In this document: positions 1 through 45,113 of the stretch, one piece after another
How the letters are laid out: every line of letters begins with the position of its first letter
How positions within the stretch are numbered: position 1 is the stretch's first letter
Source: a virus
Reading direction: 5' to 3' (one strand)
Length of the DNA: 45,113 nt
Virus record (IMG/VR): IMGVR_UViG_3300032224_000207
Location: 1 to 45,113 of that record
Notes under the pieces: model-generated
Database searches by the model: none
What the model saw: the letters and a program-made list of their open reading frames with translations, nothing else
Told to the model about the DNA's origin: nothing
Position numbers and translations under genes: made by a program

Positions 1-60
1 AGCAGCATAACCATTATTGTTTTTCCAAAGTTCAATAAACTCTTGGTCAGTTAGCTTCAT
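1..60 (-). CDS. 5' end of calcineurin-like phosphoesterase gene (second, partial copy)
   Basis: These 60 bases read leftward from an ATG at 60 and encode the same first 20 residues (beginning MKLTDQEFIE) as the complete phosphoesterase gene at 44028-44981. The one difference inside this stretch (base 54 versus 44975) is a synonymous Leu codon change. The gene runs off the window edge here. I read it as the homologous end of a circular map, not as a second functional gene. Confidence 0.85.
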   Translation of the reverse strand, partial: MKLTDQEFIELWKNNNGYAA

Positions 61-88
61 ATATTCGCCTTTAAAGTTTATGTATTAA

Positions 89-102
89 CACATATATATG
101 TG
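89..102. promoter_or_regulatory. 14-bp perfect palindrome in the peptidase-phosphoesterase gap
   Basis: CACATATATATGTG is a perfect palindrome in the short gap between the M15 peptidase stop and the phosphoesterase start. The same 14 bases occur unchanged at 45010-45023 although the surrounding 192 bp differ at 11 positions. It could be an operator, a promoter-like AT element or a small RNA hairpin; the sequence alone does not decide. Confidence 0.4.
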
Positions 103-112
103 ACAATTTAAT

Positions 113-541
113 TTAAGAATACGTCTTAGTGCCTTGTTTATCAATGATTAAAGCCATTTTGCGTGGTTTAGCATCTACATTGTTAGGAATAGAGACATGA
201 GTCCAACGATCAAACTCACGTATCACTTGGTCATAAGACAAATCAGATTTCATAATGGCAGTAACTACTTCATCAGGAGTCATCTCAGGTACACGAATAT
301 CCGCAGCACAACCTTTTCTGTGTTGGCTTGTGTCCTTAGAACCAACCGCAGCATTAACTTGCTCAGATCTAAAAGCTGAATTCACTATGATTGTTTTATT
401 ACCTAAGAGTTTCTTTATTTCTTCTAAAAATAAAGCTAGACGTTTTAGATTTTCTAATTCTTGTTCATTAGGTGTGTTGTCAAACTCACGGTGGTCTGTG
501 AATGTTAACTCTTCAAAAGTAAAGTGTGGTGATAAGTTCAT
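113..541 (-). CDS. M15-family zinc peptidase (endolysin)
   Basis: This 142-residue protein looks like the Peptidase_M15_3 / D-Ala-D-Ala carboxypeptidase-like family, which cleaves peptide cross-links in peptidoglycan. Visible motifs are SAFRS (55-59), SQHRKGCAADI with probable zinc ligands His74 and Asp81, and WTHVSI with the third ligand His115. The length fits a single catalytic domain, and no signal peptide or wall-binding domain is seen. It overlaps the holin gene directly upstream by four bases, a normal lysis-cassette arrangement. It is the most credible lytic enzyme here because the lysozyme-like gene at 1727-2011 seems degraded. A divergent copy of its 3' end lies at 45034-45113. Confidence 0.85.
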   Translation of the reverse strand: MNLSPHFTFEELTFTDHREFDNTPNEQELENLKRLALFLEEIKKLLGNKTIIVNSAFRSEQVNAAVGSKDTSQHRKGCAADIRVPEMTPDEVVTAIMKSDLSYDQVIREFDRWTHVSIPNNVDAKPRKMALIIDKQGTKTYS

Positions 542-1035
542 GGTGTAGGGCTTGATTGGTGGAGGAGTTCGTCTTTTTTCTGGCTACCAGCAGAAGACCC
601 AAAGTAAAAAGCAATAATGCCCGTCCATGCCGTACCAAGTGAACCAAGCATTAGCATCAGCGCATCAGATGTTTTGAAGTGTTCGGTCATCAAACCAACC
701 AAAATACCAAAGAATCCAATGGTGACAGCAATAGCCATTAAACCAGGTATAAACGACTGCGTAGTAGCTTGCATTTGTCTGGCAGACTTACGATCATCAA
801 CAGCAATCTTTTCAAAGTCTAAACCCATCTCTTGTGCTCTAGTTGCCATAGCCAATTCAGCGGTCTTAATTTGAGCTATCTGGTCAGCAGTTAACTTACC
901 CTCAGCAATGGTCTTAGTAACATCTTTAGGGTCAATGCCAATAGCTTTAGACACTGCCTCAACAGCAAGTCCAGCTAAAGGACCACCCAATGCTGTAGCA
1001 ATAGTAGGTGCAACTTGTTTAAGCCAATCCATCAT
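538..1035 (-). CDS. Holin of the 3TM (GTA_holin_3TM-like) type
   Basis: A 165-residue membrane protein. The N-terminus is hydrophobic and Gly/Ala-rich (residues about 8-32). A charged helix follows (about 40-85), then two strong membrane segments (about 93-116 and 125-147) ending in FYFGSSAGSQKK, an ending I associate with 3TM holins. Holins form holes in the inner membrane and let the endolysin reach the wall. The gene lies between the small membrane protein at 1032-1313 and the M15 peptidase and overlaps both, which supports the lysis role. Family-level assignment is from memory of the motif. Confidence 0.75.
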   Translation of the reverse strand: MMDWLKQVAPTIATALGGPLAGLAVEAVSKAIGIDPKDVTKTIAEGKLTADQIAQIKTAELAMATRAQEMGLDFEKIAVDDRKSARQMQATTQSFIPGLMAIAVTIGFFGILVGLMTEHFKTSDALMLMLGSLGTAWTGIIAFYFGSSAGSQKKDELLHQSSPTP

Positions 1036-1313
1036 TTTTCCTTTGCTTCATTAATTAATTTTTGAATCTGTTTTTGTTGATGCTGTGTCTCATGTTTTGT
1101 TTCAAGAATGTCTATATACATCATCCCCATCAAAGGCAGTATGACGACAAAAACAAAACACATCACAACTAATCCAATCAAAAACCCCATCGAACTTTCC
1201 TGTCCAGAACTATTAGATACGCCATTAGATACAGGTACAGAATAACCACCGTAGTCGCTATTAGATACAGAGCTTTGTCTTGCAGTGCGCTTATCATTTG
1301 CTTTCGTTGCCAT
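1032..1313 (-). CDS. Small single-TM protein in the lysis region
   Basis: A 93-residue protein with a Ser/Asn-rich hydrophilic N-terminus (1-42), one membrane helix (about 43-68) and a charged, Gln/Lys-rich C-terminal helix likely to form a coiled coil. Its start lies inside the upstream gene and shares 136 bp with it in another frame, and its stop overlaps the holin start. The spot and topology recall spanin pairs, but no lipobox is visible. No strong Shine-Dalgarno precedes the ATG, so it may depend on translational coupling. It could be an i-spanin-like protein, a holin partner, or unrelated. Confidence 0.6.
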   Translation of the reverse strand: MATKANDKRTARQSSVSNSDYGGYSVPVSNGVSNSSGQESSMGFLIGLVVMCFVFVVILPLMGMMYIDILETKHETQHQQKQIQKLINEAKEK

Positions 1314-1723
1314 TGTTTAAGTCTTTCACGCTGCTGTTGCTCTGCTTCTTGTTGTACTTGTTCTTCTTGGATTACCTTTCGCATTTCTATAAAATCTGTA
1401 TATATTGCACCCAACTCAGGTGGGCTTTGATATATCAGTGTTTCTCTTAACTCAACCTCCATCTGCGCCATTCTTCTTTGTGCCAACACCCTATCTAAAG
1501 CTTGTTGATTCAATGAAACAGTCTTGGGTTTCTTTTCTTCTTCTTTGACAACCTTGGTTAAAGTTTCTTGTGCAGTAAAGAATTTACCCAAGTGACCACT
1601 GATGTCTTGGATAACATCAACCACTTCAGCACCCGTGGCTTTGTATTCTTTATAAAGAGCACAACCTTGTTTGATGTATCCAACAGCCGTGCTCGCCATT
1701 GCAATAAGAGTGAGTGGATCAAT
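1178..1723 (-). CDS. Coiled-coil protein with C-terminal membrane anchor; probable AUU start
   Basis: Reading from the ATG at 1699 gives 173 residues. Reading from an in-frame ATT at 1723 adds eight residues (IDPLTLIA, translated as MDPLTLIA), which makes a typical amphipathic phage N-terminus. The ATG has no Shine-Dalgarno, whereas AAGGAG (1735-1730) sits six bases before the ATT, and an in-frame TAA immediately upstream excludes a longer start. The middle (about 95-145) is a Glu/Gln-rich coiled coil, and the C-terminus holds one membrane helix (about residues 150-172 of the longer form). The gene follows the lysozyme-like gene and overlaps the next membrane gene. A role in lysis or membrane disruption is inferred only from context. 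Confidence 0.65.
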   Translation of the reverse strand: MDPLTLIAMASTAVGYIKQGCALYKEYKATGAEVVDVIQDISGHLGKFFTAQETLTKVVKEEEKKPKTVSLNQQALDRVLAQRRMAQMEVELRETLIYQSPPELGAIYTDFIEMRKVIQEEQVQQEAEQQQRERLKQWQRKQMISALQDKALYLIATTVVILYLYLMAYLIVLDRKVRWGF

Positions 1724-1726
1724 TTT

Positions 1727-2011
1727 TTACTCCTTGTAAAACCAGTCATTGTATTTAGAGATTATTAACGCATCAAACTCTTCTTGAGTCATGTTATTAG
1801 TAACTCCAACACTACTAACAATTTGTTTGACATCACGTTCTAGCAGCTCGGAAGCTTTGAATGTGTTAATAACATCTTTATTAGCTACACCATCACCAGG
1901 TACAACCTTGTGACCATATCCAACAATAAGATTGCCATTACCATCGTGGTAAGGTTTTGCCTTAAACCCTTTAGAACGTATAGCTGTAAGTGCTTGATGA
2001 GATATGTTCAT
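1727..2011 (-). CDS. Truncated, catalytically doubtful lysozyme-like (GH24-type) protein
   Basis: A 94-residue protein from the ATG at 2011, two bases after the stop of the upstream fibre gene. It keeps the PYHDGNGNLIVGYGH signature of T4-type lysozymes (Asp and Thr/Val region, GYGH) and an EEFDALI segment, but ends there, well short of the usual 140-165 residues. In the family the catalytic Glu sits in an EG pair about 11 residues before the Asp; here that pair reads KG (SKGFKAKPYHD). It may be a remnant, a wall-binding module, or a virion protein. The longer reading to 2080 adds a hydrophobic stretch that overlaps the upstream gene and is less likely. Confidence 0.6.
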   Translation of the reverse strand: MNISHQALTAIRSKGFKAKPYHDGNGNLIVGYGHKVVPGDGVANKDVINTFKASELLERDVKQIVSSVGVTNNMTQEEFDALIISKYNDWFYKE

Positions 2012-2012
2012 G

Positions 2013-2609
2013 TTAAGTTGGAGCTGTATACGCTGTAATAATGCCATTAACAACTGTAAGAGAACCGTTAGTGCCAGCAATAGTTAGCTTAGCTAGATTC
2101 ACAGTAGTAGAGATGCCTACATTCTGAGTAGCCATAGTACCCAAACCTAAGTTAGTACGAGCTGTACTAGCATTAGCTAGATCACTTAAATTGTTTGCTC
2201 TATAAGCATAGGTAGTATCAGCGCCTGTAGCAGTAACACCAAGATTAGTTCTAGCTGTACTAGCAGAAGCAAGGTCACTAAGGTTGTTAGCTCTGTAAGC
2301 GTATGTAGTATCTGTACCAGTAGTAGAGTAACTAGTACTCCAACTAGGTACACCAGCAGCAGTCATTTGTAACAAAGACGTAGCAACAGGAGCAGGTAAC
2401 CTAGTTAACAGGTTGCTAGAAGGACTGTAAAGAATGTCACCAACGTTGTAGTTAGTTATACCCGTGCCACCATAGATAGCCTGAATAGGCACATCTAAAG
2501 TAGAAGCAGTACCAAAAGCTCGGTTGCTGAGCTTCTGAAACCAATCTCTCCAAACAAAACTTTCTTCTATTTTGTCTTGGGGTATAGGAAAACTTACTTT
2601 AGTTGCCAT
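2013..2609 (-). CDS. Tail fibre / appendage protein with duplicated 25-residue repeat
   Basis: About 198 residues from an ATG that overlaps the stop of the ATP-grasp gene (TAATG). The N-terminal 45 residues contain a WRDWFQKLSN-type virion-attachment segment. A TYAYRANNLSDLA..STARTNLG block then appears twice in tandem (about 100-150), a repeat type common in trimeric phage fibre shafts. The C-terminus is Thr/Ala-rich. It lies at the far end of the virion module, apart from the main fibre cluster at 13-21 kb. Likely part of the adsorption apparatus; the receptor is unknown. Confidence 0.6.
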   Translation of the reverse strand: MATKVSFPIPQDKIEESFVWRDWFQKLSNRAFGTASTLDVPIQAIYGGTGITNYNVGDILYSPSSNLLTRLPAPVATSLLQMTAAGVPSWSTSYSTTGTDTTYAYRANNLSDLASASTARTNLGVTATGADTTYAYRANNLSDLANASTARTNLGLGTMATQNVGISTTVNLAKLTIAGTNGSLTVVNGIITAYTAPT

Positions 2610-3943
2610 TAACAATACTCCATATCTTTACAGTAGCCATTCTTTTGAATGTCAGGAAGCAGCTTCTCTAACTTCTTACCTATGTCATCTCTAACCATAG
2701 GGGAGTTAATCATGTGTACTTTCTTCTTGAAGGTCTTGTAGCAAGCTTCACGAGCAGCCTCAACAGTCTTACCAACACCTGAAACAGTCATCACATAACT
2801 ACCGCAGGTAACCAAACAAGGCTCAGTGTTCTTACCATCCTTACCTGGTCCCATTCCCATCTTGACTTCAGACAAGTGAATGTTCTTAGTAGCATCTTCT
2901 ATGGTCATATCGAAGATAGGGTAACCAGTGTTCTCCTTCTTCTTGACATTGCTGTACGGGTAGTCAGGTTGAGACACAACAATACCAACAGCTATGTCCT
3001 TACGTACTTTCAATGTGTCTTTACCATCAAGGCTATCCAACATCCATTGAACAGGGTCACCTAGGTGCAGAGCTTGTTGGATCTGAAACAAAGGCCAACC
3101 AGGTCTAGTAGTGAACTCTAGAGGCCACGGATTACCTTTGTCATCAATGATGCAGTTAACATCAATGTAACCAGAGTAACCAATGCCATGCAAGAAGTCC
3201 TCAAGAGGTTTAAGAACCTTGTCAGCTAACAAAGACTCTTCTGTGTAGCGCATCACAGTACCTTGCTCACCAGTAGCAGGACCATAGTCACCAGACATCA
3301 GTTTCTTAAACTCCCAGTTCTCCAAATAGTATTTAGAGAAACCACCAAGACCAAACCAACCACCAACAGCCATCTCAGAACCAGCATGGAACTCCTGAAG
3401 AACAAACTCACCGTCATAGGCGTTCATCTTCTTCCACTTGTTCAACATAAACACCATATCACGCCAGTCTTTAGAACAATAGCTAAGAGACTTCTCACCA
3501 TCACCAACAGGTTTAGATACGTAACGCTTCTCTTTGTTACTAAGAACAAGAGCAATAGCGTCTTCGTACTTTTTAAACTTCTGCATAGGAATAGTCTTGA
3601 TGCCAGCTCTCTCAAAGATAGCTGACCCGTACTCCCGATCCTGTTCCCAACGAGCACCTTCTACATTGCAACCGTAAATAGGGTAGCCTTTGATGCGATA
3701 TGGTTCTAGTTGTTTAATGTACCTGCTGTTATCAGTAACAAATATTAAGTCAGCCCAGTCCATACTAGGTTCCCAATTAGCAACCTTCTTAAAACAATCT
3801 TCCATGCCATCACCGTTCTCACAGCGAGTACCATCAAAGTTGTTACGCATATACACACGGACATCATGACCATGAGCATTAGACTTGATAGCCAAGTCCA
3901 TAGCAAACCCACAGTCAAACTGATCAATGATTAAGAGTTTCAT
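2609..3943 (-). CDS. ATP-grasp ligase resembling phosphoribosylamine-glycine ligase (PurD/GARS)
   Basis: A 444-residue protein built like an ATP-grasp enzyme. The N-terminal domain starts KLLIIDQ and includes a GCNVEGARWEQDR segment where PurD enzymes have their substrate/pre-ATP loop. A central ATP-binding domain carries YVSKPVGDGEKS and a FVLQEFHAGSEMAVGGWF stretch, and the metal/phosphate region contains YIDVNCIIDD and PLEFTTRPGWP. GARS joins glycine to phosphoribosylamine in purine synthesis, but no other purine gene is present. It sits between a virion polyprotein and a fibre gene with overlapping stop/start codons, so it is expressed late. Its substrate may be purine-related or a protein or nucleotide modification; I cannot tell. 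Confidence 0.7.
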   Translation of the reverse strand: MKLLIIDQFDCGFAMDLAIKSNAHGHDVRVYMRNNFDGTRCENGDGMEDCFKKVANWEPSMDWADLIFVTDNSRYIKQLEPYRIKGYPIYGCNVEGARWEQDREYGSAIFERAGIKTIPMQKFKKYEDAIALVLSNKEKRYVSKPVGDGEKSLSYCSKDWRDMVFMLNKWKKMNAYDGEFVLQEFHAGSEMAVGGWFGLGGFSKYYLENWEFKKLMSGDYGPATGEQGTVMRYTEESLLADKVLKPLEDFLHGIGYSGYIDVNCIIDDKGNPWPLEFTTRPGWPLFQIQQALHLGDPVQWMLDSLDGKDTLKVRKDIAVGIVVSQPDYPYSNVKKKENTGYPIFDMTIEDATKNIHLSEVKMGMGPGKDGKNTEPCLVTCGSYVMTVSGVGKTVEAAREACYKTFKKKVHMINSPMVRDDIGKKLEKLLPDIQKNGYCKDMEYC

Positions 3944-6900
3944 TATTCTGCTTCTTTGTTAAGTTTTTCTCTTCTTTTATCCAAAGCTCTTTTCTCTTGA
4001 TCGTGCTTTGGTGTCCACTCCATGCGTCCTTTTTTAATTTCTTTGTCCCGATACTTCCAAGCATTTTCTTTGGTAGCAAGTTCACGTTCTGCTCGTGCTT
4101 GTTTATTTTGTTCAGCAGTTTTACCGTAGACAGGAAAACCCATTGTTCCTAGTAACGCTCTCTTAGCACCTTCTCCTTCAGGAGCAGCAGCACCAGCTTG
4201 TAGTTGGAAAGGTAAAGCTGTACCAACAGCAGCCTTTAATCTACCAGGACCGCTAAGGTCAACTAACTTAGGAGCAGTAGGACTTGCATACTCAACACCA
4301 CCAAACCCTATGATTAAAGCTTTGGGTATAAACCCCATCTTGTTAGACAAAGTTTTATCTGGATCTGCAATCCAGTGGTAAGGCTCCATAGCGTGTTTCA
4401 TAGCTTGCATAGACGTACCATCAGGCCACTCAACACGGGTTGGATCTTTGTTGTCCCAAACATCTCTACCCGCAGTCATGTTATTAATAGCATTGATTAA
4501 CGTGAAATAAACCAATGCTGTTTTGAACTGATACAACCTAGCATAGTCAGCCTTGGTTGTAGGAGCCATCATGCCTTTAATACCTTCTATGGGTTGCCAT
4601 TTAGTAGGATTTAAGTTTTTAGGTAAAGCAGCAGTAAAGGCACGGACAGTAGAAATAGTCCAATCAGGAGCAAACAAAACTATTTGCAAAGCTCTACGTC
4701 CTTCAGGACTGTAAGCAGCCATAGCCATACGTTTAGCAAACTCACCTTCAGTACGTCTAGCAATATCAAACCAATTTAAACCACCAAAGCTATCGTTAAC
4801 AAAAGAAGCAATTTCTTTACGAGCTGCCATCTCATCAAATGGTCTACCTTCTTTAGCAGCATCTAAGCGAGCTTTTTCAAGGTACGCATCAGCCATCATA
4901 ATTTTGCCGCCAGTATGCAAATAATCCCAGGTGTATTTATCAAACATACCTAGTGTGTATTTCTCAGTAGCAGACAAAGAGCTTTCAAGAATACGGGTTC
5001 TAGGACCAAACTTAGCAATTAAATTGTCAGCAAGTTTTCCAGTAGAACTTAAGATGCCCATAGAAACATCTTCAGGACTTTCTAGTCTCATATTAGACTT
5101 TATCCATAGATCTACGTTGTCACCTAGTCCACCTCTTCTATATTGCTCAACAGCTTGAGAAATAGCAGACAGTTGTAAATCTTTGCCTGTAGTTTTTTTA
5201 GCAGCCAACTCAGTAAGAGGTAATACTATGCCTTCTTTAACGGGAGTCCACAAAGGAATTTTAGAGCTAGACAAAACTTCTAACAAAGACTTGGCATGGA
5301 AAAAAGAACCAATAACGTTAATACGTTTAATAGCTTGAGAAATTGTTCCCAAAGCTTTCATAATCATGCCTGGTTCAGAATCAAACACAAACTTTAAAGC
5401 TGGAACTAAATCAGGATGAATAGCGTAGCCAGCTAAATCTGGGTGATCTATTTGTTTCCAACCATAAGGCAAATCTTCTGGACCACTAATAGGTTTAATT
5501 AAAGACTCACCATTAACGTTTCTAATCTGTTTAATGTTTTCAATTAGATTTTTATTTTCAATAGCTTTTTCAACAGACAAGGCATAGTCTTTGTAGATTT
5601 CTGCAAGGTTGTTTGTCTTAAGTTTAAAACGATAGTCTTTACCATTCTCAGCTAACCACTCGTTAATCCCATTAATATGACTAACAAGATCTTCACGAGT
5701 TTTAAGTCTACGCTCTTGACCGTATTTAGTAGTTGTCTTAGTGCCATCACCAGATGCTTTCTCACCATAACCAAAAGCATCACGCATAAACTCTTCAAGA
5801 GCACCTTTAGGAGCTGCACCTTCTGACACAACATTACGAGCTACGTAGTTCTCATGCCAACCTTTAATGACACCATTCTCTAAAGCTCGTTTACCAAGCT
5901 CGTCCATTAAGGTACGAAACTTAGTTGCAACTTCTTTAGCTTTGCCTTCTAAAGTAACACCCCTATCAATATCAAAACTAAGCTGTTCTAAATTAACATC
6001 TTTACCAGCTAACTCTTTTATGTCAGCAGTATTGTTATGAACAATACGTTCATTAGCTAATTTGTTATTAAGGTTGATGCCAACAAACTCTTCAACTTCT
6101 TTAACAGGTTCAGGCCAAGTCTTTTTAAACTCTTCCCAACCTTTAAAGAACTCAACAGCTTCTACTTCACCATGCTTCTCATAGATGTCTGCGGCTATGC
6201 TTAAAAATTCTTTCTCGTCTTTAACATCACGAGGAGAAGTTTTAGTACGATCAACAACAGGCTCATCAGGTGAGCTAGGCTTCTTAGGAACACCAGCAGG
6301 TTGTTCTTCAGTGATCTTAAAGCGTTCGTCACCTGCTTTACGAAGGTCACCACTGTGTAATCCATCTTCAGGAATTTCTAGTTTAGCCCTAGTCTTAGTT
6401 ACTTCCCTATACTTAGGTTCTGTAGGACCAAACTCTTCTACAAGTTTTAATTTCTTTTCAAGGTCTTTAATTTCTTTTCTAGTATTTGATGCAGTTTGCC
6501 ACGCATCAGTTCGTTCTGCATCAGAAAGTTTTTCTTTTAAAGACTGAAGTTCTTTATTAATGTCTTCTTTTGTTCTAGAAGGAACAGCGACTTCTTTGGC
6601 AGTGTATTCCTCTACAGGTACTTGACCAGTATTAACAGCACGGTCAGCAGCTTCTTGTCGAGTTAAGAACTGACCACGTTCATCTAAAAAACCTTGGTCA
6701 TGGGTGTCTTCTTCTAAAAAAGGTTTTGCTTTGTTTCTTAAAGTTTCTGACAAAACAAATTCGTCAGAACCACCATGACCCTGTGCAGTTCCAAGCAAAT
6801 CTTTTTGAGAAAGATCAACATAAGAAACATTGCCATATTTTTTTGCTTTGTTAATGTCAGTAGTAAACCATTCTCCACCAACAACAGATTCACCTACTTG

Positions 6901-7860
6901 GCCTCCCCCTTCACCACGATATAAACGTACAGCAACATCTTTACTTGGGGCAGGAGTACTTGTAGTATTAATTTTACGGTCCTCGTCATGCTTAGGACCC
7001 ATGCGTTCTATTTCACCAGTCTCTTTGTTCCTAATAGCAGCTTCAACCAAGGGAGATGTAGAAGCTCTTTGATCAGCTTCTTTCTTAACCTTGTCTTTAA
7101 AAATTTCTATTTGTTCAGGAGTAGCGGTAGGAGGAGGTGGTGTAACTTCTTCTTTTTTAATTTCAGGTTTAGGTTTTGTAACAGGAGCAGTTTGTCCCAA
7201 TACTTTTTCACCAAGCTTAGTAGGTTTAGTAAATGCACCAGTAGCAACATCAATAGCTACAGACTTAGGATCAAATACAGGTTGACCTTCAATGGCACGT
7301 TGACCCATACCAATACCAGTCATAATACCAGAGCCTACAGCAGCTTCTTTGATACTTTGAGGTAATCCAGGACGCATAAAAGGACCTAAAGAACCACCAG
7401 TAACAGAACCAGCTAAAGAATAACCAGGATATTCTTGACGTTGCTTCTCTCTTGTGCCTGTAATGTTTGTACCAAACACTTTATCAACAGCACTCTCAAG
7501 ACTAGTGATGCCCTCAGAAGCAAGGTAACCACCAACAATACCGCCCACAACACCAGTAACAGGTTTAGACCAAACAGGTTGGGGAATAGCCATACCAGCT
7601 CTAGCACCAGCTAAAGCAGCAGGAGAAGCACCAACAGACTCTAAATAAGAAGAAGCAAAAGCTCCAGCACCACTAACACGCTCTTCTTGTTTCTTAGTGT
7701 AGTCAGCCATAGACTTCTCTAAGAAGCCTGGTTTAGTTTCTTTAGCAGCAGGTTTAGTTACAACTTCATCATCTTGTCCCCAAGAAGAAGTCTGTTTAGC
7801 AGCAGGTGCAACAGTCTTAGCTGGAGTAACAACCTCATCATTCTGTCCCCAATCAGCCAT
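3943..7860 (-). CDS. Very large polyvalent virion protein with ART-like domain; probable ejection protein
   Basis: A 1305-residue protein in the position of P22 gp16, the last of three ejection-type genes. The N-terminus carries WGQxDEVVT twice (residues 4-12 and 27-35), then Ala/Gly-rich hydrophobic segments (about 60-215). A region at about 308-375 (VRLYRGEGGG, GEWFTTDINKAKKYG, a later SDEFVLSE) resembles the R / S-T / E pattern of ADP-ribosyltransferases seen in phage polyvalent proteins. A charged coiled-coil linker follows (about 430-480). The C-terminal 600 residues look like a large polyvalent-protein-associated domain (SFVNDSFGGLNW, APDWTISTVRAF). It probably enters the host with the DNA. 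Enzyme activity is inference. Confidence 0.65.
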   Translation of the reverse strand: MADWGQNDEVVTPAKTVAPAAKQTSSWGQDDEVVTKPAAKETKPGFLEKSMADYTKKQEERVSGAGAFASSYLESVGASPAALAGARAGMAIPQPVWSKPVTGVVGGIVGGYLASEGITSLESAVDKVFGTNITGTREKQRQEYPGYSLAGSVTGGSLGPFMRPGLPQSIKEAAVGSGIMTGIGMGQRAIEGQPVFDPKSVAIDVATGAFTKPTKLGEKVLGQTAPVTKPKPEIKKEEVTPPPPTATPEQIEIFKDKVKKEADQRASTSPLVEAAIRNKETGEIERMGPKHDEDRKINTTSTPAPSKDVAVRLYRGEGGGQVGESVVGGEWFTTDINKAKKYGNVSYVDLSQKDLLGTAQGHGGSDEFVLSETLRNKAKPFLEEDTHDQGFLDERGQFLTRQEAADRAVNTGQVPVEEYTAKEVAVPSRTKEDINKELQSLKEKLSDAERTDAWQTASNTRKEIKDLEKKLKLVEEFGPTEPKYREVTKTRAKLEIPEDGLHSGDLRKAGDERFKITEEQPAGVPKKPSSPDEPVVDRTKTSPRDVKDEKEFLSIAADIYEKHGEVEAVEFFKGWEEFKKTWPEPVKEVEEFVGINLNNKLANERIVHNNTADIKELAGKDVNLEQLSFDIDRGVTLEGKAKEVATKFRTLMDELGKRALENGVIKGWHENYVARNVVSEGAAPKGALEEFMRDAFGYGEKASGDGTKTTTKYGQERRLKTREDLVSHINGINEWLAENGKDYRFKLKTNNLAEIYKDYALSVEKAIENKNLIENIKQIRNVNGESLIKPISGPEDLPYGWKQIDHPDLAGYAIHPDLVPALKFVFDSEPGMIMKALGTISQAIKRINVIGSFFHAKSLLEVLSSSKIPLWTPVKEGIVLPLTELAAKKTTGKDLQLSAISQAVEQYRRGGLGDNVDLWIKSNMRLESPEDVSMGILSSTGKLADNLIAKFGPRTRILESSLSATEKYTLGMFDKYTWDYLHTGGKIMMADAYLEKARLDAAKEGRPFDEMAARKEIASFVNDSFGGLNWFDIARRTEGEFAKRMAMAAYSPEGRRALQIVLFAPDWTISTVRAFTAALPKNLNPTKWQPIEGIKGMMAPTTKADYARLYQFKTALVYFTLINAINNMTAGRDVWDNKDPTRVEWPDGTSMQAMKHAMEPYHWIADPDKTLSNKMGFIPKALIIGFGGVEYASPTAPKLVDLSGPGRLKAAVGTALPFQLQAGAAAPEGEGAKRALLGTMGFPVYGKTAEQNKQARAERELATKENAWKYRDKEIKKGRMEWTPKHDQEKRALDKRREKLNKEAE

Positions 7861-7865
7861 GATGT

Positions 7866-9266
7866 TTAACCTTTCTTACGTTTGGTTACACCATCTTGTA
7901 TGTAGTAGCTGTTAGGAGGCAGCTTGTCGTACTCTTCTTTAGAAGTAGGTTTAGCAGGATTGTCTTGAGTATATTTGTTACTAGGAACACTAGGGGCAGA
8001 AGCAGCCGTACTAGGCTTACTAGATTTAGGAGCAAGACTTGTGTCCCTTTTAGCAGGTGCTGTCTTCTCAGGAGGTCCATAAGAAGTTGTATCAATGTTT
8101 TCAAGCTCGTGCATAAGGCCTTCATACAGACGGTCTTTTTCTTTTCCTTCAGGCATACCTTCTAAGGAAGCAAGCTTTCTATCAACAACTTCTTTTTTAA
8201 GTTCTTGAAGTTCACGCCAAGCTTTAGTTGATTTAAGTTCTTCTAATTTTTTAGTGTCACCTTTTGCAGCAGCAGCTTTAGCTGCTTGTGTTGCAGAGTC
8301 GCCTTTAACCAAACCGTATAAATAAGACTCTGGTTTACTTTCTTCTGTTACTGCTTTCTTAAAAGCATCTGTAGCTTCTTGAATAGGCTTTTTAAATTCA
8401 AAGTCAACCTTAGCTGCATCTCTACGAAACATACCGTACTGACGGTCTTCTCTTTTAGATTCAGCATCACCACCAGCACCTTTAATTTGCTTGTTTTTAT
8501 AAACTTGTTCTGCAATCTCTAGAGATTTTTGTGCTTTTTCTAATTGTATTTCTAAAACTTTAAGACGCTGCTCATTAGCAGCCATATTGTTTTTACCTTC
8601 ACCGTTGTTCATCAACGCTTCAAGTTGTGCTTTTTGTAGCTTAGGATCTTTCTCTTCAAAGAATCCTGGTATGTGTACCCTAATAGCCCGCTTCATATCT
8701 TCAGGCATCTTATCAAGTAGCCCTTGAAACTGTTGATCTGTAGCACCACGAACAGTAGCTAAACCATCACCAATTTGTCGTCTATTAATTTCAAATTCTT
8801 TTAATTTATTTACAAGAGCTTTGGCTTGCTCTGAGTCAGCAATCTTAATAAGCCTTTCACCATCAGCAGTATCAATACCCATAACAGCCGCAGCTAATTT
8901 ACGGCTCTGATCTTCTGGGGTCAGCTTTGCATACTCAGGATCTGAAGTAAGTTTAGTAATGGCTGCCTTCTTTTCAGAAGTCATATCAATCTTAGCTTGA
9001 CTAACAAGGTTAGCTAGCTTTGTTTGTTGTATAGCTGCTTGTTCTTGTTCTATTTTTAATGCAGCTTCTTGAGGAGCATACAAAGCTTTAATTCGATCTT
9101 GTTCAAGTTTAAGTTGAACTTCTTCAGGAGCAGCACGATCCTCTGCTAACTTACGTGTAGCAGCAGCTTGAGTTAAGTCTTGTATATACGGAGCTTTAGC
9201 TACGTTCTCTTGTAACTGCTCAACAGCTCTACTGCCAGCAGCTACATCAGACATTAAGAATGCCAT
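7866..9266 (-). CDS. Coiled-coil internal virion / ejection protein (P22 gp20 position)
   Basis: A 466-residue, Ala/Glu/Lys/Gln-rich, almost entirely helical protein with long predicted coiled coils (about 10-110, 225-265, 290-400) and a Pro/Ser/Thr-rich C-terminal tail (about 400-466). I see no catalytic motif. It sits between a gp7-like protein and the giant polyvalent protein, with only a few bases between genes, matching the order of P22 ejection proteins gp7-gp20-gp16. By position it should be an internal capsid protein released with the DNA. Sequence similarity to gp20 itself is not claimed. Confidence 0.6.
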   Translation of the reverse strand: MAFLMSDVAAGSRAVEQLQENVAKAPYIQDLTQAAATRKLAEDRAAPEEVQLKLEQDRIKALYAPQEAALKIEQEQAAIQQTKLANLVSQAKIDMTSEKKAAITKLTSDPEYAKLTPEDQSRKLAAAVMGIDTADGERLIKIADSEQAKALVNKLKEFEINRRQIGDGLATVRGATDQQFQGLLDKMPEDMKRAIRVHIPGFFEEKDPKLQKAQLEALMNNGEGKNNMAANEQRLKVLEIQLEKAQKSLEIAEQVYKNKQIKGAGGDAESKREDRQYGMFRRDAAKVDFEFKKPIQEATDAFKKAVTEESKPESYLYGLVKGDSATQAAKAAAAKGDTKKLEELKSTKAWRELQELKKEVVDRKLASLEGMPEGKEKDRLYEGLMHELENIDTTSYGPPEKTAPAKRDTSLAPKSSKPSTAASAPSVPSNKYTQDNPAKPTSKEEYDKLPPNSYYIQDGVTKRKKG

Positions 9267-9282
9267 AACATATTCCTTTTAA

Positions 9283-9888
9283 TTAAAAGTTAATCAAACC
9301 AAAAGGATCAAAGTTTTGTGGTCCACTCATACCACCACCGCCACCATAGCCGCTTCCTTGACTTGCGTTGTATATACCACCAATACCTTGGATAACAGCA
9401 CCAAGACCTTGACCTTGAGCTTGTTGATACTGTTGACCAGCTTGTAACGCAGAGCTTTGTTGAGGCAATGTAGTAGCACCAGAAGCAGTAGCAAGCCTGT
9501 TCATATAGTCAGTCATAAAGCCATAGTAGCCTTGTTGTGCTTGTTTATCTAAAGCAATCTGTTCATTACCAGATCTCATCATTCCAGATGCAGCAGCACT
9601 GCGTTTAGAAGCTTCTAATGAAGGATCCATAACACCAGTTTTAAATTGACTATACCCAGGAGCTTTTGTAATGTCTTGTGTACCACCTTGTGTTAAAGCG
9701 CCAGCATATAAACCACCAAGAGTGTCTCGGTACTTTACAAAAGGATCAACAACTTGTTGAGCAGCAGCAGTAGCACCTCCAGCACTTACACTGCCTCCAC
9801 CACCACCGCCTCCACCAAATAAAGAGTTAAGACCTCCAGCAATACCTACAACAGATGCTATTGTGCCTAATGAGATTCCAGCAGACAT
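9283..9888 (-). CDS. Internal virion / DNA transfer protein (P22 gp7-like position)
   Basis: A 201-residue protein with a hydrophobic Gly/Ser N-terminus (residues 3-24) and a run of eight glycines (about 25-32). The central helical part has an ASGMMRSGNEQIALDKQAQQGYYGF segment typical of podovirus DNA-transfer proteins, followed by Gln/Gly/Ala-rich sequence and a second glycine run near the C-terminus. Its start overlaps the end of the cupin-SET gene by 22 bases. Likely part of the ejected trans-envelope channel. The assignment rests on composition, that conserved segment and synteny. Confidence 0.6.
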   Translation of the reverse strand: MSAGISLGTIASVVGIAGGLNSLFGGGGGGGGSVSAGGATAAAQQVVDPFVKYRDTLGGLYAGALTQGGTQDITKAPGYSQFKTGVMDPSLEASKRSAAASGMMRSGNEQIALDKQAQQGYYGFMTDYMNRLATASGATTLPQQSSALQAGQQYQQAQGQGLGAVIQGIGGIYNASQGSGYGGGGGMSGPQNFDPFGLINF

Positions 9889-10769
9889 TTGTCAGCTCCC
9901 TTCCAAAGATTGTTTACTTGTATAACTTGTCTGTAATCTAAGGTGATCTCTTCACCCAAGTCACCTCCAACCATGCCTGATATGTCTCGTATTGCTACTA
10001 GGAACATATCTCCTAAATCATTTACAAATGCCATTGCATTAGGAGTTTTAGAATGATTGACAAGGTATCCAGCAGGAGTCCTACAACCACCTAATCTCAT
10101 TGGTGCAATAAGGCTATGTTGTTTAATTACAGCGGTTGAGAACATTCCTTTACCTTGAATAGGAGAATCTCCAGCACAGATGCTGTAGCTACCATCAGGA
10201 AAGGGAATGCAATCTTTTCTGTGTTTAGACGCTAACTCGATGTCCTCTAGAGTCCAACCAGACTCTTCAACCATCTTTAAGAAGTCTTGTCGATCTTCTT
10301 CATGCAGAGGATATTCTTTAAACAGTTTTTGTTCTTGGTGTTGCTTAAGAATATCTGGGGATTTAAACAGTGTTGACTCAAGATACTCAACGTCAGTACT
10401 ATTTGTTACATAGATATTTTGCCACACAACATCCTCTAAGGTAAAGCCTACTTTGCTTCCAGCCTTAGCTACAAACATGTGTGGAGCTACCAAAGTCTGG
10501 GTAGAACCATCTCCGTCAATGACATTAATACTGCCCTTAAGCAGTACGTTCATGTGCTCTGAGACATGCTCTTGACCAACAATTAGGGTGTTTTTAGGGT
10601 AGTGGGCTTCCCTAATATACAAACCACCACCAAACCTATGAATAATAGAGTTAGAAGTCTGTTCCCCTTTCATAAGGGCTTTAGCCAACTCTAGTTTGCT
10701 ATCTGTGTTACGAAGGTCAAAACCTTCTTTAGTAGCAACAGAGTTAATAGCTTCTACAACATCATCCAA
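9867..10769 (-). CDS. Cupin-like + SET-domain fusion protein (putative protein lysine methyltransferase)
   Basis: A 300-residue two-domain protein. Residues about 40-125 look like a cupin/double-stranded beta-helix (YPKNTLIVGQEHVSEHMNVLLKGSINVIDGDG). Residues about 195-285 carry SET hallmarks: GKGMF (206-210), NHSKTPN (238-244), a DI..G turn (262-) and GEEITLDY (272-279), which in SET enzymes form the S-adenosylmethionine pocket, the pseudoknot and the catalytic Tyr. SET domains methylate protein lysines. The gene lies between the gp10-like tail gene and the ejection proteins, where P22 has gp26/gp14, and ends overlapping the gp7-like gene. The target could be a virion or a host protein. Domain call fairly firm, substrate unknown. 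Confidence 0.72.
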   Translation of the reverse strand: MDDVVEAINSVATKEGFDLRNTDSKLELAKALMKGEQTSNSIIHRFGGGLYIREAHYPKNTLIVGQEHVSEHMNVLLKGSINVIDGDGSTQTLVAPHMFVAKAGSKVGFTLEDVVWQNIYVTNSTDVEYLESTLFKSPDILKQHQEQKLFKEYPLHEEDRQDFLKMVEESGWTLEDIELASKHRKDCIPFPDGSYSICAGDSPIQGKGMFSTAVIKQHSLIAPMRLGGCRTPAGYLVNHSKTPNAMAFVNDLGDMFLVAIRDISGMVGGDLGEEITLDYRQVIQVNNLWKGADKCLLESH

Positions 10770-10771
10770 GG

Positions 10772-12241
10772 TTATCTCCTATAACGTCCACCACCAACAG
10801 CTTGTTCTTGATCCATCTCACCAATCCTAAAATCTACTTCAGCTCCATCAAGTCTTAATGGACAGTTACTAGTAACAAGGAACTCCCAAGCTCTACGTCT
10901 GTCAGCACCACTGAGATATAACTGTGATCTAGGAGCATTTAAGTCTATAGCCCTGTAGCTTGACCAAGTAACGTAGTCATCCCCAGAGTGACGTATTTGC
11001 ATTGTTCCTGCTGTCTTATCACCCACAATCTCTAACCTTCCATAGAATTTACGTTTAGTAGTTCCATTGTCTATGATGTCCGTAACAGTACGGCAATAGA
11101 TAGGTTGGTTGTTATCTCGGTATGTATTAACATCAAAGTAATACAAAGTAGCTGTATCGTCATCTAAAGTATACGCTACCCCACCTAATGATGCAAAAAA
11201 AGCAGGACGGAAGTAAGACTCTTGGTAAGTACCAGGGTAGGGTTGGTCATTACTTTGAATAGAGAATTGAGTCCATGTGTACCACATCTTCTCATTCAAA
11301 TCAAATACCAAAGTCTTTTGGGTGTTATGCAAAGTCAATATGTACAAAGTATGCCCGTCTATGGTGTAGCAATAGGCAGATACTTGTCCTAAGTTATCAG
11401 CTTCTAAATGACGGTCTACAGAAGCTGTAGAGACACGGACAGGAGATACTCCATCCATAAGGTAAACAGAACGGCTATTGGTCTTTGTAGCTCCTATCCA
11501 AAGCACTGTGTTACTAGTAGCAACAATACTATCTCCGTTAGCACAACCAATTTCAGAAGTATAGCTAGCAGCTAAAGCTAAAGGAGAACCAGTAGCGTTA
11601 CCAGCATCATAATAAAACTGAGTGCTAACAGCACCAAAAGCTATCAGGTAGTTCAAGTGCTTAGCAATACCAACAAGAGTATCAGTAGTCTGTTCAAAGC
11701 TTAGGTAGCTAAGAGCATCCCAAGTAGTTGGGTCACCAACGTTAGAGTTGTATATACGATTGTTACTAGTACCAATAAACAAATAGTTGTCTAAGTACAC
11801 AGCACCAGATACGTAAGGAGATGAAGGTAACGTAGTCATTGCCACAGATGAACCAGACTGGTTGTACAAGTATCCGTTAACTTTGTTATGGAAGAACAAA
11901 TAGGTATCAAGAAACGTCTTAACAAAGTAGCTTTGACTAGTTGAAGCAGACGTAGTACCCAAGGTAGTCACAGCATAAGAAGAGCTAGGATTAACTTGGT
12001 AAATAGTGTTATTAATAACAGCAATAAGTTTATTGTTAAATGGGGTTAACCCTTGGCTAGGTGTGTAAGCTGGAGGAGTAATAGCTACAATTTGTTTAGC
12101 AGCTACAAGCCCTGGACGTTTAATTAACTCCCGCTTCTGATCTCTTGTCTCAAAAAAACAATTAGATGAATAAGAATCTTTAGCAAAGCTACCTGTTCTG
12201 CTTTCAATAGGTTGAGTAAGCGGTATACGTTCTGTAGCCAT
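10772..12241 (-). CDS. Packaged-DNA stabilisation / tail hub protein (P22 gp10-like)
   Basis: A 489-residue protein with the opening SRTGSFAKDSYSSNCFFE, then RPGLV, and a string of Tyr/Thr/Ser-rich beta blades (AVYLDNYLFIGTSNN, EKMWYTWTQF) as in the P22 gp10 family. These proteins bind under the portal-adaptor complex, close the tail after packaging and carry the rest of the tail. Length agrees with P22 gp10 (about 470). It directly follows the gp4-like adaptor gene with a two-base gap, the same order as in P22. No truncation is seen. Confidence 0.8.
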   Translation of the reverse strand: MATERIPLTQPIESRTGSFAKDSYSSNCFFETRDQKRELIKRPGLVAAKQIVAITPPAYTPSQGLTPFNNKLIAVINNTIYQVNPSSSYAVTTLGTTSASTSQSYFVKTFLDTYLFFHNKVNGYLYNQSGSSVAMTTLPSSPYVSGAVYLDNYLFIGTSNNRIYNSNVGDPTTWDALSYLSFEQTTDTLVGIAKHLNYLIAFGAVSTQFYYDAGNATGSPLALAASYTSEIGCANGDSIVATSNTVLWIGATKTNSRSVYLMDGVSPVRVSTASVDRHLEADNLGQVSAYCYTIDGHTLYILTLHNTQKTLVFDLNEKMWYTWTQFSIQSNDQPYPGTYQESYFRPAFFASLGGVAYTLDDDTATLYYFDVNTYRDNNQPIYCRTVTDIIDNGTTKRKFYGRLEIVGDKTAGTMQIRHSGDDYVTWSSYRAIDLNAPRSQLYLSGADRRRAWEFLVTSNCPLRLDGAEVDFRIGEMDQEQAVGGGRYRR

Positions 12242-12243
12242 GC

Positions 12244-13008
12244 TTACCGTCCATAAGAGTTGTTAGACGTAGATCTAAAGTCTGGTTGGAAGAATGTACT
12301 AGAAACTTCAACGTTCCAATCATCAAGTTGAGTTCTATACGTTTGTGCTCTTGTAGCAATCTCTTGTCTAGCGTTCATAGGAACACCGTACTCTAAAGCT
12401 AATTGGTCAGCTAAGTTCCATACCAAACAGTTCATCCACTCGTTAGGGAAGTCTGGTATGTCAGTAGCTAACGTCATGTCATTCAAAGGCATTTGAGCAA
12501 TTATGTGTAGCTCTAAGTTAGCTTGAGAGTAAGCATCAGGTGTTAGGTATACATACAAGATACCGTTAGTCTTTTTACTATCGTAAAAGATTGTGTTAGC
12601 AGTACCAGTAGAAAACTTAGAACCCAATACGTTGTACTCTTGTTTAGAAACAATCATCACAGGTGTATCTATGACTGGAGTACTAGTAGTAGTACGGTAG
12701 AACCCCTGTATAACTTTAAGAGGTCTATCTGTAATAGCTACAGTAGGTGCTAACGAGTCATACATTAAATCAGAACTATTGCCACCTAATGTGTAAGTTG
12801 TTTTTGCATTAGTTAAAGGAACAATTAGCTCTGATACTTTCCATAACTTAAGACCATCAGTATTAAGTTGCTTAACAAGCAAGTTTAAAGACATATTGGC
12901 ATTAGCAATAGTCTCTGCATCAGGTGTACTACCAACTTCAAGTGTCCCTAACTTTCTTAAAGCTAAAGAAATGATTTGATCACGGTTAATGGAGTAGTTA
13001 GAAGACAT
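12244..13008 (-). CDS. Head-to-tail adaptor (P22 gp4-like tail accessory factor)
   Basis: A 254-residue protein starting with an INRDQIISLALRKLGTLEVG segment, followed by ANMSLNLLVKQLNTDGLKLW, both typical of the P22 gp4 / tail accessory factor family that docks a dodecamer below the portal. The rest is mixed alpha/beta with a helical C-terminus. P22 gp4 is shorter (166 residues), but extended versions are common in environmental podoviruses. The gene precedes the gp10-like gene, as expected, and follows the fibre cluster, which in this phage is inserted between capsid and adaptor. Confidence 0.75.
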   Translation of the reverse strand: MSSNYSINRDQIISLALRKLGTLEVGSTPDAETIANANMSLNLLVKQLNTDGLKLWKVSELIVPLTNAKTTYTLGGNSSDLMYDSLAPTVAITDRPLKVIQGFYRTTTSTPVIDTPVMIVSKQEYNVLGSKFSTGTANTIFYDSKKTNGILYVYLTPDAYSQANLELHIIAQMPLNDMTLATDIPDFPNEWMNCLVWNLADQLALEYGVPMNARQEIATRAQTYRTQLDDWNVEVSSTFFQPDFRSTSNNSYGR

Positions 13009-13010
13009 GT

Positions 13011-13172
13011 TTAACCTTCTTGGTTATCCGCTGGAAGTGGTGTGTTGCCCTCTGCAAGCCACTTTAGGTAGGCTTGGTAGTCAGTGTTGGCGGGGTCTTT
13101 TGGGATTGAAACGTTATCAGTTAGGCGTTTTATAGCAACAAATTTACCATTAAATGTTTGCAGTTTATACAT
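13011..13172 (-). CDS. Small fibre-linked protein (53 residues), fibre-assembly-like
   Basis: An ATG at 13172 touches the TAA of the upstream fibre gene, and the frame runs 53 codons to 13011. The product begins MYKLQTFNGKFVAIKRL and contains DYQAYLKWLAEGNTPLPAD near the C-terminus. The same Y.xYx.W...GN.P pattern is in the 52-residue product at 18330-18488. Such short proteins next to fibre genes are common in environmental phages and are often thought to assist fibre assembly or cap the fibre. Function is inferred only from the pairing. Confidence 0.65.
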   Translation of the reverse strand: MYKLQTFNGKFVAIKRLTDNVSIPKDPANTDYQAYLKWLAEGNTPLPADNQEG

Positions 13173-14258
13173 TTATAGCTCCGCAGAAAGAGTGATTGCA
13201 TTTGTATTGTTTTGACGCATTAAATACCCTCTAGAGGCTGTTAAACCAGTAAAGTTTCCTAACAGAATCACGGTGGCATTATCATTTCCAGATAGCGCAG
13301 TTAATGACGTACTGCTTTGAGCGTAATCATTTGAACCATCTGAAATTGAAATAACGCCTTGTTGTCCTGCTGTTGGAGAGGTACGCATATCAACACGCAT
13401 TGCAACGCTTGCCACAATACTAGTCGTACTATTTCCTCCACCGCTAATTGAGCGAGACAATTGATAGTACCTCTGACACAAAGTCAACTCAGTACCATAA
13501 GGTCTGTAATCAAAGCTCGTTGCTGTTGAGCCTTTTTCTAGCTGTACACCTGTGATGTAGAAAGTGGCTGTGTTTGTGCCGACTACAGAAGTTGCGCCTG
13601 TGGCTGTTATGTAATTTCCAGCACCTGACCATGCACCAGCCGTTCCGCTATAAGTAGAACCACCGCCAAGACCAAAAGATAAATTTATTCCAATCCCGTT
13701 TGTTGTTAACCAAGTTCCACTTGTATCGCCAGCAATAGTTACGCTAATTGTTGTCCAAGTGTTTGCTGTTGGTATTGAATAAGTAAAAGGGTATGCTCTA
13801 GCAGCTGTACTATTTCTTAATGCGCCGCCAAAAGTCCCAGTTAAACTTGAATAAACTCGAAACGATAAAGTAACAGTTGCGGCAGATGCTGTACCCCAAG
13901 CAAGGTCTGCTATGTTAAATCCCTCTATAGGTTGGAATATTGAAAATATATCACTTGAAGTTACTGCGTAGGCAGAACTTGAAGTTACGCCAAGATAATT
14001 TGCAAATCCTGCTGGCGGGGTAACTGAGCCAGCATTTTGTTGGGCTGTAAATTTAGATGCGGCAGTAGCATTAAAACACCATCTATCTAAACCGTAAGAG
14101 CCATTTGTCGGCGTAACACTTGCCCCCGCATTCCTTTGGTCAATTGCCATTGCACCATTGATGATGCGGTTCTTGAAGCCAAAACCAGTAGCGGCTGTGT
14201 TTTGCGATGACGAATCGTTAAACACTACGCCTGATGTGCCGTTGATTGTGACTGACAT
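13173..14258 (-). CDS. Tail appendage / adhesin with FKNRIINGAMAIDQRNAG module
   Basis: A 361-residue beta-rich protein. The N-terminus MSVTINGTSGVVFND is a short virion-attachment stretch like the one in the 15384-15926 product. A GFKNRIINGAMAIDQRNAG segment (about 27-45) starts a module widespread in phage receptor-binding proteins, and YITGVQLEKGSTATSFDYRPY marks a carbohydrate-binding-like jelly roll near residue 235-260. Its start overlaps the stop of the S74 fibre (TAATG). Base use here has more GCG/CGC/GCC than flanking late genes, suggesting recent exchange. Receptor unknown. Confidence 0.65.
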   Translation of the reverse strand: MSVTINGTSGVVFNDSSSQNTAATGFGFKNRIINGAMAIDQRNAGASVTPTNGSYGLDRWCFNATAASKFTAQQNAGSVTPPAGFANYLGVTSSSAYAVTSSDIFSIFQPIEGFNIADLAWGTASAATVTLSFRVYSSLTGTFGGALRNSTAARAYPFTYSIPTANTWTTISVTIAGDTSGTWLTTNGIGINLSFGLGGGSTYSGTAGAWSGAGNYITATGATSVVGTNTATFYITGVQLEKGSTATSFDYRPYGTELTLCQRYYQLSRSISGGGNSTTSIVASVAMRVDMRTSPTAGQQGVISISDGSNDYAQSSTSLTALSGNDNATVILLGNFTGLTASRGYLMRQNNTNAITLSAEL

Positions 14259-15226
14259 TATTTATTCTCCAGTGCTGTGATTCGTGCTGTCAGGGCTGTG
14301 ATAAGGGCTTGTTGTTCTTGGATGGCGGCTGTCAGATAAGGAATAAGTTTGTCAAGATTAACAGCCCAAGGTTCTTGCCCTTGCGCTAACTCATCGCCTT
14401 TGCCATCATTTGGTTTATAAACACACTCAGGAAATACCTCATTTAACTCTTGGGCAATAAAGCCATAAGATTGTTCATCATTTTCTTTAAACTTAAACTT
14501 GCTTGGTTTTAATTGCATGACTTTTTTAACGCCATCAGATACAGCGTGAATATCTGTTTTTATGCGTCTATCAGAACCAGCAAAGAATCCTGCGTTACTT
14601 GCGCCATTGGATGCAATAAATCCAGTTGATGCCGTACCGTTATTTGTAAGAAACTGAATATACTTGTTTGTACCAGCAGTAACTGTTGCGGAAACTTTAA
14701 TTAATTGAAATCCCACAGTTGCATCAGCCGTAGCGGTAGTCTGAATTGTTCCGTTGGCTACTGTCACGTTACCGCTGGAGTCGATAGTCATCGCCAGCGC
14801 GCCGTTTGTTCCAAACTGCATTGGGTATGCGCCAAATGAATTCAGAACAGAGGCATAGGCACTGCTTCCAGTTAATAAACTTGCGCCTGTGCTTGATTCT
14901 CTGCCAATATTGAAACTGCCGCCAGTATTAGAAAAACCAAGAAAACCATAACTTGTGCCTGTCGATGGTTTTATGCGAACGTATGGGCCTGTGCTTGCTT
15001 GAACATCAAGATTAGCACCTGGCGAAGCAGTACCAATACCCACATTACCAGATGAATCAACCCTGACACGCTCAGTGCTTGTGCCTGACGCTGTGGTGTA
15101 TATAGCTAACTGTCCATTGCTTGAGCCGCTGTCAATACCAGCAATCTGAGCCGCTATGGGCGTGTTACCAGAACCAAACGTCAGCGTGTCTGACGATGTG
15201 TTGGGTATAGTAATTTTGATACTCAT
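14258..15226 (-). CDS. Tail fibre/spike with C-terminal S74 intramolecular chaperone
   Basis: A 322-residue protein. The first two-thirds are beta-structured shaft sequence with the repeated motif RVDSSGNVGIG and DSSGNVTVANG. The C-terminal 100 residues are an endosialidase-type S74 chaperone: SDRRIKTDIHAV (about 221-232), YGFIAQELNEVFPE (about 256-269), and a final helix ending ITALTARITALENK. S74 domains fold the trimeric fibre and then cut themselves off, with the Ser of the SDRR region as nucleophile. The start overlaps the previous small gene by four bases. Confidence 0.8.
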   Translation of the reverse strand: MSIKITIPNTSSDTLTFGSGNTPIAAQIAGIDSGSSNGQLAIYTTASGTSTERVRVDSSGNVGIGTASPGANLDVQASTGPYVRIKPSTGTSYGFLGFSNTGGSFNIGRESSTGASLLTGSSAYASVLNSFGAYPMQFGTNGALAMTIDSSGNVTVANGTIQTTATADATVGFQLIKVSATVTAGTNKYIQFLTNNGTASTGFIASNGASNAGFFAGSDRRIKTDIHAVSDGVKKVMQLKPSKFKFKENDEQSYGFIAQELNEVFPECVYKPNDGKGDELAQGQEPWAVNLDKLIPYLTAAIQEQQALITALTARITALENK

Positions 15227-15384
15227 GCTAATTGCTCCTCTGTAGGTCTAGCCAATGTTGGATGTTCCCACTTTGCAATGTAGTCACCTTTGCCATCAGA
15301 ATCGTTTTGCAAGCAAATGGTGTTTAAAAAGTCTGCGTCTTGCAGTTCAGGATAAAGTGCTTTGATTTTGTCGTATAAATTCAT
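15223..15384 (-). CDS. Small XkdW-like fibre-linked protein (53 residues)
   Basis: Translation most likely starts at the second of two adjacent ATGs (15384), six bases after AAGGAG, in an ATGA overlap with the stop of the upstream fibre gene. The product starts MNLYDKIKALYPELQDADF and contains NDSDGKGDYIAKWEHP near its end, the pattern of XkdW-type small tail proteins. It sits between two fibre genes and overlaps both. A fibre-assembly accessory role is inferred. Confidence 0.65.
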   Translation of the reverse strand: MNLYDKIKALYPELQDADFLNTICLQNDSDGKGDYIAKWEHPTLARPTEEQLA

Positions 15385-15926
15385 CATGTGCTCCTTACCA
15401 ATACACCTTGAAACCATGTAACAGTTCCTGTATTAACAGTAAATGTTAATGTGCCTGTTCCAGTCGCCAACCCATAAAGCTCTACATAATCAGTAGAGCC
15501 GTTAAAATTAATTAATGCACTTACAACAGAATAAAAACCTGTCCCCGAAGCTGCGGCGCTAGTAAAATTTCCATCTTTAAACCTAGCGCCGTTTTTATAA
15601 ATTGAAGCTATACAACTTCCTGTTATTGCAGTAGTTGCAGCTATACCAATTTGTCCACTTATCTGATAGTATCCCGCAACAGTAGGCGTAAACCGATAAT
15701 TTGTGGCGTTGTCATAGTTACCATTTGTGTCAAATTCTTCTGTGTTAATTTGTGCTTTTGTAAAAGTTGCTGTTGTTACTGTTTGAGCAGAAGCTAAATA
15801 CGCGCTAAACGCAGGGCCAGTTCCAGCAACACCAGTAGCTAACTCAGGTTGTGTAATGATTGCGTCAGGCAAACCACCAGCACTGATACCAGTGATTGTG
15901 CCTGTTCCGTTTATTGTGATTGCCAT
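15384..15926 (-). CDS. C1q/TNF-like fibre tip protein
   Basis: A 180-residue protein. Residues 1-20 (MAITINGTGTITGISAGG) are the phage-binding stretch shared with neighbouring fibres. Residues about 40-180 look like a C1q/TNF jelly roll: AFSAYLASAQTV, FDTNGNYDNATNYRFTPTVAGYYQISGQIG, and repeated SI.KNG strands ending in WFQGVLV. Such domains trimerise and bind saccharide or protein receptors. The gene lies in the fibre cluster with overlapping or short junctions. Codon use resembles that of the two fibres downstream of it. Confidence 0.65.
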   Translation of the reverse strand: MAITINGTGTITGISAGGLPDAIITQPELATGVAGTGPAFSAYLASAQTVTTATFTKAQINTEEFDTNGNYDNATNYRFTPTVAGYYQISGQIGIAATTAITGSCIASIYKNGARFKDGNFTSAAASGTGFYSVVSALINFNGSTDYVELYGLATGTGTLTFTVNTGTVTWFQGVLVRST

Positions 15927-15935
15927 GATTTATCC

Positions 15936-16619
15936 TTAAAGAACTACCCAAACGCTACCACTGGGAACTGTGACTGTGATGCCTGAGTTAACTGTTATTG
16001 GTCCAGTAGACATAGCATTTTTGCTTGTAGTGATTGTATAGTTACTAGTAACAGATTGACTGTTCTCATAAAACACATCATCAGTACCACCACCTGTAGC
16101 ACCACCACTAGATACCCATGTACTAGTAGTAGCGTTATAAACTTCTATCTTTCCAATGTTACTATTAAATCCTGACAGACCAGCAGTAGGACTTGATGGA
16201 CGAGTAGCAGTAGTCCAAGGACCACCTACAGAACCAACTGAATTTGTTGTACGACCAGAAAATGTGTTAGTAGAACTAAATGTATTTGAACCACTAAATG
16301 TATTAGCTTCATCTAGTTTAGGAAAATCGTTAAGAGAAGCAGCAACTAAACGTAGTTCAACTTTATCTCCAAGTGACCAACTGTTAGCAGTGCTTCCATC
16401 TTGTCCACGAACAATAGTAAAAGTATCAGTAGAACGGGCTGTAACTTTAATGATCTCTACTGTGCCTACTGTGTTAGTAAGGGTGCAATAAAAATAGTCA
16501 GTACCACCAAGAGTAGGAAACAAAGCTCCAGTACCAGCAGCTACTAATAAACTAGTCACAGAAGCATTGATAGCTTCACCTAGTGTAGTTGTAGCATTGT
16601 TAGTAAATTTCATTCCCAT
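15936..16619 (-). CDS. Tail fibre shaft protein
   Basis: A 227-residue protein. The N-terminal half (about 1-90) resembles the baseplate/fibre-attachment fold seen in many phage fibres (TDYFYCTLTN, FTIVRGQDGSTANSWSLGD). A repeat-rich NTFSGSNTFSSTNTFSG segment (about 105-123) resembles a triple-helix shaft, and the C-terminus is Thr/Ser/Val-rich (ITVNSGITVTVPSGSVWVVL). No enzymatic motif. A proximal fibre or adaptor for the downstream adhesins is plausible. Confidence 0.65.
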   Translation of the reverse strand: MGMKFTNNATTTLGEAINASVTSLLVAAGTGALFPTLGGTDYFYCTLTNTVGTVEIIKVTARSTDTFTIVRGQDGSTANSWSLGDKVELRLVAASLNDFPKLDEANTFSGSNTFSSTNTFSGRTTNSVGSVGGPWTTATRPSSPTAGLSGFNSNIGKIEVYNATTSTWVSSGGATGGGTDDVFYENSQSVTSNYTITTSKNAMSTGPITVNSGITVTVPSGSVWVVL

Positions 16620-16633
16620 GTTGTCAACTCCAA

Positions 16634-16921
16634 TTAAGTATTTATCCCAAAGTTATTGATAGCAAAGCTATTCAAAACTGATGAGTTAGAAAGGATAGGA
16701 ATGATAATAAATGTATCTGATTGTTCTGGCCTAGTAAACGGAGGAGCTTGTTTGTCAGCTACACCATGTACAAAGTCTTGAGGCTGTCTTATCTCCCAGT
16801 CCCCATTACAAACCATTAAACCATCCCACCGCATTTGTAGTTCGCTGTTTTTATACATGCGACCACAAACGTCACAAATGACGTTCCAACTTCCGTTATC
16901 CCATCTTGATTTGTACGACAT
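16634..16921 (-). CDS. Small virion-region protein with a Cys-pair N-terminus
   Basis: A 95-residue protein. CDVCGRMYKNSEL (about 16-28) with a later Cys forms a partial zinc-ribbon-like N-terminus. WDGLMVCNGDWEIRQPQDFVHG followed by ADKQAPPFTRPE is a combination I recognise from many uncharacterised proteins in phage and prophage structural modules. The stop and start codons overlap those of neighbours (TAATG type). Function not known; a minor virion or assembly role is the most natural guess. Confidence 0.55.
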   Translation of the reverse strand: MSYKSRWDNGSWNVICDVCGRMYKNSELQMRWDGLMVCNGDWEIRQPQDFVHGVADKQAPPFTRPEQSDTFIIIPILSNSSVLNSFAINNFGINT

Positions 16922-17235
16922 TATTGCACTTCAGTTGTACTATACACAGGCAAGTCTCCCAGAGCAACTAGCGTACTACCTGCACTGGTTGTTACAGTAA
17001 CAACAAGACGATAGGTTACACCAGCTACACCACTCTGTACTTGTTGGTACACCTTGTTCCCCACAATAGTAGTTCCACCAGATAACAAACCAGATGGACT
17101 AGCATCCACACCATCTATAACAAGTACAGAACAAGAAGCTGTAGACAAAGTTTCTCCTGCTGCTAACGTTTGACTAAAGTCAAAAGACAGTGGTTTTATT
17201 TCAGCAACAAACTTATAGGAAAAATATTCAGCCAT
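16921..17235 (-). CDS. Small beta-rich virion-region protein
   Basis: A 104-residue, Val/Thr/Ser-rich protein with a regular strand pattern (KPLSFDFSQTLAAGETL, YRLVVTVTTSAGSTLVALG) resembling an immunoglobulin-like or fibronectin-like domain of the kind decorating phage heads and fibres. The last residues overlap the start of the next gene and its first codons overlap the repeat protein upstream. I recognise the general type (phage fibre/decoration protein with an ASCSV.V segment) but not a named family. Confidence 0.5.
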   Translation of the reverse strand: MAEYFSYKFVAEIKPLSFDFSQTLAAGETLSTASCSVLVIDGVDASPSGLLSGGTTIVGNKVYQQVQSGVAGVTYRLVVTVTTSAGSTLVALGDLPVYSTTEVQ

Positions 17236-18328
17236 TTACATCATCCTGTTTTGTAACTACTATGTTGGTCTTCTTTGGTTTAACTAGTATGTTTGTAAAC
17301 CCAACAAACACTTGAACAATAACTTTCTTGGTAGGGACAATTATGGTGTCCTCAATATTAAGCAAGACTTTATAAAAGTGGCTTACAACACTAGTATAAA
17401 CGGTTGTTACTAGTAACACAAATCTTGCAGTAACAGTAGTCACAAAAGAACTTGTAGTAGATATAGCCAAAAGAATTTTAGCTATAGCTTTTTGTATTGT
17501 TGCTGTAGAAGCAACAGTAGCTAATATTGTTTTAGTAAGGGTTAAAAGTTTAGACACAGTGTTTGTTGTAGACACTGATATAGAAAGTATCTTGCTAAAA
17601 AAGAATCCATAAAGTAATGTTGCAGTACTACTTACAGATACAGTTATCTTTTTACCTACAGCTTTAATAAACAAAACAGAGCTAACACAAGATACAGCAA
17701 CTACTTTAATAGCTTGTTTTATTAGTGTTACAGAGCTAGTAGATACAACACTTAAAGTTCTTAACAACAATTTAATAAAACTAATGGTAACAGTAGAAGT
17801 AGTAGTAGCAGACACGTATTTTGCAATACTTTTAATAATGTTAGCTACAGAAGTGCTAACAACAGACATTGTTTTAAAAATACTACGTATTAATGTGCTA
17901 ATGTTTGTAGACACAACAGTAAAAGTTTTACCAACAAGCTTAAACACTGTTGCTGTAGAAGTAGAAGTAATAGACAACAGTTTTAAATAAGCACGACTAG
18001 GTACTAATGAGTTAGTGCTAGTACTTACATAACTAACAACTTTGCCTACAGCTTTAAGTACAGAAGCAGTGCTACTAGTAACAACAGTTTTTGTTGTTTG
18101 TATTGCATTAACAATAGTATTGGTACTTGTAGCAACAACAGACAATAGTTTTGAAAAAATAAAATTAGACGTTAAAGAGCTGGCAGTACTATTTACATAA
18201 CTAATAGTTTTGTTAATACTTTTTAAGGCTTCTAAATTAATATAATTAACAACAATTAAAAATAGTTGTATTACTTTATTAGCTGTAGAAGCAAAAGGAG
18301 CTTGAGCATAAGCAGAAATACCAAACAT
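17228..18328 (-). CDS. Repeat protein: hydrophobic Val/Ser/Thr and Lys repeats
   Basis: About 366 residues, starting most likely at MFGISAYAQAPF (ATG 18328, one base after the stop of the preceding small gene). From residue about 20 to 310 it is a run of imperfect repeats of roughly 18-20 residues with the pattern K-x-h-S-V-V-S-T-S-x-x-T-h-h-K-x-h-x-K (h = hydrophobic), with Ser/Thr strands alternating with Lys-bearing hydrophobic stretches. The MFGISA opening is shared by uncharacterised proteins in other environmental phage tails. The repeats could form a solenoid shaft or a membrane-interacting device. Base composition is notably AT-rich. Function unknown. Confidence 0.55.
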   Translation of the reverse strand: MFGISAYAQAPFASTANKVIQLFLIVVNYINLEALKSINKTISYVNSTASSLTSNFIFSKLLSVVATSTNTIVNAIQTTKTVVTSSTASVLKAVGKVVSYVSTSTNSLVPSRAYLKLLSITSTSTATVFKLVGKTFTVVSTNISTLIRSIFKTMSVVSTSVANIIKSIAKYVSATTTSTVTISFIKLLLRTLSVVSTSSVTLIKQAIKVVAVSCVSSVLFIKAVGKKITVSVSSTATLLYGFFFSKILSISVSTTNTVSKLLTLTKTILATVASTATIQKAIAKILLAISTTSSFVTTVTARFVLLVTTVYTSVVSHFYKVLLNIEDTIIVPTKKVIVQVFVGFTNILVKPKKTNIVVTKQDDVNG

Positions 18329-18329
18329 T

Positions 18330-18488
18330 TTATTGTGGTTGTGTATCAAGAATAGTAGGCTGATTTCCTGCTTCTACCCAATCAATGTAAGCACGAAAAT
18401 CAGGGTCTTGGTCTGATTGACAAGGTGCAACCACCTTACCATCTTCATCCCTTGTTACTGTTCCTTCGTAAAGATTTATTGTGTACAT
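18330..18488 (-). CDS. Small fibre-linked protein (52 residues)
   Basis: A 52-codon frame from an ATG at 18488 that overlaps the stop of the upstream fibre gene. It begins MYTINLYEGTVTRDEDGKVV and contains DFRAYIDWVEAGNQP, the same pattern as the 53-residue protein at 13011-13172. It ends one base before the repeat-protein start. As with its relative, a fibre-assembly or fibre-capping role is inferred from pairing only. Confidence 0.6.
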   Translation of the reverse strand: MYTINLYEGTVTRDEDGKVVAPCQSDQDPDFRAYIDWVEAGNQPTILDTQPQ

Positions 18489-19852
18489 CAGTAATCCGTT
18501 TCAACATAAATACCGCCAATTTGCAAAATTACAGCAGTGGCAGTTGCATTATTTGTTCTCCAATTTCTTACGCCTAAAAATGTTGTGTTTGCTGGTAAAA
18601 CAGTTCCCGCTGTACCTGTCAATGTTCCAGACGCTTTGTCACCTGTATTAAGCCTGATAACTTGGTAATAAACTGTATTTGTAGATGTTGGAGGCGCATA
18701 CAACGTAAATTCATACCAATCAGTTGTTGATGTTCCTGTTGGAAAATTTACGCCTAAATCAATAGGTGTTTGAGCCGCAGAACCGCCATAATATATTTTT
18801 AAATTTGTATCAGCCGCACCTTGACCAACACCAATTACGTTTGTCAATGTAGAAGGTTCTACGTTTGTAGGTGCGCTACCTGAGCTTCCTAAACCGATAA
18901 ATGTTCTGGGTGCGGCAACAGTGTCAGCAATACCAAATCGAGTAACGTAGTAAAAGCCACCCAAAGGAATAGTCGTTGCAGTTCCAAGAGAAAAGCCTGG
19001 TGTACCTTGATAATAGTTGGCAAATGTTCCTGCTGTTGCTGTACTACTAACTTGAAACTTAAATGCTCTTGTGTACATATTGGTTGATGCAACAGATACA
19101 GCCGCAGTAGTTCCCGAATAAGCATTCATACCAACAACGTTTGGAGTTGTAGTATTTCCAATTAATACAAAACCAACGTGCTTATTAGCAATTGATGGTT
19201 GTAACTGAACCGCCGCATTAGTCGCATTTAAAAATGCTGGTGCTGTATATCCACCACCAATAGTTTTAGCAAATGTCTTTAAGTTACCAGCACTAGGGGC
19301 GGCAGGGTCAGATGATACAGCTACGCTAGAAATCTGATTGGTTGTGCCTGTAAGACTCAGTGTTGTAAATGTTCCAGCCGCAGGTGTTGTACCACCAATT
19401 GCAGGAGGAGATGCTAAATATGTGCTAAATCCTGTACCAGAAACTGTAGATGATGCGCTTAAAGTAGTGAATGCTCCTGTAGAAGGCGTTGTTGCACCAA
19501 CCGTGGAGTTCTCAATCACATATCCCGTAAGGTTTCCACTTGCATCTTGGTTAACAGATTTACCTGATGGGTAAGTAACAAACACATTTACTGTTCCAAC
19601 AAAAGTAACAGCAGTATTTGAGTTGCTTGAAGATAATATTGTTGTACGAGTAAGAGTTGGACCTGTGGTTGAGTATGTACCTAGTCCAACTTCCCAATTA
19701 CCAGAAGTATCTGTAGCAGAATAATAAGTAGTGTTTCCATTACCTATAACAGAAAATGATTGAAATCCAGTAACAGAACCAGACAAAGTAAAGCTAACAG
19801 TAGTGTTAGCCGTACCAGTCTGTTGTACTCGGTCATTAAGGACTAGAGCCAT
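18488..19852 (-). CDS. Large tail fibre / adhesin
   Basis: A 454-residue beta-rich fibre. Residues 1-100 (MALVLNDRVQQTGTANTTVSF, NGNTTYYSATD, WEVGLGTYS) are a conserved phage fibre N-domain. Residues about 105-170 repeat a VGATTPSTGAFTTLS / IGGTTPAAGTFTTLS element, a typical shaft repeat. From about 190 to the end is a globular domain with KHVGFVLIGNTTTPN and a YYVTRFGIADTV segment, likely the receptor-binding head. It begins the late-unit fibre cluster together with the 121-residue protein upstream. Codon use is more GC3-biased than in the repeat protein next to it. Confidence 0.65.
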   Translation of the reverse strand: MALVLNDRVQQTGTANTTVSFTLSGSVTGFQSFSVIGNGNTTYYSATDTSGNWEVGLGTYSTTGPTLTRTTILSSSNSNTAVTFVGTVNVFVTYPSGKSVNQDASGNLTGYVIENSTVGATTPSTGAFTTLSASSTVSGTGFSTYLASPPAIGGTTPAAGTFTTLSLTGTTNQISSVAVSSDPAAPSAGNLKTFAKTIGGGYTAPAFLNATNAAVQLQPSIANKHVGFVLIGNTTTPNVVGMNAYSGTTAAVSVASTNMYTRAFKFQVSSTATAGTFANYYQGTPGFSLGTATTIPLGGFYYVTRFGIADTVAAPRTFIGLGSSGSAPTNVEPSTLTNVIGVGQGAADTNLKIYYGGSAAQTPIDLGVNFPTGTSTTDWYEFTLYAPPTSTNTVYYQVIRLNTGDKASGTLTGTAGTVLPANTTFLGVRNWRTNNATATAVILQIGGIYVETDY

Positions 19853-19862
19853 CTAGGACTCC

Positions 19863-20228
19863 TTAACTAAATTGAGTCTTAAATGTAAACTGAATAGAGT
19901 CGCCAGAACTCAGATTAATTGTTGAGAAGTCACCTTTGACAAACAAGTTGCCAGAAGTAGAAGCATCAAACAAACCAGCATTAGTGATAGCAAGAGTACC
20001 ACCAGCGGTTTGAGTACCAACTACTTGATAGGTGTCATTAGTTGTAGAAGTTGTTTGTTGTGTGCTAGTACCTGTTTGACGGGTACCAGTTTCTGTAAAC
20101 AAAGTTGTATCAGCAGCAGCAGTTGTACCAGCACCTGTACCATAAGCAACGTACACAGGTTCTGTACCACTACCTTTAATACGGTTAGTTACGATAGCTC
20201 TACCAGTGTTAACTAAGAGAGTAGCCAT
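19863..20228 (-). CDS. Small fibre/head-associated beta protein
   Basis: A 121-residue protein starting MATLLVNTGRAIVTNRIKG, followed by a PVYVAYGTGAGTTAAADTTLFTE segment and a C-terminal TINLSSGDSIQFTFKTQFS. I recognise this as a common phage-tail-region type (putative tail fibre or accessory protein) but not a named one. Its start overlaps the end of the small 53-residue gene upstream. A fibre-base or decoration role is plausible. Confidence 0.5.
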   Translation of the reverse strand: MATLLVNTGRAIVTNRIKGSGTEPVYVAYGTGAGTTAAADTTLFTETGTRQTGTSTQQTTSTTNDTYQVVGTQTAGGTLAITNAGLFDASTSGNLFVKGDFSTINLSSGDSIQFTFKTQFS

Positions 20229-20374
20229 TTTTTAATACTCCAAAAAATACGTTTTAAAGGGTTTTTATGCCAATAACTAACAACACCAAGAGACTCAATA
20301 GTGCCATCAGCACGAATGATGACAGCACTAATTTGAGCTTCCTTGGCGTTACTAGGAACAATCATTTGAGCCAT
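20213..20374 (-). CDS. Small conserved-type phage protein (53 residues)
   Basis: A 53-codon frame from the ATG at 20374 to a TAG that overlaps the first codons of the next gene. The product starts MAQMIVPSNAKEAQISAVII, continues RADGTIESLGVVSYWH, and ends in a basic, aromatic tail (NPLKRIFWSIKKW). I recall very similar short proteins next to fibre genes in environmental phages. The basic amphipathic tail could bind membrane or nucleic acid. Function unknown. Confidence 0.6.
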   Translation of the reverse strand: MAQMIVPSNAKEAQISAVIIRADGTIESLGVVSYWHKNPLKRIFWSIKKWLLS

Positions 20375-20376
20375 TG

Positions 20377-20613
20377 TTAAGCCTTGTCAGATTTGTTGTC
20401 TAACTTGTCAAAGATCTTATTAATCATTTCTTTAAGCTCTCGAATGTCGTTCTTGTAATCGTCTTTAGCAACATACGATTTAGGAAGTTCTTCTCTAAGC
20501 TTAGCCAAATCAGTTTTGAGTTCTTTAACAGCAGCCCACAGTTCACGGGCAAACCAACCCGTGACTGAGGATACAAGTGTTAAACCAATATTTAAAAGGG
20601 TTTGGTAATCCAT
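20377..20613 (-). CDS. Small membrane-anchored coiled-coil protein
   Basis: A 78-residue protein with one N-terminal membrane helix (about 5-27, LLNIGLTLVSSVTGWFARELW) and a charged coiled coil (about 28-75). The layout resembles XhlA/holin-accessory or spanin-like proteins, but the gene lies in the virion region rather than in the lysis cluster. It may be a virion-membrane contact protein or a second lysis helper. No lipobox is seen. Confidence 0.5.
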   Translation of the reverse strand: MDYQTLLNIGLTLVSSVTGWFARELWAAVKELKTDLAKLREELPKSYVAKDDYKNDIRELKEMINKIFDKLDNKSDKA

Positions 20614-20622
20614 TTAAATACC

Positions 20623-21033
20623 TTACAGATTAGTGCCTTGTTTAACCAACTCTAAGATAACTGAGAACACCTGCGTACCAGATGTCCAACCAGTAGTCTT
20701 AACAAGAATAGCACCAGTCTTACCAGCACCAGAGTTGTTAGTTAGTCCACCAAAGTTCCAGAACATCAAACGACCACGACCAGCTAAAGGCATGATAATG
20801 ACATCGGTTGTTGCATCCCACAACAGTTGTACTTCTAATTGGTCACTAATTGAATAATCAATGTGATCAATACGTACTTGTGTAGGTGTAAACCCTATGC
20901 CACTTTGATTAATGTCAGACATTACAACAGCGTTTGTTAAAGCTAAGTCAGAGGTATCAAGTACCGCTGTTAGTTTAACAATTGCGTTGCGTTGACCTTC
21001 TTCAAGGATTTGCGTTGTAAATGAGTTAGCCAT
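20623..21033 (-). CDS. Putative head decoration / structural protein
   Basis: A 136-residue beta-rich protein starting MANSFTTQILEEGQRNAIVKL, with VLDTSDLALTNA, VQLLWDATTDVI, GRGRLMFWNFGG and a GKTGAILVKTTGW segment. I recognise the series as a frequently conserved but unnamed protein in podovirus and siphovirus structural regions. The small size and compact beta pattern suit a decoration protein. Good spacing on both sides and a clear Shine-Dalgarno (GGAGG just before the ATG) support it as a real gene. Confidence 0.55.
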   Translation of the reverse strand: MANSFTTQILEEGQRNAIVKLTAVLDTSDLALTNAVVMSDINQSGIGFTPTQVRIDHIDYSISDQLEVQLLWDATTDVIIMPLAGRGRLMFWNFGGLTNNSGAGKTGAILVKTTGWTSGTQVFSVILELVKQGTNL

Positions 21034-21045
21034 AGCTACCTCCTA

Positions 21046-21771
21046 TTAACGTGCAAGTTCTTGGGCAGCTAAAACAAAGTCAGTAGTCAATGTATCAGTT
21101 GCTGTAGGAGTAATCTGAAACACTGGACTTAACAAAGCATTAGTTAAGGTAGTACCAGTAGAACCAATAGTAGGTGCTGTTATGCGAGCATCAGGACCCA
21201 TATCAGTAGAGCTAGTACCAGAAAAACAGATTAAATCTGTACCATCATAGTAGAAACCTACTTCTACAAAAGAGTTTGCTATGGCAGTTGCAACACCTGT
21301 TACTAATGTAGTAGCAGTGCTATTAACAGTAGACACCAAGTTAATAGATGTAGATGAAGCAGCTTTAGCAAACCACAAACCATCAGTAGTAGAAGAACCT
21401 GCACGCAAACCTGCATAATAAGAAACACTTCCTGCTACAGCAGAAACTTTAAAACGAACAACAAACCAAGTTCTATAGCCAGCTATAAGTTGTATAAAAG
21501 TACCAGCTTTGTATGCGGCAGTAGCAGTAGTAGCTCCACCTGGAGTAAGAACAGCTTGTCCACCAACAGCATTAGCTACAGCAAAAGTAGATGATGTACC
21601 TGTTATTGTGTAGTCTGTACCAATCAATGTGTTGAAATCATTGATATAGGTAGAGCTACCAACAAATTGACCACTTCCAGTGTGGAAGGGATCAGGAAAA
21701 GGATACGAGTACAAAGGCTCGTTGGGATACGCAGTGGAAACACCACTATAAAAGCGAGTTGGATTTGACAT
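21046..21771 (-). CDS. Beta-sandwich structural protein (concanavalin-like)
   Basis: About 241 residues from the ATG at 21771, chosen because AAAGGAAC lies just upstream and because the longer frame to 21807 begins inside a hairpin. The product begins MSNPTRFYSGVSTAYPNEPL, with an IQLIAGYRTWFVVRFKVSAVAG and a VEVGFYYDGTDLICF segment, the regular strand pattern of a lectin-like or concanavalin-like fold. Such proteins are common as head fibres or capsid decorations. It lies between the tiny Lys-rich gene and the 136-residue protein. No catalytic residues recognised. Confidence 0.55.
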   Translation of the reverse strand: MSNPTRFYSGVSTAYPNEPLYSYPFPDPFHTGSGQFVGSSTYINDFNTLIGTDYTITGTSSTFAVANAVGGQAVLTPGGATTATAAYKAGTFIQLIAGYRTWFVVRFKVSAVAGSVSYYAGLRAGSSTTDGLWFAKAASSTSINLVSTVNSTATTLVTGVATAIANSFVEVGFYYDGTDLICFSGTSSTDMGPDARITAPTIGSTGTTLTNALLSPVFQITPTATDTLTTDFVLAAQELAR

Positions 21772-21784
21772 AATAGTTCCTTTG

Positions 21785-21817
21785 ACGTTGTTTAAAACAA
21801 CGCCCAATTAAGGGCGT
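21785..21817 (-). terminator. Inverted-repeat pair before the beta-sandwich gene
   Basis: Read leftward, ACGCCC-TTAATT-GGGCGT (21817-21800) forms a perfect six-base-pair stem and is followed by TGTTTTAAACA; the same stretch holds a second short repeat, CGTTGTT/AACAACG (21785-21801). The U-poor tail makes this a weak terminator at best. It lies between the Lys/Met-rich gene and the beta-sandwich gene and may adjust the expression of fibre genes relative to capsid genes. Confidence 0.4.
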
Positions 21818-21839
21818 CATTGGAAGATTGCATTCTATA

Positions 21840-21974
21840 TTACATTTTCTTTTTGGGCATCATCTTTTTTGCAGCAGCCATTTTCTTAGCAGCCATCATT
21901 TTCTTTTCTTCACCTTTAGCTTTGACTTTAGCATCAGGCTTCATACCCATTTCTTTGCGTTTTTCGTATCCCAT
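21840..21974 (-). CDS. Tiny Lys/Met-rich basic protein (44 residues)
   Basis: A 44-codon frame from the ATG at 21974, preceded by GGAGTG at good spacing. The product starts MGYEKRKEMGMKPDAKVKAK and ends in alternating KKM/MAAAKKMM blocks, so more than half of its residues are Lys, Met or Ala. It stands alone between the capsid-gene terminator and a second inverted repeat. It could be a DNA-condensing or capsid-internal basic peptide. I know no family for it. Confidence 0.55.
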   Translation of the reverse strand: MGYEKRKEMGMKPDAKVKAKGEEKKMMAAKKMAAAKKMMPKKKM

Positions 21975-21986
21975 GATTCACTCCAA

Positions 21987-22021
21987 TTTATAAAAAGAAC
22001 CCTCTCTTTTTAGGGAGAGGG
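21987..22021 (-). terminator. Rho-independent terminator after the major capsid gene
   Basis: Read leftward, CCCTCTC-(8-base loop)-GAGAGGG (22021-22000) is followed by TTCTTTTTATAA. The stem is perfect and the T-rich tract follows directly. It lies 18 bases after the capsid stop, so it probably limits readthrough into the fibre genes and lets capsid protein be made in excess. Confidence 0.75.
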
Positions 22022-22038
22022 CTTGTTACTAATAACAA

Positions 22039-22959
22039 TTAAGGACCATTAGATCCGTAAATAGCACGAGGATCAGACCATCCAAAGCTATAACGCTCGT
22101 AGCCTTTGGCTTTAACGTTCATAGTGTCAAAGTCATTGTCTTGATCAAACGTGACAGCGTGACGCTCGTAGTACTTCAAACCAGTACCACCAGGGATGGT
22201 GTTACGGATAAACCAAGCGTGTGGGCTTGTGAAGTAGTGGTTCACTTTAAAACCACCTGGAATGTAATTGCCAGACTTAATGACGTTGATGTCATTGTTG
22301 GCATTACCTGTTTGGTAGCTAGAGTGAAGGATACGCTGAGCGTTGAAGATCTCTTGACGAGCAATGTGCAAGCTGTTTGGTTGAATAGCAACTAACAAAC
22401 CACGGTCGTTTTGAAAGCCCATGATTGCGATAACTGCGTCTTCCAAAGAAGCCTCAGACAAGTCAACATCAACTGCTGGCTTGTTAGAGTATGTACCACC
22501 TGATGTATTTGGGTGGGCGGTAGAACACAAAGCTACACCATCACCACCTAAATATGTGCTATTAAAAGCACGGTTGTACACGTTAGCTGCAATGTTTTCT
22601 TTCGTTTGACGGAAAGACATTGCTAAAGCAGCAGCACGTTTCTTAGACACTTGCTCATACAAGTTGTCGTCCATTTCTTCTTTAGTCACGATATAACCCA
22701 TTGCGTAAGCAACGTGTGTATAACGAGTTGTGAAGCCTTGGATTTCAGAGTCGTAAGCAGTGCCTTGACCTTCAGACTTAATAGGAACCAGACCGAAGCC
22801 AGACAATTGAACGTCTTCCTCGTAGTTCATAGTAGAAGTGTCTTTGTCAAACAAATCTACGTACTCTTCTGGGTGCTCATTGTAAGTTTGACCCCACCAA
22901 GCTTTAATGCCAGGCCACAATGCTTTGGGATGTGATGCGGTAGTAATTACGCCAGCCAT
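22039..22959 (-). CDS. Major capsid protein (HK97-fold type)
   Basis: A 306-residue protein. It begins with a long helix that includes the PKALWPGIKAWWGQTYNEHPEEY segment, has an acidic E-loop-like region (about 36-60), then a spine-helix region with EEMDDNLYEQVSKKRAAALAMSFRQTKE. GVALCSTAHPNTSGG and FIRNTIPGGTGLKYYERHAVTF segments are typical of major head subunits of this type. The gene lies downstream of portal, scaffold and two small head proteins, and has its own terminator, as expected for the most abundant virion protein. Name-level family is not claimed. Confidence 0.8.
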   Translation of the reverse strand: MAGVITTASHPKALWPGIKAWWGQTYNEHPEEYVDLFDKDTSTMNYEEDVQLSGFGLVPIKSEGQGTAYDSEIQGFTTRYTHVAYAMGYIVTKEEMDDNLYEQVSKKRAAALAMSFRQTKENIAANVYNRAFNSTYLGGDGVALCSTAHPNTSGGTYSNKPAVDVDLSEASLEDAVIAIMGFQNDRGLLVAIQPNSLHIARQEIFNAQRILHSSYQTGNANNDINVIKSGNYIPGGFKVNHYFTSPHAWFIRNTIPGGTGLKYYERHAVTFDQDNDFDTMNVKAKGYERYSFGWSDPRAIYGSNGP

Positions 22960-22974
22960 AATGTATCTCCTTTA

Positions 22975-23640
22975 TTAGACTGCAAGGTAGTTCACGACAG
23001 AGCCAGAAGCTGCGCCGATAGTACCGTATTCGTGATAGTTGAACTTGCACAAAACACGAACATAAGGACTAGCTGCGCTGGTCACTTGGTTGTCGCCTTT
23101 TTGTACAGCACCCAACAAACGGATTGGCAAAGTAGCCGTAACAGCAGGACCTGTAAGGACCATATCTGAAAACGGAGCACTGTTGCTCAATGACGATTGG
23201 TTTGCAGCAGAGATAGTCACAGCAGCGTTTAATGACAACTGAGCTTGAGTAGCACCAGTGCTATCAAACTGAGCTTCAAACAACACAAAAGGATCATCCA
23301 CAACATACAAGTAGCGAACACTAGTACGAGTACCAGCAGCGATGTACGCTTTTTCCAAAGACAAAGAATTACCAACCAAGCTAACGCCTGGATCAGCAAC
23401 ACGAATGCCTACGATAATGCCTAAAGGCAAAGCTGATGTAGTAGTTGCGCCACCCCACTTTTGGACATAACGAACGCCGTTAGCGTCCGAACCAGAAGCA
23501 GACATTACGCAATCACCGATTGCATAGCTATTGGAAGTGTCAGAGGTAGGGATAGCGTAGAGGCGACCCTGCTCGTTCCACTTGCCACCTAGCAAGTTAC
23601 CAACAGGACTAAACCCGTTGGCTTTATTTACGTTAGCCAT
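22975..23640 (-). CDS. Head-associated structural protein
   Basis: A 221-residue protein starting MANVNKANGFSPVGNLLGGKWNEQG, a pattern I associate with proteins just upstream of the major capsid gene in environmental podoviruses. It continues with beta segments (LYAIPTSDTSNSYAIGDCV, ALPLGIIVGIRV, TSVRYLYVVDDPFVLFEAQ). It is probably a decoration or minor capsid protein; the beta-tulip appearance of the middle part fits a head-decoration fold. It is 15 bases upstream of the capsid gene and co-transcribed with it. Confidence 0.6.
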   Translation of the reverse strand: MANVNKANGFSPVGNLLGGKWNEQGRLYAIPTSDTSNSYAIGDCVMSASGSDANGVRYVQKWGGATTTSALPLGIIVGIRVADPGVSLVGNSLSLEKAYIAAGTRTSVRYLYVVDDPFVLFEAQFDSTGATQAQLSLNAAVTISAANQSSLSNSAPFSDMVLTGPAVTATLPIRLLGAVQKGDNQVTSAASPYVRVLCKFNYHEYGTIGAASGSVVNYLAV

Positions 23641-23661
23641 TTAAGACTCCTTTAAAAACAT

Positions 23662-24177
23662 TTAAGAGGTAACTTTGATTCCGTCCCTAGGGCTATAGAA
23701 CGATGGATTTTCTCCAGTGATCTTACCCTTACGAATAGAAGCGTCAATGCGATTGTTTTTAGCTTGAAGTTCAGCTTGATCTTCCTCGTACCATTCTTGC
23801 CGAATCTTCATTAGATAACCGTATTGCTCAGTACCTTCGGCACGAGGGTTTACAAGAAATCTAATTCTTTCTCCAAGGTCACCATTACGGCTGACTACAT
23901 TCTCACTCACGCCTCCCACTTCATCAGGACGGACAAACTCGTAGCCACTATCCATAGCTGCTTGTATGCGTCCACCTACATCAGTAAGTACATGTAGATG
24001 GTATCCAGGTATTTGTGATTGGACACTTATCTTTGCTTCCGTGCCGTTAAACACGTTACGTTTTTTTCGAGTTGTACCATCTACCGCAGGAACAGGTGCA
24101 GTCATTGCTGCTTCACGTTCTGCTGCTTTTTCAATTAGACGATCACGTTTTTCAAACTCATTTAGTGCTCTTGGCAT
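23662..24177 (-). CDS. Conserved-type head-module protein, function unknown
   Basis: A 171-residue, charged protein with a helical N-terminus (RALNEFEKRDRLIEKAAERE), a mixed central part (SQIPGYHLHVLTDVGGRIQAAMDSGYEFVRPDEVGG) and a helical Glu/Gln-rich C-terminus (YLMKIRQEWYEEDQAELQ). The GYHLHVLTD...A..AGYEFV pattern is common in uncharacterised proteins located between scaffold and coat genes of phages. Likely head assembly; nothing catalytic is visible. Confidence 0.55.
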   Translation of the reverse strand: MPRALNEFEKRDRLIEKAAEREAAMTAPVPAVDGTTRKKRNVFNGTEAKISVQSQIPGYHLHVLTDVGGRIQAAMDSGYEFVRPDEVGGVSENVVSRNGDLGERIRFLVNPRAEGTEQYGYLMKIRQEWYEEDQAELQAKNNRIDASIRKGKITGENPSFYSPRDGIKVTS

Positions 24178-24206
24178 AGTGTACTCCCTTTAGTTTAAGT
24201 TAAAAA

Positions 24207-25040
24207 TCAATTCCAATCAAAATCAGCTACGTATTGTTCTCGTGTCATAAGCTTTTGCTTAACAAACCGATCACAAGCTGCTTTAGCTTCAGCGGGTAGG
24301 TTGTCATAGGTTTGGGCGTTACCGCTACTACGGCCTGTACGACCTGACCCAGATTCCACTCGACTTGTTGGACTTTGTTTTTTACCAAATTTGTTTGGGA
24401 ATTCCTCTGCTAACACTTCATCAAGCTTTTCTAGAAATGCGTCACCTTTAAGCATAGGGAACTCAATACGAAGGCTTTCACCAATACCGTTAGCTACAGC
24501 AGTCAAACGCTTGTCCTGACCAAACCATGTGTTGCGATCTAACCATACTTGTAACCCTGGGTCAATAGTATTGTTTGATTCTGGTTCTGGAGCAGTAGGA
24601 GCTTTTTCTGCATCTTTAACAGCTTGCTTAGCTTCTTTAAGTTCGTCCTTTGCCTCATCTAGAGCATCATCTAGGGCATTGACTTTCTGTCCGTCTCCAT
24701 CGCTAATAGCTTGAGCACGGCTTTCTTTAATCTGTTGAATACGCTGTTCGTATTCTTGGGCTTTACGCTCGTAGGTTTCTCTTTGAAACTTCTTAAACTC
24801 TTCTGCTGCTTCCCGAAATTCTTTAAGCTGTTCCTTTGTAGCGTTTAGATCCTTCATCAGATTCTCATTATTCTTACGCAGAATAGGGAGAATCTCTCGA
24901 CCACGCTTTACAAATGTTTCAGCATCAACCCAGTCGGATTCGTTTCCTCGGTAGCGTTCTTTTGAAACCCAACCTTGAGACTCAGCCTCCCGAACAACTT
25001 CTGGAGCAACTTCGTTACTAGTAACATTTTCTTCGCTCAT
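24207..25040 (-). CDS. Scaffolding protein
   Basis: A 277-residue, very acidic and almost entirely helical protein. The N-terminal part has a SQGWVSKERYRGNESDWVDAETF segment (about 25-47) that I associate with scaffold-like proteins of environmental podoviruses. A long coiled coil runs from about 55 to 150, and the basic C-terminal helix (AACDRFVKQKLMTREQYV) is the usual coat-binding end. It lies between portal and coat genes, the standard scaffold slot. Scaffolds template the procapsid and then leave. Confidence 0.7.
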   Translation of the reverse strand: MSEENVTSNEVAPEVVREAESQGWVSKERYRGNESDWVDAETFVKRGREILPILRKNNENLMKDLNATKEQLKEFREAAEEFKKFQRETYERKAQEYEQRIQQIKESRAQAISDGDGQKVNALDDALDEAKDELKEAKQAVKDAEKAPTAPEPESNNTIDPGLQVWLDRNTWFGQDKRLTAVANGIGESLRIEFPMLKGDAFLEKLDEVLAEEFPNKFGKKQSPTSRVESGSGRTGRSSGNAQTYDNLPAEAKAACDRFVKQKLMTREQYVADFDWN

Positions 25041-25070
25041 ATCTTACTCCTGTTTTTTAAGATGTGTCAA

Positions 25071-25418
25071 TTAAACTTTGGCTAGGTACGGATCAACTAG
25101 GTCAACGTCAGCATCCAAAGTGCCTGTAACGTCTTTGTCGTTGATCATTCGGTATTCGCTTCCATCCTTACCAAGATAAAGCAAACCAGCATACTTAGCA
25201 AAAATAATCTTGTCCCCAACATTGCACCAAGGTGCAGGTTCATCGGCAAAACACTCGTTACCCATAGCAACGACTATTCCTGTGGTGTTAGCCATCTGTT
25301 CACGTTCTTTGTATTTACCGCTGGTAATAACAATACCGCTTTCAGACATCTCTTTAATCTCTTGGGGTTTAACCAAGATTCGCCAACCAACGGGGTTTAT
25401 TCCTGACACATTACTCAT
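25071..25418 (-). CDS. GroES-like co-chaperonin
   Basis: About 115 residues from the ATG at 25418, which overlaps the stop of the upstream gene; the longer frame to 25460 adds non-family residues. Family features are GWRILVKPQEI near the start, SGIVITSGKYKEREQMANTTGIVVAMG (the mobile-loop region and following strand), VGDKIIFAKYAG, and EYRMINDKDVTG near the C-terminus. GroES caps the GroEL chamber. Phages such as T4 (gp31) carry their own version to fold the capsid protein in the host GroEL. Its position between portal and scaffold genes fits such a role. Confidence 0.8.
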   Translation of the reverse strand: MSNVSGINPVGWRILVKPQEIKEMSESGIVITSGKYKEREQMANTTGIVVAMGNECFADEPAPWCNVGDKIIFAKYAGLLYLGKDGSEYRMINDKDVTGTLDADVDLVDPYLAKV

Positions 25419-25644
25419 AGCTAGGTTCTTTCTTTTGGGTAGGTTCAAACAAGTCTTCATACTCTAGGTTAAGGATAATTGCGATTGCTCGGCATCTACC
25501 TTTAACTTCGGACTCATCGTCAAATGAGCTGTTGACTAAACCTTCCTTCATTGCTTCTCTGTCGTTTGATAAAGATTTCATCAAACGTTTAGTAACTGGG
25601 TGATGTTTCCATTCATCAAAGTTACTAGGGCTTACTGGCTCCAT
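25411..25644 (-). CDS. Small conserved-type protein between portal and GroES genes
   Basis: A 77-residue helical protein beginning MEPVSPSNFDEWKHHPVTKR, with an acidic C-terminal half (FDDESEVKGRCRAIAIILNLEYEDLF). Proteins of this general pattern (a short W.HHPVT start followed by a metal-poor helix pair) are often found just after the portal gene in podoviruses. Its stop overlaps the co-chaperonin start. Function unknown. Confidence 0.55.
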   Translation of the reverse strand: MEPVSPSNFDEWKHHPVTKRLMKSLSNDREAMKEGLVNSSFDDESEVKGRCRAIAIILNLEYEDLFEPTQKKEPSYE

Positions 25645-25657
25645 TCTTACTCCTTAG

Positions 25658-27745
25658 TTACATGGGTAGTTGCGGCATTCCTTGTTGAGGCATTTGTGGT
25701 TGCCCTTGGGTTTGCTGCTCTGGTTGTCCTTGCATCATCTTGTCGTAAACAGTATTCATGGTTTGGATAGCACTCATGACACCTTCACGCCTTTCACGCT
25801 GCAAAGCAATTTGGGTATTAATCTCTTGGATACGCATTTTTTCGCCTTCAGTAGCAATACCAATCTTGATAGCTTCTGCTTCAGCTTCTAACTTTTGAAT
25901 GTGGGCTTGATTTAGTTCTGCTTCACTCATCAGTTTCAACAAAGCTATCTTCATCTCTAGTTGATCAGAAGCTTGCTTAGCTTGTTGTCTGAGTTGTTCA
26001 ATTTGAACTTTAGGATTAATAGGAGGTGGTATTGCGTTAGGACCTTTAGGATCTGGCAATATCTTGTCAATGTTTGTAACCTTAATAGCTTTCAAGAAAG
26101 CGTGTTCAGCTTCATAACGGTTGTACAAACCAGGTGTTGCAGCCACTCGACCAGCAATAGCCATAGCTTGATTCAAACGTTGTGCATCAGATGTAATGCT
26201 TGGATCAGCAGTAGGCATAACATCAGTTACAGGACCTTCATAGTCAGTAGCCAAAACCATACCAGTGCCTTGAGCATTAGATACGTATGGGGTGTTCTCT
26301 GTAACAAAGATTTGATTTAGACGATACAGCTTACGGAACTCTTGTTTCAAACTACGGTGAGTACGTTTAAAGATACCATTAAATATCTTCATACCTTGCT
26401 CAGCCATAGTGCGGGTAGTCTCAGCAGGAGTATTTTGACCAGGATTCTGACCAGATAAGATGTCTACAGATCCACCAATACGTTCACCATAGTTGATCAA
26501 CAAATTCAACAAAGTAAACATAACTTGAGAGGGTTCACGAACTGGAAGAGGAACAATACCTTTACGCAGATCATCACCTGTGGTGTCTACATGCTTCCAC
26601 TCCATAGGATTAAAAGAGTAGTTGCCCCCACGTAATTTAATGCCTCTACTAAGAAATCCACCAGCAGTATTAGCCATAGTGCCAGCATCGACCAGTTGGT
26701 TAATAATGGTGTTAATAGATTCGTTAAGAGGTCCAAGTAAAACTCCAAAGCCTAAGTCATAAAAACCACCATCAGGAGATGGGACAAAAGGATACTTGGT
26801 AAAGTACTGCTCAGCTTTGATACTAAGGATAACATCATCTTTGTTACGCTCAACATCTGACTTGGTGTATCTAGCAACAATACGAGCAACTTGTTTGTTG
26901 TCTCTACGCACATACACAATGTACGGCTCAGCATAACCATCATCATCAAAGTCAATGTGACAATGTTGTTCTAACATTTCAATTGGAGTACTAGAGTCGT
27001 TTGGCTCTGGGGGTTGCATACCCTGCGCTCTGTCTTGCAGGTTTTGTAATCCGTTACCCATAGCCAAAGATGACATCTGTTGTGGACGACCATCAGATAC
27101 ATCTAACCACAATCCACGAGCAACACGCTCATAGATTTCATTCCTAGACATTTGAAGAACGTGAGTAATTCGACTAGCTGTCTCAAGACTCTTAGTCCAG
27201 TAGTTGACTACCAAGTCTTTGGCTAAAACGTTTTCAGAAATATTGTGTTTACGGATTGGATCGTAGTAGGTTTTTTTAAACGCACAACCAATAATAGGTT
27301 GGGTAATAAGAACCTTGTCCATCTCTGATTCCCAATCCTCGTCTTCTTCAAGGAGTTGGTAGCTCATGTGTTGTTCAACACGAGTAGAACGCAAAGCACG
27401 TAAACCGTCTTTGTCATCACCAACAACACGGCACTTAACTGGCAAGTCACTATCAATTAAAACAGGGTAACTGCGAGCATGATATTGCAATGCAGCAATA
27501 GTAATAAGAGGGAACTTAACGTTAGAAGCGTTAGCCCAAGGAAAGTTTTTAGTCTCAGCTACTTGTAAAGCAAGCTTTAAAGAAGCCTCAGTACGCTTTT
27601 CCCAACTAGATCTAGACAACAAGTCGTTATCAAAGTCTCTAACAGCTTGAACCCCAATAGCAGTCAAGTCTTCTTTGCAAAGCTTGTCAGCAATGTTAGC
27701 CTCATACATGAGGTCATTAATATCAAATTTATCTTTGAGGTTCAT
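25658..27745 (-). CDS. Portal protein (P22 gp1-like)
   Basis: About 695 residues from the ATG at 27745, which lies two bases after the large-terminase stop. The N-terminal half carries RSSWEKRTEASLKLALQ and NVKFPLITIAALQYHAR, and IDVLSGQNPG.NTPAETTRTM-type sequence (about 445-465 in the longer frame) is a recognisable part of P22-type portals. The C-terminus has a coiled coil followed by a Gln/Pro/Met-rich tail (about 670 onward), consistent with the barrel extension of P22 portals. The 12-subunit ring is the DNA entry and exit gate of the head. Confidence 0.8.
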   Translation of the reverse strand: MNLKDKFDINDLMYEANIADKLCKEDLTAIGVQAVRDFDNDLLSRSSWEKRTEASLKLALQVAETKNFPWANASNVKFPLITIAALQYHARSYPVLIDSDLPVKCRVVGDDKDGLRALRSTRVEQHMSYQLLEEDEDWESEMDKVLITQPIIGCAFKKTYYDPIRKHNISENVLAKDLVVNYWTKSLETASRITHVLQMSRNEIYERVARGLWLDVSDGRPQQMSSLAMGNGLQNLQDRAQGMQPPEPNDSSTPIEMLEQHCHIDFDDDGYAEPYIVYVRRDNKQVARIVARYTKSDVERNKDDVILSIKAEQYFTKYPFVPSPDGGFYDLGFGVLLGPLNESINTIINQLVDAGTMANTAGGFLSRGIKLRGGNYSFNPMEWKHVDTTGDDLRKGIVPLPVREPSQVMFTLLNLLINYGERIGGSVDILSGQNPGQNTPAETTRTMAEQGMKIFNGIFKRTHRSLKQEFRKLYRLNQIFVTENTPYVSNAQGTGMVLATDYEGPVTDVMPTADPSITSDAQRLNQAMAIAGRVAATPGLYNRYEAEHAFLKAIKVTNIDKILPDPKGPNAIPPPINPKVQIEQLRQQAKQASDQLEMKIALLKLMSEAELNQAHIQKLEAEAEAIKIGIATEGEKMRIQEINTQIALQRERREGVMSAIQTMNTVYDKMMQGQPEQQTQGQPQMPQQGMPQLPM

Positions 27746-27747
27746 AT

Positions 27748-29262
27748 TTAGTATCCACAAACAGCAGAACGACCAGAATCTACCACATTACTGTCACGAA
27801 TGAAAGCCTCGTACTCTTCTTCTTCCAACTCTTTTTCGGTTGGAGCTTCCCACATCCTATCAAGCATTAACCCCAAATATGCCCAAGCGTCTACTTGGTC
27901 GTCATGCTTATCCCTAGGAAACCTAAGAAGCTCATCCTCAAAGTTTTGATACCAATCAGCGTCCTTATCGAACTTACAAGCCCCACTTCTCATACGAGCT
28001 TGAATACTTCTAGCACGGGTCAGTTTGTCTCCACTAGGCTTGAGCAACACAGTGTTGATGAACTCTCCACGCTTAAGCATCTCTTCATTGAGATAGGGGC
28101 CAATTGCTTTTTGGATTGTTCCTTGTTCGAGTCCAAAAAGTACGGGCTTATAAATCTTTTGAATCATCAGGATTGTATCTACGATTTCTAAAGCGTCCAT
28201 ACGATCTTTGATTACATGTTTGCAGTATAGCTTTCCTTCATCATCCATACCACCCACTACAAAAGCAGAATAGTCAGCCCGTTGAGATTGAGATACAGCC
28301 AAGTCACAAGTAGCGTAGTAAACCAGTTTCTTCTTTTGGTCTTCAGGTTTCATAGGAACAAAGTCAGTCTTCTTAAAGAAAGTGTCAGTAATATCCAACG
28401 GAATATTAAGCATTTCTTGAGAGTAGACATCAGCCAAACCTTGACGTACATAGTCCTCTTTGAGCATCCTAAACTCAGTAGCAGACTTCATTTCAGGCCA
28501 AAGCAAAGTTTTAAAGTCGTCTGTGTGAGCACGGTACTTAACAGATCTCCAAGGCAGAACATTTAAAGAAAACTCTCGTAAATCTTCACGTATTAGTTGT
28601 TTTATTCCTTTATGAGAAGCCAACTGAGAAGCTGGCATTAAGTTCTCAAGTAGGCTGTCTAAGTGTAGGATTGTGCCAACTATACGTATCTTTCCAGTTG
28701 AAGAGACACAAGGGATAAGAGCACCATAGAACCAACGTTTAAACTTTAAACGTCTGTCCTTGTTCATAACAATCTCATCGTTCTCCATGTCATCCCCGAT
28801 GATCAAGTCTGGACGAAGGTTAGCCCATTTTAATCCACGAAGCTTTTGTTCAGAACCTTTAGCTTGGATACGGAAAGTCCAACCATCTTCCATCTCAACA
28901 ATCAGATCATCTTCAGTATCTTTAGGGAACTCCTTGATACCAAACAAAGAACGTAGATCATCGTTTTCTAATAGTTCTTTCTTAATATCTCCTAGGAACT
29001 GTACGGCTTGAGTAACAGTGTCTGAAACAATAAGAACGTATCTGGATTCCCTAAAGAGGACAGATGCTAGGGTATAGGCATGGGTTACAGCAGTAGACTT
29101 AGCGTGATAACGAGGAGCAGCTATAGCTACTTGTTTGCTGTTACTAGTAACAAGATCCCAGATTTCTTTATGAAACTGGGGAGTAGCAGCAGGTTTATCA
29201 AAGTTTTTTCTCAACACGGAGTTGACAAAGCCCTCCATAACATCCGCATTAAGCCGAGACAA
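27748..29262 (-). CDS. terL: Terminase large subunit
   Basis: A 504-residue packaging motor. The ATPase part has a Walker A-like AAPRYHAKST (48-57) and Walker B LIIGDDME (153-160). The RNase H-like nuclease part has CDLAVSQSQRADYSAF (Asp320, about 319-334), Glu379 in FGLEQG, and a DKHDDQVDAW acidic cluster (451-460). Terminase cuts the concatemer and pumps DNA into the head. The gene begins within the last codons of the small subunit gene and ends two bases before the portal start. The overall likeness is to P22-like headful terminases, but headful cutting is inferred. Confidence 0.9.
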   Translation of the reverse strand: MSRLNADVMEGFVNSVLRKNFDKPAATPQFHKEIWDLVTSNSKQVAIAAPRYHAKSTAVTHAYTLASVLFRESRYVLIVSDTVTQAVQFLGDIKKELLENDDLRSLFGIKEFPKDTEDDLIVEMEDGWTFRIQAKGSEQKLRGLKWANLRPDLIIGDDMENDEIVMNKDRRLKFKRWFYGALIPCVSSTGKIRIVGTILHLDSLLENLMPASQLASHKGIKQLIREDLREFSLNVLPWRSVKYRAHTDDFKTLLWPEMKSATEFRMLKEDYVRQGLADVYSQEMLNIPLDITDTFFKKTDFVPMKPEDQKKKLVYYATCDLAVSQSQRADYSAFVVGGMDDEGKLYCKHVIKDRMDALEIVDTILMIQKIYKPVLFGLEQGTIQKAIGPYLNEEMLKRGEFINTVLLKPSGDKLTRARSIQARMRSGACKFDKDADWYQNFEDELLRFPRDKHDDQVDAWAYLGLMLDRMWEAPTEKELEEEEYEAFIRDSNVVDSGRSAVCGY

Positions 29263-29779
29263 TTCTAGCCTCTACATCAATGGGTACGGCATTGCTCATC
29301 TTGTTACTGGCAAACTTAGCAAACTCTTCAGACAACTTGAGAAGCCTATCGTCAATTGTCTTCTCAATCTCTTCCTTGATTGGATTCTCATTGAGTTTTT
29401 GTTGTTTGGTAAGCAGCTCTGTTGTAATCTTTAAAGCCACATGAGCCTTGACTGGAACACGAATAATCTCTCCAGTTCTTTGATCAAACTGGGCATCACC
29501 CAAGTCAAGTCTATCTTCAGTAGCTTTAAGAGCTTTGTTGATAACTCGTCTAAGGTTAGAGTCCATTTGCTGAACATCTTCAGCTTGGAGTTGAAGAGCG
29601 TATTCTTTAAACCAATCTGTCTGTTTCCAAAGTTTAATGGTAGCTAGGGGTACACCCGTAACAATAGCTGTCTCAGCCATACTACCCAACATAAGGTAAG
29701 TACTGACAGCTTGAAGCTTTTGGTTCTGTGTCCAGTGAGACTTCTTGTACCGTTTATCTTTAGAGACTCGTCTTTGCAT
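29249..29779 (-). CDS. Terminase small subunit (probable)
   Basis: About 176 residues from the ATG at 29779 (MQRRVSKDKRYKKSHW), chosen because it follows the stop of the preceding small gene by one base; the frame extends upstream to 29833 without supporting signals. Residues about 18-55 are helix-turn-helix-like (LQAVSTYLMLGSMAETAIVTGVPLATIKLWK), as in small terminase DNA-binding domains. The remaining part is helical, with an oligomerisation-type coiled coil. It sits directly before the large subunit. The recognised DNA site is not identifiable here. Confidence 0.7.
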   Translation of the reverse strand: MQRRVSKDKRYKKSHWTQNQKLQAVSTYLMLGSMAETAIVTGVPLATIKLWKQTDWFKEYALQLQAEDVQQMDSNLRRVINKALKATEDRLDLGDAQFDQRTGEIIRVPVKAHVALKITTELLTKQQKLNENPIKEEIEKTIDDRLLKLSEEFAKFASNKMSNAVPIDVEARIVSA

Positions 29780-29780
29780 A

Positions 29781-29945
29781 TTACTTTTTAGCAGTCTTGG
29801 CAGATTGTTTAAAAGCTTTGGCTGTAGGAGCACCCTTAGTTCCAGGAGTACGCATCTTTTCCCCAGAACCTTTGGCTATACGTTTCTTCTTGGCATGGAT
29901 ATTGGCATACAAGCCTTTAGGTTCTTTACCAGTATTAATAGTCAT
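29781..29945 (-). CDS. Small basic protein (54 residues)
   Basis: An ATG at 29945 opens a 54-codon frame. The product begins MTINTGKEPKGLYANIHAKK and contains RIAKGSGEKMRTPGTKGAPTAK. The GLYANIHAKRKR and SGEKMR..G pattern is one I recall from small, very basic proteins encoded near terminase genes in many environmental phages. It follows the 84-residue basic gene and precedes the small terminase with near-contiguous spacing. The role could be DNA or RNA binding; not established. Confidence 0.6.
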   Translation of the reverse strand: MTINTGKEPKGLYANIHAKKKRIAKGSGEKMRTPGTKGAPTAKAFKQSAKTAKK

Positions 29946-29946
29946 A

Positions 29947-30201
29947 TTAACACTTCCACTTCTTAAGAGCTTTGTTAATCCTTGAATCAGGATCTTTAGC
30001 TTTAGCTGTACCAGTTAGTTTTTTCTTCATACCACCCATACGAGCACAGAAGGAATCTTTACGAGAACCACCTTCAGGTTGTGGTGGTTTAAGGTTATGT
30101 CCTTGAGCTTTAGCTGAAGCTCTACCCTTAGCGTTTAAACCACCTGATTCAGACTTACCTTCTTTACGTTGCCAAGCTGGTGACTTTTTACCTGTAGCCA
30201 T
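29947..30201 (-). CDS. Small basic protein resembling DUF6321-type phage proteins; first late gene
   Basis: An 84-residue basic protein with SPAWQRKEGKSESGGLNAKG (about 7-26), a pattern I associate with uncharacterised DUF6321-like proteins of marine and freshwater phages, then a CARMGGMKKKLTG segment and a Lys-rich C-terminus. The ATG at 30201 has an unusually strong Shine-Dalgarno (AGGGAGG, 7 bases away). It is the first gene of the leftward unit, so it may be the first late product made. Function unknown. Confidence 0.65.
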   Translation of the reverse strand: MATGKKSPAWQRKEGKSESGGLNAKGRASAKAQGHNLKPPQPEGGSRKDSFCARMGGMKKKLTGTAKAKDPDSRINKALKKWKC

Positions 30202-30257
30202 ATACCCTCCCTTGAATGGGTCGGACTATAACATCCTTTTAGATAACGTACATCGCA

Positions 30258-30307
30258 GTACTCGAAGAGTACGAGAACTCTTCTCCGTATTGTCACGTAT
30301 GTGACAA
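30258..30307. promoter_or_regulatory. Cluster of three adjacent inverted repeats upstream of the late unit
   Basis: GTACTC-GAA-GAGTAC (30258-30272), GAGAA-CTC-TTCTC (30273-30285) and TTGTCAC-GTAT-GTGACAA (30290-30307) follow one another with almost no spacing, 57-106 bases upstream of the first late start codon. All three are perfect. Read as DNA they could be operators for one or several regulators. Read as RNA they would be three hairpins in the late leader. No run of T follows in either direction, so this is not a standard terminator. Confidence 0.55.
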
Positions 30308-30347
30308 CATAGGATATTTATTTTCTGTTTGAGTACCTTCAGTGGAC

Positions 30348-30376
30348 TTGACAAGATTTTTTAAAAGCTGAGAATA
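30348..30376 (+). promoter_or_regulatory. Weak candidate sigma-70 promoter, rightward
   Basis: TTGACA (30348-30353) is a perfect -35 hexamer, followed at 17 bases by AGAATA (30371-30376), a poor -10. The hexamer is convincing, the -10 is not. If used, it would transcribe across the AT-rich half of the divergent region toward the early genes. Confidence 0.3.
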
Positions 30377-30786
30377 GAGGCTTCTTTCTTTTACTGTTTT
30401 CTTTCTTAGGTTCAGGTATATATACAGAGACATATATAAACAATGTTCTGTGTGAGTCTATGTATAGACGAACATCCAACCAATATATTAAGTAACCCCC
30501 CTTTGTTTAAAACTATGCAGCAGCGTTATAAGCTGTGATAAATCAAATTAAACACAAAACAATTTGCTCCCCCTCCCCCTATAACATATATACTACCTAG
30601 GTACTACTATTACATAGCTATATATGCTGTATAGAGCACATATACATATCAACAACTTAGCTTCCCCTCTATACTCATTGTTTATATGCTGTTCTAACCG
30701 CTTTAGACCTACATAACAGCCATTGTTTGATATGAGTTGTACTCTACCCTTCCCCAATACGTTTGGAACCTCTGGCTGTCAAACCG

Positions 30787-30816
30787 TTGAGCATTGATCA
30801 AATTACTTTTTATGCT
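30787..30816 (+). promoter_or_regulatory. Candidate early promoter, rightward
   Basis: TTGAGC (30787-30792) and TATGCT (30811-30816) are separated by 18 bases, and the segment lies exactly where the AT-rich part changes to the GC-rich leader. A transcript would begin near 30823 and include all the hairpins before the first early gene at 31082. This is the most sensible early promoter I can see, but it is a pattern match only. Confidence 0.4.
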
Positions 30817-30833
30817 GAGACATTGTTACACTC

Positions 30834-30989
30834 CACGCCCCGCCCTTCGTCTGTAGTTGTCTGCTGTGTTTGTGGGCGTGAGCCACGCCAGAACCAGGCA
30901 CGTTGTACGTTGGCGTTCGTTCTACTGTAAGCCTGAACCTGTCATGCCCCCCGCACTGTTCGTTCCGTTTGTGTTCTCTGCGGGCGGGG
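30834..30989 (+). promoter_or_regulatory. GC-rich leader segment with alternative hairpins
   Basis: CACGCC occurs at 30834-30839 and again at 30884-30889, with the complement GGCGTG between them at 30875-30880. The middle element can pair with either side, so two mutually exclusive stems are possible. Further on, CCCCCCGCA (30947-30955) can pair with TGCGGGCGGGG (30979-30989) with a two-base bulge. The arrangement is what an attenuator, riboswitch-like element or structured small RNA would look like. I recognise no known family. Confidence 0.4.
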
Positions 30990-31003
30990 ACTTTACTTAA
31001 GTT

Positions 31004-31060
31004 GGCGAGAATACCGAGGCACATCCCCCCTCAGGTGTGAGGGGGATGTCCCTCCTCGCC
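31004..31060 (+). promoter_or_regulatory. Long hairpin before the first early gene
   Basis: GGCGAG (31004-31009) pairs with CTCGCC (31055-31060), GAGG (31016-31019) with CCTC (31051-31054), and ACATCCCCCCTCA (31021-31033) with TGAGGGGGATGT (31038-31049) around a four-base GGTG loop, with a single-base bulge and a left-side bulge. The stem ends ten bases before the AAGGAG that serves the ATG at 31082. No T tract follows, so it is more likely an RNA-stabilising or translation-tuning leader than a terminator. Confidence 0.55.
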
Positions 31061-31081
31061 AACCCAAGTAAGGAGCTTCAC

Positions 31082-31300
31082 ATGTCACAGCAAAGTAATT
31101 TCGATTTCAACGCTTTCAACGAATTGACTGAGCGCAAGCCAGCAGGTTTGCAAATCTTCTTAGCTCAGCAACTTCTCTCCAACGCACTCTGGTCTATGGA
31201 GAAGTATGACAACCCGCGTGGTGCAGACGTTTCTTCTATCCTCACAGACATCAAGGAACTGCGTGCTCAGCTCAAGCAAGATGCTGCTGATCGTAAGTAA
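31082..31300 (+). CDS. First early gene: small protein of unknown function (72 residues)
   Basis: A 72-residue protein (starting MSQQSNFDFNAFNELTERKP) from the ATG at 31082, with AAGGAG (31070-31075) at ideal spacing. The frame continues upstream into the hairpin, but that part is probably untranslated. The protein is helical, with a KPAGLQIFLAQQLLSNALWSMEKYDN segment and a charged C-terminal coiled coil. It has its own structured leader and its own terminator, so it is a monocistronic unit likely expressed early and strongly. No homologue comes to mind; a host-takeover role is possible but unsupported. Confidence 0.75.
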   Translation: MSQQSNFDFNAFNELTERKPAGLQIFLAQQLLSNALWSMEKYDNPRGADVSSILTDIKELRAQLKQDAADRK

Positions 31301-31309
31301 CTTGTACAA

Positions 31310-31339
31310 GGTAGTAGTTCACTCTACTACCTTTTTTTT
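31310..31339 (+). terminator. Rho-independent terminator after the first early gene
   Basis: GGTAGTAG (31310-31317), a six-base loop and CTACTACC (31324-31331) form a perfect eight-base-pair stem, followed by eight T residues (31332-31339). It lies ten bases after the stop codon of the first early gene, making that gene a separate unit or partially isolating it from the rest. Confidence 0.9.
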
Positions 31340-31365
31340 GTTCTTAATAACATCTGGAGTTCGTA

Positions 31366-31494
31366 ATGGAAGACATCACTAACATCTATCAACTGAAGAC
31401 TGAAGTTAAGTATTCCTTATCAGATTATCTTGGTGCTTTACTTATGGCTTTAGCCATTGGTATTCCTTTTGCAATCTACTTCTGGAGAATGTGA
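31366..31494 (+). CDS. Tiny single-pass membrane protein (42 residues)
   Basis: A 42-codon frame from the ATG at 31366, preceded by GGAG seven bases away and followed by an overlapping start codon for the next gene. The product starts MEDITNIYQLKTEVKYSL with a membrane helix after it (YLGALLMALAIGIPFAIYFW). Overlap with the next gene and the good Shine-Dalgarno support a real gene. Function unknown; an inner-membrane early protein, for example in superinfection exclusion, is only a guess. Confidence 0.6.
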   Translation: MEDITNIYQLKTEVKYSLSDYLGALLMALAIGIPFAIYFWRM

Positions 31495-31781
31495 TGATGT
31501 ATCACGCTATTGAACTAGACAACAAGCTGGTCGTAAGACCAGTTGTTGACGGTATCACTGAGATTGAATGGTTTCATGGATGCAGGTGTTTTGAAATATC
31601 TGCGTCTGAGTTTCAACTGAAGAGTCGTATCCAAAGTTATACAAACATGGACCTGCTCACAACTGAAGCTTGGAATCATTTCATAAGCTCACTAGATGAT
31701 CCTGGGATTGTTCCTAGTAACAGATTTGTATCAACACGTATTGTCCGAGACAAATGGGACGCTGACAGGAGTATTTACTAA
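31494..31781 (+). CDS. Early protein of unknown function (95 residues)
   Basis: The start is most likely the ATG at 31494, which overlaps the stop of the membrane-protein gene (ATG at 31497 is an alternative). The product (MMYHAIELDNKLVVRPVV...) is a small alpha/beta protein with a GCRCFEISASEFQLKSR segment in the middle and a basic C-terminus. I recognise no family. It is followed by an overlapping TAATG junction, so translation is coupled to the next gene. Confidence 0.6.
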   Translation: MMYHAIELDNKLVVRPVVDGITEIEWFHGCRCFEISASEFQLKSRIQSYTNMDLLTTEAWNHFISSLDDPGIVPSNRFVSTRIVRDKWDADRSIY

Positions 31782-31993
31782 TGAATGAGAACTATCTGCC
31801 TATCTGTACCAGTTGCTATGGTGTTCGGGTTGAACCACAACGTAGACACATGGCTCGTCCAACGTGTATGTCTTGTGGAGAAACCTTGGCACGAAAGGTG
31901 CAACACACCATAGCTCCTATCAACAAGAGCAACTACATGCTCATCAGCAACATGGATGAACTTAAACAACTTAACCCCAAAAGGACAACATGA
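31781..31993 (+). CDS. Small zinc-ribbon-like protein (70 residues)
   Basis: Two Cys pairs are present: CTSC at residues 9-12 and CMSCGE at about 29-34, separated by a basic stretch (VRVEPQRRHMARP), the layout of a four-Cys zinc ribbon. A Lys/Asn-rich tail follows. Such proteins often bind nucleic acid or RNA polymerase, and short ones are common in phage early regions. It is coupled to both neighbours by overlapping stop/start codons. Zinc binding is inferred from the Cys spacing only. Confidence 0.6.
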   Translation: MNENYLPICTSCYGVRVEPQRRHMARPTCMSCGETLARKVQHTIAPINKSNYMLISNMDELKQLNPKRTT

Positions 31994-32199
31994 AAATGAA
32001 AGACTTTCTTTTAGGTATTGAAGATGATCTACGTAGTAAGGGTAACTACTGCTGTTATTGTTTACAGCCTCAAGATGGCAAGATCTCTTGCTGTCAAGAG
32101 AATCATTTTGTTCCGTTTGATGATCTCTACGAAGAAGATCAAAAAGCTTTGATCGCAGAAGTTACTAGCGAATACGAAGCTTGGAGCAAGACTCAATGA
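31990..32199 (+). CDS. Small Cys-rich protein (69 residues)
   Basis: A 69-residue protein with CCYC at about residues 21-24, a turn (LQPQDGKIS), then CCQENH (34-39), a possible compact zinc-binding knuckle, followed by an acidic helix (DDLYEEDQKALIAEVTSEYEAW). Its ATG overlaps the stop of the preceding gene (ATGA). It is the second successive Cys-pair protein in this operon and is not alike in sequence to the first. Function unknown. Confidence 0.6.
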   Translation: MKMKDFLLGIEDDLRSKGNYCCYCLQPQDGKISCCQENHFVPFDDLYEEDQKALIAEVTSEYEAWSKTQ

Positions 32200-32210
32200 C
32201 TGTGTACGCA

Positions 32211-32265
32211 AAGCCCGGCAAGCCTTATCCCGCCAGCAAAGCTGGCAGGGGCTTGCGATGGGCTT
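32211..32265 (+). ncRNA. GC-rich long hairpin (possible structured RNA)
   Basis: A nested stem: AAGCCC (32211-32216) pairs with GGGCTT (32260-32265), GCAAGC (32218-32223) with GCTTGC (32251-32256), CCC with GGG, and GCCAGC (32232-32237) with GCTGGC (32241-32246) around an AAA loop. This makes about 21 base pairs with small bulges, in a genome that is otherwise AT-rich. It lies in the 154-base gap between two early genes. It could be a small RNA, a transcript-processing site or a repeat derived from the host. I recognise no Rfam family. Confidence 0.45.
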
Positions 32266-32283
32266 CGCTCGGATTCTTAAGCG

Positions 32284-32331
32284 GGCGAGCCGCCCCGCAC
32301 CAGCGTGGGCGGGGAACGGCTTCGCCCTTTT
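32284..32331 (+). terminator. GC-rich hairpin with T tract (terminator-like)
   Basis: GGCGA (32284-32288), GCCG (32289-32292) and CCCCGC (32293-32298) pair with GCGGGG (32309-32314), CGGC (32317-32320) and TCGCC (32322-32326), with a ten-base loop and small bulges, followed by CTTTTGTTTG. A strong stem plus a short T tract is terminator-like. It sits 23 bases upstream of the next start codon, so it would cut expression between the first early genes and the rest. Confidence 0.5.
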
Positions 32332-32353
32332 GTTTGTTTACAAGGAGATAGTT

Positions 32354-32548
32354 ATGGAATTAGATTTAGTTGATGAGATGAACTGGGAAGACAGCGACAA
32401 AGTTGAAATCATTTCTTTAGAGGAAGCTGGTCTTGAAGAAGCTCCTTTAGCTGAAGAGACACATCGTCACGGTCATGTGTTTCGTAATGGTATTCACGCA
32501 TATCTTGATTGGTTCTTTGATGGATCAATAGAAAATGACGATTACTAA
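32354..32548 (+). CDS. Small acidic early protein (64 residues)
   Basis: The ATG at 32354 follows AAGGAG with good spacing; the longer frame back to 32258 runs through the GC-rich hairpin and is rejected. The product (MELDLVDEMNWEDSDKVEII...) is strongly acidic in its first half and ends in a HGHVFRNGIHAYLDWFFDG segment with three His. No family recognised. Its last codons overlap a possible 50-residue gene in another frame. Confidence 0.65.
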   Translation: MELDLVDEMNWEDSDKVEIISLEEAGLEEAPLAEETHRHGHVFRNGIHAYLDWFFDGSIENDDY

Positions 32549-32687
32549 TCACTGGTTCATAGAATCAAATGACTATGACGATGTTCTAGTCAACGTTAAC
32601 ATCCACACCCCCTTTGAAGAAGAAGGGGATAGCCACAAGCAACTGGAGCTGTTTACAGATCCACAATTTGAAGATGTCAGTTATTAA
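32535..32687 (+). CDS. Possible small protein (50 residues)
   Basis: A frame from an ATG at 32535, overlapping the end of the acidic gene by 14 bases. It encodes MTITNHWFIESNDYDDVLV and ends EDVSY, an acidic product. No clear Shine-Dalgarno is visible, so translation would depend on coupling. The codon choice and overlap are like those of its neighbours, but the evidence is thin. Confidence 0.4.
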   Translation: MTITNHWFIESNDYDDVLVNVNIHTPFEEEGDSHKQLELFTDPQFEDVSY

Positions 32688-32756
32688 TAACAAACTTCGA
32701 TATGGTCTTAGCAATAGGATCATATCTAGGCAATGTTGCCGTTGAGGGAGAAACAA

Positions 32757-33206
32757 ATGGATGCTCACATGATGTCCACTTTGTATGCTGCTGCTACTGA
32801 GAGTCTTGTCTCAGATGCTTCGGCTACAAGTACATTCGAGAAGATGATAGCTGTTGCGTTTACGCATAGCTCAGTTGAAACGTTTGCTAAAGACTTGAAA
32901 GACACAGAAAAACAAATCAAAAAAGACTTTGATGTTAGCTCTATGCCTGGTCCTTGGAGATCAGCCAAGTCTGTGATTCACGGTGCTATGAAGCTCAGCA
33001 TCAAACTCATTGATGACAACGGAAGCTATGTTGGTAAGACATTTCTTCAGAACAAGATCAAAGAACTGAAGACTCCCAAAGAAGAAATGAGTGCTGAAGA
33101 TTACGCCAACAAAGTTATTAAGAACTTGATGAATGTTCCTGAAGGCATGGATGCTGTCAAAGTGTTCAAGCTGGTCAAAGACTTTGTGAATGCGAGTGGT
33201 AAGTAA
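32757..33206 (+). CDS. Partner protein of the VWA/AAA+ cassette (149 residues)
   Basis: The ATG at 32757 is chosen because GAGGGAG lies seven bases upstream; an earlier ATG (32733) lacks such a signal. The helical product starts MDAHMMSTLYAAATESLV and has a TEKQIKKDFDVSSMPGPWRSAKSVI segment in the middle. Its stop overlaps the start of the HExxH-VWA gene (TAATG), and the AAA+ gene follows, so the three are translated together. It carries no recognisable domain; it may be a substrate adaptor or regulator of the VWA-AAA+ pair. Confidence 0.65.
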   Translation: MDAHMMSTLYAAATESLVSDASATSTFEKMIAVAFTHSSVETFAKDLKDTEKQIKKDFDVSSMPGPWRSAKSVIHGAMKLSIKLIDDNGSYVGKTFLQNKIKELKTPKEEMSAEDYANKVIKNLMNVPEGMDAVKVFKLVKDFVNASGK

Positions 33207-35002
33207 TGCTAACCAAAGGCATTGAGGTCATGAAGTACATACGTGCAAGTGCTGGTAGAGCTGGCATTTCCGTTGTATTTGAAGACGCTAACCAACCTAG
33301 GCATGATGGTAAAACTATCTTCTTGCCAAGGATTGTTACTAGTACCACAGACTTAGAACTCAAGCAGCTAATGGCATCAACAGATCACGAAGTGGCACAT
33401 GATCGCTATAGCTCGTTTGATATTCTAAAGAAGAAGAAACTAGATCCCCAGGGTATATTGATGTTCGTATGGAACTTCTTAGAAGACTCCAGAATCAACT
33501 ATATCGAAGCTATGGAGTATCGTGGCTTCAGGGAGAACTGGGATGATTGCAGCTCGTTGCTTATCGAAAACATCATTCGTAAAAGCAGCAAGAACACTGG
33601 TCCCATAGCAACACTCATCACAGCTTTACTTCATTGGGAAACAACTTTGACTAGTTCTGTCTTTCCTCGGATAGAGTTAGTTGTAAGCAAAGCAACCCCT
33701 GATAAAAAGGTTCTGGATGTTCTTAATAACTTTACTGATCGTCTTGCTGATTGTTACAAAATTCTGGATAAAGAAGTAGGTACTGAAGCAACATATCAGT
33801 TGGCTGTAGACATCCTCAAAGAACTTAGTGAAGAGTGCAAAGAAGAACTGAAGCCAATACCTGTTAAGCCTGTTAAGGGTGATGGCGAAGGTGAACTAAA
33901 AAAGTCTGGTGGAGAAGAAAAGGTAGAGGGAGAAGCCAAAGGAAAAGACAAGGGTGAAGGAGAAGACACCAAAAGCAAAGATGACGAATACAAAGTCATT
34001 GAGCTAAAAATCACAGAAGAAGAGTTAGAGGCTTATTCTTTGTCTATGCACAACGAAAGTGGTGAAGACATGGGTAAAGTCGGTATTAACTTTGAACCTG
34101 TAAAAACAAAAGATGGTTGGGATCTAACTGACTACGATAAATACATCGTTGTTGATTATCCTAAAAACACAAGCCCTGCTGATTACTTTTTGGCTCTCAA
34201 AACAACTTCTTTTCTTTCTGAATACCGAAAACTTGTTGAACCAGAACTTGTCTCACAAGAGAATTTTGCTCAACAAGTACGCAGGTTGATTCAAATAAAA
34301 GCAAAAGTGCAACGACAGTACGGTGTCAAGAAAGGCAAACTAGATCAATCTAGGTTGTCTCGTATCTGTTTTGATGCACCAGGGTTCAATGAACGTGTGT
34401 TTAAGAACAAAATTGACAATAAAACGCTTGATGCAGCTATCACGGTACTCGTAGATATGTCTGGGTCTATGCAAGGAATGAAAGCGTACTACGCTCTTGC
34501 TTCTACTTTATTGGTTAATGAAGTTTGTTCAACTCTAAACATACCTCTTGAAATTGTTGGTTTTACTGACGGAAAAATTAATTCATATACTGATTGGTGT
34601 CCAGTCATGTATATTTACAAAAGTTTTTCTGATTTAAAAGTTGACTCAGATCATCTAAAAAAGTATTTCCAAGTAAGTAGTCAGTGGATGACAGGTAATC
34701 CTGACGGTGAAAACATTCTTTGGGCGCATGATCGACTGATTAGACGCAAAGAGAAGAAAAAGCTATTGGTTGTTATGTCTGATGGCAGTCCAGCAGCTTC
34801 TAAATCATCTTCAGGTATTGGTAGATTTACAGAGAAAGTAATCAGAGAAATAGAAGCTGCAAAGATTGTTGACATCTATGGTTTGGGTTTGTGTAGTAAA
34901 GAAGTACAGATTTACTACAAAGCACACAGCGTAGTCAATCAACCGCAAGAAATACCAAGCAAGTTGTTAGAACTCATAGAAAGGAAGATCATTAATGTCT
35001 GA
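33206..35002 (+). CDS. VWA-domain protein with HExxH motif (CobT-like / metalloprotease-VWA)
   Basis: A 598-residue protein. The N-terminal part has DHEVAHDR (HExxH at 61-65) and FLEDSRIN with Glu93 about 28 residues later, the pattern of a gluzincin-type zinc protease or a CobT-like N-terminus. Residues about 220-262 are a Lys/Glu/Gly low-complexity linker. The C-terminal VWA domain has the MIDAS motif DMSGS (417-421) and a FTDG turn. The next gene encodes a MoxR/CobS-like AAA+ ATPase, the usual partner of VWA proteins, and the genes overlap by eight bases. The pair probably acts as an ATP-driven remodelling or metal-insertion machine; the target is unknown. Confidence 0.75.
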   Translation: MLTKGIEVMKYIRASAGRAGISVVFEDANQPRHDGKTIFLPRIVTSTTDLELKQLMASTDHEVAHDRYSSFDILKKKKLDPQGILMFVWNFLEDSRINYIEAMEYRGFRENWDDCSSLLIENIIRKSSKNTGPIATLITALLHWETTLTSSVFPRIELVVSKATPDKKVLDVLNNFTDRLADCYKILDKEVGTEATYQLAVDILKELSEECKEELKPIPVKPVKGDGEGELKKSGGEEKVEGEAKGKDKGEGEDTKSKDDEYKVIELKITEEELEAYSLSMHNESGEDMGKVGINFEPVKTKDGWDLTDYDKYIVVDYPKNTSPADYFLALKTTSFLSEYRKLVEPELVSQENFAQQVRRLIQIKAKVQRQYGVKKGKLDQSRLSRICFDAPGFNERVFKNKIDNKTLDAAITVLVDMSGSMQGMKAYYALASTLLVNEVCSTLNIPLEIVGFTDGKINSYTDWCPVMYIYKSFSDLKVDSDHLKKYFQVSSQWMTGNPDGENILWAHDRLIRRKEKKKLLVVMSDGSPAASKSSSGIGRFTEKVIREIEAAKIVDIYGLGLCSKEVQIYYKAHSVVNQPQEIPSKLLELIERKIINV

Positions 35003-36119
35003 AACAGAAACAAAGTCAAAGGTCGAAGACCTTGTTAAATCAAAAATCAAAGAGGCAATGGAAAAGCGTAAAGTCTCAACAACAGACACAACAACATACG
35101 ACATAGCTTCTGATACCTATGTGACTGAAACACCAACAGCTCCTGTAATAACACGACCTGAACTCAAACCAGGTCAAATCTATTTCTCTGACTTGTTCAA
35201 AGAAATTTGGATTATTGACAAGGAAGACTTTGGTGTCACGATGTTTCATGAAACTACTTGGGATGAACGTATCGCTTCATTTGTTCCTAGTATCAATCCT
35301 ACTTATGTCATTGACAAAGACTTGGCTGCAAACGTTTTAAGAGCATGGGAGTTAAATGAAAGAGTACTCTGTTACGGGCCTACGGGGGCTGGTAAATCTA
35401 GTCTTATTGAGCAGCTTTGTGCTCGTACTGGTCGCCCTTTCGTTCGGGTTAATTGTACTGGGGACATGGATACCTCAATGATCTTTGGTCAATTGACAGC
35501 TAAAAGCGGTTCAACAATCTGGGTAGATGGTGCTGTAACAGAAGCTGTACGTTATGGTGCTGTATTCGCTTGGGACGAGTGGGACGTAACTCCTCCAGAG
35601 ATCTCTATGGGTCTTCAGTGGCTCTTAGAGGACGATGGCAAACTCTTCTTGAAAGAAATGCCTGGTAGTACCAAAGACAAACAGATTGTCCCTCACGAGC
35701 ATTTCCGTATCGTAGCTATTGGCAACACACAAGGTCAAGGCGATGATACAGGAGCACATGCTGGTACTAACGTTCAAAACTCTGCAACACTTGACCGTTT
35801 TGGTACTGCTGTTTACGTTGATTACCTTGATGCTTCTATCGAAGAAACAATGTTGACCAACAGGTATCCAGACACAATTACCAAGAAAACAGCCAAAGAG
35901 CTTGTCAAACTTGCTAACTTGATTCGTCAAGGTTACAAAGCAGCTCAGTTCAATCTAACAATGTCTCCACGTTCATTGTTTAGCATCTGCAACAAAGTTT
36001 CTTTTGGGATGACTTTAAGAACTGCATTCAATCTTGTTTACCTGAACAAGCTAAACGACACACAGCGTAAGGTTGCTGACGAGTTGTTTACCAAGATCTA
36101 CGGTAACAAAGAATTCTAA
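34995..36119 (+). CDS. MoxR/CobS-type AAA+ ATPase
   Basis: A 374-residue protein. An N-terminal helical tail (1-50) is followed by an AAA+ core with Walker A GPTGAGKS (128-135), Walker B VFAWDEWD (190-197), sensor-1 AIGNTQG, and an Arg finger region TLDRFG. This is close in pattern to CobS, the ATPase of aerobic cobaltochelatase, and to phage CobS-like proteins. No cobalamin genes are nearby. The gene overlaps the VWA gene by eight bases and is followed by a terminator-like hairpin. A role in host or virion protein remodelling with the VWA partner is most likely. Confidence 0.8.
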   Translation: MSETETKSKVEDLVKSKIKEAMEKRKVSTTDTTTYDIASDTYVTETPTAPVITRPELKPGQIYFSDLFKEIWIIDKEDFGVTMFHETTWDERIASFVPSINPTYVIDKDLAANVLRAWELNERVLCYGPTGAGKSSLIEQLCARTGRPFVRVNCTGDMDTSMIFGQLTAKSGSTIWVDGAVTEAVRYGAVFAWDEWDVTPPEISMGLQWLLEDDGKLFLKEMPGSTKDKQIVPHEHFRIVAIGNTQGQGDDTGAHAGTNVQNSATLDRFGTAVYVDYLDASIEETMLTNRYPDTITKKTAKELVKLANLIRQGYKAAQFNLTMSPRSLFSICNKVSFGMTLRTAFNLVYLNKLNDTQRKVADELFTKIYGNKEF

Positions 36120-36135
36120 AACCACAAAACCACAA

Positions 36136-36165
36136 GGCTCTCCTACGGGAGAGTCTTCTATTTTG
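36136..36165 (+). terminator. Hairpin after the AAA+ gene
   Basis: GGCTCTCC (36136-36143), a three-base loop and GGGAGAGTC (36147-36155) form a stem with one G-T pair, followed by TTCTATTTT. It ends about 10 bases before the primase start codon, so it probably weakens rather than stops transcription into the replication genes. Confidence 0.55.
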
Positions 36166-36175
36166 GGCTTTAACT

Positions 36176-36967
36176 ATGATCAAACACAAAATACTTCTTG
36201 ACAACACTCCGTCTGTGGTAGGACAGCAGATACACATCAATCACATTGACTGTGAAGCAGGTGTAGATACTAAACGTAGGCTGTACATCAAACGTGAAGC
36301 TACTGCAATTGTGGCGTATTGTCACCATTGCAATCAAAAAGGTTTTGTTAAGCACGGTGACGACAGATTGTCTACCTGGATCAACAAACCAGCAGCGGCT
36401 GCTACTAGTAACACTAAGCCTGTTATAGCTTCTCTTACAACTGAAGGTAAGGTATGGCTGCACAGTCACTATTGCGACACAACAAACAGCAGCTTCAACG
36501 GCATAGCAGGGGAGCGACACAAAGTCGCTCTCACACTACACGACACAGACAACCAGCCAATAGGCTGGCAGATCAGGAACCTTGCACCTAACGCAACACC
36601 CAAGTACACAACACACTACACCAACAGCAGCTCCAAAGGAAATGCAGCTTGGTTTAAAGGTAACAACACGCTAGTGATAACCGAAGACTATCTCAGTGCT
36701 TGGCGAGTTAACTACGACACAGGTTATACATCTGTGGCGTTACTAAGAACAGCACTGTCAGATAAAACGCTAAGACAAATACACGACTCGAACTTTGAGT
36801 ACGTTGTTATTTGGCTAGATCCCGATGAAGCAGGTGTACAAGGAGCAGCAAAGGCATACAAGAAACTAAACCACTTCCTACCATCAACAACAAAGATTAT
36901 CGTGCTTGGCATAGATAAAGAACCCAAACAATGCACACCAGCAGAGCTGGAAAGCATACTCATTTAA
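36176..36967 (+). CDS. DNA primase (zinc-binding + TOPRIM)
   Basis: A 263-residue primase-only protein. The N-terminal zinc motif is of HxxC...CxxC type (His23, Cys26, Cys49, Cys52), and the TOPRIM domain has LVITEDYLSAWR with catalytic Glu170 and VVIWLDPDEAG with Asp215/Asp217. Primases make RNA primers for lagging-strand synthesis. In T7 the primase is fused to the helicase; here the helicase is a separate gene 218 bases downstream. Length matches the primase half of T7 gp4. Confidence 0.8.
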   Translation: MIKHKILLDNTPSVVGQQIHINHIDCEAGVDTKRRLYIKREATAIVAYCHHCNQKGFVKHGDDRLSTWINKPAAAATSNTKPVIASLTTEGKVWLHSHYCDTTNSSFNGIAGERHKVALTLHDTDNQPIGWQIRNLAPNATPKYTTHYTNSSSKGNAAWFKGNNTLVITEDYLSAWRVNYDTGYTSVALLRTALSDKTLRQIHDSNFEYVVIWLDPDEAGVQGAAKAYKKLNHFLPSTTKIIVLGIDKEPKQCTPAELESILI

Positions 36968-36976
36968 AGGAAACAA

Positions 36977-37195
36977 ATGAGCAATTTTAACAAACCAACC
37001 AACCCACCAGCATTTCCAAATGCTCATTACCACAACGTATCTGGTATGACCTTGCTTGATTACTTTGCGGCAAGGGCTATGCAAGGCATGTATGCAAACG
37101 GTTCTTTTCCAACAGGAATCATGTTGGATACAGCAAAAGAAGCCTATGAAATGGCAGACGCAATGTTGAAAGCGAGAGAAACTAATGGACTATGA
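36977..37195 (+). CDS. Small conserved-type protein between primase and helicase (72 residues)
   Basis: A 72-residue protein with GMTLLDYFAARAMQGMYANG (about 23-42) and a C-terminal AYEMADAMLKARE helix (56-68), a combination I recall from many small proteins of phages and prophages. The ATG follows AAAGGAAAC. The last ten codons overlap the helicase start. The location between primase and helicase is unusual; it may be an accessory of the primosome. Confidence 0.6.
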   Translation: MSNFNKPTNPPAFPNAHYHNVSGMTLLDYFAARAMQGMYANGSFPTGIMLDTAKEAYEMADAMLKARETNGL

Positions 37196-38450
37196 CGTTC
37201 TCTACCTTTGCTCTCAAAGCAAAGAGAACCTTACCAAGTACAGGCGGTACATCAAACCGCATGTAGTGGTCAAAGAAACCAATGTCATCCTAGATGGCAT
37301 GGACAAATACTACAAAACATTCCCAGGGGTAACTGAGTTCAACTGGGAATCTTTCTCTGCGTTCCTAATAGCAGATCAAAGCAAACGACTTACAGATGAC
37401 TCAATCGTCAAGCTCCGCATGACATTGACCAAAGCTAAGACGTTTGTCCCACACCATGCACACGAAGAAGTGGTCAAGACTCTCATAGAGTTGGACTACC
37501 TTGCTCAGATCATGGAGGAATGTGAGAAGGTCAAGGAAGGCTCTAGCGACCTTGAACACGTACACATACTTGCAACCAATGCTCTTAAAGATGTGGAGAG
37601 ATACATTGAAAAAGATGAGTTGTTTGTTTCTGCTGATCTTAGTGTTATTGCAGATAGGATTAGTTCTTCTGGTTATGAATGGCGCTTGGATGTACTTAAT
37701 CGTTCTTTGGGTCCCTTACGTACTGGCAACTTTGTCATTGTCGCTGCTCGTGTGGAAGTAGGTAAGACAACGTTCTTAGCTAGTGAGGTCAGTTACCTTG
37801 CACAGCAGCTACCTAAAGACAGACCTGTTGTATGGGTCAACAACGAGGAGGAATCTTCTGTTGTGTTTTTCAGGATTGTTCAAGCTGCACTTGGTAAAGA
37901 ATCTAAAACAATTATTGCTGACTCTAAGACAGCAATGACTGAGTACACAACTCTCATGGGTGGTAACAAAGACAAGATACGTGTTACTAAGGACATGAAT
38001 CACGTTCGTGACTTAGAGACATTGTTCCGTGAGGTTAACCCTGGCTTGATTGTGTTTGACCAGCTTGACAAAGTAGATGGCTTTAACAAGTCTGACGACA
38101 GAGAAGACATCAAGCTTGGCAAGATCTACAAGTGGGCAAGAGAACTTGCTAGAAACTATGGCCCAGTTATTGCTGCATCACAGTTGTCTGCAACAGCAGT
38201 AGACATGAAAGACCCTCCGTTTATTGGCTTAGACGCTTTGCGTGGCTCTAAGACTGACAAACCAGGTGAGGCTGACGTAGTAATCACAATTGGCAAATAC
38301 AAAGAACCCAAAAGTCCAGAGGAAGAAATGATCCGCACAATCAATGTTCCTAAGAACAAACTACCTGGTGGTGGTGCTAAGCACATGGAGTCCGAACGTC
38401 ATGGTCAGTTCCTAGTAACTATTGACCCTATTCGTGCAAGGTATGAGTGA
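37185..38450 (+). CDS. DnaB/gp4-type replicative DNA helicase
   Basis: A 421-residue RecA-fold helicase. An N-terminal helical part (1-145) precedes the ATPase: LGPLRTGNFVIVAARVEVGKTTF with Walker A 188-195, WVNNEEE (about 218-223, catalytic Glu), Walker B LIVFDQLD (Asp292), and AASQLSATAVD plus an ALRGSKTDKPGEADVV segment typical of DnaB/T7 gp4. It lacks a primase domain. It unwinds the replication fork together with the primase encoded upstream. Its end overlaps the start of the nucleotidyltransferase-like gene. Confidence 0.85.
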   Translation: MDYDVLYLCSQSKENLTKYRRYIKPHVVVKETNVILDGMDKYYKTFPGVTEFNWESFSAFLIADQSKRLTDDSIVKLRMTLTKAKTFVPHHAHEEVVKTLIELDYLAQIMEECEKVKEGSSDLEHVHILATNALKDVERYIEKDELFVSADLSVIADRISSSGYEWRLDVLNRSLGPLRTGNFVIVAARVEVGKTTFLASEVSYLAQQLPKDRPVVWVNNEEESSVVFFRIVQAALGKESKTIIADSKTAMTEYTTLMGGNKDKIRVTKDMNHVRDLETLFREVNPGLIVFDQLDKVDGFNKSDDREDIKLGKIYKWARELARNYGPVIAASQLSATAVDMKDPPFIGLDALRGSKTDKPGEADVVITIGKYKEPKSPEEEMIRTINVPKNKLPGGGAKHMESERHGQFLVTIDPIRARYE

Positions 38451-38910
38451 AAAATACACATTTGGTTGGTCAGATTATTCAATGGGAATACGCACAATGA
38501 CAAGTCCTGCAATTTCAAAAGTAGAAGAAGCTTTAATAAAAACAGAATTACACCTTCATAATCCGTTTGAGAACAACGTTCTTAAGATAGCTTATGTTGG
38601 CAGCAGGGTAACTTGTGTGCCAGCTCCTACGGATACAGATGAAGACGTATTGATTCTTACAGACAAACTAGGTGAGTTTGTTAGAGGTTGTAACAAAGCA
38701 GGATTTAAAGACAGTGGGTCTTATACAGGACCTGCATTTCATTCTTTAAGACACGGAGAAGTTAATTTAATCATTACAGACAGCGAGGAGTTTTACGATA
38801 AGTTTATGCTTGCAACTCATGTGTGCAAGTCCCTAAACGTGCTAGACAAACAACACAGAATCATTGTGTTTCAATCAATTCTTTATGGAAAGGCCTATGG
38901 AAAACCATGA
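38443..38910 (+). CDS. Nucleotidyltransferase-like protein
   Basis: About 155 residues from the ATG at 38443, which overlaps the helicase stop; an ATG at 38497 with a weak upstream GGGA is an alternative. The motif IAYVGSRVTCVPAPTDTDEDVLIL (GSxV...DxDxDVLI) is the GS-DxD core of the MNT/KNT-type nucleotidyltransferase fold. Members transfer nucleotides to small molecules, RNA or protein. The surrounding replication genes do not reveal a substrate. Its stop overlaps the polymerase start. Substrate and activity are unproven. Confidence 0.6.
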   Translation: MSEKYTFGWSDYSMGIRTMTSPAISKVEEALIKTELHLHNPFENNVLKIAYVGSRVTCVPAPTDTDEDVLILTDKLGEFVRGCNKAGFKDSGSYTGPAFHSLRHGEVNLIITDSEEFYDKFMLATHVCKSLNVLDKQHRIIVFQSILYGKAYGKP

Positions 38911-40847
38911 CCATAGCATTCGCAGCAATTGACGTTGAGACAACACTCAACGGTAACGAAGACATAGGACTAGCTCATCCTATGCACCTTGACAACGAAG
39001 TCGTAGCGTATGGACTATGCGAAGATTTGTTGCCATTAGCAACATACGACAGAGATGAGTTTGCAGAAAACTTGTACATGTTAGACGACAACGTTACATT
39101 GTGTGGTCACAACATTTCTTTTGATTTAATGTATTTATACAAAAGTGATGGAGAAGAAATACACGATCTTAAAACCATATTACAAAGTCACAAGATTTGG
39201 GATACACAACTGGCAGAGTACATCCTGTCGGGACAACGTACTAAGTTCTCAAGCTTAGACGAGCTGTCAATCAAGTATGGTTTGCCTGTCAAAGATGATG
39301 GCATCAAGAAATACTTTCAGGCAGGTCTAGGCTCTGACAAAATTCCTCCTGAAGAACTAACACCTTATCTAGAACAAGATGTTATTAATACCAAAGCTAT
39401 TGCTCATTTGCAATACGACCGTGCTGTAGAAGCAGGGCAGCTCACACTAATTGAGACTCAGATGGAAGCACTACACGCAACCACAGAGATGCAATACAAC
39501 GGGCTGCACATAGACAAAACAAGGTTAGACAACTACACAGTAGAAGTCGTAGACAAGTTTGTAGAAGTCAAGCTTGACCTAGAAGCATTGGCAGTAGGTC
39601 ATGTAGAAGACATCAACAGTCCTAAGCAGTGGTCACAGTTTTTCTTTGGTGGCAAGAAGAAAGTCAAAGTCAAAGAAGAGGTTGGTGTCTACAAAAACGG
39701 CAACACTAAATACAAGCTTGTAGAAAAGACAGTGGTTATCAAACCATTCATCAACTACGTACCAGACCCAGAGAAAGTATCTGCAAAGACAGGTCAGATC
39801 TCAGTAGACGACACAGTGCTAAACGATATGTTGAAGCATACGTTTGATGCTAAAGCTATTGCAATCATCAATAGTTTGTTGAAATACAGAGAACTAGCAA
39901 AACAACTCTCAACGTATGTTCAGGGTCTAAGCAAACACATCATCGGAGACTTTATACACGGCAAACTTAACCACACAGCAACAGTCACAGGTCGTTTATC
40001 GTCAACCAATCCTAATTTACAAAATATTAGTAATAACCCGATTAAACAAATCTTTAATTCTAGATATACTAATGGCGTTATTGTCGAGATTGACTTTAAT
40101 CAGTTGGAGGTTGTAGCTCTTGCTCATGTTACTAGGGACAAACAGTTGATAGATGACATTAGCAGCGGCATAGACATTCACAGTGCTTTGTACAAAGATA
40201 TGTTTGGCAGGATGCCAACCAAAGAAGAGAGGAAACCATTCAAGTCTCGTACATTTCAATTGATCTACGGTGCTGGTGCTAAGGCTATTGCCAAACAAGC
40301 AGGTTGCACTCTAGAAGAAGCTACAAAGTTTGTAGATGTGTTCTATGGTCGTTACAAGTCAGTAGCTAAGTGGCATACAGATTTTGCAAAAATGATTGAA
40401 GCTGGAGCAACAAACGATGTGAATGAAGAAGGGTTCAGAGAAAAATTCAGAACCTACGTTCATCAGACTGAGACAGGCAGGAAGTATTGTTTCTCAGAGT
40501 ATTACAACGAGAGTAGTTGGTCAACAAGGATGTACACATTCAGTCCTACAGAGTTGAAAAACTATCCAGTGCAAGGTTTAGCTACTGGAGATATTGTTCC
40601 AATGATGTTGGGCATTATCTTTAGACAGCTAATGGGTAGAGATGATGTGAAGATGGTTAACACTGTTCACGATTCTCTAATGTTCGATGTCAAGTCTGAT
40701 TCAGCAGACGCTTTTATTACGGAGATAACAACAATTCTGCAATGTACCCACATGTACTTTGAAGAAACATTCAAGAAACCATTGGCTCTAAAGCTCAATG
40801 CAGGAGCATCAATTGGTAAAAATTGGTTTGATATGAAAGAACTTTGA
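38907..40847 (+). CDS. Family A DNA polymerase with 3'-5' exonuclease
   Basis: About 646 residues from the ATG at 38907, which overlaps the previous stop (ATGA). The exonuclease has DVE (Asp9, Glu11), CGHNISFD (Asp73) and LEQDV (Asp158). The polymerase has motif A EIDFNQLE (Asp396), motif B/O-helix KPFKSRTFQLIYG (about 443-455) with a Phe at the position equivalent to E. coli Pol I 762, and motif C VHDS (588-589). Phe or Tyr at 762 has been linked in the literature to virulent phages and Leu to temperate ones, which fits the lack of an integrase. It replicates the phage genome; a processivity factor is not visible. Confidence 0.9.
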   Translation: MTIAFAAIDVETTLNGNEDIGLAHPMHLDNEVVAYGLCEDLLPLATYDRDEFAENLYMLDDNVTLCGHNISFDLMYLYKSDGEEIHDLKTILQSHKIWDTQLAEYILSGQRTKFSSLDELSIKYGLPVKDDGIKKYFQAGLGSDKIPPEELTPYLEQDVINTKAIAHLQYDRAVEAGQLTLIETQMEALHATTEMQYNGLHIDKTRLDNYTVEVVDKFVEVKLDLEALAVGHVEDINSPKQWSQFFFGGKKKVKVKEEVGVYKNGNTKYKLVEKTVVIKPFINYVPDPEKVSAKTGQISVDDTVLNDMLKHTFDAKAIAIINSLLKYRELAKQLSTYVQGLSKHIIGDFIHGKLNHTATVTGRLSSTNPNLQNISNNPIKQIFNSRYTNGVIVEIDFNQLEVVALAHVTRDKQLIDDISSGIDIHSALYKDMFGRMPTKEERKPFKSRTFQLIYGAGAKAIAKQAGCTLEEATKFVDVFYGRYKSVAKWHTDFAKMIEAGATNDVNEEGFREKFRTYVHQTETGRKYCFSEYYNESSWSTRMYTFSPTELKNYPVQGLATGDIVPMMLGIIFRQLMGRDDVKMVNTVHDSLMFDVKSDSADAFITEITTILQCTHMYFEETFKKPLALKLNAGASIGKNWFDMKEL

Positions 40848-40848
40848 A

Positions 40849-41373
40849 ATGACAATGCAAACAGGTATCGTAGAAGCAGTTTCTACAAAAGACGTAAGCA
40901 CTAAGTTTGGTACAAAGCCAACCTTCTCAATGAAGGTCAATGGCACTTGGATTAAATGCGGCTTTAAGAACCCCAACGTTGCAGTTGGTTATGAGGTTGA
41001 GTTTGATGGTGTAAGCGGTACTTACGGAGTGGAGACTAAAAGCGTCAACATCCTCCGCAAAGCAGACGCAGCACCTACCCCGTCAGGGGCAACAACAGCA
41101 ACCGCTGTAGCGGCTCCCAAAGCCGCCTACAGTGGCTACAAAGAGAAGGTATTCCCAATTCCTGCTCTACATGGTGACAGGGCTATTGTTCGTCAGAACG
41201 CTTTAGCTCGTGCAACAGACCTCTACATTGCAGCTCGTGGTGGTAAACCCTTTGAGTTGGAAGCAAGTACCTTGGATCTTGTTATTAATCTTGCTCGTAA
41301 GTTTGAAGCTTACACAGCAGGTGATATTGACATGATGGAAGCTATGGAAGAAACACAAGCAATATCAGAGTAA
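40849..41373 (+). CDS. Possible ssDNA-binding protein (OB-fold-like)
   Basis: A 174-residue protein starting one base after the polymerase stop. Residues 1-70 look like a small OB barrel (TGIVEAVSTKDVSTKFGTKP, FSMKVNGTWIKCGF). An Ala/Pro/Thr-rich linker follows (about 75-95), then a helical domain with EKVFPIPALHGDRAIVRQNALARATDLY and an acidic C-terminus (DIDMMEAMEETQAISE). An OB fold plus acidic tail right after the polymerase is the usual place for an SSB. A terminator follows immediately. Confidence 0.6.
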   Translation: MTMQTGIVEAVSTKDVSTKFGTKPTFSMKVNGTWIKCGFKNPNVAVGYEVEFDGVSGTYGVETKSVNILRKADAAPTPSGATTATAVAAPKAAYSGYKEKVFPIPALHGDRAIVRQNALARATDLYIAARGGKPFELEASTLDLVINLARKFEAYTAGDIDMMEAMEETQAISE

Positions 41374-41379
41374 ACCTTT

Positions 41380-41409
41380 GTGGGAGCTGTAAAAAGCTCT
41401 CACTTTTTT
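41380..41409 (+). terminator. Rho-independent terminator after the SSB-like gene
   Basis: GTGGGAGCT (41380-41388), a six-base loop and AGCTCTCAC (41395-41403) pair along nine positions with one G-T pair, followed by six T residues (41404-41409). It lies about ten bases after the stop codon and separates polymerase/SSB from the nuclease genes. Confidence 0.8.
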
Positions 41410-41422
41410 GAGAAAGAAACAA

Positions 41423-41614
41423 ATGGAAAACAAACGTAAAGCAGGACGACCTAAAAATTCTGTAGCTGCAACAACAAAAACATTTAAAGCTGTGGGCCTA
41501 GAAAAAGAAGTTTACGAAAAGTTGGATGTTATTAGGAACAGGTACGCAGTTGAGTTAGGTTTTGTGATGTCTTTCTCACAAACAGTTGCATACCTTACCA
41601 GGGATGTTCCATGA
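41423..41614 (+). CDS. Small basic DNA-binding-like protein (63 residues)
   Basis: The ATG at 41423 is preferred over a TTG at 41408 that lies in the terminator T tract. The product begins MENKRKAGRPKNSVAATTKT; KRKAGRPK is an AT-hook-like core (GRP flanked by basic residues). The rest (EKEVYEKLDVIRNRYAVELGFVMSFSQTVAYL) resembles a ribbon-helix-helix domain. It may regulate transcription of the early or middle genes. The stop overlaps the next start (ATGA). Confidence 0.6.
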   Translation: MENKRKAGRPKNSVAATTKTFKAVGLEKEVYEKLDVIRNRYAVELGFVMSFSQTVAYLTRDVP

Positions 41615-41787
41615 ACAATGTATTAATTCCAAAAGATGTTTTACAAAAAGTTATTCAATACCTTTGGATTGACGAACAAGATGATTATGAAGAATGTGTA
41701 TTTAATGATTGGTCTAAAGAAGATTTAGAAGAACACATTTTTTGTCTTATAAAACAACTGCAAGATTGTATAGATGATCAAACATAA
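41611..41787 (+). CDS. Small acidic protein (58 residues)
   Basis: A 58-codon frame from the ATG at 41611 that overlaps the stop of the previous gene. It starts MNNVLIPKDVLQKVIQYLWI and is acidic in its middle (DEQDDYEE), with three Cys. It ends ten bases before the exonuclease start, so it fills the space exactly. Function unknown. Confidence 0.6.
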   Translation: MNNVLIPKDVLQKVIQYLWIDEQDDYEECVFNDWSKEDLEEHIFCLIKQLQDCIDDQT

Positions 41788-41796
41788 AGGAGTTGT

Positions 41797-42489
41797 ATGA
41801 GAGCTTTAGTTGACGGAGACATTGTTGTGTACCGTGGAGCTGCGTCAGCAGAGAAAGAAGAACAATGGGTAGCCCTAGCAAGGGCTGACCAGATGATTCA
41901 GGACATTCTTGCAGACACAGGTGCTACGTCATACAACGTGTACCTTACTGGCAGCGGTAACTTCCGTAGGGAAATTGCTCCTAGCTACAAAGCTAATCGT
42001 CCTGATGAAAGACCTGCACATTGGCAAGCTGTACGTGAGTTCCTAGTAACACACCACAAAGCACAAATATGTGATGGGTTTGAAGCAGACGATGAAATGG
42101 GTGTGCAGCAAGACAAAGAGACAATGACAACAGTAATTTGTTCAATAGACAAAGACCTATTGCAGATCCCAGGTAGACACTACAACTTTGTAAAGAAGTT
42201 GCACAGTGTTGTAGACAAAGATCAAGGTCTAAAACACTTGTATTTACAGTGTCTCATAGGTGACAGGAGCGACAACATTATTGGTGTAGCTGGCATTGGA
42301 CCAGTAAAGGCAGAGCAAGCTTTAGCTGAGCTGTTGCCTGAAGAGTGGTATGACAAATGCCGTGAACTCTATAACGATGATGAACGTTTCCATCTCAACA
42401 TGAAGCTGTTGTACATCTGGCAGAAACCTAACGATATGTGGGAACCTCCCAACAAGGACAACAATGATCAACAGATCCATATTGCCTAG
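41797..42489 (+). CDS. 5'-3' exonuclease (FEN / T7 gp6-like)
   Basis: A 230-residue nuclease. The N-terminus MRALVDGD (Asp6, Asp8) is the first metal site. FRREIAPSYKANR (56-68) matches the arch region, GFEADDEMG (94-102) and CSIDKDLLQ (115-123) give further acidic ligands, and GDRSDNIIGVAGIGPVKA (155-172) holds the last metal site and the helix-hairpin-helix DNA contact. T7 gp6 removes primers and host DNA and helps recombination. AAAGGAG precedes the ATG. Family assignment is secure. Confidence 0.85.
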   Translation: MRALVDGDIVVYRGAASAEKEEQWVALARADQMIQDILADTGATSYNVYLTGSGNFRREIAPSYKANRPDERPAHWQAVREFLVTHHKAQICDGFEADDEMGVQQDKETMTTVICSIDKDLLQIPGRHYNFVKKLHSVVDKDQGLKHLYLQCLIGDRSDNIIGVAGIGPVKAEQALAELLPEEWYDKCRELYNDDERFHLNMKLLYIWQKPNDMWEPPNKDNNDQQIHIA

Positions 42490-42604
42490 ACTCCCTCAAC
42501 GCTTTGCACATTGGTTGTGTGCAGGTGAAGATCCATTTACCCTAAACAGTGAGCAGCTACTTTGGTTTGCTGCATTTGTAAAACAAGCAGAGGAAACAGA
42601 ATGA
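42464..42604 (+). CDS. Small protein overlapping the exonuclease end (46 residues)
   Basis: A 46-codon frame from an ATG at 42464, inside the last codons of the exonuclease, to a TGA that overlaps the next start at 42601. It starts MINRSILPRLPQRFAHWLCA and continues with a GEDPFTLNSEQLLWFAAFVKQAEE segment. Overlaps at both ends are typical of this operon and support it. Function unknown. Confidence 0.55.
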   Translation: MINRSILPRLPQRFAHWLCAGEDPFTLNSEQLLWFAAFVKQAEETE

Positions 42605-42789
42605 AGAACCCAGACACTTTTATTGACAACGCAAAACAAGCGTCAGAAGTTATGTACAGAGAAAATAAAGCAGAAGACCGCTTAGCTTTTAGGATAGGTA
42701 TGTTAGAGGCATACATCAAAGGACTCTGTGACATTGTTAACGAGTACGAACAAGAAATTGATAAAGCAGCACAGAGGTTCATTGGTTAA
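42601..42789 (+). CDS. Small helical protein (62 residues)
   Basis: A 62-residue helical protein starting MKNPDTFIDNAKQASEVMYR at an ATG that overlaps the preceding stop. The second half (RLAFRIGMLEAYIKGLCDIVNEYEQEIDKA) forms an amphipathic coiled coil. AGAGGAAAC precedes the start. Its stop overlaps the endonuclease start (TAATG). No family recognised. Confidence 0.6.
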   Translation: MKNPDTFIDNAKQASEVMYRENKAEDRLAFRIGMLEAYIKGLCDIVNEYEQEIDKAAQRFIG

Positions 42790-43190
42790 TGCCTAGACCT
42801 AAACGACACAACCCTGCGGGGTATCGCAGTGGCTTAGAGACTAGGTTTCAAGCTGCTTGCGAAGCAAAAGGGTGGAAGCTTGGTTACGAACAGGACAAGA
42901 TCAAGTACGTAATACCAGCAAGCAACCACACCTACACACCAGATTTTACTGTTACTAAGAACGTTTACATAGAAACCAAAGGTCTATGGACAGGAGCTGA
43001 CAGAAAGAAGTCTGCACTTATTAAACAGCAGCATCCAGACATCACCATTCTTTACGTGTTGCAACGCAACCAAGGCATAACCAAGAAGAGTAAGACCACT
43101 TACCTAGATTGGGCAGCTAAGAATGGATTGGATGCTTGTGTGTTTTCTAACACAGAACATTGGCAAAACTTTATTATGAGGCACTTATGA
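42789..43190 (+). CDS. Endonuclease I / Holliday-junction resolvase (T7 gp3-like)
   Basis: A 133-residue nuclease with the complete PD-(D/E)xK set of T7 endonuclease I: Glu17 (SGLETRF), Asp52 (YTPDF), Glu62 and Lys64 (IETKG). It resolves branched DNA and degrades host DNA, and is needed before packaging of concatemers. It is coupled by overlapping codons to both neighbours. Length is close to the T7 enzyme (149). High certainty. Confidence 0.88.
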   Translation: MPRPKRHNPAGYRSGLETRFQAACEAKGWKLGYEQDKIKYVIPASNHTYTPDFTVTKNVYIETKGLWTGADRKKSALIKQQHPDITILYVLQRNQGITKKSKTTYLDWAAKNGLDACVFSNTEHWQNFIMRHL

Positions 43191-43429
43191 AAATATCCCA
43201 AGAAGCAAACGAACGCAATCTCAAACATATTAACGCTATGCAAGAACGTTGGAAAGAAATTGCAGCAGCACTAGCTAAACCAGCACCTGCACCTACTAAC
43301 CACAGCAGCGGTACATACAGAACTGGAGATGGAGAAACAACTCAACCAGTACGCCCTGGTAGCCAAGACCATAAAAAGTGGCCCTCAAAAGGGTTGTTAT
43401 CAGACGTTCCTAATAACAAGGAAATATAA
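43187..43429 (+). CDS. Small protein of unknown function (80 residues)
   Basis: From the ATG at 43187, which overlaps the endonuclease stop. The product starts with a helix (MKISQEANERNLKHINAMQE), then an Ala/Pro-rich linker (ALAKPAPAPT) and a Gly/Thr/Pro-rich basic tail with a GSQDHKKWPSKGL segment. Mostly disordered after residue 30. No family recognised. Confidence 0.55.
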   Translation: MKISQEANERNLKHINAMQERWKEIAAALAKPAPAPTNHSSGTYRTGDGETTQPVRPGSQDHKKWPSKGLLSDVPNNKEI

Positions 43430-43594
43430 ATGCCAAGACCAAAAAGTGAGTTGACAGGCGACAGCAAACACATAGGTGCTCGGTTAACTAAGTCACATTT
43501 TGAAGAATGGAAACAACTTGGTGGAGCACAATGGTTACGTAAAACGCTTGCACAAAGCATCAAAGACAGGGTAAAAACTAATACAAAAGATTAG
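43430..43594 (+). CDS. Small basic protein (54 residues), possible DNA-binding
   Basis: A 54-codon frame from an ATG at 43430, immediately after the preceding stop. It starts MPRPKSELTGDSKHIGARLT and continues KSHFEEWKQLGGAQWLRKTL. The RPKSELTG...R.T......WK.LGGA.WLR pattern recalls short ribbon-helix-helix-like proteins of phages. Basic and helical. A regulator is plausible but unproven. Confidence 0.55.
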   Translation: MPRPKSELTGDSKHIGARLTKSHFEEWKQLGGAQWLRKTLAQSIKDRVKTNTKD

Positions 43595-43630
43595 ATTTTG
43601 ATTTGTCATAGATTTGGGTTAGAGTTTGTT

Positions 43631-43646
43631 TGCGGGATGTTCCGCA
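43631..43646 (+). promoter_or_regulatory. Short hairpin before the acidic protein gene
   Basis: TGCGG (43631-43635) and CCGCA (43642-43646) pair around a six-base loop and are followed by TCTAATTTT, 20 bases before the last early gene's start codon. It may be a weak terminator or a processing site that sets apart the last gene. Confidence 0.35.
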
Positions 43647-43665
43647 TCTAATTTTGGAGTACATC

Positions 43666-43944
43666 ATGTATAAAGTAATTATTGACCTTGGCGATTGGTC
43701 TTGGGACGAAGATCAAACTGTGACTATCGAAACAAGTGATTTTGACAAAGCACTTATCATTCAAGAATTCATCGAGTTCCAAAAAGATCACGGTTGGGCT
43801 GCTGATTACGAAGCAGTTGAATACGATGAAGAAGAAGTCGAAGAAGAAGAAATAGAAGACGAAGTAGAAGATGAATTAGCTGACTACGTTGTAGGCGACA
43901 TCGTTGAAGATGACGATGGTCTTGTATGGGAATTGGTGGGCTGA
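43666..43944 (+). CDS. Very acidic protein, last gene of the rightward unit (92 residues)
   Basis: The ATG at 43666 follows GGAGT; the upstream frame to 43630 lacks such a signal. The product starts MYKVIIDLGDWSWDED, and residues about 52-90 are dominated by Glu and Asp (EEEVEEEEIEDEVED). About one-third of all residues are acidic and few are basic. That charge pattern is shared with DNA-mimic proteins that block host nucleases or polymerase, but also with simple low-complexity tails. It has a strong terminator directly behind it. Confidence 0.65.
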   Translation: MYKVIIDLGDWSWDEDQTVTIETSDFDKALIIQEFIEFQKDHGWAADYEAVEYDEEEVEEEEIEDEVEDELADYVVGDIVEDDDGLVWELVG

Positions 43945-43969
43945 TATACTACCCATGCAGTTGCCTGTA

Positions 43970-43994
43970 GGGAGTCTTCGGACTCCCTTTTTTT
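43970..43994 (+). terminator. Strong Rho-independent terminator at the convergence point
   Basis: GGGAGTC (43970-43976), a TTCG tetraloop (43977-43980) and GACTCCC (43981-43987) form a perfect stem, followed by seven T residues (43988-43994). It ends the rightward unit. The next bases (ATTCGC...GCGAAT, 43994-44010) form another inverted repeat just before the end of the leftward phosphoesterase gene, so the convergent site is protected on both sides. Confidence 0.9.
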
Positions 43995-44027
43995 ATTCGC
44001 TATTTGCGAATAGCAAACAAGTCTAAA

Positions 44028-44981
44028 TTAGACATTATGTATCTTGCCTCTAAACTCAATCAGACCATCTGCCCATGTATGAACCAATTCAGGCCACAAT
44101 AAATTACCGTCATGGAATGTCAGGATAGCAAATCCTGATCGCCAGTTGGTTGGTGATAGTTCTAAGTAATTCTCAAACTGTGGGCCTGTAGGTTCAGCTA
44201 AAGTGCCTGTGTCTACCCCATATCTTGTACCACGATAATCATCAAAGGGGGTTACCTTGAGACTGTGTAGATGCCCAGTACAAATATTTACCCCGCTATT
44301 CACAGTATTGTTGTGGGTAGCGTGTACGCCGCCTTTCCAGCGGTGTTTAACAATAGTATTCTCCGTAGGCCAGCAAGCCCAACATGGATGCCATGCAGGA
44401 AAATGATCCTTAAGACTAAACCCTTTGACAAACTCATACTGAGGAGCGTTAGCAGCTAAACGATTCTCAAACCTAGCATCGTGATTACCCAGGGTCCAAA
44501 TTAACTGAGCATTGTGTCTAACGTTCTTAGTAACATTTTCTATCTCACCCATCGCTATTTCACAAGCTTTAAGCTCTTGAATCACAGATGGTGTGGAATC
44601 CCAACCAATTCTTGGATAGCGAGAAATACTAGCGCCATCAAAAATATCCCCATTGGCAATAACTGCATTGGGTCTAAACTCTTTAATAGCCCATAAAAGT
44701 CCTTTAAATGCCGTAGTATGTATGCCAGGCCAAAAATGAGCATCACTAAAAACAATAACAGTGCCATTTAATATTCCTAAATCTTTACGGGCTGCGCTAG
44801 GTTTTGTAGAAACACCTGGTTTAGGTGTACGAGCTTCTAATGCTTGCCCGTATTTAATTTCTAAACTGCGTCTGCGTTTAAGCACTGACCGCACATTCAT
44901 ATTGCCAGCTTTTGCTACCTCAGCAGCATAACCATTATTGTTTTTCCAAAGTTCAATAAACTCTTGGTCAGTTAACTTCAT
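44028..44981 (-). CDS. Calcineurin-like metallophosphoesterase with N-terminal HTH
   Basis: A 317-residue protein. Residues about 1-45 (LTDQEFIELWKNNNGYAAEVAK and VRSVLKRRRSL) look like a small helix-turn-helix. Residues 73-310 are a metallophosphatase with FSDAH (Asp80, His82), NGDIFDG (Asp112), LGNHDARFE (Asn166, His167), GGVHATH (220) and TGHLHS (237-239), all metal or catalytic positions of the family. Substrates may be cyclic nucleotides, nucleic acids or phosphoproteins. On the circular map it follows the M15 peptidase as the last gene of the late unit. A second copy of its first 20 codons is at bases 1-60. Confidence 0.82.
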   Translation of the reverse strand: MKLTDQEFIELWKNNNGYAAEVAKAGNMNVRSVLKRRRSLEIKYGQALEARTPKPGVSTKPSAARKDLGILNGTVIVFSDAHFWPGIHTTAFKGLLWAIKEFRPNAVIANGDIFDGASISRYPRIGWDSTPSVIQELKACEIAMGEIENVTKNVRHNAQLIWTLGNHDARFENRLAANAPQYEFVKGFSLKDHFPAWHPCWACWPTENTIVKHRWKGGVHATHNNTVNSGVNICTGHLHSLKVTPFDDYRGTRYGVDTGTLAEPTGPQFENYLELSPTNWRSGFAILTFHDGNLLWPELVHTWADGLIEFRGKIHNV

Positions 44982-45009
44982 ATATGCGCCTTTAAAGTTT
45001 ACGTATTAA

Positions 45010-45023
45010 CACATATATATGTG
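45010..45023. promoter_or_regulatory. Second copy of the 14-bp palindrome
   Basis: The same perfect palindrome CACATATATATGTG as at 89-102, upstream of the complete phosphoesterase gene. Conservation while flanking positions vary is compatible with a functional site for expression of that gene, although AT-rich palindromes are also common by chance. Confidence 0.4.
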
Positions 45024-45033
45024 ACAATTTAAT

Positions 45034-45113
45034 TTAAGAATACGCTCTAGTGCCTTGTTTATCAATGATTATTGCCATTTTACGTGGATTAGCATCTACA
45101 CTGTTAGGAATAG
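45034..45113 (-). CDS. 3' end of M15 peptidase gene (variant, partial)
   Basis: These 80 bases encode the last residues of the peptidase that is complete at 113-541, with the same stop position and no indels. Compared with that copy the changes give Leu to Ile, Lys to Asn, Asn to Ser, and a C-terminal KTYS to RAYS, plus synonymous changes. The gene runs off the window. It looks like an allele from a related phage at the other end of the circle. Confidence 0.85.
   Translation of the reverse strand, partial: IPNSVDANPRKMAIIIDKQGTRAYS

Follow-up and report, generated by a model that had tools for sequence, protein, structure and literature searches.

SET-domain proteins of phages are known from annotation only in the sources that we searched, where we found neither a functional paper on them nor a described role for SET-mediated lysine methylation in phages. 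Outside phages, PBCV-1 encodes and packages the SET protein vSET, which methylates host histone H3 (PMC7019647).

The protein examined here, in which a cupin barrel precedes a SET domain, belongs to family phrog_34170. The same two-domain protein is found in Rhodoferax phage P26218, phage zth2-2 and Manatee Spring podoviruses, with 38-43% identity to the copy of the window, the term used below for the whole 45,113-nucleotide stretch of viral DNA that was analyzed (IMG/VR record IMGVR_UViG_3300032224_000207). P26218 and the Manatee Spring genome MW202744 share the order gp10, cupin-SET, next late gene, and the MW202744 record names its cupin-SET gene after the PBCV-1 methyltransferase structure. 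For the late region, the references are P22, with the gene order gp4, gp10, gp26, gp14, gp7, gp20, gp16, and T7, with the order gp11, gp12, gp13, gp14, gp15, gp16 (gp16 lying beyond the stretch inspected).

Architecture of the cupin-SET protein

The fusion gene lies at 9867..10769 on the minus strand and encodes 300 amino acids from a TTG start. This start is plausible because an AGGAG Shine-Dalgarno motif (10776..10780, minus strand) sits 6 nt upstream, inside the 3' end of the gp10-like gene, and because relatives start at the same position, with TTG, GTG or ATG. In PHROGs, the product matches the unannotated family phrog_34170 over its full length (E 1.9e-66), and its N-terminal part matches phrog_12032 ('short tail fiber') and phrog_24280 ('tail fiber adhesin'). 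An NCBIfam search returned a chance match only, and PADLOC gave no match that would label the protein as defense or counter-defense.

The AlphaFold2 (AF2) model, computed from a 35-sequence alignment, reached a pLDDT of 91 and a pTM of 0.87. When compared to the PDB with Foldseek, one half of the model retrieved RmlC-like cupins and the other the SET methyltransferases SETD8 and MLL1, confirming that the product consists of a cupin barrel, a linker of two helices and a SET domain. A preliminary description of this DNA, made from the letters alone, had already proposed an N-terminal cupin and a C-terminal SET domain marked by GKGMF, NHSKTPN and GEEITLDY, and had called for structure prediction; the three motifs are present as described, and both folds are predicted.

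The SET domain (residues ~190-285; 9915..10202, minus strand), delimited by Pfam, profile, AF2 and Foldseek evidence, is compact and almost devoid of the SET-I insert. In the window protein it exceeds the Pfam SET (PF00856) cut-off (23.1 versus 22.4 bits); a SET match was obtained in all 35 relatives scanned (best E 1.1e-7), and a family profile retrieves MLL1 at E 7e-6 and PBCV-1 vSET at E 2e-3. The signature comprises a GxG SAM-binding motif (G206-K-G208; 10146..10154), the N238-H239 pair of an NHxxPN motif (10053..10058) and an E274-x-T276-x-D-Y279 motif with a catalytic-type tyrosine (9933..9950), all on the minus strand. Nine positions never vary among 35 aligned proteins, namely G206, G208, R230, T231, N238, H239, E274, T276 and Y279. 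The SAM-pocket motifs, on which the preliminary description had made its SET reading depend, are therefore kept across the family and not lost in homologues.

GxG and NH are separated by 32 residues in each of the 103 proteins in which the spacing could be counted, about half of the ~66 residues read off the profile alignment for MLL1 (2w5y), which indicates that SET-I is nearly absent from the family; no full-size SET-I subdomain was found between the two motifs. Since SET-I, which usually contributes to the substrate groove, is a variable insert, its small size here marks a variant rather than a loss of the SET core. Judging from motifs and model, the domain looks intact, if minimal, with an intact SAM-binding signature, and is predicted to be a lysine methyltransferase.

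The cupin half (residues ~41-121; 10407..10649, minus strand) adopts an RmlC-like jelly roll, the double-stranded beta-helix being recognized by both AF2 and Foldseek, and our audit of its metal site found it degenerate. Neither of the cupin metal motifs, G(X)5HXH(X)3-4E(X)6G and PXG(X)2H, is present: fused proteins carry H72 and N74 (HxN) at the expected HxH, H68 is often replaced by glutamine, and their cupins have no second-motif histidine. H72 is the sole metal-site histidine that is invariant in fused proteins, and it is replaced in many relatives that consist of the cupin alone. Since many members of the cupin fold have no metal site, membership in the fold stands despite the missing motifs. 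The cupin likewise has no HxD/E...H iron site of the JmjC or 2OG-type demethylases, and a role as demethylase or dioxygenase, the former being one of the options first put forward, is ruled out by the lack of a metal site, including any HxH...E...H arrangement. We thus read the cupin as a scaffold or docking barrel. A helical linker follows (residues ~127-182; 10224..10391, minus strand; AF2 secondary structure), which is kept together with the SET domain in relatives.

Distribution of the fusion and arrangements of its parts

The same fusion was found at about 100 related viral loci, answering the suggestion that it be sought elsewhere; NH is present in all of them and strict GxG and ExTxDY in nearly all. 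One scan of viral contigs retained 80 loci, with relatives 37-88% identical, and GxG, NH, ExT and the final tyrosine persist down to 34% identity. A second scan, made with the SET part alone, returned only cupin-SET fusions among the proteins analyzed, apart from a gene cut by the contig end and a frame-broken copy (L275). Median dN/dS values in the window's clade were 0.066 for the cupin, 0.18 for the linker and 0.14 for the SET domain; these are rough, synonymous divergence being high, and show that both cupin and SET are conserved under purifying selection. The presumed rarity of such proteins in phages did not hold, as freshwater podovirus contigs commonly carry the fusion and a few isolates have it too. 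Rhodoferax phage P26218 and Pseudoalteromonas phage PH1 are cultured carriers, in whose virions methyl-lysine can be sought.

The PH1 fusion (L091:5986-6816) has a cupin of the type of Thalassomonas phage BA3, and further fusions of the PH1 type were found (L208-L217). In the cupin tree it falls, with strong support, inside a cupin-only group formed by BA3 and Shewanella phage X14, a nesting that is most simply explained by two fusions: SET has probably joined a second cupin lineage independently. A single origin of all fused proteins is disfavored by two well-supported branches, but a single clade of fused proteins is not rejected by the AU test (p 0.083; short alignment). Two further arrangements were encountered. 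In Paraburkholderia ferrariae (L306:3078-4525), cupin and SET are encoded by separate genes that overlap, and in a Comamonadaceae contig (L305:3773-4339) a SET gene without cupin, with a helical stretch similar to the cupin-SET linker, lies directly before a gp7-like gene; close relatives of these two SET proteins were not found in the viral contigs searched. Together with the PH1 fusions, these cases indicate that SET goes with this genomic slot and with its cupin partner in several arrangements. The domain is thus widespread, conserved and locked into the ejection operon, and was probably joined twice to the same kind of cupin.

The slot before the ejection genes

In the window, the cupin-SET gene is directly preceded by a gp10-like head closure gene (Hc3; 10772..12241; phrog_578, E 6e-50), itself preceded by a gp4-like adaptor gene (12244..13008; phrog_637, adaptor Ad3, E 7.5e-4). 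Downstream come three putative ejection-protein genes, gp7-like (9283..9888), gp20-like (7866..9266; assigned by position only, with no family match) and gp16-like (3943..7860; assigned by position and a weak phrog_839 match), all five genes being on the minus strand. The 9283..9888 ORF has no family match of its own; we name it gp7-like because of where it lies and because it resembles the genes that relatives have there, with which it shares its start and a Gly-rich pattern and which match DNA-ejection families. The gp16-like product of 1305 amino acids is almost without family match. Elsewhere in the window, several tail-fiber-like genes (13173-16619, minus strand) lie before the adaptor gene, one of them matching the C-termini of distal tail fibers, and a CobT-type VWA gene and a CobS-like AAA_5 ATPase gene (33206-36119, plus strand) belong to a plus-strand replication block.

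At its 3' end, the cupin-SET gene overlaps the gp7-like ORF by 22 nt, and the AAGGGAG Shine-Dalgarno motif of that ORF lies within the cupin-SET gene. This overlap, and a location immediately ahead of the first ejection gene, bear out the proposal that the gene is made together with the ejection block. The preliminary description had placed it where P22 has gp26 and gp14; its position matches that of gp14, the gene before gp7, and identity with the tail needle gp26 is ruled out by the model, which shows a cupin and a SET domain rather than a trimeric coiled-coil needle.

In most loci surveyed, the cupin or cupin-SET gene stops between about -30 and +5 nt from the start of the next gene. Among 47 aligned proteins, made up of 45 such next genes and the references P22 gp7 and T7 gp14, 26 match phrog_598 and six match phrog_21132, both DNA-ejection families. 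In many podoviruses, those of Vibrio and Shewanella among them, the cupin also occurs alone, as a protein of ~140-185 amino acids whose gene lies after gp10 or tail tubular B and ahead of the first ejection gene. Examples are BA3, X14, Amaethon, a Vibrio lentus phage, Vibrio phage VvAW1, a Manatee Spring phage, SnaP-R1 and 234P9; an additional gene separates gp10 from the cupin in BA3, X14 and other cupin phages. The database name of this cupin, "short tail fiber", looks like a mislabel spread by annotation transfer. An exception to the placement is Alteromonas phage H4/4, whose cupin lies between the RNA polymerase and portal genes and not before an ejection gene; between the same two genes, a GNAT-like protein has been reported in phage JG068 (PMC3765740).

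The P22 occupant of the slot, gp14 (DUF2824; L128:2501-2953, with copies in L309-L388), was modeled from viral-contig copies at pLDDT 86. The model matches GNAT acetyltransferases, best SpeG, with a query TM of 0.65-0.80 among the hits listed, so that a GNAT fold is predicted for gp14. Its acetyl-CoA motif looks degenerate by eye, and acetyltransferase activity is for that reason not implied. For T7 gp13, a link to GNAT has been published (PMC6775973); we looked for sequence homology between gp13 and P22 gp14 and could not demonstrate it. Within the limited flanks available, no gp14-like or gp13-like ORF occurred at any of 225 cupin or cupin-SET loci, and no cupin at any of 163 gp14/gp13 loci, a pattern that, given these flanks and the differing phage lineages, is suggestive only.

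Candidate substrates and competing readings

We tentatively favor the reading that the protein serves late morphogenesis in a P22-like podovirus, its cupin aiding ejection or tail assembly and its SET domain methylating a late protein. From the same slot, the cupin half would do the accessory job of P22 gp14 or T7 gp13, helping ejection or tail proteins to assemble; while the particle is being assembled, it would also deliver the SET domain to a substrate, a late protein of which at least one lysine would be methylated. The two folds, the roughly 100 conserved fused loci, the slot next to the ejection genes, the cupin-only, SET-only, split and PH1 cases, the GNAT prediction for gp14 and the 0/225 and 0/163 counts support this assembly role. 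It is weakened by the near absence of SET-I, by the H4/4 placement, by the vagueness of what is known of gp14 and gp13 function and by the distribution of lysines. Among 24 aligned gp7-like proteins of the window's clade, no lysine is conserved, which disfavors the idea that the adjacent ejection protein is methylated at a fixed site; these proteins, including that of the window (9283-9888), are very lysine-poor (~2%). Five lysines are conserved in gp10 and six in gp4 in that clade, and few of those in the gp20- and gp16-like proteins can be aligned. Nozzle gp10, adaptor gp4 or variably placed lysines of the gp20/gp16-like proteins are better candidates. With the simplest target gone, the substrate may be another phage protein or a host protein.

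The missing gp7-like lysine makes room for a host target, and the enzyme might be an effector carried by the virion, docked in the particle by its cupin and passing into the cell along with the ejection proteins to methylate a host protein. The position of the gene among those of the injected proteins and the precedent of packaged vSET in PBCV-1 (PMC7019647) would fit; yet a folded beta barrel seems ill-suited to threading through the portal, and cupin-only relatives fill the slot without any effector, so that it is not an effector slot as such. We regard this as possible but rather unlikely. Less likely still is an enzyme made late that acts on a host protein in the cytoplasm, the link to the cupin merely setting its level and timing: coupling to the late genes is indeed tight, and SET genes stand alone in cyanomyophages and a Pelagibacter phage, but timing would not call for a SET domain that joins or adjoins the cupin, the gp7-like gene or both in separate arrangements.

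The same lysine result, the very small SET-I and the many podoviruses that use the cupin without SET could also be accommodated by a dead SET domain serving as a structural or binding module. The retention of GxG, NH, ExT and the final tyrosine in distant relatives, the dN/dS of the SET domain and the probable second fusion event argue against a loss of catalysis, which we consider improbable. That the protein is a short tail fiber or an adhesin ending in an unusual SET tip, as the phrog_12032 and phrog_24280 names would have it, is hardly credible: these labels appear transferred, the AF2 model has no fiber-like repeat, the window has separate tail-fiber genes (13173-16619), and the compactness and strong conservation of the cupin are not those of a receptor-binding tip.

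PBCV-1 vSET (A612L, PDB 1n3j) resembles cupin-SET as a small viral SET protein, the profile match covering the part from NH to DY. Unlike cupin-SET, it stands alone without a cupin, belongs to a eukaryotic virus and methylates histone H3K27, and its SET-I is the longer of the two. Cyanophages P-RSM6 and P-SSM7 and Pelagibacter phage Kolga encode small stand-alone SET proteins of ~99 amino acids, distantly similar and without cupin; the P-RSM6 gene (L307:4058-4357, 99 amino acids, Pfam E 1.7e-11) lies directly before baseplate gene gp25. BA3, X14 and VvAW1 present the converse case, a homologous cupin in the same slot without SET. P22 gp14 and T7 gp13 are, like cupin-SET, small late accessory proteins encoded directly before gp7 or gp14, but their fold, a predicted GNAT in the case of gp14, is unrelated to that of cupin-SET and no homology was found. 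It is conceivable, if doubtful, that podophages keep a modifier slot before the first ejection gene, filled according to lineage by unrelated amine-modifying enzymes (GNAT-fold gp14/gp13 or cupin-SET), with lysine modification of late or ejected proteins as a general assembly step. The placement points to chemical modification of proteins during particle assembly or delivery in some short-tailed phages, and the GNAT prediction for gp14 makes the little-understood gp14 and gp13 genes testable in standard laboratory phages.
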